From Phenylobacterium kunshanense (GTDB taxonomy: Bacteria; Pseudomonadota; Alphaproteobacteria; Caulobacterales; Caulobacteraceae): a stretch of 64,000 nucleotides of DNA. A model generated the notes under the pieces. That model was not told the DNA's origin, did no database searches, and saw only the letters and a program-made list of their open reading frames with translations. The stretch lies in the NCBI RefSeq assembly GCF_003254525.1, contig NZ_QFYS01000002.1:496001-560000 (forward strand), given 5' to 3'. How positions within the stretch are numbered: the stretch's first letter is position 1; each line of letters starts with the position of its first letter. This document shows positions 1-64,000 of the stretch, one piece after another. The translations under genes were made by a program, and so were the position numbers.

Positions 1-1649
1 GCGTGGTCGGCGTCGAGAACGCCCTGGAGATGATGACCTCGGGCCGCCACGTGCCGGCCAAGGAAGCCGCCAGCCTGGGCCTGGTCGACGAGCTGGTCGA
101 GGAAGGCAAGCTGAAGGAAGGCGCCCTCGCCTTCGCCCGCAAGTGCGTCGCCGAGAACAAGCCGCTGGTGAAGATCAGCGAGAACAACACCAAGCTGGAA
201 GCGGCCAAGGGCAAGCCCGAGATCTTCGCCGAGTTCCGCAAGAAGAACGCCCGCAAGTTCCGCGGCTTCGACGCGCCGGAAGCGAACATCAAGTGCATCG
301 AGGCGGCGGTGAACTCCGCCAGCTTCGACGAGGGCCTGGCCGTCGAGCGCAAGCTGTTCATGGGCCTGATGACCGGCAGCCAGTCGGCCGCCCAGCGCTA
401 CTACTTCTTCGCCGAGCGCACCGCCGCGAAGATCCCGGACGTGCCGGACGACACCCCGCTCCGCGAGATCAAGAAGGTCGGCGTCCTGGGCGCCGGCACC
501 ATGGGCGGCGGCATCTCGATGAACTTCGCCAACGTGGGCATCCCGGTGGTGATCGTCGAGCTGAAGCAGGATGCGCTGGACCGCGGCCTGGCCACCATCC
601 GCAAGAACTATGAACGTTCGCGCGGCGCCGACCCGGCGGTGACCGAGAAGCGCATGAGCCTGCTGACCGGCTCGCTGGACATGAACGACTTCGCCGACTG
701 CGACCTCATCATCGAGGCCGTGTTCGAGCGGATGGACATCAAGAAGGACGTGTTCACGAAGCTGGACGCGATCTGCAAGCCGGGCGCGATCCTGGCCTCG
801 AACACCAGCTACCTGAACATCGACGAGATCGCCTCGGTCACGAAGCGGCCGCAGGACGTGATCGGCCTGCACTTCTTCTCGCCGGCCAACGTGATGAAGC
901 TGCTGGAAGTGATCCGCGGCGAGAAGACCGCCAAGGACGTCATCGCCACCTCGATGAAGCTGGCCAAGAAGATCGGCAAGATCGCGGCCCTGGCCGGCGT
1001 CTGCCCCGGCTTCATCGGCAACCGCATGCTGAGCCAGCGCCAGCGCGAGGCCCAGAAGCTGATCATGGAAGGCGCGATGCCGTGGGACGTGGACCGCGTG
1101 CTCTACGACTTCGGCTTCCCGATGGGTCCGTTCGCCATGAGCGACCTCGCCGGCCTCGACATCGGCTGGGTGAAGGAGAACTCGAAGGGCGAGACCCTGC
1201 GCGACGTACTCTGCGAGGCGGACCGCCGCGGCCAGAAGACGGGCGCGGGCTACTACGACTACGACGAGAACCGTAACGCCAAGCCGAGCGAGTTCACCGA
1301 GAACGCGATCAACGCCTTCATCGCCAAGACCGGCAAGAACCCGCGCAAGATCTCGGACGAGGAGATCCTGGAGCGCTGCATCTTCCCGATGATCAACGAG
1401 GGCGTGAAGATCCTCGAAGAGGGCAAGGCCATCCGCGCCAGCGACATCGACGTGGTCTGGGTCAACGGCTACGGCTGGCCGGTCTATCGCGGCGGCCCGA
1501 TGTTCTACGGCGACCTGATCGGCGGCCCCGCCAAGGTCCTGGAGAAGATGAAGGAGTTCCAGGCCACCATGGGCGACGACTTCAAGCCCGCGGCCCTGCT
1601 CGAGAAGCTGGCCGCCGAGGGCAAGAAGTTCGGCGACCTCAAGGGCTGA
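1..1649 (+). CDS. fadJ: Multifunctional fatty-acid oxidation enzyme (enoyl-CoA hydratase / 3-hydroxyacyl-CoA dehydrogenase), 5'-truncated
   Basis: Catalyses hydration of enoyl-CoA and NAD-dependent oxidation of 3-hydroxyacyl-CoA in beta-oxidation. The window opens inside the gene: the first ~100 visible residues are the end of a crotonase domain (motif ALEMMTSGRHVPAKEAASLG), so the GTG at 3 is not the start and perhaps 150-190 residues lie upstream. The NAD-binding loop GAGTMGGGI is near visible residue 160, the dehydrogenase histidine sits in IGLHFFSPANVMKLLEV near residue 289, and the C-terminal 3HCDH domains follow, including a second helical domain (GYGWPVYRGGPM). A strong intrinsic terminator follows at once and the thiolase begins 90 bases on, the usual alpha/beta-subunit pairing. 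FadB versus FadJ cannot be settled without the N-terminus. Confidence 0.92.
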   Translation, partial: VVGVENALEMMTSGRHVPAKEAASLGLVDELVEEGKLKEGALAFARKCVAENKPLVKISENNTKLEAAKGKPEIFAEFRKKNARKFRGFDAPEANIKCIEAAVNSASFDEGLAVERKLFMGLMTGSQSAAQRYYFFAERTAAKIPDVPDDTPLREIKKVGVLGAGTMGGGISMNFANVGIPVVIVELKQDALDRGLATIRKNYERSRGADPAVTEKRMSLLTGSLDMNDFADCDLIIEAVFERMDIKKDVFTKLDAICKPGAILASNTSYLNIDEIASVTKRPQDVIGLHFFSPANVMKLLEVIRGEKTAKDVIATSMKLAKKIGKIAALAGVCPGFIGNRMLSQRQREAQKLIMEGAMPWDVDRVLYDFGFPMGPFAMSDLAGLDIGWVKENSKGETLRDVLCEADRRGQKTGAGYYDYDENRNAKPSEFTENAINAFIAKTGKNPRKISDEEILERCIFPMINEGVKILEEGKAIRASDIDVVWVNGYGWPVYRGGPMFYGDLIGGPAKVLEKMKEFQATMGDDFKPAALLEKLAAEGKKFGDLKG

Positions 1650-1668
1650 TCCGAACGCCATCCACACC

Positions 1669-1702
1669 AGCGGGGCGGCCCCGGCCGCCCCGCTATTTTT
1701 TC
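1669..1702 (+). terminator. Intrinsic terminator after the fadJ-like gene
   Basis: A 12-bp perfect stem (1669-1680 with 1683-1694, 2-nt loop) is followed by ATTTTTTC. It sits between the hydratase/dehydrogenase and the thiolase, so the thiolase needs either read-through or its own promoter. Confidence 0.85.
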
Positions 1703-1739
1703 ACCCACAGGTTCACCTAACGTCAGGATACGACCACTC

Positions 1740-2945
1740 ATGCGTGAAGCCGTCATCGTCGCCGCCAAGCGGACGCCCATCGGCAAGGCCTATCGTGGGG
1801 CCTTCAACAACACCTACGGCGCGGCCCTCGGCGCGGAATCCATCAAGGCGGCGATCGCCCAGGCGGGCATCGACCCGGCCGAGATCGACGACGTGGTCAT
1901 GGGCGCGGCGATGCAGCAGGGCACGACGGGCAACAATATCGCCCGCCAGGCGGCGCTGCGGGCCGGCCTGCCGAACACCGTCTCGGGCATGACGCTGGAC
2001 CGCCAGTGCTCGTCCGGCCTGATGGGCATCGCCACGGCCGCCAAGTACATCATCAACGACGGCGCGACGGTCGCGGTCGGCGGCGGGCTGGAGTCCATCA
2101 GCCTCGTGCAGAACGACAAGATGAACCGCTTCATGGCGGTCGACGCCTGGCTGCACCAGCACGTGCCCGAGCTGGGCTGCTCGATGCTGGAGACCGCCGA
2201 GATCGTCGCCGAGCGCTATGGCGTGAGCCGCGAGGCCCAGGACGAATACGCCCTGCAGTCGCAGCAGCGCACCGCCCAGGCCCAGGCCGAGGGCCGCTTC
2301 GCCGACGAGATCGTGCCGGTCACCACGATCATGAAGGTGGTGGTCAACAAGGAGACCGGCGAGACCGCCGACAAGGAGATCACCGTCAGCGCCGACGAGG
2401 GCAACCGCCCGTCGACCACGCTTGAGGACCTGCAGAAGCTGCAGCCGGTGTTCAAGGGCGGCCGCTACGTCCAGCAGGGCAAGTTCATCACCGCCGGCAA
2501 CGCCAGCCAGCTCTCGGACGGCTCGGCCGCGGTGGTGCTGATGGAGGCCAAGGAAGCCGAGCGTCGCGGCCTGAAGGCCCTGGGCGCCTACCGCGGCATG
2601 GCCGTGGCCGGCTGCGGCCCCGAGGAGATGGGCATCGGCCCCGTCTTCGCGATCCCGAAGCTGCTGGAGCGGAACGGCCTGACCATCGACGACATCGGCA
2701 TCTGGGAGCTGAACGAGGCCTTCGCCTCGCAGACGCTCTACTGCCGCGACAAGCTCGGCATCGATCCGGCGAAGTTCAACGTCTCGGGCGGCGCGATCTC
2801 GATCGGCCACCCCTACGGCATGACCGGCGCCCGCTGCACCGCCCACGTCCTCTACGAGGGCAAGCGTCGCGGCGCGAAGTACGGCGTCGTCACCATGTGT
2901 GTCGGCGGCGGGATGGGCGCCGCGGGCCTCTTTGAAATCTTCTAA
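1740..2945 (+). CDS. fadA: Acetyl-CoA C-acyltransferase (3-ketoacyl-CoA thiolase)
   Basis: Thiolytic cleavage of 3-ketoacyl-CoA, the last step of beta-oxidation, cytoplasmic. 401 residues, normal for thiolase. The nucleophile is C90 in LDRQCSSG, the catalytic His is H357 in [10 protein letters not shown], and the second cysteine is C387 in [10 protein letters not shown]. It follows the FadJ-like partner on the same strand. The last ten codons (GAAGLFEIF-stop) recur with only synonymous changes 89 bases downstream at 3004-3034, separated by a palindrome. The copy that is actually part of the gene uses AT-richer codons (TTT, GAA, TAA) than the detached one. Family assignment is secure; whether it prefers long chains or acetoacetyl-CoA is not. 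Confidence 0.95.
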
Positions 2946-2955
2946 GAGGCCGGCC

Positions 2956-3012
2956 GCGGCGCCCATAACTCTGAATGGCTGAAATCGCTGAGCGATTTCA
3001 GCGGGGCGCCGC
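2956..3012. repeat. Nested palindromic element behind the thiolase
   Basis: A perfect 12-bp inverted repeat (2978-2989 with 2991-3002, single-base loop) lies inside a second 9-bp inverted pair (2956-2964 with 3004-3012). No T-run follows, so it is not a typical terminator. It separates the thiolase stop from a detached second copy of the thiolase 3' end. Confidence 0.75.
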
Positions 3013-3034
3013 AGGCCTGTTCGAGATCTTCTGA
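3004..3034 (+). pseudogene. Relic copy of the thiolase 3' end
   Basis: 31 bases that match the true gene end (2915-2945) at 26 positions. They encode the same GAAGLFEIF-stop, and all five differences are at third codon positions or in the stop codon (TAA versus TGA). There is no reading frame around it, so it is a remnant and not a gene. Confidence 0.8.
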
Positions 3035-3068
3035 TCCTGAAGTCGGAGGTTCGCTCTCCGAAGACCCA

Positions 3069-3097
3069 GGGGCCGTCCCGTCCGCGGGGCGGCCCTT
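3069..3097 (+). terminator. Probable terminator of the thiolase unit
   Basis: A stem pairing 3070-3079 with 3086-3095 (one G-U pair) around a 6-nt loop, followed by TTCTC. The U-tract is weak. It lies between convergent genes and could serve either strand. Confidence 0.5.
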
Positions 3098-3098
3098 C

Positions 3099-3659
3099 TC
3101 ATGTCCGCAGGTTGCGGAAGGTGATGGAGTAGCGGAGCGCCTTGGCCTCGGGGATGCTGTGCTCCCAGTCGCGGCGGGCGGGGCCGTCCAGCACATAGGC
3201 CGAGCGCGGCGCCAGCGCGACGGCGGTCCGTCGCCACCTGGCCCCCTCCCGCTGGCGGAAGCGCATGATCGCGGGGCTCAGCAGCGAGACGCCGACAACC
3301 TTGTCGAACACCGGCCGGTCGCGATGCCAGCCGATCGGGGCGCCCACCGGATACTTGTTGATCAGCACGTGCGCGAAGGCCTCGCCTGGCAGGTCCGCGA
3401 AGGCGGCGGCCCTGTCCCTCAGGGGCAGGAGCCATTCGGGCAGGGGCTCGGCGTCCACCAGGCCCGGACCGTTGAAATCGTAGCGTCGGCCGAACGAGAC
3501 GACATGGCGGCGGCCCTCGAACCCCTGGAACTGGAAAGGTTCGAAGGAGAGGCCCTCAAGCCGGTCCAGCAGCTCCCGCTCCTCGACCGGGGTGATGAAC
3601 TCGTCCCGGTGGAGGAGGCCGTCCGGGCCGATGGGCATGTCGAACAGGGATGCCGTCAT
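3099..3659 (-). CDS. AlkB-like 2-oxoglutarate/Fe(II)-dependent dioxygenase
   Basis: A 186-residue protein of the AlkB family, which uses Fe(II), O2 and 2-oxoglutarate to demethylate alkylated nucleic acid bases. The iron ligands are visible: H112 and D114 (GWHRDRPVFD) and H167 (WEHSIPE). The 2-oxoglutarate arginine and the nucleotide-lid arginine are R176 and R182 (RYSITFRNL). The short HRDxP form resembles bacterial relatives of eukaryotic ALKBH proteins more than E. coli AlkB. It is transcribed convergently with the thiolase and has no ada-like neighbour, so damage-inducible control is not evident. The substrate (DNA, RNA or protein) is unknown. Confidence 0.85.
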   Translation of the reverse strand: MTASLFDMPIGPDGLLHRDEFITPVEERELLDRLEGLSFEPFQFQGFEGRRHVVSFGRRYDFNGPGLVDAEPLPEWLLPLRDRAAAFADLPGEAFAHVLINKYPVGAPIGWHRDRPVFDKVVGVSLLSPAIMRFRQREGARWRRTAVALAPRSAYVLDGPARRDWEHSIPEAKALRYSITFRNLRT

Positions 3660-3737
3660 GGGCTTCGATCGCAGATGAAGATGGCGGCGGGAAGGTCGCC
3701 CCGCCCGCCGCCAGCCGTTCAGGTCCGGATCCCGCGA

Positions 3738-4088
3738 TCAGTAGCGCGGGTAGTCGTTCCAGCCGTAGCGGCGGTCGCCATCCCGGCGCTCCCAGCGGAT
3801 CTGCTGGGCGAGCTGGTCGAAGCGGCGGTCGAGGTCGCGACGTTCCCAGTTGGACAGGCCGTTGCGGGCGTAGCGCGCCTCGATCCGCACCACCCGCTCG
3901 AACTGGCGGTGCAGGCGCTCGGCTTCGGCAGGGGTCAGTTGGCCGGAGCGGACGCCCTGGTCGATGCGGTGGTCGAGGCGCTCGAGGCGGCGCTCGATGG
4001 GGGTCCAGCCGCCATGGTAGGGCTGGGCGGACGCGGCGCCGGCGGCAAGAGCGGTGGCGGCGGCCAGGGGCAGGATGAGGGTCTTCAT
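3738..4088 (-). CDS. Small periplasmic protein, Arg-rich, unknown function
   Basis: 116 residues when started at the ATG at 4088, which has a purine-rich GAGGAGAG ribosome site and opens a clear signal peptide (MKTLILPLAAATALAAGAASA, probable cut after residue 21). An upstream in-frame start would put 28 charged residues before the signal and is unlikely. The mature part is highly charged and helical (ERRLERLDHRIDQGV and RFDQLAQQIRWERRDGDRRY), ending in a Tyr/Asp/Arg-rich tail. I do not recognise a named family; similar short signal-bearing proteins are frequent in Caulobacterales. It is divergent from the lipoprotein methyltransferase, with 168 bases between them. Confidence 0.75.
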   Translation of the reverse strand: MKTLILPLAAATALAAGAASAQPYHGGWTPIERRLERLDHRIDQGVRSGQLTPAEAERLHRQFERVVRIEARYARNGLSNWERRDLDRRFDQLAQQIRWERRDGDRRYGWNDYPRY

Positions 4089-4256
4089 GATCGTCTCTCC
4101 TCGGACTTGTTCTTGTCCCTCGTGACGGATGGCCAGAACCCCGAACCCGCCGGATGGTTCACGGCCCGGCACGCTGCGATCACGCAGGCGTGAACACCGG
4201 GCGAGGGCGGTCCGTGGCCTGCTCGGGCGTCAGGAGAGACGGCCGGGGAGTCGAGC

Positions 4257-4871
4257 TTGAGAGCACTGGCGTGGGCCGTCGCGGCGTCTCTGACGCTGGG
4301 CCTTGCCGCCTGCCAGACGGCGGACACCGCTTCGCTTCGTCCCACGGACCGGCCGCGCGGAGCGCCGGACGTGATCTTCGTGCCGACGCCGGCGGAGACG
4401 GTGGACGCCATGCTGGCCCTGGCGGAGGTGGGGCCGGAGGATGTGCTCTACGACCTGGGCTCGGGCGACGGGCGCATCCCGATCGCGGCGGCCCGACGGT
4501 TCGGGACGCGCGGCGTCGGGATCGAGATCAATCCGCGGCTGGTGGCCGAGGCTCGCGCCGGGGCGCGGGCGGCCGGGGTGGAGGGCCTGGCGACCTTCCG
4601 GACGCAGGACCTGTTCGAGACCGACCTGCGCGAGGCGACGGTGGTGACGCTCTACCTGCTCACCCGCCTGAACGAGCGCCTGAAGCCCAAGCTGCGCGCC
4701 GAGCTGCCCTATGGCGCCCGGATCGTGAGTCATGCGTTCGAGATCCCGGGCTGGGTTCCCGAACGGGTCGTGGAGGTCGGCAACGGGACCACGATCTATC
4801 TGTGGCGCATGCCGCCGGAGGAGGTCGACAGGCCGCGCGAGGCGCCAAAAGAATTTTCTTTGGACAATTGA
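4257..4871 (+). CDS. Class I SAM-dependent methyltransferase with a lipoprotein signal
   Basis: 204 residues from a TTG start. The N-terminus is a lipoprotein signal (MRALAWAVAASLTLGLAAC, lipobox LAAC, lipidated Cys19), then a Rossmann-type SAM site DLGSGDGRI at 66-74, an acidic strand end GIEIN near 88-92, and the conserved lead-in FVPTPAETVDAML. Chemistry is therefore methyl transfer, but the substrate is unknown. Export is puzzling because SAM is cytoplasmic; related signal-bearing methyltransferases occur in other alphaproteobacteria. The stop codon overlaps the -35 box of the following DUF2061-dps promoter. Family confident, role and location not. Confidence 0.8.
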   Translation: MRALAWAVAASLTLGLAACQTADTASLRPTDRPRGAPDVIFVPTPAETVDAMLALAEVGPEDVLYDLGSGDGRIPIAAARRFGTRGVGIEINPRLVAEARAGARAAGVEGLATFRTQDLFETDLREATVVTLYLLTRLNERLKPKLRAELPYGARIVSHAFEIPGWVPERVVEVGNGTTIYLWRMPPEEVDRPREAPKEFSLDN

Positions 4872-4895
4872 CGATCGATCGCCGCGAACTATATT
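4868..4895 (+). promoter_or_regulatory. Sigma-70-type promoter of the DUF2061-dps unit
   Basis: TTGACG at 4868-4873, a 16-base spacer, and TATATT at 4890-4895. It is 29 bases ahead of the DUF2061 start codon, so the transcript would begin near 4902 and have a leader of about 20 bases. Confidence 0.6.
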
Positions 4896-4910
4896 GAGAA
4901 TAGTTCGCAA
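4894..4910. promoter_or_regulatory. Candidate Fur operator
   Basis: TTGAGAA-TAG-TTCGCAA is a 7-3-7 inverted repeat with one mismatch and resembles the TTGCGAA-type Fur boxes of Gram-negative bacteria. It overlaps the end of the -10 and the predicted transcription start, an ideal repressor position, and it precedes a Dps iron-storage gene. Fur itself is encoded at 48969. The match is by eye. Confidence 0.55.
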
Positions 4911-4923
4911 CAAGGAGGCCGTC

Positions 4924-5115
4924 ATGCGCCTGGCCGCCAAGACCGCCAGCTGGTCGCTGGTTCACATGACCGTCGCCATCGCCGTGGCCTATGCGCTGAC
5001 CCAGAACTGGAAGGCGGCGCTGGCCGTGGGGCTGATCGAACCGGTGTTCCAGACCATCGCCTTCGCCCTGCACGAGCGCGCCTGGTCGCGGGCCGCGCCG
5101 GCGCACGCCCACTGA
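4924..5115 (+). CDS. DUF2061 family small membrane protein
   Basis: 63 residues from the ATG at 4924, which follows a near-perfect AAGGAGG site; longer readings upstream run into the methyltransferase gene. Two hydrophobic segments (SLVHMTVAIAVAYALT and AALAVGLIEPVFQTIAFAL) flank a short NWK turn, the arrangement typical of DUF2061, a family without known function. It is 20 bases upstream of dps and shares its promoter and candidate Fur box, so a link to iron or oxidative stress is plausible but inferred only from context. The C-terminus is His/Ala-rich (APAHAH). Confidence 0.85.
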   Translation: MRLAAKTASWSLVHMTVAIAVAYALTQNWKAALAVGLIEPVFQTIAFALHERAWSRAAPAHAH

Positions 5116-5135
5116 CTCATCCGGGAGACATCAGG

Positions 5136-5564
5136 ATGCCTTACAACAAGACCGCCGCCGGCCTCGCCAAGCTGCTGGCCGACACCTACGCCGTGTACCT
5201 GAAGACGCACGGCTATCACTGGAACGTGCGCGGCCCGGCCTTCGCCTCGCTGCACACGCTGTTCATGACCCAATACACCGAGATGTGGACGGCCATCGAC
5301 GAGATCGCCGAGCGGATCCGGGCGCTGGGCGAGCTTGCGCCGCAGGGCTACCGCAGCTTCGCCAACCTGTCCGCGATCGGCGACGGCGATCCCGAGAAGG
5401 ACGCCCAGGCGATGCTGAAGGAGCTGATCGCCGATCACGAGACCCTGATCGTCACCGCCAAGGCCGCCCGGGAGGGCGCCGACGACGTCACGATCTCGGT
5501 TATCGACGCGCGCGTCCAGGCGCACGAGAAGCACGCGTGGATGCTGCGGGCGTCGCTGGGCTGA
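5136..5564 (+). CDS. dps: Dps family ferritin-like DNA-protection protein
   Basis: 142 residues. Dps forms dodecamers that oxidise and store iron using H2O2 and protect DNA in stationary phase. The ferroxidase ligands shared between subunits are recognisable: H28, H40, D55 and E59 correspond to E. coli H51, H63, D78 and E82. The position of E. coli D67 is M44 here (LHTLFMTQY), so one acidic ligand is missing or supplied differently. There is no Lys-rich N-terminal tail, suggesting weak direct DNA binding. It is co-transcribed with DUF2061 behind a candidate Fur site. The final residues are ARVQAHEKHAWMLRASLG. Confidence 0.93.
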   Translation: MPYNKTAAGLAKLLADTYAVYLKTHGYHWNVRGPAFASLHTLFMTQYTEMWTAIDEIAERIRALGELAPQGYRSFANLSAIGDGDPEKDAQAMLKELIADHETLIVTAKAAREGADDVTISVIDARVQAHEKHAWMLRASLG

Positions 5565-5570
5565 CCGCGC

Positions 5571-6323
5571 TCAGGCGCTGACGCGGGTCTCCGCCTCGAG
5601 CCAGTCGAGGACGAGGCTGGCGACGTCCTCCCAGCCCTCCTCGCCGATCAGCCAGTGGCTCATGCCCGGCAGGCAGTGGAAGCGGGCGCCGAGGCGCTCG
5701 GAGGTCTGGCGGACGGTGGCGGGCGGGTGGACGACGTCCGAGCCGCCGACCACGGCCAGGGTGGGGCAAGGCAGGGCGCCGACGCCGACGCTGGTGGTCA
5801 TGAACGGGTCCAGCCACCAGTTCAGCACCTCGCGCACCGCCCGGCCGCTCTCGGGCCGCATGCGGGCCAGCACGGCGTCGCGGCGCGTCTTGGGCGTGCG
5901 GTCCAGGCTGTGGTGGCGCATGAGGTGGCGATCGGGCGTGACGCTGGACGACCAGAAGGGGGCGGCGACCGAGACGCCGAAGGCGGTGATCGCCTCCTCG
6001 ATCGAGGAGCCGGTGACGCCCCAGGGCGGCGAGGGCGCGAGCAGGGCCAGGGCCGCCGGCTTCACCCGCCGCGCGGCGAGCTGGCAGACGAGGCCGCCCA
6101 TGGAGTGGCCGATCAGCACCGGCGGCTCGGGCAGGCCTTCACAGAGGCGCACCACGCTGCGGGCGTAGTCCGACATGGAGAGGCCGGCGACGCCGCCGCC
6201 CGGCTCATGGCCCGGCAGGTCGGGCGCCAGCACGGTCCAGCCCCGGGCCTCGAACGGCTCGCGGAACGCCTCGAAGGCCCAGCCGGCGCAGAAGGCGCCG
6301 TGGATCATGATCGCGGTGGGCAT
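5571..6323 (-). CDS. Alpha/beta hydrolase
   Basis: 250 residues of the alpha/beta-hydrolase fold. The oxyanion region is IHGAFCAGW near residues 7-15, the nucleophile elbow is GHSMG with S74, the acid is probably the Asp in VVGGSDVVHPP near 200, and the His lies in GMSHWLIG near 224. There is no signal peptide. Its start codon overlaps the rppH stop by one base, so it is the last gene of the minus-strand yibQ-rppH unit. The ester or other substrate cannot be read from the sequence; the sequence style is that of salicylate-esterase-like small hydrolases. Confidence 0.85.
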   Translation of the reverse strand: MPTAIMIHGAFCAGWAFEAFREPFEARGWTVLAPDLPGHEPGGGVAGLSMSDYARSVVRLCEGLPEPPVLIGHSMGGLVCQLAARRVKPAALALLAPSPPWGVTGSSIEEAITAFGVSVAAPFWSSSVTPDRHLMRHHSLDRTPKTRRDAVLARMRPESGRAVREVLNWWLDPFMTTSVGVGALPCPTLAVVGGSDVVHPPATVRQTSERLGARFHCLPGMSHWLIGEEGWEDVASLVLDWLEAETRVSA

Positions 6324-6811
6324 CAGGCGGCCGCGCTCTTCCGCGCCGCAAAGGTGGCGAAGGCCTGGGCGACCGCGTCATAGGCCGGACGCTTGAACGG
6401 GACGATCAGCTCGGGCGCCTCTTCGAGATAGCCCCACCGCCAGGCGTCGAACTCGGGCGGATAGTGGGCGGCGAGGTCGAACTCGGACTCGTCGCCGTCG
6501 AAGCGGAAGGCGAACCAGACCTGGCGCTGGCCCTTCCAGCCGCGGCGCAGCTCCTGGGCGACCAGGGCGGGGAAGTCGTAGGTCAGCCAGCCGTCGGTGC
6601 GGCCGAGGTAGGTGATGCTGACGGCGCCGGTCTCCTCCTGCAGCTCGCGGCGCGCGGCGTCCTCCAGGTCCTCGCCGTCGTCGACGCCGCCTTGCGGGAA
6701 CTGCCAGTTGTAGGGCGGTTCGGTCTTCGCCCGCTGGCCCAGCCAGACGCGGCCGTCGGGATGGAACAGCACCACGCCGACGTTCGGCCGGTAGAGGGAG
6801 AGGTCGGTCAT
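6323..6811 (-). CDS. rppH: RNA pyrophosphohydrolase (Nudix)
   Basis: 162 residues. RppH removes pyrophosphate from the 5' end of triphosphorylated mRNA and so triggers RNase E decay; the same family acts on dinucleoside polyphosphates. The Nudix box is complete: GGVDDGEDLEDAARRELQEE-TG around residues 40-62, preceded by the RppH signature WQFPQGG. The length and the lead-in YRPNVGVVLFHPDGRVWLGQR fit RppH rather than other Nudix enzymes. It overlaps the upstream deacetylase gene by four bases (ATGA) and the hydrolase by one base, so translation is coupled. Confidence 0.93.
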   Translation of the reverse strand: MTDLSLYRPNVGVVLFHPDGRVWLGQRAKTEPPYNWQFPQGGVDDGEDLEDAARRELQEETGAVSITYLGRTDGWLTYDFPALVAQELRRGWKGQRQVWFAFRFDGDESEFDLAAHYPPEFDAWRWGYLEEAPELIVPFKRPAYDAVAQAFATFAARKSAAA

Positions 6812-7935
6812 CTAAGGGCCGTGAGGGCGGAGGCGGGAGCCAGCTGGTAGCCCCTCGTTTCCACCTCATTGGCCCACTGCGCAACCTTCTCCAGGGTCAC
6901 AGGGTAGGCGAACCCCGCGCCCAGCGCCTGGCCGCGCTGGAGGGCGCCGGCCTCCAGGGCCAGGAGCTGCTGGTCGATGGCCGGGCCCGAGACCTTGTCG
7001 TCGATGACCCGCTCGGCGGTCGCCCGCGGCATGCCGCCGCCCCGCCGCGCGGCCGAGCCGTCGTCGACGAACGCCAGTCCCCGGCCTTTCACGGCGGCGG
7101 CGAAGGCGTTGTAGGCCGGGTCGGTGGCGAGGAAGCGCGAGCCCAGATAGTTGGTCAGGCCAAAGTAGCCGGTGGCGCGGGAAAGGATCCATTCCAGCTT
7201 CTTCACCGTCTCGGGCGGCTGGCCCGCGGCCATCAGGGTGTAGGGGCCGGGGTCGTTGTCGGGGTAGTCCACCGGCTCCATCGGCGTCTCGAGCAGCACC
7301 TCGTGGCCGTGGGCCCGGGCCATGTCGATCCAGCCCTGCAGCCCCTCGGCGTAGACCACGAAAGACAGGGTGATCTCGGGCCGCAGGGTCTCGATCGCCT
7401 GGCGGGTGGCGCGGGCGTTGAGCCCCAGGCCGCCGACGACCAGCGCCACCTTCGGGCGGCCGTTGGATTTGAAGGGACGGGCATAGACCTGGGCGGGGGT
7501 CCGGCCGTCCTGGGCGATGATCGGCAGGGGCCCGCCGGGACCGGGCGCGTAGAAGCCGGTGATCGGCGCGACGGGCAGGCCCTGGCCGGCGAAGGCCGGG
7601 CCGGCGCCCGCGGAGGGCGGGCCGTTCATGGCCACCGCCGCGCCGGGCGCCAGCGGTCTTTCGGACAGGCGGACGACGTCGTGGCGGACCTGGGCTTCAC
7701 CCTGGACGGGCTTCAGGGCCTGGAGCCAGCCGGCCGGCGCGTCGCGGAGCTCGGCCTGCAGCGGCAGACGCACCCGGACCGCGCCGCCGCCGGGCGGTCC
7801 TAGCAGGCTCGCCAGCACATAGGCGACGACCAGAAAGACCATCGAGGCGGCGACCAGCCTGAGCGCCGGGCTGGCGGCCAGGCCGCGGACGTCGATGGTC
7901 GGCGCCTTCAGGCGGGGCAGGGCGAGCGTGGCCAC
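6808..7935 (-). CDS. Divergent polysaccharide deacetylase family protein (YibQ-type)
   Basis: 375 residues. One membrane anchor near residues 28-47 (LVAASMVFLVVAYVLASLL) follows a basic N-terminus, then a Pro/Gly-rich linker to about 160, then the divergent deacetylase domain starting KVALVVGGLGLNARAT and continuing through EVLLETPMEPVDYPDNDPGP. The fold is that of NodB-type deacetylases, but activity of this branch is not established. In many proteobacteria it is encoded beside EnvC-like and CtpA proteins, as here, which suggests a periplasmic role in septal peptidoglycan remodelling. It is separated from ctpA by a terminator and leads the unit with rppH and the hydrolase. Confidence 0.85.
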   Translation of the reverse strand: MATLALPRLKAPTIDVRGLAASPALRLVAASMVFLVVAYVLASLLGPPGGGAVRVRLPLQAELRDAPAGWLQALKPVQGEAQVRHDVVRLSERPLAPGAAVAMNGPPSAGAGPAFAGQGLPVAPITGFYAPGPGGPLPIIAQDGRTPAQVYARPFKSNGRPKVALVVGGLGLNARATRQAIETLRPEITLSFVVYAEGLQGWIDMARAHGHEVLLETPMEPVDYPDNDPGPYTLMAAGQPPETVKKLEWILSRATGYFGLTNYLGSRFLATDPAYNAFAAAVKGRGLAFVDDGSAARRGGGMPRATAERVIDDKVSGPAIDQQLLALEAGALQRGQALGAGFAYPVTLEKVAQWANEVETRGYQLAPASALTALR

Positions 7936-8011
7936 GGCAGGGAACTCCTCACCCGGCAGGCTCGCCGAACATGGTTAACGCTTCCCTCCTTCGGGTCGGC
8001 GGAGGCGGCTG

Positions 8012-8044
8012 AAACGAAAAGGGCGGCCCCTGGGGACCGCCCTT
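8012..8044 (-). terminator. Intrinsic terminator of ctpA
   Basis: On the minus strand, AAGGGCGG-type stem pairing 8019-8028 with 8033-8044 is followed by TTTTCGTTT. It lies just after the ctpA stop (8068) and before the deacetylase gene, so ctpA and the deacetylase are separate transcripts. Confidence 0.8.
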
Positions 8045-8067
8045 CGCATTCGTCAGCCGTGGTCGGC

Positions 8068-9459
8068 CTACTTCTGGGTGACCGGCGGGGGCTTCACCTC
8101 GGCGACCTTGGCCTTGGAGACGATCTCCGCGAGCTTGGCCGTCGGCTTGGGCAGCTTCGGCGTCGCGGCGACGGAGCCGTGGCGCAGCACGTCGACGGCG
8201 CGGGCGACCTGGAAGTCCTTCTTCTCGTCGAAGCCCTCGGGCGGCGCCTCGGCCGGCTCGTGCGCGCCGCGGCGGACCTTGCCCTCGTCGGCGTTCAGCG
8301 CGTTGCGGAACGAGGCCTCCGAGAACTGGTAGCTGCGGTTGGCGATGATCTGGGCTTCCTCGCGGGTGGCGGCCACTTCGAGATCGGGCGTGATCCCGGT
8401 CTTCTGGATGGAGCGACCGGACGGGGTGAAGTAGCGCGCGGTCGTCAGCTTCAGCGCGCCGTCGATGCCGCCCCGCAGGGGGATGACGGTCTGCACCGAG
8501 CCCTTGCCGAAGCTGGTGAGGCCCACGACCTCGGCCCGCTTGCGGTCCTGGAGGGCGCCGGCGACGATCTCGGCCGCCGAGGCCGAGCCCGAGTCGATCA
8601 GCACGACGACCGGCAGGCCGCCGGTGATGTCGCCGGGACGGGCGTTGTAGCGTTCCACATCGCGGGCGTCGCGGCCGCGCTGGCTGACGATCTCGCCGCC
8701 TTCGAGGAACAGGTCCGAGACGCCGACCGCCTGGTCGAGCAGGCCGCCGGGATTGCGGCGGAGGTCGAGGATCACGCCCTTCAGATTGGGGTTCTTGGCC
8801 TTCATGTCGGCGAAGGCGGCCTCGGTCTCGTCGGTGGTCTTCTCGTTGAAGCTGGCGATGCGGATGACCGCGTTGTCGCCTTCCAGGCGCGCCGTCACGT
8901 TGCGCGGCTTGATGACCTCGCGCACCAGCTTGACGTCGAACGGATCCGACTTCTCGCGGGCGATGGTCAGCTGGACCGCCTCACCCGGCCGGCCGCGCAT
9001 CTGCTTCACCGCCTCGGTGACGGTCAGGCCCAGGACGCTCTCGCCGTTCACGGCGGTGATGTAGTCGCCGGCCTTGATGCCGGCCTTGGCGGCGGGCGTG
9101 CCGTCCATCGGCGCGATCACCTTGACCACGCCGTCCTCGCTGGTGACCTCGATGCCGAGGCCGCCGTATTCGCCGCGCGTCTGATCGCGCATGTCGTCGA
9201 AGTCTTCCGGGTCGAGGTAGCCCGAGTGCGGGTCGAGGCTGGTCAGCATGCCGTCGATGGCCGCCTGGATCAGCTTCGTGTCGTCGACGTCGGTGACGTA
9301 CTGGTTCTCGACGGTGTTCAGCACATCCCCGAAGAGGCCGAGCATCCTGTAGGTCTTGGCCCGCGGCTGAGCCGAGGCGAGCGCCTGCTGGCTGACATAG
9401 GCCATGGACCCCGCGCCGAGCACGAACGCCGACGCACCGATCAGGATGTACTTCTTCAT
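8068..9459 (-). CDS. ctpA: Carboxy-terminal processing protease, S41 family
   Basis: 463 residues. A periplasmic serine protease that trims C-termini of envelope proteins. A signal or anchor segment occupies residues 1-30 (KKYILIGASAFVLGAGSMAY). A PDZ domain follows at about 80-170 (YGGLGIEV ... AGIKAGDYI), then the S41 core with the nucleophile S292 in DSGSASAAE and the general-base lysine K319 in SFGKGSVQT. A Pro/Lys-rich tail ends the protein. It is downstream of the EnvC-like gene; bacterial Ctp proteases often regulate peptidoglycan hydrolases, so the pairing makes sense. The start ATG at 9459 gives a proper signal. Confidence 0.94.
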   Translation of the reverse strand: MKKYILIGASAFVLGAGSMAYVSQQALASAQPRAKTYRMLGLFGDVLNTVENQYVTDVDDTKLIQAAIDGMLTSLDPHSGYLDPEDFDDMRDQTRGEYGGLGIEVTSEDGVVKVIAPMDGTPAAKAGIKAGDYITAVNGESVLGLTVTEAVKQMRGRPGEAVQLTIAREKSDPFDVKLVREVIKPRNVTARLEGDNAVIRIASFNEKTTDETEAAFADMKAKNPNLKGVILDLRRNPGGLLDQAVGVSDLFLEGGEIVSQRGRDARDVERYNARPGDITGGLPVVVLIDSGSASAAEIVAGALQDRKRAEVVGLTSFGKGSVQTVIPLRGGIDGALKLTTARYFTPSGRSIQKTGITPDLEVAATREEAQIIANRSYQFSEASFRNALNADEGKVRRGAHEPAEAPPEGFDEKKDFQVARAVDVLRHGSVAATPKLPKPTAKLAEIVSKAKVAEVKPPPVTQK

Positions 9460-9532
9460 AGCCTGCCTCAGTCTCCCTTACGCGACCTTGGAGCCGCTTA
9501 TGGAGCACGCTGGAGACGGTTTTGAGGCCGCT

Positions 9533-10375
9533 TCAGCCCGCTTTCTTGTTCAACCATCGGCTCGGGTCGACGGGTGAACCCTGCTCGCGGACCTCCAGGT
9601 AGAGTTCGGAGGCCCGTTGCCGACCATCGTTAGCCCAACCGACAGGCTGGCCCTCCGTGACGGATTGTCCGACCTGAACCGATGTTCTCTCCAGACCAGC
9701 AAGCACGAGATGATATCCGCCGGCTAGTCTTAATATGATGATGACGTCCCAACCTTTTACGGGGCCCACGTACTGGACGACGCCTGCCCCGGGACTGACG
9801 GCGCGCGCGCCCTTGGCCGCCGCCAGGGTGAGGCCGTTGGAGCGGCCGCCTCCGGCGATCGGATCGCCGAACCGCCGCACGACTTCGCCCGCGGCCGGCA
9901 GGACCAGCCGCGCCGGCGGGGTCAGCGCCACCGGCGCGTCGGGGGGGACCGCCCCCCTCAGCCGCAGGGCGGTCTCCTCAGGGGTCGGGAGGGCGTCGGC
10001 GGCCAGGCTGTCGCGCTCGAACAGGGCCTCGCTCTGGGCGGCGGCGAGGCGACGCTGGCGCATCACCTCGGACGCGCCCTCCGCATAGCCCTGGGCCCGC
10101 GCCTGCAGGTCCGGCGTCAGCGCCTTGACGAGGATGGCCGCCCGGACCGCGTCGCGGGCGTCCTCGGGCGAGACCAGCAGGGCCGGCGGCGGGTCGCGCT
10201 TGAGCTGCTCCAGCACCGACAGCAGGCGCGACAGCCGGTGCATGTTCACCCCCTGCTCGACGGTGAGCTCGGTCTCCGCGGCGTTGAGGCGCGCCAGCCG
10301 GTCGGTGGTGGTGGCCATGGCGGCCGCGCCGGCGAGGCCCGCCGCCAGGAGTCCGAGGGTGAGAATCCGCTGCAT
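9533..10375 (-). CDS. EnvC-like murein hydrolase activator with degenerate LytM (M23) domain
   Basis: 280 residues from the ATG at 10375; the longer in-frame reading upstream belongs to the antisense of rlmH. A signal peptide (MQRILTLGLLAAGLAGAAAMA) is followed by a coiled-coil-prone region to about 130 (RLSRLLSVLEQLKRD), then an M23/LytM domain from about 185. The zinc ligands are missing: the HxGxD site reads RSNGLTL and the HxH site reads ELYLEVR. Such degenerate LytM factors (E. coli EnvC, Caulobacter LdpF) do not cut peptidoglycan but activate amidases at the septum. The start overlaps the rlmH stop by one base. This looks like the LdpF-type protein of the cell. Confidence 0.82.
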   Translation of the reverse strand: MQRILTLGLLAAGLAGAAAMATTTDRLARLNAAETELTVEQGVNMHRLSRLLSVLEQLKRDPPPALLVSPEDARDAVRAAILVKALTPDLQARAQGYAEGASEVMRQRRLAAAQSEALFERDSLAADALPTPEETALRLRGAVPPDAPVALTPPARLVLPAAGEVVRRFGDPIAGGGRSNGLTLAAAKGARAVSPGAGVVQYVGPVKGWDVIIILRLAGGYHLVLAGLERTSVQVGQSVTEGQPVGWANDGRQRASELYLEVREQGSPVDPSRWLNKKAG

Positions 10376-10839
10376 CAGTCCCGATGATACGGTGATCCGG
10401 CCAGGATGGAGACAGCCCGCCAGACCTGTTCGCACAGCATCGCCCGCGCCAGGGCGTGCGGCCAGGTCTGGGGACCGAAGGCCAGCGTGCCCTGGACGGA
10501 CTTCACAAGGTCGGGATCGAGCCCGTCGGCGCCGCCGATCAGGAACACGAGGCGCCGGACGCCGCGATCCCGCAGGACGGCGATCTCCTCGGCGAAGGCG
10601 CGGCTGGCGCGGGCCTTGCCGCGTTCGTCGCAGGCGATGACGTGGCTGTCGGCCAGGTGCGGGCGCAGGGCCTCGGCCTCGGCGGCCTTGCCGGGCTTGC
10701 GCGCCTCGACCTCGATCACCTCCACGGGACCGAGACCCAGGGCGCGGCCGGCCGCGGTGGCGCGCTCGACGTAGAGCTTCACGAGCTCGGTCTCGGGCGA
10801 GCGGGCCAGGCGGCCGATGGCGACGATGGCGATCTTCAC
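10375..10839 (-). CDS. rlmH: 23S rRNA pseudouridine-1915 N3-methyltransferase
   Basis: 154 residues, the standard RlmH length. A SPOUT-class methyltransferase that modifies pseudouridine 1915 in helix 69 of 23S rRNA on the assembled 70S ribosome. The trefoil-knot SAM region is visible as VFLIGGADGLDPDLV near residues 98-112, and the C-terminal segment ARAMLCEQVWRAVSILAGSPYHRD is highly conserved in the family, including the final HR. It starts just inside the 3' side of asd and overlaps the EnvC-like gene by one base. In many alphaproteobacteria rsfS precedes rlmH; here asd takes that place. Confidence 0.95.
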   Translation of the reverse strand: MKIAIVAIGRLARSPETELVKLYVERATAAGRALGLGPVEVIEVEARKPGKAAEAEALRPHLADSHVIACDERGKARASRAFAEEIAVLRDRGVRRLVFLIGGADGLDPDLVKSVQGTLAFGPQTWPHALARAMLCEQVWRAVSILAGSPYHRD

Positions 10840-10871
10840 GACCCCGCCGCCATAGCACGATCCCCGCCGGG

Positions 10872-11924
10872 CTACGCCACCGCCGCCGTCGCCTGGGCGA
10901 AGAGGCGTTCGGCGATCTGGACGGCGTTGAGCGCCGCGCCCTTCAGGAGCTGGTCGCCGGCCACGAACAGGGCGAGCGAACGGCCCGAGGGGTCGGACAG
11001 ATCCTGGCGGATGCGCCCCACCAGCACGTCGCCCTGGCCCTGCGCCTCCGAGGGCATGGGGAAGTGGTTGGCGGCGCGGTCGTCGACGATCCGTACGCCG
11101 GGCGCCTTGGCCAGCACGGCGCGGGCCTCATCCGGCGAAACGGGCCGGTCGAACTCCAGGGTCATGGCGATGGCGTGGGCGCGCAGGACCGGCACGCGGA
11201 TGCAGGTGACGCCCACCGGCAGCTCCGGGCGGTCCAGGATGCGGCGGCACTCGGCGATCACCTTTTCCTCCTCGCCGTTGTAGCCGGTCTCCAGGTCGAC
11301 CTCGGCGTTGTGGCTGAAGAGGTTGAAGGCGTAGGGGTGCGGCAGGACGCGGGGCTCGTACGACGCATCACGGAGCGCGGCCTCGGTGGAGGCGCGCAGC
11401 TCCTCCATGGCCGCGGCGCCGGCGCCGGAAGCGGCCTGGTAGGTGGCCATCTGTACGCGCTTCAGGCCGAACGCCTGGGCGAGCGGGGCGATCGGCACGG
11501 CGGCGATGATGGCGACGCAGTTGGGGTTGGCGACCACGCCGCGATGAGCCGCGAGGCTGTCCGCGTTCACCTCGGGCACCACCAGCGGGCAGGCCGGGTC
11601 CATGCGGAAGGCCGAGGAGTTGTCGACCACCACCGCGCCGGCGGCGACCGCCTTCGGGGCATAGGCCTTGGACGTGCCGCTGCCGGCCGAGAAGAAGGCC
11701 AGGTCCACCTCGTCGAAGCTGGCGTCGTCCAGGGCGTCGACGGTCAGCGGCTGGCCGCGGAAGCTCATCTGCTTGCCGGCCGACCGGGGCGAGGCCAGGA
11801 GCTTCAGGCGGGAGAGCGGGAAGTTCCGCTCCTCCAGGCAGCGGATCAGCTCGACGCCCACGGCGCCGGTGGCGCCGACGATGGCGACGTTGGGATGGGC
11901 TCGGCGGAAGCTCTGGAAGGTCAT
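10872..11924 (-). CDS. asd: Aspartate-semialdehyde dehydrogenase
   Basis: 350 residues. It reduces aspartyl phosphate to aspartate semialdehyde, the branch point to lysine/diaminopimelate, threonine and methionine. The NADP loop is VAIVGATGAVG at about 13-23, the catalytic cysteine sits in VVANPNCVAI near residue 135, and VPVLRAHA contains the substrate-binding region with the catalytic His. N-terminal extension MTFQSFRRAHPN is short. It belongs to the bacterial proteobacterial class with the NPNC site. The 237-base upstream gap on the minus strand is GC-rich with a CCCCGC/GCGGGG inverted repeat near 11980-12000 but no recognisable leader peptide. Confidence 0.95.
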   Translation of the reverse strand: MTFQSFRRAHPNVAIVGATGAVGVELIRCLEERNFPLSRLKLLASPRSAGKQMSFRGQPLTVDALDDASFDEVDLAFFSAGSGTSKAYAPKAVAAGAVVVDNSSAFRMDPACPLVVPEVNADSLAAHRGVVANPNCVAIIAAVPIAPLAQAFGLKRVQMATYQAASGAGAAAMEELRASTEAALRDASYEPRVLPHPYAFNLFSHNAEVDLETGYNGEEEKVIAECRRILDRPELPVGVTCIRVPVLRAHAIAMTLEFDRPVSPDEARAVLAKAPGVRIVDDRAANHFPMPSEAQGQGDVLVGRIRQDLSDPSGRSLALFVAGDQLLKGAALNAVQIAERLFAQATAAVA

Positions 11925-12161
11925 GGTGCGTCTCCTGGTTCAGGCGGAGGCGCGGGGATGCCGGGTCGGATGACGGGGCCCCGCGCGTCGGCGGGGCTCT
12001 CGGGGTGTGCGGCTGTCGGCTCTTAGACCATGCACGCACCCGTCGACGCCCCGCCGCGGCGGGTCGTTTTCAGGGTGGTCATAATAATGGTCATGACAGC
12101 GGTCATCGCCACGCCCTCTAGCGGCCGGGAGCGCGGCTGTAAAGCGTGACGCCGCGTCGCG

Positions 12162-13409
12162 TCACGCCCGGGCGGGCTCGGCCTCCGGCTGTTCGATCTG
12201 ACCTTCCCACTTGGCGACCACGGCCGAGGCGACCGAGTTGCCGACCACGTTGGTCGCCGAGCGGCCCATGTCGAGCAGGTGGTCGACGGCGAGGATCAGG
12301 GCGATGCCCGCCTCGGGGAGCTGGAAGTAGGTGAGGGTCGCGGCGATCACCACGAGCGAGGCGCGCGGCACGCCGGCCATGCCCTTCGACGTGACCATCA
12401 AGAGGCCCAGCATGGTGATCTGCTGGGCGATGGTCAGCTCGATCCCATAGACCTGCGCGATGAACAGGGTCGCGAAGGTGCAGTACATCATCGAGCCGTC
12501 GAGGTTGAACGAGTAGCCCAGCGGCAGGACGAAGCTGGCCACCTTGCGGCTGACGCCCCACTTCTGGAGTTCCTCGAGCGTGCGCGGGTAGGCGGCCTCG
12601 GACGAGGCGGTGGAGAAGGCCAGCAGGGTCGGCGAGCGGATCTGGGCGATCAGCTTGAGCATGCGGGGTCCGACGATGAGCACGCCGGCCAGGATCAGCA
12701 TCGCCCACAGGATGCCGAGCGACAGGTAGAAGCCGCCGACGAACTTGGCGTAGGTGAAGATCACGCCGACGCCCTTGGTGGCGATGCTGGCCGCCAGGGC
12801 CGCGAAGATCGCCAGGGGCGCGGTCTTCATCACATAGCCGGTGACCTTCAGCATGATCTGGGCGATCTGCTCGACCACGGCCAGCACCTGCGGGGCGCGG
12901 TCGTCGACGGCCGAGACCGCCACGCCGACGAACACCGAGAACACCACGATCTGCAGGATCTCGTTCTTCGCCATGGCGTCGACGATCGAGCTCGGCACCA
13001 GGTGGGTGACGAACTCCTTCAGCGTGAACTTGGACATGTCGACCGTGGTCGCGGCGGCGCCGGCCTCCGAGGCGAACGACACCCCCGCGCCGGGCTGGAG
13101 GATGTGGACCATGATCAGGCCCAGCGTCAGGGAGAAGATCGAGGCGACGATGAACCAGCCCATGGTCTTCACGCCGACGCGGCCGACCTCCGAGGCGTCA
13201 CCCATGTGCGCGATGCCGACCACGAGGGTGGAGAAGACCAGCGGGGCGATGATCATCTTGATCAGCCGAAGGAAGATGTCGGTGATGATCGAGAGGTTGG
13301 CGGCCCAGTTCGCCGCCTCCGCCGCCGGCAGGCTGACGTTGATCCCCCAGCCCACGGCGACGCCGAGGATCATCGAGCCCACGATGAGGGCGGTGAAGAG
13401 ACGGTTCAT
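12162..13409 (-). CDS. Dicarboxylate/amino acid:cation symporter (DAACS family)
   Basis: 415 residues from the ATG at 13409, which gives the typical MNRLFTALIVGSMILG opening; a 24-residue longer start is possible. About eight membrane helices plus two re-entrant loops are expected. The serine-rich re-entrant motif is FSTASSEAAYP and the ligand-binding NxDGT motif is present as FNLDGSMMY. The family imports C4-dicarboxylates, glutamate or aspartate with Na+ or H+. The variant NLDGS and the motif AKNEILQIVVFSVFVGVA are family-typical, but substrate cannot be assigned. It is divergent from amn, 102 bases apart. Confidence 0.88.
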   Translation of the reverse strand: MNRLFTALIVGSMILGVAVGWGINVSLPAAEAANWAANLSIITDIFLRLIKMIIAPLVFSTLVVGIAHMGDASEVGRVGVKTMGWFIVASIFSLTLGLIMVHILQPGAGVSFASEAGAAATTVDMSKFTLKEFVTHLVPSSIVDAMAKNEILQIVVFSVFVGVAVSAVDDRAPQVLAVVEQIAQIMLKVTGYVMKTAPLAIFAALAASIATKGVGVIFTYAKFVGGFYLSLGILWAMLILAGVLIVGPRMLKLIAQIRSPTLLAFSTASSEAAYPRTLEELQKWGVSRKVASFVLPLGYSFNLDGSMMYCTFATLFIAQVYGIELTIAQQITMLGLLMVTSKGMAGVPRASLVVIAATLTYFQLPEAGIALILAVDHLLDMGRSATNVVGNSVASAVVAKWEGQIEQPEAEPARA

Positions 13410-13511
13410 GCAGACCCCGGCCGAAAATTGGAGCGTCTTTGTCGCTAAACTGCGTCGGAACGTAAACGGCGGATTCGCCAACCGTCACACACGGCGGCTA
13501 TAAGGCGCCCG

Positions 13512-14957
13512 ATGAAGAAGCAAGAAGCAGCCGGCATCGTCGATCGGCTGGAGACTGAATACCGCAAGAGCGTCGACAGTCTCCGAACCTCCCTCAAGAC
13601 CTTCCTGTCGGGCGGACCGCCGCCCGAACCCGCGGTCCGCCAGAGCGGCGCGTTCGTCTATCCCGAACTCAGGCTGACCTGGCCGCACGGCCTGGCCTAT
13701 CCCCGCACCAGCCGGGCCTATGCGCGCATCCCCGCCCCCGGCGCCTATGCGGTCACCGTCACGCGGCCCGACCTGTTCCGCGACTACCTCGTCGAGCAGC
13801 TCTCGCTGCTGCAGGAGGATTTCGACATCGAGCTCTCGGTGGGACGATCCCGCCAGGAGATCCCGTTTCCCTATGTGCTCGATCCGGCGGACCTCGCCAT
13901 GGCCGACATCTCGTCGGTGGAGATCGCGCGGCACTTCCCGACCACCGAGCTGGCCTATATCGGCGACGAGGTGGCCGACGGGTCGTGGATGGCCGAGGCG
14001 GACGAGCCGCGCCCCCTGGCCCTGTTCGACGGCCTCAGGACCGATTTCTCGCTGGCGCGGCTGTCGCACTACAGCGGCACGCCCGCCGAGCACACCCAGC
14101 AGTACATCCTGTTCACCAACTACCACCGCTACGTGGACGAGTTCGTGGCCTGGGGCTGCCGGCAGCTCAAGGCGGGCGGGCCCTACACGGCGCTGTCGGC
14201 GGCCGGCCATGTGCTGGTGACGGCCGACACGCCCAATCCCGAGGCGGCCGTGGCCGCGGGCGCGTGGCGCAAGCACCAGATGCCGGCCTACCACCTGATG
14301 GCGCCGGGCCGGGCCGGCATCACGCTCGTCAACATCGGCGTCGGCCCGTCGAACGCCAAGACGGTGTGCGACCACCTCGCCGTGCTGCGCCCGCAGGCCT
14401 GGCTGATGATCGGCCACTGCGGCGGGCTGCGCGGCAGCCAGAAGATCGGCGACTACGTCCTGGCCCACGGCTACCTGCGCGACGACCACGTGCTGGACAA
14501 GGTGCTGCCGCCGGAGATCCCGATCCCGGCCCTGGCCGAAATCCAGCTCGCCCTCAACGGCGCGGCCGAGAAGGTGACCGGCGAGACCGGAGAGGTCCTG
14601 AAGCGCCGCCTGCGGACCGGCACGGTGGTCTCCACCGACGACCGGAACTGGGAGCTGAAGTATTCCTCCAGCGCCCTGCGCTTCAACCAGAGCCGGGCGG
14701 TGGCGATCGACATGGAGAGCGCCACCATCGCGGCCCAGGGCTACCGCTTCCGGGTGCCCTACGGGACGCTGCTCTGCGTGTCCGACAAGCCGCTGCACGG
14801 CGAGATCAAGCTGCCGGGCCAGGCCAACGCCTTCTACGACCGCGCGATCGGCCAGCACCTGCAGATCGGCCTCGCGGCCATCGACCTGCTGCGCGAGGAA
14901 GGCGCCCGCCTCCACTCGCGCAAGCTGCGCAGCTTCGACGAGCCGCCGTTCCGCTGA
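13512..14957 (+). CDS. amn: AMP nucleosidase
   Basis: 481 residues, close to the 484 of E. coli Amn. It hydrolyses AMP to adenine and ribose 5-phosphate and helps balance adenylate pools. The N-terminal Amn-specific domain covers roughly 1-180 (VDRLETEYRKSVDSLR; HYSGTPAEHTQQYILFTNYHRY). The C-terminal phosphorylase-like domain carries MIGHCGGLRGSQKIGDYVLAHGY and the VAIDMESATIAAQGYRFRVP segment that contacts ribose. The ATG at 13512 follows a short divergent region shared with the symporter. It is convergent with the M24 peptidase gene with three bases between them. Confidence 0.95.
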   Translation: MKKQEAAGIVDRLETEYRKSVDSLRTSLKTFLSGGPPPEPAVRQSGAFVYPELRLTWPHGLAYPRTSRAYARIPAPGAYAVTVTRPDLFRDYLVEQLSLLQEDFDIELSVGRSRQEIPFPYVLDPADLAMADISSVEIARHFPTTELAYIGDEVADGSWMAEADEPRPLALFDGLRTDFSLARLSHYSGTPAEHTQQYILFTNYHRYVDEFVAWGCRQLKAGGPYTALSAAGHVLVTADTPNPEAAVAAGAWRKHQMPAYHLMAPGRAGITLVNIGVGPSNAKTVCDHLAVLRPQAWLMIGHCGGLRGSQKIGDYVLAHGYLRDDHVLDKVLPPEIPIPALAEIQLALNGAAEKVTGETGEVLKRRLRTGTVVSTDDRNWELKYSSSALRFNQSRAVAIDMESATIAAQGYRFRVPYGTLLCVSDKPLHGEIKLPGQANAFYDRAIGQHLQIGLAAIDLLREEGARLHSRKLRSFDEPPFR

Positions 14958-14960
14958 CGG

Positions 14961-16310
14961 CTACCTGATCAGCGTGAGTTCGGTCTGGCGGCCGTCGAGG
15001 TAGCGGACCTCCTTGCCGTCGAAATAGGCGTCCTCCTCGGTGCGGAAGGCGACCTTCTGGCCGTCCCACTCGGGCACGGCGTGGGTCGCGGTCAGCTCTA
15101 TGGACCAGACGGTGTGGGCGAACACCTTGGCCGCGCCGCGCTCGTCGCCGTTCTGGTTGTCCCAGAAGCCGATGGCGGGCCCGGCGCCGTGACCGTGATA
15201 GCCCAGCGGGTGGGAGTAGATCGACGGGTCGAGCCCCTGGGCGATGGCCTTGGCGCGCGCGGCGGCGAGGATGTCGTTGCCGCTGAGCCCGACCTTGAAC
15301 GAGGCGGTCACGGCGTCCTGCACCCGGTTGGCGGCGGCGAGGCCGGCGCGCAGCCCGGCCGGGGCCTCGGTCTCTCCATCCTTCAGGACATAGGCGAGGT
15401 GCTGGGTGTCGGTGTTGAGCCGCAGGTAGGTGACCCCGAAATCGGTCCAGACGAGGTCGCCCTTCTGGATGACCGTGTCGCCGTCGAGCATGCCCTTCGC
15501 CCCCTGGCGCTGCACGCCGACCGACGGGTGGAACCAGGTGGCGACGCCCAGGCGGGACAGCCGCTCGCGCAAGTACCAGGCGACATCGTCGGTGGTCGTC
15601 ACGCCCGGCTTGATCACCTGGCCCGACAGCCCCTCGGCGAGGACGGCGTGGGCCAGACGGACGACGCCCGGGTAGAGCTTCATCTCGGCCGGGATGCGCG
15701 ATTCCAGCCAGCCGACGCTGAGCCGCTCGCCGGAAACGATCCGGTCGCGGTAGGGGGCCGGGAGCGCGGCCATGAGGCCGTCGCGCTGGCTCACGGTCAG
15801 GCCGTCGCCGAAGGCGGTGAGGGCCGAGACGTTCAGGGCGATCTTCTTCGGGTTCTTCGCGGCGATCAGATCCCCCAGGGCCTTCCACTGGTCGGGCTGC
15901 TGCTCCGGCTTCCAGGCGCCCTCGAACATGCCGGGCAGGCCATAGCGGCTGACGGTGAGGCGCTCGACCGGCCGGCCCTCGCCGGGATCGAAGAAGACCA
16001 GGATGGTCCGGCGGCGGGCGCGCAGGCTCTTCGCGTCCAGCATGGTCGCGAGGACCGGGTCCTCCAGATACTCGCGGGCGACCAGCACCCACATGTCGAT
16101 CCCCTCCTCGCGCATCAGGCGCGGGACGACGGTCTGGAGGCGCTCGGTGAGGAGGGCGTCCTCGACGGCGGCGCGGTCGCGAAGGGTGAGGAGCGGCGGC
16201 AGGGCGGGGTGCGCCGCCTCAACCTGCGACATGGGGATCGCGGGCGGCTCGGCCGCAAGGGACGGCGTGGCGAGGAGGGCGAGGGCGGCGGCCCAGCGGC
16301 TGATGGTCAT
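14961..16310 (-). CDS. Secreted M24 family metallopeptidase (Xaa-Pro aminopeptidase-like)
   Basis: 449 residues from the ATG at 16310, which opens a signal peptide (MTISRWAAALALLATPSLAA). The same frame stays open far upstream, but only as antisense of the phosphatase and aminotransferase genes. The pita-bread fold is supported by the five metal ligands in order: Asp in LVWTDFGV, Asp in NTDTQHLAY, His in GYHGHGAGP, Glu in WSIELTATH and Glu in FRTEEDAYF. The N-terminal creatinase-like domain spans about 50-200. The natural substrate is probably proline-containing peptides in the periplasm. Convergent to amn. Confidence 0.9.
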   Translation of the reverse strand: MTISRWAAALALLATPSLAAEPPAIPMSQVEAAHPALPPLLTLRDRAAVEDALLTERLQTVVPRLMREEGIDMWVLVAREYLEDPVLATMLDAKSLRARRRTILVFFDPGEGRPVERLTVSRYGLPGMFEGAWKPEQQPDQWKALGDLIAAKNPKKIALNVSALTAFGDGLTVSQRDGLMAALPAPYRDRIVSGERLSVGWLESRIPAEMKLYPGVVRLAHAVLAEGLSGQVIKPGVTTTDDVAWYLRERLSRLGVATWFHPSVGVQRQGAKGMLDGDTVIQKGDLVWTDFGVTYLRLNTDTQHLAYVLKDGETEAPAGLRAGLAAANRVQDAVTASFKVGLSGNDILAAARAKAIAQGLDPSIYSHPLGYHGHGAGPAIGFWDNQNGDERGAAKVFAHTVWSIELTATHAVPEWDGQKVAFRTEEDAYFDGKEVRYLDGRQTELTLIR

Positions 16311-16430
16311 GACGGTCCTCACGGATGGCGGAGCAGTCCTGCCCGCGTTCCCGCGCCGCGTGAAGCCGTCGCCGGCGGATGACGCCGCGGCGCCTCGAAA
16401 CTTGCACGGAGAACGATTAGAAGACGCGGC

Positions 16431-17204
16431 ATGACGCGCCGCATCGCCTTCGAAGGCATCGACAACTTCCGGGACTTCGGTGACTACGACGCCCGGGGGC
16501 GGCGGCTGAAGCGCGGCCTGCTCTACCGGTCGGCCCACCACGGCAAGGCGACCGACGAGGACCTGCGCAAGCTGGCCGAACTGGGCCTCGCGGTGGTCGT
16601 GGACCTGCGCCGGACCAACGAGCGGGAGCGGGAGCCCAACCGCCGCTGGGCCGGCCACGCCGCCCAGGTGATCGAGAACGACATCGGCCAGGACACCGCC
16701 GACGAGTGGGCGACGTTCATCCAGACCTCGGACCTGACCCCCCAGTCGTTCCGGGCCTACATGCTGGACTACTACGACAAGCTGCCGTTCCAGCGCCGGC
16801 ACATCGATCTCTATCGGCGCTACTTCCAGGCCCTGGCCCAGACGGAAGGTCCGGTGCTGGTGCACTGCGCGGCCGGCAAGGACCGGACCGGCATCCTCTG
16901 CGCCCTGACCCACCACGTGGCCGGCGTGCACGACGACGATATCGTGGCCGACTACCTGCTGACCAACGACGAGGAGCGGCTGCAGAAGCGCCTGCCCACG
17001 ATCCGCGAGGTCGTGCGCGAGCAGACCGGCCGCGAGGCCTCGGACGAGGCGCTGATGACCGCGATGCGGGTCGAGGCCGAATACATGGCCAAGGCCTTCG
17101 AAGTGATCCTCGCGGCCCACGGCTCGCTCGACGGCTACCTCGACGAGGTGCTGGGCCTCGACGACCACGTGCGGGGCCGCATCCACGACCGCCTGCTGGG
17201 CTGA
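16431..17204 (+). CDS. Tyrosine-protein phosphatase
   Basis: 257 residues. A dual-specificity-type phosphatase of the Y_phosphatase3 group (IphP/lipid-phosphatase-like). The P-loop is H145-C146-A-A-G-K-D-R152, matching HCxxGKDRTG; C146 is the nucleophile. The opening motif IDNFRDFGDYDARGRRLKRGLLYRSAH is the usual start of this family, and DLRRTNEREREP supplies the general-acid loop region. No signal peptide, so cytoplasmic. Upstream by 120 bases is the divergent M24 gene; downstream by 16 bases is the class V aminotransferase. Substrates may be phosphotyrosine proteins or phosphoinositides; not decidable here. Confidence 0.9.
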   Translation: MTRRIAFEGIDNFRDFGDYDARGRRLKRGLLYRSAHHGKATDEDLRKLAELGLAVVVDLRRTNEREREPNRRWAGHAAQVIENDIGQDTADEWATFIQTSDLTPQSFRAYMLDYYDKLPFQRRHIDLYRRYFQALAQTEGPVLVHCAAGKDRTGILCALTHHVAGVHDDDIVADYLLTNDEERLQKRLPTIREVVREQTGREASDEALMTAMRVEAEYMAKAFEVILAAHGSLDGYLDEVLGLDDHVRGRIHDRLLG

Positions 17205-17220
17205 CGCCACCGGAGACATC

Positions 17221-18408
17221 ATGCAGACTTTCCAGCCGCCCCGCCGGGTCCTGATGGGGCCGGGCCCGTCCGACGTCAGCCCGCGCGTCCTCGCCGCCCT
17301 GGCGCGGCCGACCATCGGCCACCTGGATCCCGCCTTCCAGTCGCTGATGGAGGAGATCAAGGGGGCGCTGCAGCGGCTGTTCAACGCCCCGGACCACGCC
17401 TGCGTCCCGCTGCCCGCGCCCGGCACCGCCGGCATGGAGGCGGCGATGATGAACCTGCTGGAGCCGGGGGACCGCGCGGTGGTCGCCATCAACGGCGTGT
17501 TCGGCGGGCGGATGGCCGACATGGCCGGCCGCGCCGGCGCGACGGTGGTCACGGTGGAGCACGAGTGGGGCCAGCCGGTTGATCCCGCCCGGGTCGAGGC
17601 GGCGCTGGCCGAGGCGCCGACCAAGCTGCTGGCCTTCGTCCACGCCGAGACGTCCACCGGCGTCCGCAGCGATGCGGCCACGCTCTGCGGCCTGGCGCGC
17701 AAGCACAGGGCGCTGTCGGTGGTGGACTGCGTGACCTCGCTGGGCGGGATCGCGGTGGACGCCGCGGCCTGGGGCGCCGACGTCATCTATTCCGGCACCC
17801 AGAAGTGCCTGTCCGCGCCGCCCGGACTCTCCCCCATCGCCCTCAGCAAGGCGGCGCAGGCGGCCATCGCTGGGCGCAAGGAGAAGGTCCGCAACTGGCT
17901 GCTCGATTTCAACCTGCTCATGGCCTACTGGGGCGGCCCGGAAGGAAGCGGGGGCGGCGGCCGGACCTATCACCACACCGCGCCCGTGAACGCGCTCTAC
18001 GGCCTGCACGAGTCCCTCGTGGTGCTGTTCGAGGAAGGCGTGCAGGCGGCCACGGTGCGCCACGCGCGGATGCATGAGGCGCTGGCGGCGGGGATCGAGG
18101 CGGCCGGCCTGAAGTTCCTGGTCGAGCCGAAGTGGCGGCTGCCGATGCTCAACACGGTGATCGTGCCCGATGGGGTCGACGAGGCCGCCGTGCGGGCCCA
18201 CGTGCTCAAGGCCTGGGACCTGGAGCTCGGCGCGGGCCTGGGGCCGCTGAAGGGCAAGGTCTGGCGCATCGGCCTGATGGGCGAGTCGGCGACGCCGTGG
18301 CACGTGCGGCTGTGCCTGACCGCCCTGTGCGACGCGCTGAATGCGCAGGGCGTGTCGGTGGACTCCCGCGCGGTCCTGGCCGCCGCCGAGGGCCGGCTGC
18401 AGCAGTAG
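17221..18408 (+). CDS. Class V aminotransferase, alanine-glyoxylate/serine-glyoxylate type
   Basis: 395 residues with pyridoxal phosphate fold type I. The Schiff-base lysine is K195 in SGTQKCLSAPPGLSP. Upstream motifs LMGPGPSDVSPRVLAAL and ETSTGVRSDAATL are the signature of the alanine-glyoxylate / serine-glyoxylate / aspartate group. The family converts glyoxylate to glycine with alanine or serine as donor; related members act in purine catabolism (ureidoglycine-glyoxylate). Sixteen bases after the phosphatase, so probably co-transcribed. The amino donor cannot be told apart from sequence. Confidence 0.9.
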   Translation: MQTFQPPRRVLMGPGPSDVSPRVLAALARPTIGHLDPAFQSLMEEIKGALQRLFNAPDHACVPLPAPGTAGMEAAMMNLLEPGDRAVVAINGVFGGRMADMAGRAGATVVTVEHEWGQPVDPARVEAALAEAPTKLLAFVHAETSTGVRSDAATLCGLARKHRALSVVDCVTSLGGIAVDAAAWGADVIYSGTQKCLSAPPGLSPIALSKAAQAAIAGRKEKVRNWLLDFNLLMAYWGGPEGSGGGGRTYHHTAPVNALYGLHESLVVLFEEGVQAATVRHARMHEALAAGIEAAGLKFLVEPKWRLPMLNTVIVPDGVDEAAVRAHVLKAWDLELGAGLGPLKGKVWRIGLMGESATPWHVRLCLTALCDALNAQGVSVDSRAVLAAAEGRLQQ

Positions 18409-18481
18409 TCGACAACCCCTCCGCCGCCGCTACGGTGGGCGCAACGGCCGACAAGAGCCGTCGTGAAGAGGGGAGACGTCG

Positions 18482-19945
18482 TTGAAGGATCCGATCGCGC
18501 CCGAGATCCAGGGCGCCGCGGCGGTGGTCGATCCGCCGCTGGAGGCCGACTATGGCGGTGACGACCGCCTGAACCGGGGTGGGCTCGCCTGGGCCGTGTT
18601 CCAGGGCGGGCGCGACCCGATCGTCATCCTGATCATCATCTACGTCTTCATGCCCTATGTGGCGGGCGTGATGGTCGGCGACCCGGTGAAGGGCCAGGAG
18701 GTCATCTCCCGCTGGAACCAGTGGGCCGGCTGGGTCGTGCTGGCGACGGCGCCGTTCATCGGCGCCTCCATCGACAAGCTGGGCCGGCGGAAGGGGTGGC
18801 TGGCCCTGGTGGTCGGCCTGATGGTCCCGCTGACCGCGGCGCTGTGGTGGGCCAGGCCCGACGGCTCGGGCCTGTCGGTCGAGGCCACCATGCTGTGCGT
18901 GATGAGCGCCCAGATCCTCTTCGGCTACTCCGAAATCCTGCACAATTCGCTGCTGGTGCGGGCGGCGGGCCTGCGCAGCGCGCACCGCGCGTCCGGGCTG
19001 GCGCTCTCTCTCGGCAACCTGTTCTCGGTGCTTGCGCTCAGCTTCACCTTCTGGGCCTTCGCCCTGCCGGGGACCGTGGACTGGAGCTGGGTTCCCGCGC
19101 AGCCGCTGTTCGGCCTGGACCCGGCGGCGCACGAGCCCGAGCGGGTGGTGGCCTGGATGGCCGCCGGCCTTCTGCTGGTGGGTTCCATCCCGCTGTTCCT
19201 GTTCACGCCGGACGCCGCGCCGACCGGCCGGCGCCCCCTGCAGGCGCTCGCCGAGGGCGCGGCCGAGCTGTGGAGCATGCTGCGGACGGTCAGCCGGTAC
19301 CGCGACGCGGCGGTCTACATCGGCTCGCGGATGTTCTTCGTCGACGGCATGAACGGGGTGCTGGTCTACATCGGGGTGTTCGCGGTCGGCGTGATGAAGT
19401 GGGGCGCGCTGGAGATGCTGGCCTTCGGCATCCTGCTCAGCGTGTTCGCGGTGCTGGGCGGCTTCGTCGGGCGCTGGCTGGACGCCGGGGTCGGGCCGAA
19501 GAACGCGCTCAGGATCGAGATCTCCTGCGCCATGGCCGGCCTGGCCCTGACGCTGGGCATGCGACCGGACCTGATCGCCTACCTCTGGCCGGTGACGCCG
19601 GGCGTGGCAGTGTGGGACAGCCCGGTGTTCTCGACGCTGCCCGACCTGGTGTTCGCCGGCATCGGCTGCACCTACGCCATCTTCATCACCGCCCAGTACG
19701 CCTCCAGCCGCACCCTGCTGACCCGCCTGACGCCGCCGGACCAGACCGGGGCCTTCTTCGGGGTCTACGCGCTGTCGGGCGTGGCCACCGCCTGGCTGGC
19801 GCCGACGCTGGTGAACCAGGGAACCGCGCTCACCGGCACGCAACAGGGCGGCTTCGCAATGCTGCTGTTACTGCTGGGCCTGGGCCTTGTCGGGCTGTTC
19901 TTCGTGCGGGGCGGCGGCCGGAGCTGGACCTTGGCGTCGCGTTGA
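18482..19945 (+). CDS. MFS transporter (GPH/UMF1-like)
   Basis: 487 residues from a TTG at 18482 preceded by a GAGGGGAG site. About twelve hydrophobic helices; the loop between helices 2 and 3 carries the MFS-like SIDKLGRRKGWLA motif. The first ~40 residues are a polar cytoplasmic tail. The long form and motif GLRSAHRASGLALSLGN resemble the UMF1/vacuole-effluxer and GPH branches, but the cargo is unknown. The gene stands alone, 73 bases after the aminotransferase. The 208 bases after it, before the pilin, are AT-rich compared with the window and probably hold the pilin promoter. Confidence 0.83.
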   Translation: MKDPIAPEIQGAAAVVDPPLEADYGGDDRLNRGGLAWAVFQGGRDPIVILIIIYVFMPYVAGVMVGDPVKGQEVISRWNQWAGWVVLATAPFIGASIDKLGRRKGWLALVVGLMVPLTAALWWARPDGSGLSVEATMLCVMSAQILFGYSEILHNSLLVRAAGLRSAHRASGLALSLGNLFSVLALSFTFWAFALPGTVDWSWVPAQPLFGLDPAAHEPERVVAWMAAGLLLVGSIPLFLFTPDAAPTGRRPLQALAEGAAELWSMLRTVSRYRDAAVYIGSRMFFVDGMNGVLVYIGVFAVGVMKWGALEMLAFGILLSVFAVLGGFVGRWLDAGVGPKNALRIEISCAMAGLALTLGMRPDLIAYLWPVTPGVAVWDSPVFSTLPDLVFAGIGCTYAIFITAQYASSRTLLTRLTPPDQTGAFFGVYALSGVATAWLAPTLVNQGTALTGTQQGGFAMLLLLLGLGLVGLFFVRGGGRSWTLASR

Positions 19946-20153
19946 ACTGTTGAATCCAAACGGAAAAATGTGCGTAATTCTGCGCATGGTTTCCCGCGGT
20001 AAATGATTAACAACGGTAAACCATGTAGATTTATTAGTAATGTGGATTCATGGCGCCTTAAACGCGATGGGGGACATTGGGCGTGTTCTTAGGGGCGAGC
20101 AGGCAAGAGCTTGAGGCCCCCCACAGTCTGCTCGCTAGAATGGAGAGAGCCCA
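19946..20153 (+). promoter_or_regulatory. AT-rich upstream region of the Flp pilin gene
   Basis: 208 bases with no gene. The stretch 19946-20060 is markedly AT-richer than its surroundings and has two GANTC methylation sites (GAATC near 19951, GATTC near 20045) and a TTAA-containing region (GATTAACAACGGTAAAC) that only half matches the CtrA site TTAA-N7-TTAA. In Caulobacter the pilin gene is CtrA-dependent; here this is suggestive only. Confidence 0.35.
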
Positions 20154-20339
20154 ATGTCGAAGTTCATGACCCGCTTCCTGAAGGACGAATCCGGCGCCAC
20201 CGCCATCGAGTACGGCCTGATCGCCGCTCTGATCGCCGTCGTGCTCGTCGGCGCGCTGCAAGCCGTCGGCGGCAGCCTGAACACCGCCTTCGAGAAGATC
20301 AGCGACGACGTGGACACCGCGACGAGCGGCACGCCGTAA
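20154..20339 (+). CDS. pilA: Flp/Fap family type IVb pilin
   Basis: 61 residues. The major subunit of Tad-type pili used for surface attachment. The short leader MSKFMTRFLKDESG is followed by the hydrophobic pilin helix with the Flp signature: cleavage after Gly14, Glu at mature position 5 (ATAIEYGLIAALIAVVLVGA) and the adjacent Tyr. The C-terminus ends TSGTP. Ribosome site GGAGAGAG. A strong terminator follows immediately, matching a highly expressed single-gene transcript. The prepilin peptidase gene cpaA lies 123 bases downstream, but no other tad/cpa gene follows. Confidence 0.94.
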   Translation: MSKFMTRFLKDESGATAIEYGLIAALIAVVLVGALQAVGGSLNTAFEKISDDVDTATSGTP

Positions 20340-20363
20340 ATCGCGAGCGTCTGACGCTTCCAG

Positions 20364-20397
20364 GGCCCCCGGCGGAAACGCCGGGGGCCTTTTGCTT
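20364..20397 (+). terminator. Strong intrinsic terminator after the pilin
   Basis: An 11-bp perfect stem (20364-20374 with 20379-20389) closed by a GAAA tetraloop and followed by TTTTGCTTT. It separates the pilin transcript from cpaA. Confidence 0.9.
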
Positions 20398-20462
20398 TCA
20401 AGCTTGGCTGCAACGCTCCGTTCACGCGTGGTTAGGCATGATGGAGCAAAGGGTTTCGTCCG

Positions 20463-20978
20463 ATGCCTTCGTTCCTTGTCGCCATCCTCGTCCTGACCTT
20501 CCCGGCGCTGGTCGTTGCGGCCGCCCTGCGCGACGCGATGTCGTACACGATCCCCAACTGGATCTCGGCGGCGCTGGTCGTGCTGTTTCCGCTCGCCGCC
20601 CTGGCCGTGGGGCTGCCGCTGCCGGCGATCGGCCTGCATGTGGGCGTCGGCGTCGGCGTGCTGGCCGCGGGCATGGCGATGTTCGCCCTGCGCTGGGTCG
20701 GCGGCGGCGACGCCAAGCTGCTGGCGGCGGCCTCGCTCTGGATCGGCTGGCCGGCCCTGACCGGGTTCCTGCTGACCGCGGCCCTGGCCGGCGGCGGCCT
20801 GGCGGGCGTGCTGATCCTGATGCGCTCGGCGCTCTTCCGCCCGCTCGCCCTGATGGGACCGCCGTGGGTGGCGCGCCTGGCGGAACCGGGCGAGCCCGTG
20901 CCCTATGGCGTGGCGATCTGCATCGGCGCGCTGGTCACCCTGTCGGCCTCGCCGTTCGGCGCGGTCCTGGGGCTCTGA
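20463..20978 (+). CDS. cpaA: Prepilin peptidase CpaA (A24 family)
   Basis: 171 residues, almost entirely hydrophobic. Type IV prepilin peptidase that cleaves the Flp pilin leader in the inner membrane. The two active-site aspartates are visible: Asp in ALRDAMSYTIPNWIS near residue 24 and Asp in RWVGGGDAKLLAAASL near residue 83. It lacks the cytoplasmic methyltransferase domain of PilD, as usual for CpaA/TadV. It follows the pilin gene, as in Caulobacter, but the next genes are metabolic peptidases instead of cpaB and the rest of the tad locus. Confidence 0.92.
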   Translation: MPSFLVAILVLTFPALVVAAALRDAMSYTIPNWISAALVVLFPLAALAVGLPLPAIGLHVGVGVGVLAAGMAMFALRWVGGGDAKLLAAASLWIGWPALTGFLLTAALAGGGLAGVLILMRSALFRPLALMGPPWVARLAEPGEPVPYGVAICIGALVTLSASPFGAVLGL

Positions 20979-21028
20979 GTTGCGGCGGCGTCTCCCAACC
21001 ACGACATGCACGCCGATGAGGCGAGCGC

Positions 21029-22401
<1,373 letters not shown>

Positions 22402-22405
<4 letters not shown>

Positions 22406-23238
22406 AGCACGATCCCCGCATCACGCCCTGGCGCGACGGGATCGCGGCCCGCAGCCTGGAAGGGGTGCTGGAGGCCGAGGTCTATCTCGATCCCAAGGCC
22501 ATGAGCTGCATGGCCCCGGCCGCGGCGCTCCGCGCCGGCCCGGACGGCAACGCCGAGCAGATGGACCAGGTCCTGTTCGGCGAGCGGTTCGAGGTGCTGG
22601 AGGAAGAGGGCGCGTGGGTGTTCGGCCAGGCCGCCCGCGACGGCTACGTCGGCTTCGTGGAGGCCGCGACGCTGCAGCCCGCCGGCGCCATGCCGACCCA
22701 CCGGGTTTCCGCCCTCCGGACCTATGCGTTCGCCGAGGCCAGCATCAAGACGCGTGCCTCGGGCCCCTATTCGATCAACAGCCTGGTGACGGTCGAGGCC
22801 GTCGAGGGGCGCCTCGCCAAGGTGACGGGTGCGGGCTGGATGGCGGCCGATCACCTCTCGCCGATCGGCCTGTTCGAAGACGACTGGGCGGCGGTGGCCG
22901 AGCGGTTCGTGGGCGCGCCGTACCTGTGGGGCGGCCGCGAGAGCCTGGGCCTGGACTGTTCGGGACTGGTGCAGCAGGCCTTGTTCGCCTGCGGTCGGGC
23001 CTGTCCCCGCGACACCGACCAGCAGCAGGCGCTGGGCGCGCCGATCGTCGCGGACGACTTCCGGCGTGGCGACCTGGTGTTCTGGAAGGGCCACGTGGCC
23101 CTGGGCGTCGGCGAGGGACGCATCGTCCACGCCAACGGCCATCACATGGCGACGGTGGTCGAGCCGCTGGCCGAGGCGGTCGACCGGATTCGCGCAGCCG
23201 GCGCCGGCGAGCCCACGGCCTTCCGCCGCCCTGACTGA
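22402..23238 (+). CDS. NlpC/P60 family peptidase with N-terminal SH3-like domains
   Basis: 278 residues from the ATG at 22402, which overlaps the aminopeptidase stop. The N-terminal part (about 35-150) contains bacterial SH3-like repeats (LFGERFEVLEEEGAWVFGQA). The C-terminal NlpC/P60 cysteine-peptidase domain has the nucleophile in SLGLDCSGLVQQAL near 182, then GDLVFWKGHVALGVG with the catalytic His and HANGHHMATVV with the third residue. No signal peptide. This arrangement and the coupling to an M17 aminopeptidase resemble peptidoglycan-peptide recycling enzymes (gamma-D-glutamyl-diamino-acid endopeptidase type), so a cytoplasmic murein-peptide recycling role is likely. Confidence 0.9.
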
Positions 23239-23246
23239 CCCCTGAA

Positions 23247-23280
23247 ACGAAAATGGCCGGGACATCGCCCGGCCATCTCC
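23247..23280 (-). terminator. Terminator of the cytochrome c gene, between convergent genes
   Basis: A 9-bp perfect stem (23253-23261 with 23268-23276). Read on the minus strand it is followed by TTTCGTTT, so it mainly serves the cytochrome gene but may also stop the NlpC/P60 transcript. Confidence 0.75.
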
Positions 23281-23299
23281 ATCTGATCTGTCGTCCGGC

Positions 23300-24028
23300 T
23301 CAGCCCTTGGGGGCCGGCGCCGACTTCTGCGCGGGAGCCGCGGCCGCCGCCGGAGCGGCTTCGCCCTGGCCCGCGGCGCCCTGGGTGGCCGGCGCCGCAT
23401 CGGCCGCGGCCGGAGCGCCTTCCGCCGCCGGAGCCGCAGCGTCGCCCGCGGCCGGAGCCGCCGCCGCGCCGGGCTGGCGGGCCGGATCCGGAGCCGGCAC
23501 GGGCAGCTTGCCGCCCTTGCTGCTGAGGTAGGCGATCACGGCGACCCGCTCTTCCTGCTTCTTCAGGCCGACGAAGGTCATCTTGGTGCCGGCGACGTGC
23601 TTCTGCGGCGCCTTCAGGAAGGCGTCGAGCTCATCGTAGGTCCAGACCGGCGCAGCGCCCGCGTGGGCGGTCATGGCCGGCGAATAGGCGAAGCCCGCAT
23701 GCGCGGCTGGCTTGGCGCCGACGACGCCGAACAGGTTCGGACCGGTGCCGTTGGCGCCGCCCTGGTCCACCGTGTGGCAGGACTTGCACTTGGCGAAGGC
23801 CGCTTCGCCCGCCGCCACGTCGGCGACCGGCAGCAGCGTGCCCCAATCCGGCGGCAGCTCGACCGCCCCGCCGCCCGCGCCGCCCTCTTCGGCGACTTCG
23901 ACGGCGTAGCCCGCCTTTTCCGGCTGCTCGGGCGCGAACACGCCCGCGCTGAGTTCACGAAGGCCGACGATGGCCAGGCCGGTCGCCAGCACCGCGCCGG
24001 CGATCTTGTTGAACGTCAGGTCGCTCAT
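23300..24028 (-). CDS. Membrane-anchored class I cytochrome c
   Basis: 242 residues. An uncleaved N-terminal helix (FNKIAGAVLATGLAIVGLREL) anchors a periplasmic cytochrome domain at about 65-170. The haem is attached at CKSCH and the axial methionine is in TKMTFVGL; the order matches the CycM / cytochrome c552 type that passes electrons from the bc1 complex to the terminal oxidase. The last 65 residues are a low-complexity Ala/Pro/Gly tail (PAAEGAPAAADAAPATQ), unusual for this family and possibly a flexible spacer. The gene is divergent from kdsB. Confidence 0.88.
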   Translation of the reverse strand: MSDLTFNKIAGAVLATGLAIVGLRELSAGVFAPEQPEKAGYAVEVAEEGGAGGGAVELPPDWGTLLPVADVAAGEAAFAKCKSCHTVDQGGANGTGPNLFGVVGAKPAAHAGFAYSPAMTAHAGAAPVWTYDELDAFLKAPQKHVAGTKMTFVGLKKQEERVAVIAYLSSKGGKLPVPAPDPARQPGAAAAPAAGDAAAPAAEGAPAAADAAPATQGAAGQGEAAPAAAAAPAQKSAPAPKG

Positions 24029-24149
24029 AATCCCCTAGTCACGCCTCTCATCGGCCAGCGGACTTGCGCCCGCGGGACGCGCGGGAATCCCGCCCCTTAT
24101 TGCGTGCGGCTCTCTTACACGCTACCGGCGCTCGCGCAACCGCCCTCAC

Positions 24150-24902
24150 ATGCCGATGAACCCGATCGTCCTCATCCCGGCGCGCCTGGCCGCATCCCGT
24201 CTGCCGGGCAAACCCCTCGCGGACATCGGCGGCGCGCCGATGATCGTGCGCGTCCTGCGCCAGGCCGAGGCCGCCGGCGTCGGACCGGTGGCCGTGGCGG
24301 CCGGGGATCCCGAGATCGTCGACGCGGTGGAGGCGGCGGGCGGGCGCGCCGTGCTGACCGACCCGGACCTGCCCTCGGGCTCGGATCGGATCCTGGCGGC
24401 GCTGGACGTGCTGGACCCGCGCGGCGAGCGGGACGTGGTGATCAACCTGCAGGGCGACATGCCGTTCGTGGAGCCCGACGTGATCACGGCCTGCGCCAGC
24501 CTGCTGGCCGAACGGCCGGAGTGCGACATAGCGACCCTGGTGGCGCCCGAGGCCACGCCCGCTGACCGGTCGAACTCCGACGTGGTGAAGGCGGTGCTGG
24601 CCATGCCGCCCGGCGATCGGATCGGCCGGGCCCTCTATTTCACCCGCTCCACCCTGTACGGCGACGCGCCGGTGTGGCGGCACGTGGGCATCTACGGCTA
24701 CCGGCGCGAGGCGCTGCAGCGGTTCAACGCCGCGCCGCCGTCGCCGCTGGAGCGGCGCGAGAAGCTCGAACAGCTCCGGGCGATGGAGCTGGGACTTTCC
24801 ATCTGGGCCGCCGTGGCCGACGCGGCGCCGATCTCCGTGGACACGCCGGCCGACCTGGCCGCCGCACGCCACTTCGCAGACACCATCGGGGGACCCTCAT
24901 GA
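24150..24902 (+). CDS. kdsB: 3-deoxy-manno-octulosonate cytidylyltransferase
   Basis: 250 residues (248 if the second ATG at 24156 is used). Activates Kdo as CMP-Kdo for lipopolysaccharide inner core synthesis. The nucleotide-binding opening IPARLAASRLPGKPLADI is diagnostic, and DPDLPSGSDRILAAL, INLQGDMPFVEPD and RHVGIYGYRREALQRF are the other conserved segments. Its stop overlaps the pheA start by four bases (ATGA). The kdsB-pheA pair is a common alphaproteobacterial arrangement. Divergent from the cytochrome c gene with 121 bases between. Confidence 0.95.
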   Translation: MPMNPIVLIPARLAASRLPGKPLADIGGAPMIVRVLRQAEAAGVGPVAVAAGDPEIVDAVEAAGGRAVLTDPDLPSGSDRILAALDVLDPRGERDVVINLQGDMPFVEPDVITACASLLAERPECDIATLVAPEATPADRSNSDVVKAVLAMPPGDRIGRALYFTRSTLYGDAPVWRHVGIYGYRREALQRFNAAPPSPLERREKLEQLRAMELGLSIWAAVADAAPISVDTPADLAAARHFADTIGGPS

Positions 24903-25741
24903 CCAAGCCCCGCATCGCCTTCCAGGGCGAGCTCGGCGCCAACAGCCATGAGGCCTGTTCGCAGTTCTTTCCCGAGTACGAGCCCGTCCCGCACGCCAGC
25001 TTCGAGGACGCCTTCGAGGCGGTGAAGTCGGGCGACTGCAAGCTCGGCATGATCCCGGTGGAGAACTCCATCGCCGGGCGCGTGGCCGACGTGCACCACC
25101 TCCTGCCGTCGTCGGGTCTCAAGATCATCGGCGAGCGGTTCAAACCGATCCACTTCCAGCTCATGGTCAATCCGGGCGTGAAGCTGGAGCAGGTGACCAC
25201 GGCCGTCTCGATGCCGATCGCCCTCGGCCAGTGCCGCAAGACCTTGCGCCGGCTGAAGCTGAAGACCCAGGGCAGCGGCGACACGGCCGCGGCGGCCAAG
25301 GAGCTGTCCGAGAATCCCGATCCGACCAAGGCGGCGGTGTCGCCCGCCCTGGCGGCCCAGCTCTATGGGCTGGAGATCCTGATGCGGGACATCGAGGACG
25401 AGCACAACAACACCACGCGGTTCCTGGTGATGACGGCGGAGAAGGACCCGCCGCCGCCGCCCTTCACCCAGCCCTGCGTGACCAGCTTCATCTTCCGGGT
25501 GAAGAACCTGCCGGCGGCGCTCTACAAGGCCCTGGGCGGGTTCGCGACCAATGGCGTGAACATGACCAAGCTGGAGAGCTACATGGAGAACGGCCTGTTC
25601 ACGGCGACGTTCTTCTACGCCGAGGTCGACGGCCGGCCCGAGGACATCGGCCTGGCCCGGGCCTTCGAGGAGCTCAGGTTCTTCTCGGAGCGCTTCGAGA
25701 TCCTCGGCGTCTATCCGGCCGACCCGTTCCGCAGCCGCTGA
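24899..25741 (+). CDS. pheA: Prephenate dehydratase
   Basis: 280 residues from the ATG at 24899; the longer frame upstream is inside kdsB. Converts prephenate to phenylpyruvate in phenylalanine synthesis. The dehydratase domain (1-180) starts IAFQGELGANSHEA and ends with the catalytic TRF motif in HNNTTRFLVM. A C-terminal ACT domain (about 195-270, SFIFRVKNLPAALYKALGGF) would give feedback inhibition by phenylalanine; its binding loop reads KLESYM instead of the usual IESRP, so the regulation may differ. There is no chorismate mutase domain. Coupled to kdsB. Confidence 0.95.
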   Translation: MTKPRIAFQGELGANSHEACSQFFPEYEPVPHASFEDAFEAVKSGDCKLGMIPVENSIAGRVADVHHLLPSSGLKIIGERFKPIHFQLMVNPGVKLEQVTTAVSMPIALGQCRKTLRRLKLKTQGSGDTAAAAKELSENPDPTKAAVSPALAAQLYGLEILMRDIEDEHNNTTRFLVMTAEKDPPPPPFTQPCVTSFIFRVKNLPAALYKALGGFATNGVNMTKLESYMENGLFTATFFYAEVDGRPEDIGLARAFEELRFFSERFEILGVYPADPFRSR

Positions 25742-25745
25742 AGAC

Positions 25746-26672
25746 CTAGCCCTCCTCGGCCCACGCCTTCAGGAGCTGGTGGGCGATAGCCAGCGGCGGG
25801 GGGCAGAAGACGCCGTCGATCTCGCCCTTGAGCAGGCGGCGCGCGTCCTCGCGGGTGAACCAGCGGATCTCGGAGAGCTCGGTCTGGTCGGGCGTGCCCT
25901 CGTCGTCCTCCACCTCGGCGATCAGGCCGATCATCAGCGAGGACGGATAGGGCCAGGGCTGGGTCGAGTGGTAGCGGACCGTGCGCGTGCGCAGGCCGGC
26001 CTCCTCGGCCAGCTCGCGGGCGCAGGCCTCCTCGATGCTCTCGCCCGGTTCCAGGAAGCCGGCGAGGGCCGAGAACATGCCCTTCGGCCAGATCTCCTGG
26101 CGGCCCAGCATGCAGCGTTCGCCGTGGGTCGGCAGCATGATCACCACCGGGTCCGTGCGCGGGAAGTGTTCGGCCTCGCAGGCCGGGCACTGGCGCTTCC
26201 AGCCGCCGTCCTTGGCGTCGGAGGGCTTGCCGCAGGCGGCGCAGTACTGATGGCGGCGGCGCCATTCGAACATCGACTTGGCGGTCGCCAGGATGCCGGC
26301 GTCGGTGGCGGGAAGCTGAAGCGCCACCTGCCGCAGGTCGGCGAACTCGCCGAGCCCCTGCAGCGGGCCATGGGCGGGGTCGCTGGAGCCCTCGAGGTCG
26401 ACGGCGAAGACCGCGGTCTCCTTCCAGAGGCCCATGAACAGCAGGCGCTCGGGCCCGCCGGCGAGCTCACTCACCAGGCGCGCCGGCAGATAGGCGATCT
26501 GCACGCCGCCGTCCTTGGTCTTCTCGACGAAGGGTTTGCCGTTCCACAGGGCGAGCCCGAGGCTGTCGGACGAGGCCAGCTGGCTCGCCAGCCAGGCCGT
26601 GTCGGATCGCCGGTCGCTGGCCCGGTCGAGCGGATTGCCGGCAAAGGTGTTCTGGAAGAAGGAGAGCGCCAT
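25746..26672 (-). CDS. nudC: NAD(+) diphosphatase (NADH pyrophosphatase / RNA deNADding enzyme)
   Basis: 308 residues. Splits NADH to NMNH and AMP and, in known members, removes NAD caps from RNA. A four-cysteine zinc site is present (CAACGKPS ... CPACEAEHFPR), followed by the Nudix box GFLEPGESIEEACARELAEE-AG near 208-230 and the NADH-specific SQPWPFP-like motif STQPWPYPSSLM. The N-terminal NUDIX-like domain covers about 1-140. Four bases separate its stop from the convergent pheA stop. The start region faces the YghU-type gene. Confidence 0.94.
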   Translation of the reverse strand: MALSFFQNTFAGNPLDRASDRRSDTAWLASQLASSDSLGLALWNGKPFVEKTKDGGVQIAYLPARLVSELAGGPERLLFMGLWKETAVFAVDLEGSSDPAHGPLQGLGEFADLRQVALQLPATDAGILATAKSMFEWRRRHQYCAACGKPSDAKDGGWKRQCPACEAEHFPRTDPVVIMLPTHGERCMLGRQEIWPKGMFSALAGFLEPGESIEEACARELAEEAGLRTRTVRYHSTQPWPYPSSLMIGLIAEVEDDEGTPDQTELSEIRWFTREDARRLLKGEIDGVFCPPPLAIAHQLLKAWAEEG

Positions 26673-26804
26673 GCAGCCCTTCTAGGGCCCCGTTGAGAAA
26701 CCGTCGAGGCGGCGAAGGCTGGCGAAATGCGCCGGACGGCGCCACATCGGAACAAGCGCCCGGCCGCGACTGCGCGAGCCGGCGACATAGGGGAGCCCGC
26801 CAAG

Positions 26805-27683
26805 ATGGCCAACGACGCCGCGAAACCGCCGCCCAATCACCCGGCCGACTATGCGCCGCCCAAGGTCTGGCAATGGAACAAGGAGAGCGGGGGGCGCTTC
26901 GCCAACATCAACCGGCCGATCGCGGGCCCGACCCACGACAAGGACCTGCCGGTCGGCAAGCATCCGTTCCAGCTCTACTCCCTGGGCACCCCCAATGGCG
27001 TGAAGGTGACCGTGATGTTCGAGGAGCTGCTGGCCCTCGGGCACAAGGGCGCGGAGTACGACGCCTGGCTCATCAACATCGGCCAGGGCGACCAGTTCTC
27101 GTCCGGCTTCGTGGATGTGAACCCCAATTCCAAGATCCCGGCGCTGATGGACCGCAGCGGCCCGACCCCGATCCGCATCTTCGAATCCGGCGCGATCCTC
27201 GTGCACCTGGCGGAGAAGTTCGGGGCCTTCCTGCCGACCGATCCGGCGAAGCGGGCCGAGGTGATGTCCTGGCTGTTCTGGCAGGTGGGCTCCGCGCCCT
27301 ACCTGGGCGGCGGCTTCGGCCACTTCTACGCCTACGCGCCGTTCAGGATCGAATACGCCATCGACCGCTTCGCCATGGAGGTGAAGCGCGAACTCGACGT
27401 GCTCGACCGCCGGCTGGCCGACAGCCGGTATCTGGGCGGCGAGGACTACAGCATCGCCGACATCGCCGTATGGCCCTGGTACGGCGCGCTCGCCAAGGGC
27501 CTGGTCTATGAGGCGGGCGAGTTCCTGTCGGTCCAGGACTACAAGCACGTCCAGCGCTGGACCGACGAGATCGCGGCGCGGCCGGCCGTGAAGCGCGGCC
27601 GCATCGTCAATCGGGTCCAGGGCGAGAAGACGCTCGCCGAGCGGCATGACGCGGCCGACATCGACAAGGCGCTGGCCGGCTAG
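26805..27683 (+). CDS. yghU: Glutathione-dependent disulfide-bond oxidoreductase (YghU-type GST)
   Basis: 292 residues from the ATG at 26805; an upstream ATG adds 26 residues with no family support. A glutathione transferase-fold enzyme of the Nu class, which reduces disulfides with two bound glutathiones. The N-terminal extension YAPPKVWQWNKESGGRFANINRP is typical. The thioredoxin-like domain contains NPNSKIPAL (cis-proline) and FESGAILVHLAEKFG, the glutathione-binding ESG. The helical domain has GGGFGHFYAYAPFRIEYAIDRF and YSIADIAVWPWYG. It stands alone and is convergent to a small conserved gene. Confidence 0.93.
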   Translation: MANDAAKPPPNHPADYAPPKVWQWNKESGGRFANINRPIAGPTHDKDLPVGKHPFQLYSLGTPNGVKVTVMFEELLALGHKGAEYDAWLINIGQGDQFSSGFVDVNPNSKIPALMDRSGPTPIRIFESGAILVHLAEKFGAFLPTDPAKRAEVMSWLFWQVGSAPYLGGGFGHFYAYAPFRIEYAIDRFAMEVKRELDVLDRRLADSRYLGGEDYSIADIAVWPWYGALAKGLVYEAGEFLSVQDYKHVQRWTDEIAARPAVKRGRIVNRVQGEKTLAERHDAADIDKALAG

Positions 27684-27696
27684 GCCGGCCCGCGGG

Positions 27697-27885
27697 TCAG
27701 GCTTCGGCTTCGATCCTGGCCTTGGCGCACAATTCACGGAGCTGGCGCAACAGTGTCGGCCCCGTGACTTGCTGACCGGAATAGCCCTCTGAATTCAGGC
27801 GCTTGCGGATCTCGTCGGTGCCATGACACTCGCCCGACCGGGCCAGTTCGAACGCGCGCTCGAGCGCGGTGAGACGGTTCTGCAT
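27697..27885 (-). CDS. Small conserved hypothetical protein, 62 residues
   Basis: 62 residues from an ATG at 27885. It opens [20 protein letters not shown] and continues with a short helical body ([29 protein letters not shown]). No signal peptide or membrane segment; slightly basic. Proteins of this size and opening are common in alphaproteobacteria but have no assigned role. The frame is full of regular codons with GC-rich third positions and lies in an otherwise empty 450-base gap, which supports it being real. It is divergent from cspA, 251 bases away. Confidence 0.65.
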
Positions 27886-28136
27886 GCCTATTCAACGCGC
27901 GACGCCGCGCAAGGATGCGCCCGCCGCGAGACCCCTTTCGGATCGCATTCTGTCGCAGGCCTCTTGCTTTGGCGGCCCTGAAAGCCCACTCTATGGGCGT
28001 CAAATCCTCGTTTTGGTTTGCTGACGTTCTGCCGGTTTCAAGGATCCGTGGCGGAAATCTGCTCTTCGACCTCTCCGAAAATTTGATCGTCACGCCGATC
28101 GTCGGCGTGAGGCCTCATGTCCGGAAGGGGACTATC
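27886..28136 (+). promoter_or_regulatory. Upstream and leader region of cspA
   Basis: 251 bases without a gene. A perfect 9-bp inverted repeat with a 3-nt loop lies at 28090-28110, 26 bases before the start codon. A GGAAGGGG ribosome site follows at 28121-28128. A long structured leader is what cold-shock genes use to sense temperature. I could not fix the promoter. Confidence 0.5.
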
Positions 28137-28346
28137 ATGCAAACCGGAACCGTGAAGTGGTTCAACGCCCAAAAGGGCTTTGGCTTCATCCAGCCCAGCG
28201 AAGGCGGGGCCGACGTGTTCGTGCACATCAGCGCTGTCGAACGCGCGGGTCTGGGCACCCTCAACGAGGGCCAGACCATCGGCTTCGTCCTCGAGCAGGA
28301 CCGCCGCTCGGGCAAGATGTCGGCCGGCCAGCTGCAGGCGGTCTGA
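28137..28346 (+). CDS. cspA: Cold shock protein
   Basis: 69 residues from the ATG at 28137; the same frame is open further upstream but without family similarity. A single-stranded nucleic-acid chaperone with one OB-fold. RNP1 is KGFGFIQP and RNP2 is VFVHIS, both complete; the start [17 protein letters not shown] is canonical. A GC-rich terminator follows. The leader contains a stable hairpin. An IF-1-like gene lies 92 bases downstream, so the two translation/cold-adaptation factors are adjacent though separated by the terminator. Confidence 0.96.
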
Positions 28347-28380
28347 TCCGCCGGCGGCCTCACGGCCGCCTTCAGATGCG

Positions 28381-28413
28381 ACGGGCCGGCGGAAGCCGGC
28401 CCGTTTGCGTTTC
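28381..28413 (+). terminator. Intrinsic terminator of cspA
   Basis: A 10-bp perfect stem (28381-28390 with 28395-28404) with a GGAA loop, followed by TTGCGTTT. It sits between cspA and the IF-1 paralogue. Confidence 0.75.
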
Positions 28414-28438
28414 CCGATGACGCCGTAGCGAGGACCTG

Positions 28439-28708
28439 ATGGCCAAAGAAGAACTCATCGAATTCGAAGGCGAGATCACCGAGCTGCTCCCCGAGGGCCG
28501 CTTCCGCGTTCGCCTGGAAAACGACCACGAAGTGCTGGCTTACACCGCCGGCAAGATGAAGAAGAACCGCATCCGCTCGATGGTCGGCGACAAGGTGACG
28601 GTCGAGATGACCCCCTACGACATGGATCGCGCCCGGATCATCTTCCGCCATCGCGACGCCGCGCCGCGCGTCGGCGGCGGACCGCCGCGCCGCCCGTTCC
28701 GCCGGTAG
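28439..28708 (+). CDS. infA: Translation initiation factor IF-1 family protein with Arg/Pro tail
   Basis: 89 residues against the usual 72. The OB-fold is complete ([59 protein letters not shown]). The block KMKKN resembles the IF-1 of beta- and gammaproteobacteria, while most alphaproteobacterial IF-1 read RMRKNRIR. The extra C-terminal 17 residues are Gly/Pro/Arg-rich ([12 protein letters not shown]). This suggests a second infA-like gene in addition to the essential one, which I would expect elsewhere. Position next to cspA hints at a cold or stress role. IF-1 fold certain; orthology with essential IF-1 uncertain. Confidence 0.85.
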
Positions 28709-28737
28709 CGCGCCCTCGGGGCCGCTGCGAAGGCCGC

Positions 28738-29001
28738 TCAGCGGCCGTCGCCCGTTTCCGTCACGGGGAAGCCGAACGGCCCTGGCCCGTCGTCGGATTC
28801 TGCTGAGAAGCTGCGAGGCTCGACCATAGCCGCTGGCCGCGAGGGCCTGGGCGGGCGAGCCGGCGCGAGGGTGACGAGCGCGCCCTGAGCCAGACGGGCG
28901 GCGTCCGCCTCGGTTTCGGTCACGACAAGCGGTTCGTCTTCACAGACCACGGCCCACTTGCCGCCATAGGGTTCGACTTTGAATATGGCCTCGGGACGCA
29001 C
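28738..29001 (-). CDS. Small hypothetical protein, 87 residues
   Basis: 87 residues from a GTG at 29001. The first 45 residues look like a folded unit (IFKVEPYGGKWAVVCEDEPL, then TETEADAARLAQGALVTLA), the rest is Pro/Arg/Ser-rich and probably disordered. The KWAV-N-terminal block recalls DUF2188-like small proteins, but I do not claim the family. It is convergent to the IF-1 paralogue; a GGCCGCTG inverted repeat at 28720-28746 overlaps its end. No signal peptide or membrane helix. Confidence 0.55.
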   Translation of the reverse strand: MRPEAIFKVEPYGGKWAVVCEDEPLVVTETEADAARLAQGALVTLAPARPPRPSRPAAMVEPRSFSAESDDGPGPFGFPVTETGDGR

Positions 29002-29118
29002 GGCGATTGCTCCGCGCCGCTAAGGGCGCGCTGTTGTTGTTGCCCAGACCCGCCGCGGAAACCGGCAAGTCCGGCGGGAGTTCCAAGGGCCAAGCTGCGC
29101 GACGCGGCGTCACGCCAC

Positions 29119-29147
29119 TTGCTCCCGCCGCTCCGATCCTCCATATG
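29119..29147 (+). promoter_or_regulatory. Promoter of the SRP RNA gene
   Basis: TTGCTC at 29119-29124, a 17-base spacer and CATATG at 29142-29147, placing the start of transcription seven bases on at about 29155, exactly where the closing stem of the RNA begins. Confidence 0.55.
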
Positions 29148-29154
29148 CCGCCAC

Positions 29155-29248
29155 GGAGATCGGCGGCGGACGAACGCCCCGCCAACCTGGTCAGGGCCGG
29201 AAGGCAGCAGCCACAACGGGTCACGGCTCGGGTCGTTGTCCGGTCTCC
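29155..29248 (+). ncRNA. ffs: Signal recognition particle 4.5S RNA
   Basis: About 94 nt. The universally conserved tip is present around 29187-29214 (CTGGTCAGG, the GGAA tetraloop, GCAGCAGCCA), the binding site of Ffh. The 5' end GGAGATCGG pairs with the 3' end CCGGTCTCC (one G-U pair), closing the rod. With Ffh it directs nascent membrane proteins to the translocon. The order ffs, then dnaX about 0.9 kb downstream, is conserved in Caulobacterales. The region 29002-29154 before it holds its promoter and no gene. Confidence 0.93.
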
Positions 29249-29271
29249 ACCTTCCCCCACTGCATTCCGAC

Positions 29272-29306
29272 AGCAAAACGCCCCGGCCGTGGGGACCGGG
29301 GCGTCT
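29272..29306 (-). terminator. Terminator of the PEP-CTERM gene
   Basis: A 9-bp stem pairing 29278-29286 with 29296-29304. On the minus strand it is followed by GTTTTG. It lies 32 bases after the PEP-CTERM stop and 30 bases after the SRP RNA, and may stop both. Confidence 0.7.
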
Positions 29307-29337
29307 GCTCGACTGATCGCGGAACGCTGGTGAACGA

Positions 29338-29868
29338 TCAGGCGAACGCTGCGCGGCCGCGGGCGCGCCGAAGCACGGCGCCGGCGCCGCCGAAGCCCAG
29401 GATCATCAGCGCCCAGGCGCCGGGCTCGGGCACGGCGCCCGGGGCGGCGGGCATGAAGGTGATGACGCCGCTGTACGAGGCGTTGCCGCCACTGGCGCCC
29501 TTGAGGACCAGCTGCTGGCCTTCTCCCAGCGTCAGCTCGACGCCGTTCAGGAATCGGAATTCGTTCCAGCCCATCACGCCGGCCGAGAACTCGTCGCCGT
29601 TGAAGGCCACGCTGCTCCAGGTGATGTTCTGGGAGCCGCCGCTCATGGTCGAGGTGATGACGAAGTCGCCGCGCCCGGTCGGCAGGGCGAGATCGAACAC
29701 GTCGGTGAAGCTGGACCCGGTGATGCCGGTGTTGCCGAAGGTGATTGTGAACCCGCCGTCGGCGCCGGTCGGGCCGTAGTTGATGTAGGTCGCCGCCTGA
29801 GCGCCGGCCGCGGTCAGGGAGACGGCCGCGGCGAGGGCTGCCACGACAGGGGCTAGAACGCTTTTCAT
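29338..29868 (-). CDS. PEP-CTERM (PEPxxWA type) sorting-domain protein
   Basis: 176 residues from the ATG at 29868, which opens a signal peptide (KSVLAPVVAALAAAVSLTAAGAQA). The body is Gly/Thr/Ser-rich and beta-like (YINYGPTGADGGFTITFGNT). The C-terminus has the sorting signal VPEPGAWALMILGFGGAGAV followed by the basic cluster LRRARGRAAF. Such tails are cut by an exosortase and the proteins go to the surface or into exopolysaccharide matrix. No exosortase or EPS gene is in the window. The upstream 219 bases contain an AT-rich stretch (29930-29960) likely to hold its promoter. Function of the body unknown. Confidence 0.88.
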   Translation of the reverse strand: MKSVLAPVVAALAAAVSLTAAGAQAATYINYGPTGADGGFTITFGNTGITGSSFTDVFDLALPTGRGDFVITSTMSGGSQNITWSSVAFNGDEFSAGVMGWNEFRFLNGVELTLGEGQQLVLKGASGGNASYSGVITFMPAAPGAVPEPGAWALMILGFGGAGAVLRRARGRAAFA

Positions 29869-30087
29869 ACTGGGACTCCGGTTGCGCGAGCGCGGGCCCA
29901 CCCTTGGCGGGGCCCATGGCAAGAGTCCAGTAATAATAAAACTGATTAAAAATATTCATGGTGACGCTGGATCGCGCCGCCCGATTTCGCGCTGGAGGCG
30001 ACTGCGATCGGCGTCCCATGTCGCGGAATCGCGCGCGCGGCGCTGGCCCCCCTTTCCCGCGCCGGGCGCCTCCCGTTACATGGGCTC

Positions 30088-31896
30088 ATGGGCGACGACT
30101 TCGACCTCCACGATTCCGACCTGCCGCCCGAGCGGGACCCGAACACGGGCGACATGTTCGGCGGTCCGCCGCCGGCCCCGCCCCCGGAACAGTCGGCCGC
30201 CTACACGGTCATCGCGCGGAAATACCGGCCCCGGACGTTCGACGACCTCTATGGCCAGGAGGCCATGGTGCGGACGCTGCGCAACGCGTTCGCCTCGGGC
30301 CGCATCGCCCACGCCTTCATGCTCACCGGCGTCCGCGGGGTGGGCAAGACGACGACCGCGCGCCTGCTGGCGCGGGCGCTCAACTACGAGACCGACGAGA
30401 TCCACGCCCCGACCCTCGATTTCAAGGAAGAGGGGCTGCACTGCCGCGCCATCATCGAGGGGCGGCACATGGACGTGCTGGAGCTGGACGCCGCCAGCCG
30501 CACCGGGGTGAACGACATCCGCGAGCTGCTGGACGGTGTGCGCTACGCTCCCGTCGAGGCCCGCTACAAGGTCTACATCATCGACGAGGTCCACATGCTG
30601 TCGACGGGGGCGTTCAACGCGCTCCTGAAGACGCTGGAGGAGCCGCCGCCCCACGCCAAGTTCATCTTCGCCACCACCGAGATCCGCAAGGTGCCGGTGA
30701 CCATCCTCTCTCGGACCCAGCGGTTCGACCTGCGCCGCGTGGAGCCCGAGGTGCTGGTCAAGAACCTGGAGATGATCTGCGAGAACGAAGGCGCGCGCGT
30801 CGAGGCCGAGGGTCTGATGCTCATCGCCCGGGCTGCAGAAGGCTCGGTGCGCGATGGCCAGTCGATGCTGGACCAGGCCATCGTCCAGGCCGAGCCGGGC
30901 CAGACGGTCACCGCCGCGTCCATCCGCGACATGCTGGGCCTGGCCGACCGGGCGCAGACCATCGAGTTGTTCGAGCAGGTGATGCGCGGCGACGCCGGTG
31001 CGGCGATCCAGACGTTCCGCACGCTGTATGGCTACGGGGCCAACCCGGACCAGGTGGTGATGGACCTGCTGGACCACACCCACGGCGCCTCGGTGGCCAA
31101 GGCCATCGGCCCGGCGGCCCTGGTGATGCCGAAGGAGCAGGCGCTGCGGCTGGCGGCTGTGGGCGCGGCGGTCTCGGCCGGGGCGCTGTCGCGCATCTGG
31201 CAGCTCACGCTGAAGGCCTATGACGAGGTGCGGCGCGCGCCCGACGCGGCGGCGGCGGTGGACATGGCGCTGATCCGGCTGGCCTATGCCGCAGACCTGC
31301 CTGGCCCGGAGGAGGCGCTGAAGCGGCTTCAGTCGGGCGAGCCGCTCACGGGCGGGCCTGGCGGCGGTCCTTCTGGCGGCGGTGGCGGCGGCGGCGCCCA
31401 GGCCAGCGGCGGCGGCATGGTCTCGGCGGTCGCCCGCCAGCCGATGCCCGCGACGGCCGCGAGCCTCGAGCCCTCGGCCAACCTCAAGTCCTTCGCCGAC
31501 ATGCTGGCGCTGATCGATCGGCGGCGCGATATCCGGCTGAAGCTGGACGTGGAGCGCTTCATCCGGCCGATCAGCTTCCGGCCCGGCGCCATCGAGTACG
31601 AGCCCGCGCCCGGCGCGCCCTCAGACCTCGCCCAGCGGCTGGTGATGCGGCTCAAGGAGTGGACGGGCGAGCGCTGGCTGCTCTCGACCCAGGGCGGCGG
31701 CGGGGCCGAGAGCCTGTGGGAAAAGCAGAAGCGCGAGGAGCGGGAGGCGCGGGCCGAGATCGAGGCGCATCCGTTCGTGCAGTCCGTGATGGCCGCCTTC
31801 CCGGGCGCCGAGATCATCGGCATCCGCCAGGCCCTCCAGCCCGAGCCGACCGCCGCCGAAGCGCCCCCGCCCGAGGATGACGACGGCGACGAATAG
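30088..31896 (+). CDS. dnaX: DNA polymerase III subunit gamma/tau
   Basis: 602 residues. The ATPase of the clamp loader. Walker A is GVRGVGKTTTAR near residues 82-93, Walker B is IIDEVHML near 165, and sensor 1 lies in FATTEIRKVP. The zinc module is degenerate: only one Cys (LHCRAI) remains of the usual four. Domain III continues to about 400; then comes a striking Gly-rich linker at about 420-450 and the tau-specific C-terminal domain (ADMLALIDRRRDIRLKLDVERF onwards). No A-rich slippery run typical of E. coli frameshifting is visible. In Caulobacter the short forms come from partial ClpXP proteolysis, which the Gly-rich tract could allow here. It heads the dnaX-ybaB-recR group. Confidence 0.96.
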   Translation: MGDDFDLHDSDLPPERDPNTGDMFGGPPPAPPPEQSAAYTVIARKYRPRTFDDLYGQEAMVRTLRNAFASGRIAHAFMLTGVRGVGKTTTARLLARALNYETDEIHAPTLDFKEEGLHCRAIIEGRHMDVLELDAASRTGVNDIRELLDGVRYAPVEARYKVYIIDEVHMLSTGAFNALLKTLEEPPPHAKFIFATTEIRKVPVTILSRTQRFDLRRVEPEVLVKNLEMICENEGARVEAEGLMLIARAAEGSVRDGQSMLDQAIVQAEPGQTVTAASIRDMLGLADRAQTIELFEQVMRGDAGAAIQTFRTLYGYGANPDQVVMDLLDHTHGASVAKAIGPAALVMPKEQALRLAAVGAAVSAGALSRIWQLTLKAYDEVRRAPDAAAAVDMALIRLAYAADLPGPEEALKRLQSGEPLTGGPGGGPSGGGGGGGAQASGGGMVSAVARQPMPATAASLEPSANLKSFADMLALIDRRRDIRLKLDVERFIRPISFRPGAIEYEPAPGAPSDLAQRLVMRLKEWTGERWLLSTQGGGGAESLWEKQKREEREARAEIEAHPFVQSVMAAFPGAEIIGIRQALQPEPTAAEAPPPEDDDGDE

Positions 31897-31923
31897 GCGG
31901 CTCAGCTGCGGTGGATATGACCC

Positions 31924-32008
31924 GCGGAAGACGCAGAAGGGCGCCGAAGTGAGGGAGCGACGCTTGCCTCAGCCGCCTTCTGTGTTTTCTGCGTTGTCTG
32001 TGGTTCCT
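31924..32008. repeat. Imperfect inverted repeat, probable dispersed element
   Basis: The gap between dnaX and ybaB has a left arm near 31927-31940 (GACGCAGAAGG) whose inverse appears twice in the right part 31975-32008 (CCTTCTGTG, TTCTGCGTTGTCTGTGG). Sequences of the type CTTCTGTGTTTTCTGCG...TCTGTGGTT recur in many GC-rich genomes as small intergenic repeats. No gene is present here. Confidence 0.5.
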
Positions 32009-32043
32009 AGATTCAGCGCCTTTGGCGCGCAGGGAGTATCGGT

Positions 32044-32370
32044 ATGAAAGACCTCGGTTCGATCATGAAGCAGGCGCAGGCCATGCAGCAGCGCATGGCC
32101 GAGGCGCAGGAGAAGATCGCGGCGATCGAGGTCGAGGGCACGTCCGGCGGCGGCATGGTCAAGGTGAAGCTGAAGGGCACGGGCGAGCTGGCGCGCGTGG
32201 ACATCGACGAGAGCCTGATGGCGCCGGGCGAGGGCGAGGTGGTCTCGGACCTGATCGTGGCCGCGCATGCCGACGCCAAGCGCCGGCTGGACGAGCAGCA
32301 GGCGGCGGTGATGCGCGAGGCCGCCGGTCCGCTGGCGGGCATGAACATCCCGGGCATGCCGAAGTTCTGA
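32044..32370 (+). CDS. ybaB: YbaB/EbfC nucleoid-associated protein
   Basis: 108 residues. A small dimeric DNA-binding protein nearly always encoded between dnaX and recR. The N-terminal helix [22 protein letters not shown] and the core [25 protein letters not shown] are typical, and the tail ends [11 protein letters not shown]. Its exact function is unresolved; homologues bind DNA and have been linked to recombination and nucleoid compaction. Two bases separate its stop from the TTG start of recR. Confidence 0.95.
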
Positions 32371-32372
32371 CC

Positions 32373-32975
32373 TTGGCCGCCTCCGCCGGACCCGAGATCG
32401 AGCGCCTGATCGGCCTGCTCTCCAAGCTGCCGGGGCTGGGGCCCCGCTCGGCCCGGCGGGCGGCGCTGGCCCTGCTGAAGCGCCGCGAGCAACTCCTGCT
32501 GCCGCTGTCCGACGCGCTGTCGGAGGCGGCGGCGCGGGTGAAGACCTGCCAGGTCTGCGGCTCGCTCGACACCCAGGACCCCTGCGCCATCTGCGCCGAC
32601 CCGGCGCGGGACGGGACGCTGATCTGCGTGGTGGAGGAGGTGGGCGCGCTCTGGGCCATGGAGCGGGCCGGCGCCTTCCGTGGCCGCTACCACGTGCTGG
32701 GCGGCCTGCTCTCGGCGCTGGACGGCGTCGGCCCCGACGCGCTGCGTATCGGCCCGCTGGTGTCGCGCGCCGCCGAGGAGGGCGTGCGCGAGGTGATCCT
32801 CGCCCTGCCGGCGACGGTCGACGGGCAGACCACGGCCCACTACCTGGCCGACAGGCTCGCGGGCGCCGGCGTGTCTGTGACCATGCTGGCCCGCGGGGTG
32901 CCGGTGGGCGGTGAGCTGGACTGGCTGGACGACGGCACCATCGCCCAGGCCATGCGGGCCCGCCGGCCGGCATAG
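32373..32975 (+). CDS. recR: Recombination mediator protein RecR
   Basis: 200 residues from the TTG at 32373; longer readings run into ybaB. RecR acts with RecF and RecO to load RecA at gaps. In order: helix-hairpin-helix ([23 protein letters not shown]), C4 zinc finger ([16 protein letters not shown]), and a Toprim domain starting [20 protein letters not shown] and containing the acidic loop. All these match the family at the normal 200-residue length. Third gene of dnaX-ybaB-recR. Confidence 0.95.
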
Positions 32976-33007
32976 CGCCGACTCGCCGGCTGCGGTAAGA
33001 ACGCAGC

Positions 33008-34219
33008 ATGAACGGCTTGCTCTTCCTCTCGATCGTCAGCGTGTTCGTGGCCGCCTGCGCCCTGATCTGGGCCGTGCGCGAGCGGGGACGCGCCGCGGCG
33101 GCGATGCTGCGGGCGAAGTTGATCGAGGAACAGCGCGACCTGGTGCAGGCCCAGCTCACCCAGTCGGCCGCCAGCGTGGCCGAGGAGATCCTACGCCGGA
33201 ACGAGGAGCAGGTCCGCAACCGCGAGCAACTGGCGCAGGCCCGCCTTGAAGCGCAGCTGAAGCCGGTCGCCGAGAGCCTGCAGAAGTTCCAGGAACAGGT
33301 GACCGCCGTCGAGAAGCAGCGGGCCGAGGAACAGGGCGGCCTCAAGGAGCAGATCGCCCAGATGCTGGCCGCCTCGGCCGCGACCCAGGACGAGGCCCGC
33401 AAGCTGTCGGCGGCCCTGCGGCGCGGCGCGGGCGTGCAGGGACGCTGGGGCGAGCAGACCCTGCGCAACGTGCTGGAGGCGGCGGGCCTCTCCAAGCGCT
33501 ACGACTTCGACGAGCAGACCTCGACTGACACCGAGGAGGGGCGGCGTCGGCCTGACGTGACCGTGCGGATGCCGGGCGGCGGGGTGTTCGTGATCGACGC
33601 CAAGTGCTCGCTGAACGCCTTCCTGGAGCTGCAGGACGCCGCTGACGACCTCGGCCGCGACGCCGCGGGCCTGCGCCACGTCCAGAGCGTTCGCGGCCAT
33701 ATCCAGGGCCTGTCGGCCAAGGCCTACTGGGACCAGTTCGACGCCTCGCCCGACTTCGTGGCGATGTTCGTGCCGCTGGATTCGGCCCTGGCGGCGGCGC
33801 TGGACCGCGCGCCCGACCTGATGAGCGAGGCGATGGACCGGCGCGTGGTGATCGTGACGCCCTCGACCCTCTTCGCACTCTGCAAGGCGGTGGCCTACGG
33901 CTGGCGGGTGGAGGACCAGGCGGCCAACGCCCGCAAGATCGCCGACCTGGGCCGGGAGCTCTACAAGCGCATCGCCGTGATGGGCGCGCACGCCGGCTCG
34001 GTGGGCAAGGCGCTGGAGGCGGCGGTCACTCGGTACAACCAGATGGTCGGCTCGCTGGAGACCCAGGTGCTGACCCAGGCGCGCCGCTTCGAGGACCTGA
34101 AGGTCGACCACGAGGGCAAGGACATCGCCGAGCTGTCGCCGGTCGAGGTCGCGGTTCGACCGCTGGCCAAGCTGACGAGCGACGAACAGCCGACGGTGCG
34201 GCTGGCCGCCGAGAGCTGA
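33008..34219 (+). CDS. rmuC: RmuC family protein
   Basis: 403 residues. One N-terminal membrane segment ([20 protein letters not shown]), a long coiled coil to about 140 ([20 protein letters not shown]), then the RmuC domain with a PD-(D/E)XK nuclease-like core ([26 protein letters not shown]). RmuC limits certain DNA rearrangements in E. coli and later work links it to anti-plasmid or DNA-protection roles. The core Asp and D-A-K residues are present. It follows recR by 32 bases. Confidence 0.9.
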
Positions 34220-34295
34220 GGCGCGCCGGCGGCCTGGGGTCGCGGGGCGGTTGTCCTACCTTGACGCTCAGGAATGGGCCACTTACCTCGGCGCC

Positions 34296-34805
34296 ATGGC
34301 GCTCCGCGAGATTATCACCGTCCCCAACCCGCTGCTGAAGCAGGTGTCCCAGCCCGTGGCGGCCGTCGACGACGACCTGCGCGCGCTGATGGATGACATG
34401 CTGGAGACGATGTACGACGCGCCGGGCATCGGCCTGGCAGCGATCCAGATCGGCGTGCCCAAGCGCGTCATCGTCATGGACCTCTCCCGCGAGGGCGAGG
34501 AGAAGCAGCCCCGCTACTACGTGAACCCGGAGATCCTCTGGGCTTCGGACGAAACGGCGCCCTACGAGGAGGGCTGCCTGTCAGTGCCGGAATACTTCGA
34601 CGAGGTGGAGCGGCCGGCGCGCGTGAAGCTGCGCTACCTCAACTACCAGGGCGAACAGGTCGAGGAAGACGCCGACGGCCTCTTCGCCGTCTGCATCCAG
34701 CACGAGATGGATCACCTCGACGGCATCCTCTTCATCGACCACCTGTCGCGGCTGAAGCGCGAGCAGGCGGTGAAGAAGGTCAAGAAGCTCACGCGGGCCG
34801 CGTAG
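34296..34805 (+). CDS. def: Peptide deformylase
   Basis: 169 residues from the ATG at 34296 ([18 protein letters not shown]); a TTG 15 codons upstream has no family support. Removes the formyl group from nascent N-terminal methionine. All three motifs are present: [18 protein letters not shown] with the metal cysteine, and QHEMDHLDG with two metal histidines and the catalytic Glu. Functionally linked to fmt, which lies 0.4 kb downstream but is separated by a minus-strand lipoprotein gene, so the usual def-fmt operon is interrupted. Confidence 0.96.
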
Positions 34806-34808
34806 GCC

Positions 34809-35099
34809 TCAGTTCGCCGCGTCCCCGCTCTCCGCCTCGACCTTGGCCGCGCCTTCGCGGGCGCCTTCGGCCGCGCCCTTGGCGGCGTCCTTGATCACCT
34901 GGCCGGCGTCGCCCGCCGCGTCCTTGATCTCGGCGCCCACTTCCTTGACTTCGGGACTGTCCACGGCGTCCTTCACTTCCGCCCCAACCTTGTCGGCGGC
35001 GGCTTCGAGGTCGTTTCCGGCGTCGCGGCGCTCGGCCTCGGAGCAGGCGGCGACGGCGAGGCCGAGGCCCAGGACGGCGGCGATGGCGAGGGTTCTCAT
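34809..35099 (-). CDS. Small lipoprotein with amphipathic Ala/Lys/Asp/Glu repeats
   Basis: 96 residues. A lipoprotein signal ends in the lipobox VAAC (Cys19 in RTLAIAAVLGLGLAVAACSEAE). The mature chain is almost wholly a charged amphipathic helix of loosely repeated units (VGAEVKDAVDSPEVKEVGAE, IKDAAGDAGQVIKDAAKGAA), similar in style to LEA-like or YtxH/apolipoprotein-like proteins. It has no enzyme motif. Inserted between def and fmt on the opposite strand. Function unknown; an envelope stress or spacer role is only a guess. Confidence 0.75.
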   Translation of the reverse strand: MRTLAIAAVLGLGLAVAACSEAERRDAGNDLEAAADKVGAEVKDAVDSPEVKEVGAEIKDAAGDAGQVIKDAAKGAAEGAREGAAKVEAESGDAAN

Positions 35100-35202
35100 G
35101 GTCGGGTTCTCCAGACGTCGGCGGCAGAACGGTCCCGCTTGTCGCCAAGTTCCCCAGGTGGCCCAAGTTCCCTTGAGCGCCCGGCGCGGCTAAACCCCCG
35201 CC

Positions 35203-36129
35203 ATGCGCCTCGCCTTCCTCGGCACTCCTGATTTCGCCGTCGCCGCCCTCGCCGCCATCGTGGAGGCCGGGCACGAGGTGGCCTGCGTCTATTCCCAGCC
35301 GCCGGCGCCCCGCGGTCGCGGGCACGAGCTGAAGCCCTCGCCCGTGCACGCCTTCGCCGAGGCGCGGGGGATTCCCGTTCGCACGCCGGCCTCGATGCGC
35401 GACCCGGCCGAGATCGAGGCCTTCGCGGCGCTGGGCCTCGACGCGGCGGTGGTCGTGGCGTTCGGCCAGATCCTGCCCGCGGCGGTGCTCGATGCGCCCC
35501 GGCTGGGCTCGTACAATGTCCACGCCTCGCTCTTGCCCAGGTGGCGCGGCGCGGCCCCGATCCAGCGGGCGATCATGGCCGGCGACAAGGTCACCGGCGT
35601 TCAGGTCATGCGCATGACCGAAGGGCTGGACGAGGGCCCGGTGCTCTCCACCGCGACGGTGCGGATCGACGCGCAGGAGACCGCCGGGACGCTGCACGAC
35701 CGGCTGGCCGCCGCGGGCGCCGACCTGATCGTGCGGACGCTGGCGGATATCGCGGCCGGGACCGCCGTCGCCACGCCGCAGGCCGAGGAGGGCGTCACCT
35801 ACGCGAAGAAGATCAGCCCGAAGTTCTCGCGCCTGGACTGGACGAAGCCCGGCCCGGTGCTGGACTGCAAGATCCGCGGGCTCTCGCCCTTTCCTGGCGC
35901 CTGGTTCGAACTGCCGACGGAGAAAGGGCCGGTGCGGGTGAAGGCGTTGCTGTCGGCCTTCGAGGATGTGGACGGGGCGCCGGGCGTGTCCCTGGACGAC
36001 CGCCTGCTGATCGGGACCGGCGAGGGCGCGGTGCGTTTGCTGCGGGTACAGCGCGAGGGCAAGGGTCCGCAGGACGCCGAGGCCTTCCTGCGCGGCAACC
36101 CCGTGCCGGCCGGGACGAAGCTGCCCTGA
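35203..36129 (+). CDS. fmt: Methionyl-tRNA formyltransferase
   Basis: 308 residues. Formylates initiator Met-tRNA using 10-formyl-tetrahydrofolate. The N-terminal start [17 protein letters not shown] and the folate/catalytic block [20 protein letters not shown] with the Asn-His pair, followed by [16 protein letters not shown] containing the catalytic Asp, are diagnostic. The C-terminal tRNA-binding OB domain runs from about 205. Its stop overlaps the truA start by one base. Divergent from the small lipoprotein gene with 103 bases between. Confidence 0.96.
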
Positions 36130-36869
36130 TGCCCCGCTACCGCCTGCTCATCGAATACGACGGCCGGCCGTTCCACGGCTTCCAGGCCCAGGCCGACCTG
36201 CCGTCGGTGCAGGGCGCGCTGGAGCGGGCGGTGAAGAAGTTCTGTGGCGAGGAGATCCGGGTCGGCGCCGCAGGCCGCACCGACACCGGCGTCCACGCCA
36301 CGGGCCAGGTGGCGCACGTCGACCTCGCCAAGGACTGGCCCGCCGACACGGTGCGCAACGCCCTGAACTTCCACCTGATGCCGGACCCCGTGGCCGTCCT
36401 GGAGGCGTCGGTCGCGGAGGGCGACTGGCACTCCCGCTTCTCTGCCACCGGGCGCCGCTACCGCTACCGCATCCTCAACCGCATGGCGCCGCCCGCGCTG
36501 GACCAGGGCCGGGTCTGGCACGTGAAGAAGCCTCTCGACGCCGAGGCCATGCATGAGGCGGCGCAGGTGCTGGTGGGTCACCACGACTTCACGACCTTCC
36601 GCGACCTGGCCTGCCAGGCGAAGTCGCCCGTGAAGACCCTGGACGTGGCCAATGTCCGACGCGAGGGCGCAGAGGTGATCCTGGAGTTCGCCTCCCGCTC
36701 GTTCCTGCACCGGCAGGTGCGCAGCATGACCGGCACCCTGGCCGAGGTGGGCGTCGGGCGCTGGACCCGGGCCGACGTGCAGGCGGCGTTGGACGCGCGC
36801 GACCGCCGCGCCTGTGGCCCGGTCGCGCCGGCGGAGGGGCTCTACCTCACCGGCGTCGTCTACGACTGA
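36129..36869 (+). CDS. truA: tRNA pseudouridine(38-40) synthase
   Basis: 246 residues from the ATG at 36129, overlapping the fmt stop by one base; a longer open frame upstream is antiparallel to nothing and lies inside fmt. Makes pseudouridine at tRNA positions 38-40. The catalytic Asp is in AGRTDTGVHATGQV near residue 52, and RYRYRILNR, GHHDFTTFR and RSFLHRQVRSMTG are the other TruA motifs. Translationally coupled to fmt. A 12-bp perfect inverted repeat follows its stop. Confidence 0.96.
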   Translation: MPRYRLLIEYDGRPFHGFQAQADLPSVQGALERAVKKFCGEEIRVGAAGRTDTGVHATGQVAHVDLAKDWPADTVRNALNFHLMPDPVAVLEASVAEGDWHSRFSATGRRYRYRILNRMAPPALDQGRVWHVKKPLDAEAMHEAAQVLVGHHDFTTFRDLACQAKSPVKTLDVANVRREGAEVILEFASRSFLHRQVRSMTGTLAEVGVGRWTRADVQAALDARDRRACGPVAPAEGLYLTGVVYD

Positions 36870-36872
36870 ACG

Positions 36873-36898
36873 CGGGTAAGGCGATCTCGCCTTACCCG
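36873..36898. terminator. Hairpin between convergent truA and GNAT genes
   Basis: A perfect 12-bp inverted repeat (36873-36884 with 36887-36898) with a two-base loop. It includes the stop codon of the GNAT gene. There is no U-run, so it may act as a transcript-end stabiliser or bidirectional terminator. Confidence 0.5.
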
Positions 36899-37440
36899 GC
36901 CACGTCACGGATATCCGGCCACCAGTACGCCACCTCATAGAGGCGCGCGCCGCCGGGGCCGGGCTCCAGGCGCGCCGGTTCCGCCTGGCCGCCCAGGTGC
37001 TCATAGAAGGCGCGGGCGCGGAGATTGTCGCGCAGGACGGAGATCACCAGCGAGCGGGCGCCGTGGGCGGCGAGGGCGCGGGCGGTTTCGGCGAGGAGCT
37101 GGCGGCCAAGGCCGCGGCCCTGGGCGGGGCGCAGCAGGTAGAGCGTCTGGACCTCGGCTTCGCCGGGGACGCCGCGGCGGGAGGGCCCGGCCTCTGCATA
37201 GCCCACGAGCCCCCACCGGTCGGCGGCGGCGAGCGTCACGTCGTCAGGGCCGGGCTGGAGCAGGCGGCGGGCGAAGCGGCGCGCGTGCGCGGCCTCGGAC
37301 ATGCGGGCGAGGTAGGCTTCGGGCAAGAGCCCCGGGTAGGTCTGTCGCCAGGCGGCCACGTGCACGCGCGCCAACGCCTCGGCGTCCGCCGGACCGGCGG
37401 GAAAGACGACGAACCCCGACTGCACACTGCCTTGCGCCAT
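36892..37440 (-). CDS. GNAT family N-acetyltransferase
   Basis: 182 residues from the ATG at 37440. The start is chosen because FVVFPAGPADAEALARVHVAAW is the usual first strand and helix of this GNAT group; a longer frame would reach into mutS. The acetyl-CoA loop is RPAQGRGLGRQLLAE near 107-121, followed by SLVISVLRDNLRARAFYEHLGG, a standard GNAT motif B. The substrate is unknown. It is divergent from mutS with only about 80 bases between starts. Confidence 0.85.
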   Translation of the reverse strand: MAQGSVQSGFVVFPAGPADAEALARVHVAAWRQTYPGLLPEAYLARMSEAAHARRFARRLLQPGPDDVTLAAADRWGLVGYAEAGPSRRGVPGEAEVQTLYLLRPAQGRGLGRQLLAETARALAAHGARSLVISVLRDNLRARAFYEHLGGQAEPARLEPGPGGARLYEVAYWWPDIRDVAG

Positions 37441-37519
37441 CCATCCACAGCTTGGCGCTTGGCTGGCGGCGTTCAAGGGGGTGCGGGACTCAGCCGCATC
37501 CTCTAGCGTCGCCCGCTTG

Positions 37520-40204
<2,685 letters not shown>

Positions 40205-40208
40205 GGGG

Positions 40209-40796
40209 ATGTCGCCGCCGGACGTGATCTTCCTGAACGGCAGCACGTCGGCGGGGAAATCGACGTTGGCGAAGGCGTTGCAGGCGCGGCTTCCGGACGG
40301 TTACGTCCTTTTCGGCGTCGATGATCCGATCCAGCGCGCGCCGCTGCGATGGCACGACAACCCAGAAGGCTTCCAGTTCGTCACACGCGCCGATGGCGCG
40401 GTTGTCCTGTTGATCGGCTCCGAGGGGCGTCGACTGCTGGCGGCCTGGCGACGGATGATGCGGGCAGCCGTCGATGCGGGACTGCGGATCATCCTCGACG
40501 AAGTGGTCCTGGAGCCGGCGATGCTGACGGACTGGACTGACGTCCTGGTGGGCGTGGACGTGGCTTTCGTCGGAGTAAGCTGCGACCTCGCCGAGCTGGA
40601 GCGGCGCGAGCGGGCCCGCGGCGACCGGGCGCCCGGCCAGGCGCGGTCGATGCACGAGTTGGTCCATGCCCACGGACTCTACGACCTCGAGGTCGACAGC
40701 ACGGCGACGTCGGCGGAGGCGCTGGCCGACGAGATCGCCGTCTGGCTGCCGACCCGGGGGGGCGTCTCGGCGTTTGAGCGGCTGCGCGGCGCCTGA
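40209..40796 (+). CDS. Chloramphenicol phosphotransferase-like P-loop kinase
   Basis: 195 residues. The P-loop is VIFLNGSTSAGKSTLAKAL near residues 6-24, followed by FGVDDPIQRAPLRW and LDEVVLEP, which place it in the CPT family (chloramphenicol 3-O-phosphotransferase of Streptomyces venezuelae and relatives). These proteins phosphorylate small hydroxyl compounds; few members have been tested and resistance cannot be inferred. The neighbouring position four bases after mutS suggests co-transcription, not shared function. The tail after about 165 is variable. Confidence 0.82.
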   Translation: MSPPDVIFLNGSTSAGKSTLAKALQARLPDGYVLFGVDDPIQRAPLRWHDNPEGFQFVTRADGAVVLLIGSEGRRLLAAWRRMMRAAVDAGLRIILDEVVLEPAMLTDWTDVLVGVDVAFVGVSCDLAELERRERARGDRAPGQARSMHELVHAHGLYDLEVDSTATSAEALADEIAVWLPTRGGVSAFERLRGA

Positions 40797-40854
40797 TCCC
40801 CGGTTCGGCCCAGCGCGAGTCGGCCTTCGGATTCCGGCGTCAGCTTCCGCGTGG

Positions 40855-40874
40855 ATCCCCGCCTACGCGGGGAT
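40855..40874. repeat. REP-like palindrome
   Basis: ATCCCCGC-CTAC-GCGGGGAT, a perfect 8-bp stem with a 4-base loop, in the 150-base gap before glnD. The flanking GTGGATCCCCGC...GCGGGGATGA is a widespread REP type in GC-rich proteobacteria. No gene in this gap. Confidence 0.7.
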
Positions 40875-40946
40875 GAGCGGTAGGAGGGAGATTTCGCGGG
40901 CGGCGCCTGCGCCTGTTAACGAACTCGCCTATATGCCTCTGCAGCC

Positions 40947-43766
40947 ATGCCCACGCGCCTGAAGCCCACCCGCCTTGAATATGTCGTCGACGGCGTGCGG
41001 CTGCGCGCGCAGCTCTCGGCGGCGGCGCTGGAGAACCTGGGTGACGAGGCGGCGCAGCGGAAGGCGGCGCTGGACGTCCTGAAGGCGGCGCTGTTCCGCG
41101 GGCGGATGATCGCCAAGGAGCGGCTGGAGAACGGGGCCGGCGGGATCGAGACCGCGCGCCTGCTCTCGGGCGTGACCGACGAGGTGGTCTCGGCGCTTTA
41201 CGACTTCACGACAGTGCACGTGTTCCGGGCCCGCAACCCCACCGAGGGCGAGCGCCTGGCGCTGATGGCCGTGGGTGGCTACGGCCGTGGCACGCTGGCG
41301 CCCTATTCCGACATCGATCTGCTGTTCGTGCGCCCCTACAAGCAGACGGCCCACACCGAGAGCGTGATCGAGTTCATGCTCTACGCCCTGTGGGATCTGG
41401 GCTTCAAAGTGGGCCACGCCTCGCGGACCATCGAGGAGTGCATCAAGCTCTCCCGCGAGGATTTCACCATCCGCACCTCGATCCTGGAGGCGCGGCGCCT
41501 GACGGGCGACGAGGAGCTGGCCGAGGAACTGGTGCGCCGGTTCCGTGGCGAGGTGGTGAAGGGGACGGGCGCCGAGTTCGTGGCCGCCAAGCTGAAGGAG
41601 CGGGACGACCGTCACGCCCGCGCCGGCGCCAGCCGCTACATGGTCGAGCCGAACGTGAAGGAGGGGAAGGGCGGCCTGCGTGACCTGAACACCCTCTTCT
41701 GGATCGCCCAGTACCTGCATCCCGGCGAGACCATCGAGCGCGTGATGCAGATGGAGATGTTCGAGCGCCGCGAGGTGCGGACCTTCATCAAGGCCTTCGA
41801 CTTCCTCTGGGCCGTGCGCAGCCACCTGCACTTCGCCACCGGCCGGCCGGAGGAGCGGCTGAGCTTCGACCTGCAGCCCGAGATCGCGCGGCGGATGGGC
41901 TATGGCGACCGGGGCGATGCGCCGGCCGTGGAGCGGTTCATGCGCCGCTACTTCCTGATCGCCAAGGACGTGGGCGCCCTGACCCGGGTGTTCGCCGCCA
42001 AGCTGGAGGCCGAGCAGGTCAAGACGGCGCCCAAGGGGATCAGCCGGTTCATCCCGGGCCGCCAGGTCAAGCGCAAGCCGCTGGACGAGCCCGGCTTCCA
42101 CGAGGTGGGCGGGCGCCTGGACGTCGATCCGGACATCTTCGAGCACGACCCGGTCAACCTGCTGCGGCTGTTCAGGATCGCCGACACCCGGAACCTGGAC
42201 CTGCACCCGGACGCCTTCACCGCCGCCTCGCGATCGGTCAACCTGATCACCTCGGCGGTGCGCCGGGACCGGCACGCCGCGAAGGTGTTCCTCGACATCC
42301 TGGCCCGCGGCCGCGATCCGCGCACGACCCTGACGCTGATGAACGAGGCCGGGGTGCTGGGGCGCTACATGCCCGAGTGGGGCCGCATCGTCGCCCAGAT
42401 GCAGTTCAACATGTACCACTCGTACACGGTGGACGAGCACACCCTGCGGGCCGTGGGCGTGATCGCCGACATCGCCGCGGGACGGCTGGCCGACGACCAT
42501 CCGCTGGCGGTGCAGATCATGCCGCTGATCGCCGACCGCGAGGCCCTGTTCCTGGCCATGCTGCTGCACGACACCGGCAAGGGCGGGGCTGGCGGGCAGG
42601 AGGTGGCGGGCGCCCGCGCCGCGCGCCAGGCTTGCGAACGCCTGGGCCTGGAGCGGTCCAAGATCGAGCTGGTCGCCTGGCTGGTGGAACACCACCTCGT
42701 GATGAGCGACTACGCCCAGAAGCGCGACATCTCTGACCCGCGCACGGTGGCCGATTTCGCCGGCATCGTGCAGAGCCCCGAGCGCCTTCGCCTGCTGCTG
42801 GTGCTGACGGTGGCCGACATCCGCGCCGTCGGACCGGGCGTCTGGAACGGCTGGAAAGGCCAGCTCATGCGCGAGCTCTACGCCGCCACCGAGGCGGTGT
42901 TCCGTGGCGGCCGTGGGTCGGACGCCGCGGCGGCGCTGAAGCGCTACCAGGAGAACGCGGCCTACGACGCCCGCGTGCGCCTTTCCAAGGTGGAGCCCGC
43001 CGCCGAGGCCTGGGGCGACGCCATGGAGGACGCCTATTTCACCGCCTTCGACGAGAGGGAGGTGCTGATCCACGCCCGCCTCGCCGTCCAGGCGGCGGCG
43101 GCGGGCGGGGCCGCGGCGGAGGGCCGGGTGCGGGCCGATCTCAACGCCTCGGAAGTGGTGGTGGCCGCCGACGACCGGCCGCGCCTGTTTGTCGACCTGG
43201 CGGAGGCCATCACTGGCGCGGGGGCCAATGTGGTCGGCGCGCGGGTCTTCACGTCCAGCTCGGGCAGCGCGCTCGACGTCTTCTACATCCAGGACGCGGC
43301 CGGCCAGCCCTATGGCGCGGACGACGCCCGGCTGCTGCCTCGCCTGGCCGAAAGCCTGGCCGCCGCCGCGCGGGGAGAGGTCCAGGCCCGCGAGCCGCGC
43401 CGCGCCGACCTCGGCCGCACCGCGGCCTTCGCGATCACCCCGGCGGTGATGCTGGACAACGACGCCTCGGAGGACTCGACGGTCGTCGAGGCCTCGGGCC
43501 GCGACCGGCCAGGCCTCCTGGCGAGGCTGGCCCGCACGCTCTCCGACGCCGGCCTCTCGATCACGTCGGCGCACATCGACGGCTATGGCGAGCGGGCGGT
43601 CGACGCCTTCTATGTGGTGGACGAGAACGGCGAAAAGCTGACCGACGCCCGGAAGGGCAATGCGCTGAAGCAGGCGCTGCTGGGCGCCCTGGCCGACAGC
43701 GAGGCCGAAAGCGCCCAGGGCCGCCGAAGCAACCTGCAGCGGGCGCGGGCCAGCGTCGCGCGGTAG
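40947..43766 (+). CDS. glnD: [Protein-PII] uridylyltransferase / uridylyl-removing enzyme
   Basis: 939 residues. Senses glutamine and modifies PII, setting nitrogen control. In order: nucleotidyltransferase with GGYGRGTLAPYSDIDLLFV at 110-128 (catalytic D122 and D124), GlnD-specific helical region, HD hydrolase domain with MLLHDTGKGGAGG near 540, and two C-terminal ACT domains (from about 735 and from about 845, VVEASGRDRPGLLARLARTL). All parts are intact. The upstream 150-base gap has a REP-like palindrome. murJ follows at 50 bases. Confidence 0.96.
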   Translation: MPTRLKPTRLEYVVDGVRLRAQLSAAALENLGDEAAQRKAALDVLKAALFRGRMIAKERLENGAGGIETARLLSGVTDEVVSALYDFTTVHVFRARNPTEGERLALMAVGGYGRGTLAPYSDIDLLFVRPYKQTAHTESVIEFMLYALWDLGFKVGHASRTIEECIKLSREDFTIRTSILEARRLTGDEELAEELVRRFRGEVVKGTGAEFVAAKLKERDDRHARAGASRYMVEPNVKEGKGGLRDLNTLFWIAQYLHPGETIERVMQMEMFERREVRTFIKAFDFLWAVRSHLHFATGRPEERLSFDLQPEIARRMGYGDRGDAPAVERFMRRYFLIAKDVGALTRVFAAKLEAEQVKTAPKGISRFIPGRQVKRKPLDEPGFHEVGGRLDVDPDIFEHDPVNLLRLFRIADTRNLDLHPDAFTAASRSVNLITSAVRRDRHAAKVFLDILARGRDPRTTLTLMNEAGVLGRYMPEWGRIVAQMQFNMYHSYTVDEHTLRAVGVIADIAAGRLADDHPLAVQIMPLIADREALFLAMLLHDTGKGGAGGQEVAGARAARQACERLGLERSKIELVAWLVEHHLVMSDYAQKRDISDPRTVADFAGIVQSPERLRLLLVLTVADIRAVGPGVWNGWKGQLMRELYAATEAVFRGGRGSDAAAALKRYQENAAYDARVRLSKVEPAAEAWGDAMEDAYFTAFDEREVLIHARLAVQAAAAGGAAAEGRVRADLNASEVVVAADDRPRLFVDLAEAITGAGANVVGARVFTSSSGSALDVFYIQDAAGQPYGADDARLLPRLAESLAAAARGEVQAREPRRADLGRTAAFAITPAVMLDNDASEDSTVVEASGRDRPGLLARLARTLSDAGLSITSAHIDGYGERAVDAFYVVDENGEKLTDARKGNALKQALLGALADSEAESAQGRRSNLQRARASVAR

Positions 43767-43815
43767 GCGGGCTGCATCAAGATTCCACACCTGTGCGACG
43801 GGCGGAGCGGCTAGG

Positions 43816-45498
43816 TTGACGGCCTGCCCGACGCAGCCGAACCAAGACCCCGTGACCGAGACCTCCGCCCCGACGCCCGCCCCGAAGAAGCCCAGCGGGC
43901 GTGGCGGGCTGCTGCGTTCGTCCGCGATCTTCTCGGGCTTCACGCTGGTCAGCCGGGTCCTGGGCCTGGTCCGCGACCTGGTGGTGACCGCGCGGCTGGG
44001 CGCGAGCCAGACCATCGCCGCCGACGCCTACTACACGGCCCTGGCGTTCCCGAACCTGTTCCGACGGATCTTCGCCGAGGGCGCCTTCGCCGCGGCGTTC
44101 GTGCCGGCCTACACGCGCAAGCTCGCCGCGGACGGCGAGGCCGAGGCCGATCGCTTCGCGGCCGACGCGCTGGCCACCGTCGCCGTCGCCACCGTGGCCG
44201 TGATGCTCGCGGCCCAGCTCGCCATGCCGTGGCTGATGTACCTGATCAACCCGGGCTATGCGGACGAGCCGGAGAAGTTCCGGCTGGCCTGGATGCTGAC
44301 CCAGGTGACCATGCCCTACCTGCCGTGCATGGCCATCGCGGCGCTGTTCTCCGGCATCCTGAACGCGCACGGGCGCTTCATCGTCTCGGCCGCCTATCCC
44401 ACGATCCTGAACCTCGTGATGCTGGCGGTGGTGCTGCCGCAGAAGGACCCTGTGCAGGCGGCGTGGTGGGCCTCGGGCGCGGTGGTCGTCTCCGGGATCG
44501 GCCAGGCCGGCGTCTGCTGGTGGGGCGCGGCCCGCACGGGCGCGCGGCTGCGCCTGATCCGGCCCCGGCTGACGCCGGAGATCCGGTCGCTGGTGAAGCT
44601 GGCCATCCCGACGGTGATCGCCAACAGCGCGACCCAGATCAACATCTTCATCTCGGGCATCCTGGCCTCTCAGATCGCCGGGATGCGGGTCTGGATGAAC
44701 GTGGCCGATCGGCTCTACCAGCTCCCCATGAGCCTCGTGGGCGTGGCGATCGGCGTGGCGCTGCTGCCGCGCCTGTCGCAGGCCCTGCAGAAGGACGACC
44801 ACGGCGACGCCCAGGCGGCCATGGACCAGGGGCTGGTCTTCGCCCTGGCGTTCAGCCTGCCGGCGGCCGCGGCGCTGATGGCCCTGCCGGTCTATCTGAT
44901 CGACGGGCTGTTCACGCGGGACCAGTTCACGGCCGCCGACGCCGTCGCCACGGGCGAGCTGCTGTTCCACTACGGCTGGGGCGTGCCGGCCTTCGTGCTG
45001 CTCAGGATCCTGCAGCCGGCGTTCTTCGCGCGCCAGGACACCAAGACGCCGATGCGGTTCTCGCTGATCTCGGTCGGTGTGAACATCGTGCTGGGCGTGG
45101 CCCTGTTCTACGCCATCGGCTTCACCGGCGTGGCCATCGCCACCAGCGTCGCCGCCTGGATCAGCGTGCTGCAGATGTGGGTCTCGCTGACCCGCCGGGG
45201 CGTCTGGCGGCCCACGCCGCGGGCGGTGTTCAAGATCACCCGCGTGGCCCTGGCCAGCGCGGCCCTGGGCGGGGTGCTCTTCCTGGCCAACCTGTTCCGC
45301 GCCGAGATCGAGGCGACCATCGCGGCGGTCCTGCCGCATGGCGTGAAGGAGATCTCGATCGTGCTGATCTGCACGGCGGGGCTCGCGCTCTATCCGGCGC
45401 TGCTGTTCGCCTTCGGCGGGGTGACGCCGGCGGAGTTCAAGGCGGCGCTCCGGCGGCGCAGGGGCGATCCCGCGCCGGCGGCTCCGGACTTGTCCTGA
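43816..45498 (+). CDS. murJ: Lipid II flippase MurJ
   Basis: 560 residues from a TTG at 43816; a GTG at 43852 (giving MTETSAPTPAP) is an equally reasonable start. Flips lipid II across the inner membrane for peptidoglycan synthesis. Fourteen hydrophobic helices are expected. The conserved opening is SSAIFSGFTLVSRVLGLVRD, then FPNLFRRIFAEGAFAAAFVP, with the essential arginines and acidic residues of the central cavity. It sits between glnD and trpS, a common alphaproteobacterial order. Confidence 0.94.
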   Translation: MTACPTQPNQDPVTETSAPTPAPKKPSGRGGLLRSSAIFSGFTLVSRVLGLVRDLVVTARLGASQTIAADAYYTALAFPNLFRRIFAEGAFAAAFVPAYTRKLAADGEAEADRFAADALATVAVATVAVMLAAQLAMPWLMYLINPGYADEPEKFRLAWMLTQVTMPYLPCMAIAALFSGILNAHGRFIVSAAYPTILNLVMLAVVLPQKDPVQAAWWASGAVVVSGIGQAGVCWWGAARTGARLRLIRPRLTPEIRSLVKLAIPTVIANSATQINIFISGILASQIAGMRVWMNVADRLYQLPMSLVGVAIGVALLPRLSQALQKDDHGDAQAAMDQGLVFALAFSLPAAAALMALPVYLIDGLFTRDQFTAADAVATGELLFHYGWGVPAFVLLRILQPAFFARQDTKTPMRFSLISVGVNIVLGVALFYAIGFTGVAIATSVAAWISVLQMWVSLTRRGVWRPTPRAVFKITRVALASAALGGVLFLANLFRAEIEATIAAVLPHGVKEISIVLICTAGLALYPALLFAFGGVTPAEFKAALRRRRGDPAPAAPDLS

Positions 45499-45624
45499 CG
45501 CCGCCGGCCGTCTATGCCGCCGGCCATGGCTTTCGGACTGAACACTTGGCGATGGCGCTGACCGCCTGATCCCGCGAAACCGGGCTTGCGCCCGCCTGTC
45601 CCTATCCTACAGAAGCCACCCATC

Positions 45625-46659
45625 ATGACCGACCAAGCTCCGGCCCCCTACGCGGGCCCCGAACGCGTGCTCTCCGGCGTCCAGCCCTCGGGCGACCTGC
45701 ACCTGGGCAACTACCTGGGCGCCCTGGCGAAGTTCGCCAGGCTCCAGCACGAGATCCCGACCTTCATCTTCGTGGCCGACTATCACGCGATCACCGTGTG
45801 GCAGGACCCGAAGAAGCTGAAGGACCAGGTGCGGGAGATCGCCGCCGCCTACCTGGCCACCGGCCTGGACCCGAAGGTCGCCACTATCTTCGCCCAGTCG
45901 GCGGTGCCCGAGCACGCCGAACTGGCCTGGGTGTTCAACTGCGTCGCCCGCCTGGGCTGGCTGGACCGGATGACCCAGTTCAAGGAGAAGAGCGGCAAGC
46001 ACAAGGAGCGGTCGAGCGTCGGGCTCTACACCTACCCGGTGCTGCAGGCGGCCGACATCCTGATCTACAAGGCCACCAAGGTGCCGGTCGGCGAGGACCA
46101 GAAGCAGCACCTGGAGCTGACCCGGGACATCGCCCAGAAGTTCAACAACGACTTCGAGGCGCCCGGTTTCTTCCCGCTGCCCGATCCGTTGACCCAGGGC
46201 CCCGGCGCGCGGGTGATGAGCCTGCGGGACGGCGCGGCCAAGATGAGCAAGTCCGACCCGTCGGACTATTCGCGCATCAACCTGACCGACGACGCCGACG
46301 CGATCTCGCAGAAGGTCCGCAAGGCGCGCACTGACGCCGAGCCGCTGCCGGAGACGTCCGAAGGGCTGGAAGGCCGGGCCGAGGCGCGCAACCTGGTGGG
46401 CATCTATGCCGCCCTCGCCGGCGTCACCGAGGCCGAGGTGCTGAAGGAATTCGCGGGCCAGGGCTTCGGCGCCTTCAAGCCGAAGCTCGCCGACCTGGCG
46501 GTCTCGGTCATGGCGCCCATCGGCGGCGAGATGCGCCGGCTGCTCGCCGATCCTGCGGAGATCGACCGTGTCCTGGCCGACGGCGCCGAGCGGGCCCGCG
46601 CCCTGGCGGCGCCGACGATGGCCGAGGTGAAGAAGCTGGTGGGCTTCTGGGGCGGCTGA
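45625..46659 (+). CDS. trpS: Tryptophanyl-tRNA synthetase
   Basis: 344 residues from the ATG at 45625; an in-frame ATG 13 codons upstream is less likely. Charges tRNA-Trp. The HIGH-type motif is [15 protein letters not shown] near residues 16-30 and the KMSKS motif is [10 protein letters not shown] near 205-214. Class I synthetase, full length. The 126-base gap before it holds a direct repeat GCCGCCGGCC but no leader peptide or T-box. A universal stress gene follows at 56 bases. Confidence 0.96.
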
Positions 46660-46714
46660 GCCGTCGCCCCTCCTGGCGCTTGCTCCGACGCGACTTGCAG
46701 CGCAGGTTCCGCGC

Positions 46715-47191
46715 ATGACGACGCGGCGCAAGTTCCTGGTGGTGGCGGACGACTCCCCGGAGTTCGACGCTGCGCTGCGCTTCGCCTGCCGGCGGGCGCG
46801 GTCCACCGGCGGCTACGTCGCCCTGCTGCGGGTGATCGAGCCGGCGGTGTTCGAGCACTGGTCGGGTGTCCGCGAGGAGATCGCCCGCCAGCAGCGGCAG
46901 GAGGCCGAGACCGCGCTTCAGCAGCCGGCCGAATACGTCCAGGCCGAGACGGGCCTGCCGCCGGAGTTCCTGATCGTCGAGGCCGATTCGACGCGGGCGG
47001 CGCTGAGGCAGGTGCTGACCGAGGACGCCGACATCAAGATCCTGGTGCTGGCCGCCGCCGTCGGCGGACGCGGGCCGGGCCCGCTGGTCAGCAGCATCGC
47101 CAAGGAAGGCGTGAAGTGGGGCAGCCGCAAGGTGCCGATCACCATCGTTCCCGGCGATCTCACCGACGACGAGATCGCGATCCTGGCGTGA
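46715..47191 (+). CDS. Universal stress protein family
   Basis: 158 residues. The UspA fold is supported by the first strand RRKFLVVADDSPEFDAALRFA, with the typical Asp after the strand, and by VLAAAVGGRGPGPLVSSIA near 115-135, which replaces the ATP-binding GxxGxGxxxGS loop in a diverged form. The C-terminal KVPITIVPGDL strand is typical. Nucleotide binding is uncertain because the loop is altered. It lies between trpS and the Nfu gene. Confidence 0.83.
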   Translation: MTTRRKFLVVADDSPEFDAALRFACRRARSTGGYVALLRVIEPAVFEHWSGVREEIARQQRQEAETALQQPAEYVQAETGLPPEFLIVEADSTRAALRQVLTEDADIKILVLAAAVGGRGPGPLVSSIAKEGVKWGSRKVPITIVPGDLTDDEIAILA

Positions 47192-47237
47192 CATCGACGC
47201 GCTTGCGCGCGCGGGGCCGCGGGGCCACATCTGCGGC

Positions 47238-47810
47238 ATGTTCATCCAGACCGAAGCCACTCCGAACCCGGACGTCCTGAAGTTCGCCCCCGGCCGCGCC
47301 GTGCTGGGCGAAGGAACGCGGGACTTCCGCGATCCGGAGGCCGCCGCCGCCTCGCCCCTGGCGGCGGAGCTGTTCGAGATCACCGGCGTCAGCCGGGTGT
47401 TCTTCGGCCCGGACTTCATCACGGTGGGCAAGCACGCCGCCGTCGACTGGGCGCATGTGAAGGCGCTGATCCTCGCGGCGATCATGGACCATCTGACGTC
47501 CGGCCGGCCGCTCCTCCTTGAGGGTGGGGAGGCGGAGGGCGGCCACGACGAGGGCGTCTACGAAGGCGACGTGGCCCAGATCGTCGCCGAGATCAAAGAC
47601 CTGCTCGACACCCGCATCCGGCCGGCCGTGGCGCAGGACGGCGGCGACATTCTCTTCAACCGCTTCGACGTAGAGACCGGCGTGGTCTGGCTCAACATGC
47701 GCGGCGCCTGTTCGGGCTGCCCATCCTCTTCGGCGACGCTGAAGCAGGGCGTGGAGAACATGCTGAAGCACTACGTCCCGGAAGTGACCGCGGTCGAACA
47801 GGCGCTTTGA
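47238..47810 (+). CDS. Nfu/NifU family Fe-S cluster carrier
   Basis: 190 residues. Delivers iron-sulfur clusters to target enzymes. The N-terminal Nfu_N domain (MFIQTEATPNPDVLKFAPGR) is followed by a short acidic linker and the NifU C-terminal domain with the cluster-binding C158-x-x-C161 in MRGACSGCPSSSATLK. The arrangement matches the alphaproteobacterial and mitochondrial NFU1 type. Near fur and miaB, the latter an Fe-S enzyme; this order is common in the group. Confidence 0.93.
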   Translation: MFIQTEATPNPDVLKFAPGRAVLGEGTRDFRDPEAAAASPLAAELFEITGVSRVFFGPDFITVGKHAAVDWAHVKALILAAIMDHLTSGRPLLLEGGEAEGGHDEGVYEGDVAQIVAEIKDLLDTRIRPAVAQDGGDILFNRFDVETGVVWLNMRGACSGCPSSSATLKQGVENMLKHYVPEVTAVEQAL

Positions 47811-47841
47811 CGGCGCGCGCGAACCGGCTACCCGAGGGGCG

Positions 47842-48483
47842 ATGATCGTCCTCGGGCTCGACACCTGCCTCAACGCCTGCTCGGTCGCCGTGCTCGACGG
47901 CGGGACCGTGCTCGCGCATGCGTCCGAAGCGATGGCGCGGGGCCACCAGGAGCGGCTGGCGCCCATGGTCCAGTCGGTCATGGCCGAGGCGGGGCTGACC
48001 TTCGAGCAACTGGAGCGGATCGGCGCCACCGTGGGCCCGGGCTCGTTCACCGGGCTGCGCGTCGGCGTCGCGTTCGCCAAGGGGCTGGGGTCGGCCCTGG
48101 CGATCCCCGCCGTCGGCGTCGGCGCTCTGGAGGCCCTGGCGGCGGAGGCGGGGGGGCTCGTCGCCGCGGCCATCGACGCCCGCCGCGACCAGCTCTACCT
48201 GCAGGTCTTCGAGGACGGCCACGCGCTCATGGCGCCGGACGTGCTGCCGCTGGGAACCGCGGCCGCGCGCCTGGCCGAGCTGTCGATGGGCCGGCCCCTC
48301 ACCCTGATCGGCTCCGGCGCGCCGCTGCTGGCCGATGCGGCCCGCGGAGCGGACGTCCGCACGCCGGACGGCTGCGACGCCCGTCACGTGGCGAAGCTGG
48401 CGGCTGCGCGGTCGCCCGGCCCTCTGCGCCCGCTGTACCTGCGCGCGCCCGACGCCAAGCTGCCCGGCGGTCGCGATCCATGA
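47842..48483 (+). CDS. tsaB: tRNA threonylcarbamoyladenosine biosynthesis protein TsaB
   Basis: 213 residues. Partner of TsaD and TsaE in making t6A at position 37 of ANN-decoding tRNAs. The ASKHA-type opening VLGLDTCLNACSVAVLDGG and the block VGPGSFTGLRVGVAFAKGL are diagnostic. Its stop overlaps the rimI start by four bases (ATGA), the classic tsaB-rimI pairing. It follows the Nfu gene by 31 bases. Confidence 0.94.
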   Translation: MIVLGLDTCLNACSVAVLDGGTVLAHASEAMARGHQERLAPMVQSVMAEAGLTFEQLERIGATVGPGSFTGLRVGVAFAKGLGSALAIPAVGVGALEALAAEAGGLVAAAIDARRDQLYLQVFEDGHALMAPDVLPLGTAAARLAELSMGRPLTLIGSGAPLLADAARGADVRTPDGCDARHVAKLAAARSPGPLRPLYLRAPDAKLPGGRDP

Positions 48484-48935
48484 ACCTGGCGGCCGCAACG
48501 CCTGACGATGCGCCGGCGATGGCGTCGGTGCACGCCCAGGCCTTCGATACGCCCTGGGACGAGTCCGACTTCGAAGGGCTGCTGGAATCGCAGGGGATCT
48601 TCGGCTTCCTGGTGAGCGACGAGGATCCGGCCGGCGTGCTGATCTGCCGCGCCGTCGGCGGCGAGGCCGAGATCCTGACCGTGGGCGTGGCCCCTTGGGC
48701 CCGCCGCAGGGGCGTGGGGCTGGCGCTGATGACCGCCGCCATCGGCGCGGCGCGGGTGGCCGGGGCCGGCGAGATGTTCCTGGAGGTCGACGTGGACAAC
48801 GGCGGGGCGGTGGCGCTCTACGAGGGCCTGGGGTTCGTCCGCACGGGCCTGCGCAAGGGGTACTACGATCGTGGCGCGGCCGGCCGGGCCGACGCGCTGG
48901 TGATGCGTCTCGACCTTACATCCGCAGCCCACTAG
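48480..48935 (+). CDS. rimI: Ribosomal-protein-S18-alanine N-acetyltransferase type GNAT
   Basis: 151 residues. A GNAT acetyltransferase that, in E. coli, acetylates the N-terminus of ribosomal protein S18. The early motif HAQAFDTPWDESDFEGLL is RimI-typical, the acetyl-CoA loop is WARRRGVGLALMTAAI near 77-92, and MFLEVDVDNGGAVALYEGLGFVRTG is motif B. The ending KGYYDR...DALVMRLDL completes the family pattern. Coupled to tsaB. fur begins 33 bases later. Confidence 0.92.
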   Translation: MNLAAATPDDAPAMASVHAQAFDTPWDESDFEGLLESQGIFGFLVSDEDPAGVLICRAVGGEAEILTVGVAPWARRRGVGLALMTAAIGAARVAGAGEMFLEVDVDNGGAVALYEGLGFVRTGLRKGYYDRGAAGRADALVMRLDLTSAAH

Positions 48936-48968
48936 ACCTATCCTTACGGCAAATCGGAGAGAGGGCCC

Positions 48969-49379
48969 GTGTCGGATCGCATCGAGAAACTCTGCCTCGA
49001 GAAGAACATGCGCATGACTGAGCAGCGCCGCGTCATCGCGCGCGTGCTCTCGAGCGCCACCGACCACCCCGATGTGGAGGAACTGCACCGCAGGGCCCAT
49101 GCCGTGGATCCGCACATCTCCATCGCCACGGTCTACCGGACGGTGCGCCTGTTCGAGGAAGCGGGGATCATCGACCGGCTCGATTTCCGCGACGGCCGCT
49201 CGCGGTACGAGGAGCATACCGACGAGCACCACGACCACCTGATCGACATGAAGACCGGCAAGGTGGTGGAGTTCGTCGACGCCGAGATCGAGGCGCTGCA
49301 GGAAGCCATCGCCCGCAAGCTCGGCTACCGGCTGGTGGACCATCGGCTGGAGCTCTACGGGATGCCGATCGAGGAATAG
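48969..49379 (+). CDS. fur: Ferric uptake regulator
   Basis: 136 residues from a GTG at 48969. Iron-dependent repressor. The winged-helix part includes MTEQRRVIARVL and ISIATVYRTVRLFEEAG, and the metal-site histidines are H33, H83, H87, H88 and H90 (YEEHTDEHHDH). The CxxC structural zinc motif after HHDHLI, present in E. coli Fur, is replaced by DMKT, as seen in other alphaproteobacterial Fur. The HHDH block and the Glu-rich C-terminus argue for true Fur rather than Irr or Zur. A candidate Fur box lies upstream of the DUF2061-dps pair in this window. Confidence 0.94.
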   Translation: MSDRIEKLCLEKNMRMTEQRRVIARVLSSATDHPDVEELHRRAHAVDPHISIATVYRTVRLFEEAGIIDRLDFRDGRSRYEEHTDEHHDHLIDMKTGKVVEFVDAEIEALQEAIARKLGYRLVDHRLELYGMPIEE

Positions 49380-49386
49380 ACCGCCG

Positions 49387-50595
49387 TCAGGCCGCGAGGC
49401 CGTCCCGCCGCCGGCGGACGGTGGCGCCCAGCCCCAGGGCGGCGAGCAGGGCGAAGCCCGCGCCCGCGAGGAAGGTGGTCGGAGGGCCGTAGAGGCTCCA
49501 CAGAAGACCGGCGAGGCCGCTGGAAGCCAGCATCGTCACCCCGCTGGCCAGGTTGAACAGCCCGAAAGCCGAGCCGCGCAGGCGTTCGGGGGCGGCGTCT
49601 GCGACCATGGCGTTGAGCACGCCCTGGGTCAGGCCCATGTGCAGCCCCCACAGCGCGACGCCCAGGAACACTCCGGCGACGCTGTCCAGGAACGCCAGCG
49701 CCAGGTCGGCCAGGACCAGCACCCCCAGGCCCGCCAGCAGCAGCAGTCGGCGATCGACCCGGTCCGAGAAGCCGCCGGCCGGCGCCGAGACCAGCGAATA
49801 GACCACGTTCATCGCCACCATGACCGCCGGCGCGAAGGCGAGAGGCAACCCCGCGTCCTGAGCGCGCAGGATCAGGAAGGCCTCGCTGAAACGGGCCAGG
49901 GTGAAGACCACGCTGACGGCGACCACGGTCCAGAAGGCGGCGTCCAGGCCCTTCAGGTCGGACCAGCGGATGGGGGGCGGACGCGGGGTGTCCACGGCCT
50001 GAGCCCGGTCGGGCTCTTCCAGACCCAGCACCAGGAGGGCGACGGCGATCAGGGCCGGGACCACCGCCCAGGCCAGCACCTGCCGGAGGTCGCCCGCCAG
50101 CGCCAGCATCAGCCCGATGGCCAGCAGCGGCCCGAGGAAGGCACCGACCGTGTCCAGGCCCTGGCGTACGCCGAAGGCGAGGCCGCGCACCGCGGGCGGC
50201 GTGATGTCGGCCACCAGGGCGTCCCGCGGCGCGCCGCGGATTCCCTTGCCGATCCGGTCCAGGAACCGCGCGCCCATCACCTCGAACGGCGTTGCGGCCA
50301 GGGGAAACACGGGCTTGGTCAGCGCGGCGAGACCGTAGCCGATCACGGCCAGCAGCTTGCGTCGTCCCAGCCGGTCGGAAATCCAGCCCGAGAACACCTT
50401 GGTCACGGCGGCGGTGGCCTCGGCGACGCCCTCGATGAGGCCGAGCAGGGCGACGCTGGCGCCCAGCGTGCCGACCAGCAGCGCGGGCATCAGGGCGTGG
50501 ACCATCTCGGACGAGACGTCCATGAACAGCGAGACGAACCCCAGGACCCAGACTCCCCGGGGCACGGACCGGAGTCGCTGGCGGGCGCGGGCCAT
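49387..50595 (-). CDS. MFS transporter
   Basis: 402 residues with about twelve helices. The opening [30 protein letters not shown] and the loop [27 protein letters not shown] are typical of a widespread MFS subgroup in which the loop after helix 2 reads SDRLGRRK. Motif [22 protein letters not shown] also fits. The cargo is not known. It is convergent to fur with seven bases between stops and divergent to miaB; four perfect 7-bp repeats lie in the shared upstream region at 50631-50658. Confidence 0.85.
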
Positions 50596-50630
50596 GGGTT
50601 GGTCTACCGCGCTGCGGCCCCGCTAGGGAA

Positions 50631-50658
50631 GCCGCCTGCCGCCTGCCGCCTGCCGCCT
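50631..50658. repeat. Tandem heptanucleotide repeat, four copies
   Basis: GCCGCCT repeated exactly four times in the gap between the divergent MFS gene (start 50595) and miaB (start 50694). Such a tract can slip during replication. It lies 36 bases from each start codon or so, in the likely promoter or leader region. Confidence 0.85.
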
Positions 50659-50693
50659 TGCGCCGGCCCCCTCGCGACCCCATAACGCCGGCC

Positions 50694-52025
50694 ATGTCCG
50701 AGACCGCGCCCCAGAAGCGCCTCTACATCAAGACCTACGGCTGTCAGATGAACGTCTACGACAGCGAGCGCATGGCCGACGTCCTTGCGCCGCTGGGGTA
50801 TGGCATGACCGATGAGCCGGCCGAGGCGGACCTGGTGGTGCTCAACACCTGCCACATCCGCGAGAAGGCGACCGAGAAGGTCTATTCCGAGCTGGGCCAG
50901 CTCAAGCGGCTGAAGCAGGACCGGCCGGGCGGCATGACCATCGCCGTGGCGGGCTGCGTCGCCCAGGCCGAGGGCGAGGAGATCATGCGCCGTCAGCCGG
51001 CCGTGGATCTGGTCGTCGGACCGCAGGCCTATCACCAGCTCCCCGAGCTGATCGCCCGCGCGCATCGGGCCCGGGGCGAGCGGCTGGCCGCGGATTTCGC
51101 CCCCGAGGAGAAGTTCGACGCCCTGTCCACCGAGCGACGCCCGAGCGGGGTGTCGGCGTTCCTGACGGTGCAGGAGGGCTGCGACAAGTTCTGCACGTTC
51201 TGCGTGGTGCCCTACACCCGCGGCGGCGAATGGAGCCGGCCCGTCGAGGCGATCGAGGCCGAGGCCCGGGCGCTGGCCGCCAAGGGCGTGCGCGAGGTCA
51301 CCCTGCTGGGCCAGAACGTCAACGCCTATGCGGGCGAAGGCGGGCTCGCGGGACTCGTGCGGCGACTGGCCCGGATCGAGGGCCTGGACCGCATCCGCTA
51401 CACCACCAGCCATCCGCGCGACATGGACGAGGCACTGATCGCCGCCCACGGCGAGGTCGAGGCGCTGATGCCCTACCTGCACCTGCCCGTGCAGGCGGGA
51501 TCCGACAAGATCCTCAAGGCGATGAACCGGGCGCATACGGCGGAGAGCTACCTGCGGCTGATCGAGCGGATCCGCGCGGCGCGTCCAGACATCGCCATCA
51601 GCGGCGACTTCATCGTGGGCTTCCCGGGAGAGCGCGACTCCGACTTCGAGGCGACGCTGCAGCTCATCCGCGAGGTGGGCTACGCCAGCGCCTTCTCGTT
51701 CAAGTATTCGCGCCGCCCCGGCACGCCGGCCGCCGCCATGCCCGGACAGGTGGCCGAGGCGGTGAAGGACGAGCGGCTGCAGCGGCTGCAGGCGCTGATC
51801 GACGAGCAGCAGCAGGCGTTCAACGCCGCGCAGGCGGGGCGGACCTTGCCGGTGCTGTTCGAGAAGACCGGCCGGCATGCCGGCCAGCTTGTCGGCAAGA
51901 GCCCCTACCTGCAGGCGGTCCACGTCACGGCTCCGGATCGGATGCTGGGGCAGATCGTTCCGGTGAAGATCGACAGCGCCGCCAGGAACAGCCTGGCCGG
52001 CGTGCTGGAACTGGAGACGGCGTGA
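50694..52025 (+). CDS. miaB: tRNA-2-methylthio-N6-dimethylallyladenosine synthase
   Basis: 443 residues from the ATG at 50694. A radical SAM methylthiotransferase that completes ms2i6A37. The auxiliary cluster cysteines are C17 (YGCQMN), C53 (NTCHIRE) and C88 (AGCVAQ); the radical SAM cluster is C163, C167 and C170 ([16 protein letters not shown]). The C-terminal TRAM domain (about 375-443) ends [20 protein letters not shown]. The stop overlaps the phoH start by four bases (GTGA). First gene of the miaB-phoH-ybeY-corC-lnt chain. Confidence 0.96.
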
Positions 52026-52981
52026 GCCGCGCACCCGAATTCATCGCCCTGTCCGACGCCGCCGTCCGCGCGGTCTCGGGAGCCGGTAGCCGCCACGCGG
52101 CGCTGATCGAGGACGCCTTCGGCGTGCTCATGGAGACGCCCGGCGGCGGGGTCTCGCTGTCGGGCGACGCCAAGTCGCGCGGCCAGGCCAAGAAGGCGGT
52201 GCAGGCGATCGCGCGGCGCGCCGACCAGGGCCTGGAGATCAACGAGGCGGACATCCGCGTGGCGATCGGCGAGGCCCGCACGGGTGCTGGCGGCGGCGGC
52301 GCGGGTGGGACCTTGCCGGTGGGCCGGCGCGGCCAGGTCGCGCCCAAGACCCGCACCCAGGCGAAGTACCTGGAAGCCCTCTCCGATTGCGAGCTGGTGT
52401 TCGGCCTCGGCCCCGCCGGCACGGGCAAGACCTTCCTCGCCGTCGCCCATGGCGCGGGCATGCTGCTGCGTGGCGCGGTGGACCGGCTGATCGTTTCGCG
52501 CCCGGCGGTGGAGGCGGGCGAGCGCCTGGGCTTCCTGCCCGGCGACATGAACGAGAAGGTCGACCCCTACATGGCGCCGGTCTGGGAGGCGCTGACGGAC
52601 ATCCTGGGCGCCGAACAGCTCCGCCGCCGGCGCGAGAAGGGCGAGATCGAGGTGGCGCCGATCGCCTTCCTGCGGGGCCGTACGCTGAGCCACGCCTTCG
52701 TCATCGTCGACGAGGCGCAGAACGCCAGCCGCGCGCAGATGAAGATGGTCCTGACCCGCCTGGGCGAAGGCTCGCGCATGGCGGTCACCGGCGACCCGAC
52801 CCAGATCGACCTGCCGAATCCCGGGGATTCCGGCCTCGCGCACGCCGTCGGCCTGCTGGAGGGCGTGAAGGGGATCGGCGTCGTCCGGTTCGCGTCCGAG
52901 GACGTGGTGCGCCACCCGCTCGTGGAGCGGATCGTGCGCGCCTACGACGCCGACGCGGCCAAGCGCGGGCGCACGGTGTGA
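52022..52981 (+). CDS. phoH: PhoH family ATPase (PhoL type)
   Basis: 319 residues from the GTG at 52022. An ATPase linked to RNA metabolism and ribosome maturation, nearly always next to ybeY. Walker A is [17 protein letters not shown] at about 128-144, Walker B is [17 protein letters not shown], and [21 protein letters not shown] is the PhoH signature. A short Gly-rich insert lies at about 88-98. It overlaps miaB and ybeY by four bases each (GTGA), so translation is coupled throughout. Confidence 0.95.
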
Positions 52982-53448
52982 TCGACGTCGAGATCGAGGA
53001 CGAGACCTGGCTTGCGGCTCTGCCCCAGGCCGAGATGCTGGCGCGCGGCGCGGCGCTCGCGGCCCTGGACGCCGAGGGCGCGGCGCATGAGGGCGTGACC
53101 ATACTACTGGCCGACGACGAGGCGGTCCGGGACCTGAACGCCCGTTTCCGGAGCAAGGATTCCCCCACCAACGTGCTGTCGTTCCCGGCGCCGAGGAACC
53201 CGGAGTTCCACCTGGGCGACATCGCCCTGGCCTATGGCGTCTGCGCACGGGAGGCGGCCGAACAGGGCAAGCCGCTGGCGCACCACCTGCAGCACCTGGT
53301 GGCGCATGGCGTTCTGCATCTTCTCGGATACGATCACATCGGCGATGATGAAGCCGAGGCCATGGAGAGCCTCGAGCGTGCGGTGCTGGCCGGGCTAGGC
53401 GTCCCTGACCCCTATGCGGCCGGTGAAGGAGAGCATGAACGACTCTGA
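52978..53448 (+). CDS. ybeY: rRNA maturation endoribonuclease YbeY
   Basis: 156 residues from the GTG at 52978. A zinc-dependent endoribonuclease for 16S rRNA 3' end maturation and 70S quality control. The metal histidines are H110, H114 and H120 in [12 protein letters not shown]; the upstream conserved TNVLSFPAP is present. It overlaps phoH by four bases and corC by 14 bases, in the conserved order. Confidence 0.95.
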
Positions 53449-54334
53449 ACCTCCCAGTCGACGCAGCCCGGGCCGAGAGCGGCGCGGGCTCATGGGACTA
53501 TTCGACCTCTTCCGGCGAACCGCCGAGGCGGCCGCAGACGAGATTGCCGAGCCGGAGGATTCGCCGGGCGGAGAGCTGGTCAGCCACGCCCGTGCGTTTG
53601 AGAATCTTCGCGTCCAGGACGTCATGAAGCCGCGCGGCGACATCGTGGCCATCGAACGCAACTGCACCTTCGCCGAGGTGGTGGCCCGCTTCGTCGAAGC
53701 CGAGCACAGCCGGATGCCGGTCTACAAGGAGACGCTCGACGAGCCCGTCGGCGTCGTCCACGTGAAGGACATCTTCAAGCTGCTGGCGGCCAAGTCGCGC
53801 CAGCCGAAGCCGGACGACCACATCCTCGCGGGGCGCCGGCACCTCGTCCGCGAGGTGCTTTACGTCCCGCCGTCCATGCCGGCCGCCCAGCTTCTGACCA
53901 ACATGCGCGCGCGGCGGACCCACATGGCGCTGGTCATCGACGAGTTCGGCGGGGTCGATGGCATCGTCACGCTGGAGGACCTGCTCGAGACGCTGGTGGG
54001 CGAGATCGCCGACGAGCATGACGAGGAGGCGGGTCAAGGCTACCAGCCGATCCTGGCCGACGACGATGGCTGGGTCGTCGACGGCCGCGCGCCCCTGGAA
54101 GAGCTGGAGAACGCGATCGGCGAGGGTGTCGACCTGGCCCCGGCGGACCTGGACGAGGAGATCGACACGGTCGCCGGCCTCGTCAACGCGCTCGCCGGCC
54201 GGGTGCCCCAGAAGCGCGAGGTCATCGAGCATCCCGACGGCTTTGAGCTTGAGGTGCTCGCGGCCGATCCACGGCGGGTGAAGCGCGTCCGCGTCCGCCG
54301 CGCCGCCGCGCCCGTCCAACGCGCCGAGGCCTGA
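53435..54334 (+). CDS. corC: CBS-domain hemolysin/CorC family protein
   Basis: 299 residues from the ATG at 53435, chosen because AAGGAGAG lies just upstream; an earlier in-frame ATG at 53414 is possible. A soluble protein with two CBS domains (about 60-190, starting [16 protein letters not shown] and including [20 protein letters not shown]) and a C-terminal CorC_HlyC domain. Role in Mg/Co homeostasis or membrane integrity by family analogy. It lacks the membrane DUF21 domain found in the larger relatives. Overlaps ybeY; lnt starts right after its stop. Confidence 0.93.
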
Positions 54335-55909
54335 GTGCGTCGCGCCCGCGGGTATGCGCCGGCGACCGCGCTGCTGGCCGGCCTCGCCGCGGGGCTCGCC
54401 CATCCGCCGTTCGGCCTGATCCTGGGCCTGTTGGGCTATGCGGTGCTGCTGCTGCGGCTGGAGACCATCCAGGGCGAGCGGCCGCTGCGGTCGGCGTTCG
54501 GGCTCGGCTGGCTGGCAGGGCTGGGCTATTTCGGCCTTTCCACATGGTGGATCGCCGAGCCGTTCCTCGTGGAGCCCGAGATCCACGGCTGGATGGCGCC
54601 CTTCGCCGTCGTCCTGATGGGCGGAGGCCTCGCGCTGTTCTGGGGCGCCGCTGGCCTCGCCTATCGGGCGTTGAGGCCCCGCAGCGCCTGGAAGCCGCTG
54701 GTCTTCGCCGGGGTCTTCGCCGCCGCCGAGTGGCTGCGCGGCCACATCCTCACGGGCTTTCCCTGGAACCTGGTCGGCGAGAGCTGGCGGGCCGGCAGTC
54801 CGCCATCGCAGGCCGCCGCCCTCGTGGGCGCCTATGGCCTGACCTGGATCACTCTGGCGCTGGCCTCGGCGCCGGCCTTGCTCATGCTGCCTGTCCGCCG
54901 GCTGGCCCAGGCGGGGGTGATGGTCGCGACGGGCATCGCGCTGACGGCGCTCTATGCCGGCGGCGCGGGCCGGCTGGCGGCCGCGCCGCGGCCTCTCTAC
55001 GCCCCGGACGCGCCTGTGCTCCGCATCGTCCAGGCGAACATCGACCAGAAGGAGAAATGGAAGCCGGAGAACCTGGGCCTCGTCTTCGACGCCTATCTGG
55101 GGCTTTCCGTCCGGCCGGCGGCCCGGGCGCCGGACGTGGTGATCTGGCCCGAAGGCGCGCTGCCGGCGGTGATCGACGACCTGATCGCGCCGGGCTCGCC
55201 GTACGCGACGCGCCTGCGCGACGCCGTCCGTCCCGGCCAGTCGCTGCTGATGGGCGCCAACCGGGCCGAGCCCGATGGGCAGGGTGGCTACCGCTACTTC
55301 AACACCCTGGTGGCGTTCCGGCGCGAGGACATGGCCCTGCGGGTCACCGGCGTCTACGACAAGCACCGGCTGGTGCCGTTCGGCGAGTTCCTGCCGCTGG
55401 GCGACCTGGCCGGTAAGCTGGGAATCCGCGCCCTGGTGCATATGCCCGAGGATTTCACCCCGGGCCCGCCGCCGCGCCCGCTGACGAGCGCAGGCATGCC
55501 GCCGTTGCAGGCGTTGATCTGCTATGAGGCGCTGTTCCCGGGCTTCGGCCGCAACGGAGCGCGGCCCGCCTGGCTGCTCAACGTGTCGAACGACGCCTGG
55601 TTCGGCCGCACCAGCGGGCCCTGGCAGCATCTCAACATCGCCAGCTACCGGGCCATCGAGCAAGGCCTGCCCATGGTCCGCGCCACCCCGACGGGCGTCT
55701 CGGCGGTGATCGATCCGCAGGGCCGCATCCTGCCCGGCAAGCGCCTCGGCCTGGGCGAGTTCGGGGTGATCGACGCCCGACTTCCGTCGCCCGCAGCGCC
55801 GACGCCATACAGCCGCTGGGGCGAAGGGCCGTTCGCGGGCCTGCTGCTGCTGTCGGCCGGAGCCTGGATCGCGGGCCGCCGGCGTCGCCAGCGCGGCGAA
55901 CCCGGCTGA
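54335..55909 (+). CDS. lnt: Apolipoprotein N-acyltransferase
   Basis: 524 residues from a GTG directly after the corC stop. Adds the third acyl chain to lipoproteins in the inner membrane. Six to seven N-terminal helices (1-215) are followed by a nitrilase domain with the catalytic Glu in VVIWPEGALPAVID, the Lys in YDKHRLVPFGEFLP and the Cys in QALICYEALFPGF. A last helix and Arg-rich tail end the protein. It follows corC as in most alphaproteobacteria. Ninety bases separate it from metK, containing the metK promoter and operator. Confidence 0.95.
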   Translation: MRRARGYAPATALLAGLAAGLAHPPFGLILGLLGYAVLLLRLETIQGERPLRSAFGLGWLAGLGYFGLSTWWIAEPFLVEPEIHGWMAPFAVVLMGGGLALFWGAAGLAYRALRPRSAWKPLVFAGVFAAAEWLRGHILTGFPWNLVGESWRAGSPPSQAAALVGAYGLTWITLALASAPALLMLPVRRLAQAGVMVATGIALTALYAGGAGRLAAAPRPLYAPDAPVLRIVQANIDQKEKWKPENLGLVFDAYLGLSVRPAARAPDVVIWPEGALPAVIDDLIAPGSPYATRLRDAVRPGQSLLMGANRAEPDGQGGYRYFNTLVAFRREDMALRVTGVYDKHRLVPFGEFLPLGDLAGKLGIRALVHMPEDFTPGPPPRPLTSAGMPPLQALICYEALFPGFGRNGARPAWLLNVSNDAWFGRTSGPWQHLNIASYRAIEQGLPMVRATPTGVSAVIDPQGRILPGKRLGLGEFGVIDARLPSPAAPTPYSRWGEGPFAGLLLLSAGAWIAGRRRRQRGEPG

Positions 55910-55915
55910 CGCGGC

Positions 55916-55944
55916 TTGGCATCATATAAAGATTTCTTTATAGG
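55916..55944 (+). promoter_or_regulatory. metK promoter
   Basis: TTGGCA at 55916-55921, a 17-base spacer and TATAGG at 55939-55944. The spacer is filled by the palindrome described separately. The leader would be about 48 bases. Confidence 0.6.
55925..55942. promoter_or_regulatory. Candidate repressor operator in the metK promoter
   Basis: TATAAAG-ATTT-CTTTATA is a perfect 7-bp inverted repeat, in an otherwise GC-rich gap, lying exactly between the -35 and -10. ArsR-family SahR repressors are known to control metK and SAM-cycle genes in many proteobacteria through AT-rich palindromes of this kind; the assignment to SahR is by analogy. No SahR gene is in the window. Confidence 0.6.
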
Positions 55945-55998
55945 CTGGCCCGCAGATTGCAGGCCGCCGCGCCCATCGACCCATTTCGGAGCCCTGTC

Positions 55999-57219
55999 TT
56001 GAGCCGTTCCAGCTACATCTTCACCAGCGAAAGCGTGTCCGAAGGCCATCCCGACAAGGTCGCCGACCGGATTTCGGACACCGTCGTCGACGCCTTCCTC
56101 AGCGCCGAACCGCAGGCCCGCGTGGCGTGCGAGACCCTGGTGACGACCAACCGCATCGTCCTCGCCGGCGAAGTGCGCGCCGGCAAGCCGGGCGCCTCCA
56201 AGGCCGAGAACAAGGCGATGACCAAGGACATCGTCCGCTCGCTCGAGCCCAAGGTCCGCGAGGCGATCAAGGACATCGGCTACGAGCAGAAGGGCTTCCA
56301 CTGGGCCAAGGCCAAGTACGCCTGCCACCTGCACGAACAGTCGGCCCATATCGCCCAGGGCGTCGACGCCACGGACAAGAAGGACGAAGGCGCCGGCGAC
56401 CAGGGCATCATGTTCGGCTACGCCTGCGACGAGACGCCGGAGTTCATGCCGGCGACGCTGCAGTATTCGCACAATATCCTGAAGCGCCTGGCCGACGCGC
56501 GCCACTCGGGCGAATGCCCGGTGCTGGAGCCTGACGCCAAGAGCCAGGTCACGATCCGCTACGAGAACGGCCAGCCGGTCGAGATCCTGAAGATCGTCGT
56601 CTCGCACCAGCACAAGAAGCGCATCGGCCTGCAGACGGTGAACTCCAAGCGTCTCCAGGGCGTGATCCAGCCGCTGATCGAGCAGGTCATCCCGGCCGGC
56701 CTGATCACCAAGAAGACCAAGTGGCTGGTGAACCCGACGGGCCGCTTCGAGATCGGCGGTCCGGACGGCGACGCCGGCCTCACCGGCCGCAAGATCATCG
56801 TCGACACCTACGGCGGCGCGGCTCCGCACGGCGGCGGCGCGTTCTCGGGCAAGGACCCGACGAAGGTCGACCGCTCGGCCGCCTACGCCTGCCGCTACCT
56901 GGCCAAGAACGTGGTCGCCGCGGGCCTGGCCAAGAAGTGCACGATCCAGATCAGCTACGCGATCGGCGTGGCCGAGCCGCTGTCGTTCTACGTGGACACC
57001 CACGGCACGGGCGAGATCGATCCGGCCAAGCTGGAACTGGCCCTGCCCGAGATGATCGGCGGCGCCACGCCCCGCGCGATCCGCGAGCACCTGCAGCTCA
57101 ACCGCCCGATCTACGCCCGCACCGCGGCCTACGGCCACTTCGGCCGCCAGCCCGACAACGAGGGCGGCTTCTCGTGGGAGCGGACCGACCTGGCCGACGA
57201 GCTGCGCAAGCTGGCCTGA
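55999..57219 (+). CDS. metK: S-adenosylmethionine synthetase
   Basis: 406 residues from a TTG at 55999 ([20 protein letters not shown]); an upstream TTG adds 14 residues with no family match. Makes SAM from methionine and ATP. The ATP motif is [14 protein letters not shown] near 13-26, the [13 protein letters not shown] block follows near 131, and [19 protein letters not shown] is the P-loop-like motif. It carries the inserted block [20 protein letters not shown], typical of alphaproteobacterial MetK. A palindromic operator sits in the promoter. Followed by a folded intergenic element and trmB. Confidence 0.96.
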
Positions 57220-57226
57220 TCCGATC

Positions 57227-57301
57227 GAACGTCATCCCCGGGGCTATCCCGGGCCTCTATGGACGCCGGCGCCTGGCATCAGTGCGCCGGCGTTGACGTT
57301 C
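57227..57301 (+). repeat. Three-way-junction palindromic element between metK and trmB
   Basis: An 8-bp outer helix (57227-57234 with 57294-57301) encloses two hairpins. The first pairs CCCGGG 57237-57242 with 57248-57253. The second is a 10-bp perfect stem (57263-57272 with 57284-57293) capped by a 3-bp extension, CTG-GCAT-CAG. It may be a structured RNA in the metK-trmB transcript or a REP-type mobile palindrome; the GTCATCCCCGGG part resembles dispersed repeats of related genomes. No coding frame fits. Confidence 0.65.
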
Positions 57302-57326
57302 AGGTTGCCCCCGGGACATTGAGCGA

Positions 57327-58001
57327 ATGACCGAACAGCATCCCCCGCTGCGCTCCTTCGGACGGCTGAAGTCGCGGCCGATCAAGCCACGCCAGGCCGC
57401 GCTGATGGAAACCCGCCTGCCGGAGCTGCGCGTGCCCCCCGGCCCCGCGGAGCCCGCGGTCCTGATGCCGGGCGCGCGCGAGACCTGGCTGGAGATCGGC
57501 TTTGGCGGCGGCGAACACATGGCGGCCCAGGCCGGACGCCACCCCGATGTCCTGATCCTCGGCGCCGAGCCCTTCACCAACGGCGTCGCCAGCGCCGTGC
57601 GGCATGTGGACGAACAGGGCCTCGGCAACGTGAGAATCCACGACGGCGACGTGCGCGAGCTGATCGCCCGCCTGCCGGACGCGAGCATCGCCCGCGTGTT
57701 CATCCTCTTCCCCGACCCCTGGCCCAAGGCGCGGCATCACAAGCGCCGCCTGGTGCAGGCCGACACGGTGGCCGAGCTGGCGCGCGTGCTGAAGCCCGGC
57801 GGGGCCCTGCGCTTCGCCAGCGACTGGGCGGACTATGTGGACTGGGCGCTGGAGCGGATCACGGCGAACCCCGCGTTCCGATGGACGGCGGGCCGCGCGG
57901 ACGACTGGCGCATACCGCCCGCCGACCACGTCACCACGCGCTACGAGGAAAAGCGGCTGGGCGACTGCGCGCCCGTGTTCCTGGATTTCGTGAGGGCGTA
58001 G
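57327..58001 (+). CDS. trmB: tRNA (guanine-N7-)-methyltransferase
   Basis: 224 residues. Makes m7G46 in tRNA with SAM. The SAM loop is WLEIGFGGGEHMAAQ near residues 53-67, and FILFPDPWPKARHHKRRLVQ is the diagnostic catalytic and tRNA-binding stretch. The C-terminal TRYEEKRL completes the signature. It sits directly downstream of metK, which supplies its cofactor, a conserved order in alphaproteobacteria. The gene is convergent to ppa, with 28 bases between stops. Confidence 0.96.
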   Translation: MTEQHPPLRSFGRLKSRPIKPRQAALMETRLPELRVPPGPAEPAVLMPGARETWLEIGFGGGEHMAAQAGRHPDVLILGAEPFTNGVASAVRHVDEQGLGNVRIHDGDVRELIARLPDASIARVFILFPDPWPKARHHKRRLVQADTVAELARVLKPGGALRFASDWADYVDWALERITANPAFRWTAGRADDWRIPPADHVTTRYEEKRLGDCAPVFLDFVRA

Positions 58002-58029
58002 CTCCCCCGGGCGGGGGAGCTACTTCTCG

Positions 58030-58566
58030 TCAGGCGCCCTTGGCCTGGTAGCGCTCGATCGACTCCTTGATCAGCTCGGCGGCCTCGGCGGCGTCGGCCC
58101 AGCGAACGATCTCGACCGACTTGCCCTTCTCCAGGTCCTTGTAGTGCTTGAAGAAGTGGGCGATCTGCTCGGTCAGGATGGCCGGCAGCGAGCGCCAGGA
58201 ATCCACGCCCACGTAGAACGGGTGCAGCTTGTCCACCGGCACGGCCAGGATCTTCTCGTCGCCGCCGGCCTCGTCGCGCATGATCAGCGCGCCGACCGGA
58301 CGGGCGCGGATGATCGCGCCGGGCACCACCGGGGTCGGACCCACCACGATGATGTCCATCGGGTCGCCGTCGTCCGCCAGGGTGTGCGGGATGAAGCCGT
58401 AGTTGCCGGGATAGAACATCGCCGTGTGCAGGAAGCGGTCGACGAAGATCGCGCCGGACTCCTTGTCCAGCTCGTACTTCACCGGCTCGCCGCCCTGCGG
58501 GATCTCGATGACGGCGTTCACGTCGTACGGCGGGTTCTCGCCGACGGGGATCTTGGAGAGGTCCAT
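58030..58566 (-). CDS. ppa: Inorganic pyrophosphatase (family I)
   Basis: 178 residues from the ATG at 58566 (MDLSKIPVGENPP); a longer frame upstream has no similarity. Hydrolyses pyrophosphate and drives biosynthesis. The family I signature DDGDPMDIIVV with three metal aspartates is present, preceded by MFYPGNYGFIPHTLAD. Length and content match the hexameric bacterial enzyme. It is divergent from the DUF2946/TonB receptor unit, with 184 bases between starts; this region has no recognisable gene. Confidence 0.96.
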   Translation of the reverse strand: MDLSKIPVGENPPYDVNAVIEIPQGGEPVKYELDKESGAIFVDRFLHTAMFYPGNYGFIPHTLADDGDPMDIIVVGPTPVVPGAIIRARPVGALIMRDEAGGDEKILAVPVDKLHPFYVGVDSWRSLPAILTEQIAHFFKHYKDLEKGKSVEIVRWADAAEAAELIKESIERYQAKGA

Positions 58567-58750
58567 GGGGAGGAGGCCTTTCGAAGCACACACAAATTCA
58601 GGGCCGCTCTCTGGACCAAAGCCCCGCTGAGGGAAAGAGCACGGGCGGGGTCCGAGCCCCAAAACCTGTCTCGGCGGGGAATTTCCGGACCCCCGCGCCA
58701 TTTGTCGCGCCTCAAAGACACGCCGCCCGATGTGGGCTAGGAGCGCGACC

Positions 58751-59155
58751 GTGACCGTCGCCGCCCGTCATCGAGGGACTTCCCTCCACAGCGCATGGCT
58801 CGCCCTCGCTGCGATCGCCGTGATGCTGCGGGTGCTGGTTCCGCCGGGCTTCATGGTGGGCAAGCCGACGGACGAGACGCCGTTCGCCCTGGTGCTCTGC
58901 ACGGCGCAGGGCATGGTCACGGTCCCGGCGGAAGCCCCGCCGTCGGGCGACACGGATGGCGTGGCGGCCGACAGCGCGCCGTGCGCCTTCTCCGCCACGG
59001 CGCAACTGGCCACGCCCCCGTCGGTCGAGCTCATCCCGCAGACTTTCGCGCGCGTCGCGCCAGCCGCGCCCGACCGCGCGGTCCATCTGGCGCCCGGGCG
59101 TGGCCTCGCGGCCCCGCCGCCGCCCGCCCGCGGCCCGCCCATCCTGCTGATCTGA
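58751..59155 (+). CDS. DUF2946 family protein, probable copper-related
   Basis: 134 residues from the GTG at 58751, chosen because AGGAG lies seven bases upstream; an ATG at 58730 is possible. A hydrophobic N-terminal helix (SAWLALAAIAVMLRVLVPPGFM) is followed by the family pattern of the mature part (FALVLCTAQGMVTVPAE, then a Pro/Ala-rich stretch with SAPCAFSATA). DUF2946 has no proven function but often neighbours copper-type TonB receptors, as here (110 bases upstream of one). Two cysteines (LVLC and APC) might bind metal. It ends in a Pro-rich tail. Confidence 0.75.
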   Translation: MTVAARHRGTSLHSAWLALAAIAVMLRVLVPPGFMVGKPTDETPFALVLCTAQGMVTVPAEAPPSGDTDGVAADSAPCAFSATAQLATPPSVELIPQTFARVAPAAPDRAVHLAPGRGLAAPPPPARGPPILLI

Positions 59156-59265
59156 CGCCCGCGCCTCGGCGCGCGGCTGCGCATGGGATCGCGACACCCC
59201 GCGGTCCTTCCCCTCCAGACAGCATGAAACGGCGCCCCGACCGGCGCGCCGGGGATCATACCGCC

Positions 59266-61359
59266 ATGAAACTTCGCCTTCTTGCCTCGGGCGCCGCCCT
59301 GGCGCTCGGCGCCTTCCCCATGACCGCCCTCGCCGATGAGGCCGCCGACCCCCTCGTGGACGTGATCGTGGTGACCGCGCCGCGGGGTCCGGCCGTCACC
59401 ACCACCAGCGAGCGCCTGGAGCCGACCGCGCTGGCCGGTCCCGATCCCACCGCGCTGCTGGCCCGCGTGCCGGGCGGCGCCCGGATCGGCAACGGCGCCC
59501 TTTCGGGCCAGGCCCAGTATCGCGGCCTGTTCGGCCATCGCCTGAACCTGCGGGTCGACGGCCAGCGGTTCGCCTCGGGTGGACCGAACCTCATGGATCC
59601 GCCGTTCCACTATGCGCCGACGGCCCTGGTCGCGGCCCTTGAGGTGGATCGCGGCGTCAGCCCCGTGCGCGCCGGCCCGGGCCTGGCCGGCGGCATGAAC
59701 GCGGTCTTCAAGCGCCTGGACTTCGCCGATGGGCCCGAAGCCCGGCTGGGCTACGACCTGTCGGCCGAGGCCCGTTCGGCCGACGACAGCTACTCGGCGG
59801 GCGGCGTCGCCGGCCTCGCCACGGAGAGCTGGCGCGTCAACCTGCTCGGCTCCTACGAGAAGGGCGAAGACGCCGAGTTCCCGGGCGGGACGATCCGTGG
59901 CTCGCGGTACGAGCGCAGCGTCTATGGCATATCGGCGGGCCTCCGGGCTGGCCCTCACGAGCTGGCGCTGGACCTTCGCCACCAGCACACGGACCCTACC
60001 GGCAATCCGCCGTTCCCGATGGATATCCGCTATTTCAGCACCGATTTCGCCCGCCTCGGCTACCGGGCGGAGCTGGGCGGGATCGGCCTGGAGGCGGCGT
60101 TCAGCTACGCCGACGTGGGCCACGGCATGAACAACTTCGACCTGCGGCCTTCGCCCACGGCCATGAACCGCCGGGAGTCGCTGGCCGAGGCCGTGACCCG
60201 CGCCGCGGAGGTCGCGGCCACCGCGCCGCTGGCCGGCGGCAAGCTTCGCGTGGGGCTCGATGCGGAAGACCTCGACCGCAACGTGGTCATCACCAATCCC
60301 GCGAACCCGGCCTTCCTGGTGACCAGCCTGCCCGACGTCGAGACGCGCCGCGCGGGCGCCCATGCGGAGTGGACGGGGCCGGTCGGGGCGCTCCACGGCG
60401 AGTTCGGCATGCGGATCGACCGGCACGAGGCGGAGGCCGGACGCGCGGTCCTGGGCCCCGCGCTCGCCGCCGGCCCGGTCGCGCTGGCCGCCGCGTTCAA
60501 CGCCGCCGACCGCAGCCGCGAGGACACGACCGTCGATGCGGTGGCGCGGCTCTGGACGGCGCCCCGGAAGGGGCTCGCCTGGCGCCTCACCCTGGCGCGC
60601 AAGACCCGGGTCGCAGGCTATGTGGAGCGGTACGGCTGGCTGCCGACCAACACCAGCGGCGGCCTTGCCGACGGCAACATCTACGTCGGCGACATGAACC
60701 TCGAGCCGGAGGTGGCCTGGATCGCCGAGGTCGGCTTCGACTACGCCGGCCGGCGGGCGTACCTGCGGCCCACGGTCTTCGTGCGCGAGGTCGACAACTA
60801 CATCCAGGGCGCGCCATTCGATGCGACCCCGGGCGTTGCGGATACGCTGCAGGAACGGGTGGCGGCCATGAGCGGGGATCCCACGCCGCTGCGGTTCGCC
60901 AACGTCGATGCCAGGCTCTATGGCTTCGATGTGGCGGGGGGCGTGAAGCTGTCAGCCGCCTGGCGGATCGACGCGGTGGCGTCCTACGTCCGCGGCGAAC
61001 GGCGGGACGTTCCCGACGATCTCTACCGGATTTCGCCGCCCAGCCTGACGGCGGCGCTGACCTACGACGCCGACCGCTGGTCCGTCACGGCGGAAACGCG
61101 CCTGGTGGCCGACCAGTCGAAGGTGTCCCGGACCAATTCGGAACGGCGCACGGGCGGCTACGGGCTTCTGGCGCTCTACGGCGACTGGAAGGTGCGCGAG
61201 GGCGTGCGGGTGTCGGCCGGCGTGGAGAACCTGCTGGACCGCCGCTACTCGGACCACCTGGCCGGCTACAACCAGATCGACGGCTCGGACGTGCCGCTCG
61301 GCGCCCGGCTGCCGGGGATCGGCCGCAGCGCCTTCGTCCGCGTGTCGCTGGCGCGGTAG
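59266..61359 (+). CDS. TonB-dependent receptor, copper (OprC/NosA) type
   Basis: 697 residues from the ATG at 59266, which opens a signal peptide (KLRLLASGAALALGAFPMTALA). An outer-membrane 22-strand barrel with N-terminal plug. The TonB box is probably VDVIVVTAP; the plug continues through LLARVPGGARIGNGALSGQAQYRGLFG. The segment TNTSGGLADGNIYVGDMNLEPE and the closing LPGIGRSAFVRVSLAR resemble OprC/NosA copper receptors. Coupled by position to the DUF2946 gene. No Fur or Zur box is visible upstream. The copper assignment rests on resemblance and context. Confidence 0.85.
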   Translation: MKLRLLASGAALALGAFPMTALADEAADPLVDVIVVTAPRGPAVTTTSERLEPTALAGPDPTALLARVPGGARIGNGALSGQAQYRGLFGHRLNLRVDGQRFASGGPNLMDPPFHYAPTALVAALEVDRGVSPVRAGPGLAGGMNAVFKRLDFADGPEARLGYDLSAEARSADDSYSAGGVAGLATESWRVNLLGSYEKGEDAEFPGGTIRGSRYERSVYGISAGLRAGPHELALDLRHQHTDPTGNPPFPMDIRYFSTDFARLGYRAELGGIGLEAAFSYADVGHGMNNFDLRPSPTAMNRRESLAEAVTRAAEVAATAPLAGGKLRVGLDAEDLDRNVVITNPANPAFLVTSLPDVETRRAGAHAEWTGPVGALHGEFGMRIDRHEAEAGRAVLGPALAAGPVALAAAFNAADRSREDTTVDAVARLWTAPRKGLAWRLTLARKTRVAGYVERYGWLPTNTSGGLADGNIYVGDMNLEPEVAWIAEVGFDYAGRRAYLRPTVFVREVDNYIQGAPFDATPGVADTLQERVAAMSGDPTPLRFANVDARLYGFDVAGGVKLSAAWRIDAVASYVRGERRDVPDDLYRISPPSLTAALTYDADRWSVTAETRLVADQSKVSRTNSERRTGGYGLLALYGDWKVREGVRVSAGVENLLDRRYSDHLAGYNQIDGSDVPLGARLPGIGRSAFVRVSLAR

Positions 61360-61420
61360 TCGCGCGGCTCCGGGCGCGGGCCACGCCTGCGCCCGGAATT
61401 CGGCGGACCTGAAGACGGGG

Positions 61421-61449
61421 CTGACAACGCCCTCATCGCCCGCTATATG
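61421..61449 (+). promoter_or_regulatory. Candidate promoter of the rimP-nusA operon
   Basis: CTGACA at 61421-61426, a 17-base spacer and TATATG at 61444-61449. The predicted start is near 61456, giving a leader of about 86 bases with a terminator-like hairpin in it. Confidence 0.5.
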
Positions 61450-61489
61450 TGTGGCCAACATCGCTGATAGCGCTGGATGGCGCTTTCAA

Positions 61490-61522
61490 GCGGCGGGCTC
61501 CGGCCCGACCGCTTTTTTCTTT
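61490..61522 (+). terminator. Terminator-like hairpin in the rimP leader (possible attenuator)
   Basis: GCGG (61490-61493) pairs with CCGC (61509-61512) and GGGC (61495-61498) with GCCC (61503-61506), followed by TTTTTTCTTT. It lies just before the GGAGG site and start codon of rimP, downstream of the candidate promoter, so it could end the receptor transcript or attenuate the nusA operon. Confidence 0.65.
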
Positions 61523-61541
61523 GCCGGAGGCCGGGGTTCCC

Positions 61542-62087
61542 ATGCGTGGGAAGACTGCGGAAGACCTGAAGCTGATCGACCTGCTCGACCCGGTGGCCGA
61601 GGCCGCGGGGTACGGCATCGTGCGGCTGCGCCTGATGGGCGGCGCCGAGCGTCGGAAGCTGCAGGTGATGGCCGAGCGCCCTTCGGACCGCGACATGAAC
61701 GTCGAGGACTGCGCCCGCCTGTCGCGCGCGATCTCCGAGGTGCTGGACGCCGCCGATCCGATCTCGGGCGAGTATGTGCTGGAGGTCTCCTCGCCGGGGA
61801 TCGACCGGCCGCTGACCCGGCTGGAGGACTTCGAGGCCTTCGAGGGCTACGAGGCGCGGCTGGAGCTGGATCGCCTGGCCGAGGGCCGGAAGCGCTTCCG
61901 GGGCGTCCTGGCCGGGGTCGAGGACGGCCAGGTGGCCATCGACCTGGAAGGGGAGGAGGAAACCGCCCTGGTTCCCTTCGCCTGGATCATCGACGCCAAG
62001 CTGGTGCTGAACGACGAGCTGATGAAGAAGGGCGCCGAGACCCGCGCGGCCCGTCTCGCGGCCGAAGACCAACAGACTTCCGACTAG
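61542..62087 (+). CDS. rimP: Ribosome maturation factor RimP
   Basis: 181 residues from the ATG at 61542 behind a GGAGG site; a longer frame upstream includes the hairpin. Needed for 30S subunit maturation. The N-terminal domain includes [22 protein letters not shown] and [21 protein letters not shown], a diagnostic RimP block; the C-terminal SH3-like domain follows ([16 protein letters not shown]). It is the first gene of the rimP-nusA-ylxR operon; nusA starts 11 bases on. Confidence 0.95.
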
Positions 62088-62098
62088 AGGAACGACCC

Positions 62099-63784
62099 AT
62101 GAGCGTGACGGGCATTTCCGCCAACCGCCTCGAGCTCCTGCAGATCGCAGAGGCCGTGGCCCGCGAGAAGGCGATCGACAAGGAGATCGTCATCGAGGCG
62201 ATCGAAGAGGCGATCCAGAAGGGCGCCCGCTCGCGCTATGGCGCCGAGCACGACATCCGCGTGCATATCGATCCCAAGACCGGCGAGACCACCATCAAGC
62301 GCGTGGTGACCGTGGTCGCCGACGACGCCCAGTTCGGGGGCGGGGTCGATCCGGAAACCGGCGAGGAGCTGCCGTTCGAGGAGCCCCCGGGCATCCTGCG
62401 CCTCGCGGACGCCAAGCGCCGCGACAAGGACGCGGTGGTCGGCAAGATCTACGAGGAGCTGCTGCCGCCGTTCGAGTTCGGCCGGGTGCAGACCCAGATG
62501 GCCCGCCAGGTGGTGATGGGCAAGGTGCGCGACGCCGAGCGCGAGCGCCAGTACGAGGAATACAAGGATCGCGTCGGCGAGATCGTGAACGGCACCGTGA
62601 AGCGGGTCGAGTACGGTAACGTCGTCGTCGACCTGGGCCGCGGGGAGGGCATCATGCGCCGCGACCAGTCGATCCCGCGCGAGAACTTCAACATCGGCGA
62701 CCGGATCCGCTGCTACATCTACGACGTCCGTCGCGAGACCAAGGGCCCGCAGATCCTGCTGTCGCGCGCCCACGGCGGCTTCATGGCCAAGCTGTTCGCC
62801 CAGGAAGTGCCGGAAGTGTACGACGGGGTCATCGAGATCCGCGCCGTCGCCCGCGACCCGGGCAGCCGCGCCAAGATGGCGGTCATCTCCAACGACAGCT
62901 CGATCGACCCGGTCGGCGCCTGCGTCGGCATGCGCGGCTCGCGCGTGCAGGCGGTGGTGGCCGAGCTGCAGGGCGAGAAGATCGACATCATCCAGTGGAG
63001 CCCGGACGAGGCGACGTTCATCGTGAACGCCCTGGCGCCCGCCGAGGTCTCCAAGGTGGTGATGGACGAGGAGGACGAGCGCGTCGAAGTGGTGGTCCCG
63101 GATGAGCAGCTCTCGCTCGCCATCGGCCGCCGCGGCCAGAACGTCCGCCTCGCCTCGCAGCTGACGGGCTGGCAGATCGACATCATGACCGAGAGCCAGG
63201 AGAGCGAGCGCCGCCAGCGCGAGTTCACCGAGCGCACGGCCCTGTTCCAGGAAGCCCTGGACGTGGACGAGGTCATCGCCCAACTGCTGGTCACCGAAGG
63301 CTTCGCCAGCGTCGAGGACGTGGCCTACGTGGACAACTCGGAAGTGGCCGCCATCGAGGGCTTCGACGAGGACACCGCCGAGGAGATCCAGGCCCGCGCC
63401 CGCGACTACCTCGAGAAGGAAGCCGCCGAGTACGACGCCAAGCGCCGCGAGCTGGGCGTCGAGGACGGGCTGCTCGAGATCGAGGGGATCACCCTGCCGA
63501 TGGCCGTGGCCCTGGGCGAGGGCGACGTGAAGTCGGTCGAGGATCTGGCCGGGCTGGTGCCGGACGACCTGCGCGGCTGGTTCGAGAACAAGAACGGCGA
63601 GCGCGTGCGCGAGCCGGGCATCCTGGAGAACTTCGGCCTGGAGCCCGCGGACGCCGAGCTGCTGATCATGCGCGCCCGGATCGCCATGGGCTGGGTCGAG
63701 GCCCCGGAAGAGCCGGAAGCCGTCGAGCCGACCGCCGAAGACTTCGCCGAGGCGGAAGCCGCCGGCGAAGCCCAAGACGCCTAA
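62099..63784 (+). CDS. nusA: Transcription termination/antitermination protein NusA
   Basis: 561 residues from the ATG at 62099; the longer open frame covers rimP. Binds RNA polymerase and nascent RNA and controls pausing, termination and antitermination. In order: N-terminal polymerase-binding domain (1-130), S1 domain ([22 protein letters not shown]), KH1 and KH2 ([37 protein letters not shown]), then two helix-hairpin-helix/acidic-repeat units from about 370. The tail is acidic ([20 protein letters not shown]). Known to regulate its own operon in other bacteria. Confidence 0.96.
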
Positions 63785-63805
63785 GGGTCGGAGAGGTGAC
63801 CCGCC

Positions 63806-64000
63806 ATGGAGAGCTCAGCCGCTAAGGCCCACGCCACCCTCGCCGAGGCGTCCCGCGAACGGCGCGACGTCGTCTCCGGCGAGGTGATGGACGAGGCGCG
63901 GCTGATCCGCTTCGTGGCGGGGCCGGACGGCCAGGTCGTGCCCGACCTCGCGCGCAAGCTGCCGGGCCGGGGGATCTGGGTCGCCGCCGACCGGGCCTCA
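63806..64000 (+). CDS. ylxR: YlxR (DUF448) family RNA-binding protein, truncated at window end
   Basis: 65 residues are visible from the ATG at 63806, which follows a GGAGAGGTG site. The YlxR pattern is clear: SRERRDVVSGEVMDEARLIR, then VVPDLARKLPGRGIWVAADR. The usual Cys after ERR (as in ERRCIV) is Asp here. In alphaproteobacteria this is often a fused YlxR-L7Ae-like protein of about 200 residues, so much of it is missing. It follows nusA by 21 bases; infB should come next. Confidence 0.88.
   Translation, partial: MESSAAKAHATLAEASRERRDVVSGEVMDEARLIRFVAGPDGQVVPDLARKLPGRGIWVAADRAS

Follow-up and report, generated by a model that had tools for sequence, protein, structure and literature searches.

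The structured element between metK and trmB in Phenylobacterium kunshanense is very probably a worn-down member of a family of small, dispersed DNA palindromes, here called family A, and not an RNA that senses SAM. This reading rests on the intact family A copies found in the same gap of sister species, on the rank of the element in a family A profile search and on the mixed content of the gap across 56 gaps of the genus. The element is homologous to a family of repeats that is dispersed in related genomes, that is present or absent at two gaps according to the species, and whose stems carry paired changes. Moreover, these palindromes are linked, both physically and phylogenetically, to small standalone GIY-YIG nucleases. 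The window considered throughout is the whole 64-kb stretch of DNA analysed, and its genome is designated G000.

The element in the metK-trmB gap

Table 1. Coordinates of the metK-trmB element, its parts and the two flanking genes (positions in the window).
Feature	Position	Strand	Remarks
metK (methionine adenosyltransferase), putative TTG start	55999..57219	+	NCBIfam TIGR01034, 468 bits, cut-off 309
Eroded family A palindrome copy (very probable)	57227..57318	+	profile match 17.8 bits, E 1.6e-4, best of the 64-kb window
Left terminus; outer helix, 5' arm, GAACGTCA	57227..57234	+	pairs with 57294-57301
Left side hairpin, CCCGGG/CCCGGG	57237..57253	+	arms 57237-57242 / 57248-57253
Central GC-rich hairpin, arms ACGCCGGCGC / GCGCCGGCGT	57263..57293	+	57263-57272 / 57284-57293 plus three inner pairs
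Outer helix, 3' arm, TGACGTTC	57294..57301	+	placed by the profile at the inner-stem flank of family A
Degenerate right arm	57302..57325	+	CCGGGACA at 57311-57318 kept; remaining right side hairpin unrecognisable (compare L037, L188)
trmB (tRNA guanosine(46)-N7-methyltransferase)	57327..58001	+	NCBIfam TIGR00091, 135 bits, cut-off 113

The element was first described, by a sequence-only reading, as a 75-base three-way junction made of an outer 8-bp helix and two inner hairpins (6 and 10+3 bp), and all three helices are indeed in place (Table 1). The fold is better than that of shuffled sequences: the 75-mer 57227-57301 folds at -48.3 kcal/mol, whereas its shuffles average -28.8 (sd 3.1) and 0 of 500 are as low, and the segment 57217-57311 gives a z of -4.58, with none of 200 shuffles as low. 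Stability alone says little in a window so rich in GC, where 12 of 4262 tiled 75-mers are as stable as the element or more so. On the + strand no intrinsic terminator, that is, a GC hairpin followed by a T-run, was found between 55800 and 58700, and Rfam gave no match at E<=1 within 55000-60000.

The alignment of the element to the family A profile ends at 57318, beyond the right end at 57301 that had been assigned to it at first. The outer 8-bp helix may be a secondary pairing, because it joins the true left end of the element to a stretch that the profile assigns to the inner stem; alternatively, an internal deletion would have brought the true right end to this point (the right ends of L155 and L163 offer a comparison).

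Family A and its traces at the metK-trmB gap

Family A, as defined in this analysis, is about 105 bp long and consists of an outer stem (CGTCAT/ATGACG), two side hairpins and an inner stem. When the window was searched with a profile built from 17 copies, all of them outside metK, the stretch 57227-57318 ranked first (E 1.6e-4), followed by the reverse strand of the element itself (0.0047), the next place having an E of 0.53. The profile score of the element, 17.6 bits, compares with at most 5.4 in 2000 shuffles, none of which scored as high. The element retains its left end, the hairpin on the left, one in the centre and, of the right hairpin, CCGGGACA; the remainder has been lost, so that the complete architecture (outer stem, two side hairpins and inner stem) is not found, the right side hairpin being gone after CCGGGACA. 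It counts against the reading as a family A relic that the element is a partial and low-scoring member (17.8 bits), and its exact history is unreadable because the right arm has nearly disappeared.

Within the family, the terminus CGTCA, the counterpart of the element's left end, shows no variation among the 16 dispersed copies, and the helix matching the left side hairpin has changed on both sides in three of its seven pairs. In the alignment of these 16 copies 96.8% of the stem cells are paired and 6 of the 27 pairs are altered on both sides, values reached in each case by 0 of 500 shuffles; of the five measures of covariation, one (further pair types) was matched by 20 of the 500.

The gap copy of G046, used as a query, gave 18 matches in G046, 67 in G032 and 29 in G002 at E<=1e-5, in counts where a palindrome can score on both strands. 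A covariance model detected family A (E<=1e-8) in 34 of the 45 genomes of the genus that were scanned; the counts per genome rest on up to 88 scored candidates, on stricter filters and on palindromes counted on both strands. In plasmids no family A match was found at E<=1e-10. The homologous dispersed copies support the second possibility raised at first, that of a mobile palindrome whose GTCATCCCCGGG part recurs in dispersed repeats of related genomes. On one contig each of two genomes (G002:C223 and G111:C64) family A copies recur every ~1.35-1.38 kb, possibly as a tandem array. In the window itself, an isolated hairpin at 23253-23276, ATGGCCGGGACATCGCCCGGCCAT, is similar to one half of family A (E 0.53). 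It shares bases with a 92-aa ORF, is framed by longer ORFs at 22162-23238 (+) and 23300-24028 (-), and is perhaps just a gene-end hairpin.

The genome-wide copy search that had been suggested for telling a mobile repeat from a local RNA left the 75-mer single-copy in its own genome, while the dispersal became visible only through the relatives. In fact, the exact 75-mer occurs once in the 4.18 Mb of G000, and because its other 28 places were short and weak matches (14-33 bases, E 0.078 or worse, mostly coding by eye), the 75-mer alone hides the nature of the repeat. With the covariance model family A has 0 matches in G000 at E<=1e-8 (up to 88 candidates scored), so many copies within the same genome are not found there, and at E<=1 a family A query returns short pieces only, such as L066. 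The same genome holds 78 GTCATCCCSG sites, as compared with 13 for the reversed control pattern, and a second palindrome, family B, represented among the loci read by 14 distinct copies of 155-160 bp. At E<=1e-8 family B gave 20 matches in G000, of which, among those listed, 15 or more are near full length (family B counts derive from up to 18 candidates scored per genome); in the window none was found at E<=1. Family B matches number at least 15 also in G012, G013, G022, G023 and G106, many of them as single arms; no B-flanked nuclease was found in these five genomes.

The metK-trmB gap was read in 56 same-genus genomes, where it ranges from an overlap to 1336 bp (50 gaps long enough to scan and 6 too short; G033 and G115, incomplete, were left out, and the 54-bp gap of G036 is outside the profile scan). 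Clear family A was identified in five of them (G027, G119, G046, G032 and G034) and weak family A in two, that of the window and that of G040. Family B is present in another five (G013, G010, G012, G041 and G058), of which G041 scores for A too and G058 is weak, and neither family was found by profile in the remaining 44. At E<0.01 the family A profile matches 8 of the 56 gaps, counting G041, which is shared with B. By eye, three of the 44 profile-negative gaps (G025, G110 and G111) have kept the central hairpin and the CGTTTC that follows it. The gap element is intact at ~105 bp in G046 and G119, and has a right arm with extra sequence in G032.

The gap of G032 is 171 bp long and holds family A; that of its sister G002 is 35 bp long and does not. 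On a tree of 38 species built from metK and trmB the three states of the gap (A, B or neither) are intermixed among close kin, and across the 56 gaps the structure is not conserved in the relatives. At a second gap family A is present in G032 and the spacer is unrelated, by eye, in G046, G052, G110 and G119; G002 gave no flank match. Neither a clean pre-insertion site nor a target-site duplication was recovered at the gaps compared; where A is absent, the spacer shows no relation in sequence. The gaps of G011, G037, G050, G051, G052 and G055 are of a common type of 380-394 bp in which, by eye, a small coding sequence takes the place of the palindrome.

Other explanations of the element

Domestication of the repeat, an outcome compatible with its origin as a family A relic, is conceivable but rather unlikely. 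The central hairpin would have been selected as an RNA element at the 3' end of metK, where, with the same limited probability, it might serve as a processing signal, for 3' protection or for the attenuation of trmB. A local RNA role of this hairpin is possible, though unproven, because 7 of the 14 species of the clade (G000, G032, G040, G046, G110, G111 and G119) still have a strong central hairpin in the gap; it is also found in G025, just outside that clade. Seven of these eight segments, all but that of G046, were folded and range from -24.8 to -33.6 kcal/mol, as compared with -5.5 in G027, which belongs to another clade. In 15 dispersed copies the values lie between -5.6 and -25.5, with a median of -12.7, the segments having been cut by eye and to unequal length (40-50 against 41-43 bases). 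When aligned, the eight sequences yield a consensus hairpin in which 93 of 104 cells are paired and 5 of 13 pairs have changed on both sides, a fold equalled by 0 of 300 column shuffles; they had, however, been chosen for having the hairpin. G110 and G111 have lost the side hairpins and retained the central one. Against this stand the other seven members of the clade (G002, G009, G012, G013, G045, G052 and G116), in which the central hairpin is missing: there is no spacer at all in G009, one of 35 bp in G002, family B in G012 and G013, longer unrelated spacers in G052 and G116, and a different hairpin in G045. The absence of a T-run terminator also counts against such a role. Palindromes can furthermore correct themselves by template switching, and in this way mimic selection.

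That the element is a GC-rich palindrome arisen by chance, unrelated to family A, is improbable. Such an origin would fit the 12 tiled 75-mers that fold as well and the lack of an A match at E<=1e-8 in the own genome, but a profile score reached by none of 2000 shuffles, a colinear match that spans 92 bases and the clear family A copies in the same gap of the clade members G046, G119 and G032 speak against it. Finally, the SAM- or SAH-responsive riboswitch specific to metK-trmB that the sequence-only reading had proposed, from a stable three-way junction lying between a SAM-making and a SAM-using gene, is hardly credible and was rejected on the gap comparison and on Rfam: no match is found at E<=1 in 55000-60000, the element was not found in most of the 56 same-genus gaps, the gap of close relatives being without it, occupied by another palindrome or filled by a longer spacer of unrelated sequence, and its own relatives occur at many other places.

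Standalone GIY-YIG nucleases beside the palindromes

Copies of both palindromes lie close to genes of small standalone GIY-YIG nucleases, which we take to be COG2827. In G000, a cluster of five family B copies flanks a GIY-YIG protein (G000:C33:112381-113689); around this gene (L118, G000:C33:112300-114000) adjacent family B copies are ~204 bp apart. Across the genus, family A or B lies within 500 nt of the domain at 26 of 57 standalone loci, as compared with 0 of 28 uvrC-like loci (Fisher 2.8e-6), five of the 26 scoring below 18 bits. An inverted repeat with arms of at least 11 bases accompanies 42 of the 57 and 4 of the 28 (Fisher 2.0e-7). The set of 57 leaves out L215 and ~22 weaker matches, namely 12 proteins of 247-345 aa that match profile positions 1-56 or less and 10 short, fragmentary or low-scoring frames. 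The 28 uvrC-like loci are a subset of the uvrC-length matches, with L204, L241 and L306 assigned by score despite shorter frames; uvrC is an imperfect control, since one of its flanks is mostly coding.

The association is also phylogenetic. In a tree of the GIY-YIG proteins, built on no more than 93 columns, a single clade (95/85) gathers all five nucleases that are firmly B-linked. Of the 18 A-linked nucleases, 17 (one by a partial match) fall within a group of 20 members (87/94), completed by one unlinked locus and two with a repeat below the A threshold; the remaining A-linked nuclease, L251, is outside it. With flank labels assigned by hand, the A/B label requires one change on the tree (n=22), as compared with at least 2 in shuffles, and the A/not-A label requires 5 changes (n=57), as compared with at least 12; in both cases 0 of 200 shuffles had as few. 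In the A/B test L202, which belongs to the B clade and has both B and A nearby, was labelled B; excluded from it were L209 (partial A), L221 (weak B) and the pair L217 and L227, whose weak B had been entered as another repeat. Other GIY-YIG clades (L196, L217, L221, L224, L227 and others) have inverted repeats of their own, some with perfect arms of 31-40 bases, whose similarity to A or B is weak or none.

The genome of the window has a B-linked nuclease, and no A-linked nuclease was found in it. The copy number of A is higher in genomes with an A-linked nuclease (13 vs 32 genomes; one-sided p 1e-4, with up to 88 candidates scored per genome). At least 30 A matches were counted in five genomes in which no A-linked nuclease was found (G018, G038, G044, G107 and G111); in three of these, G107 (65 matches), G111 (30) and G038 (30), the single GIY-YIG match is of uvrC length. 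The link between nuclease and palindrome is thus correlative. A link at the level of the whole class is unsupported: an inverted repeat accompanies 5 of the 19 standalone loci and 1 of the 10 uvrC-like ones (p 0.63), an excess that is not significant in this sample of 29 of 77 places, mostly the best of each genome. In other families of the class, two GIY-YIG genes (L282 and L288) lie beside palindromes of other sequence, of the TTCGACAGGCTCAGGGCGAAC and GTCATTGCGAGGA types.

REP and REPIN elements with their RAYT transposases are likewise dispersed palindromes in which a cognate nuclease gene adjoins copies of the same palindrome, the RAYT transposases being assumed to serve the REP sequences; in families A and B the adjoining gene is that of a GIY-YIG nuclease. 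The CerM-associated intergenic repeats (CIR) of Caulobacter are, like family A, dispersed structured alphaproteobacterial intergenic repeats of ~110 bp, and carry a conserved GANTC site (PMC2229807). This site, by contrast, occurs 0 times in window positions 57220-57326, in 3 of 16 A copies and in 0 of 14 B copies, and on this one ground the families are set apart. Repeats that are dispersed and structured are already known in Caulobacter, and taken by itself the element of the window is ordinary debris of a repeat. The MITE-like repeats (ERIC, RUP, Correia, RPE) share with A a size of 100-200 bp, long stem-loops and dispersal (PMC2229807); unlike them, A and B come without a demonstrated parent insertion sequence or target-site duplication, in a non-systematic look. 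In a 2007 review, the presumed transposase-driven movement of small dispersed palindromes is described as lacking experimental support (PMC2229807). As for the nucleases, a 2007 paper on repair genes of Caulobacter crescentus calls the role of three small COG2827 endonucleases unknown and favours DNA repair because one of them has an SOS box (PMC1839093). In searches of the open-licence literature no pairing of GIY-YIG nucleases with bacterial palindromic repeats was found, and the word "palindrom" is absent from PMC1564403.

From these observations a history of the element may be proposed. A family A copy would have arrived between metK and trmB in the ancestry of the clade, and the copy of the window would then have lost most of its right side hairpin. 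What remains would be repeat material at the DNA level, now probably transcribed, between two co-directional genes. The palindrome would be a passive mobile repeat, its candidate mover being a clade-matched GIY-YIG nuclease that may cut the folded palindrome; A copies would decay where the A-nuclease is missing, and the window copy would be dead because G000 is without an A-linked nuclease. More broadly, we put forward, as a plausible but tentative proposal, that the small standalone GIY-YIG nucleases and the palindromes may be one mobile system, in which each nuclease clade would recognise, cut and help to spread its own family; the metK-trmB element would be a fossil of a family whose nuclease G000 has lost.

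If clade-matched GIY-YIG nucleases do mobilise matched palindromes, this would give one testable answer both to how such palindromes move and to what COG2827 proteins do. The case also calls for caution, in that a stable, well-paired and even covarying structure between metabolic genes can be repeat debris and not a riboswitch.
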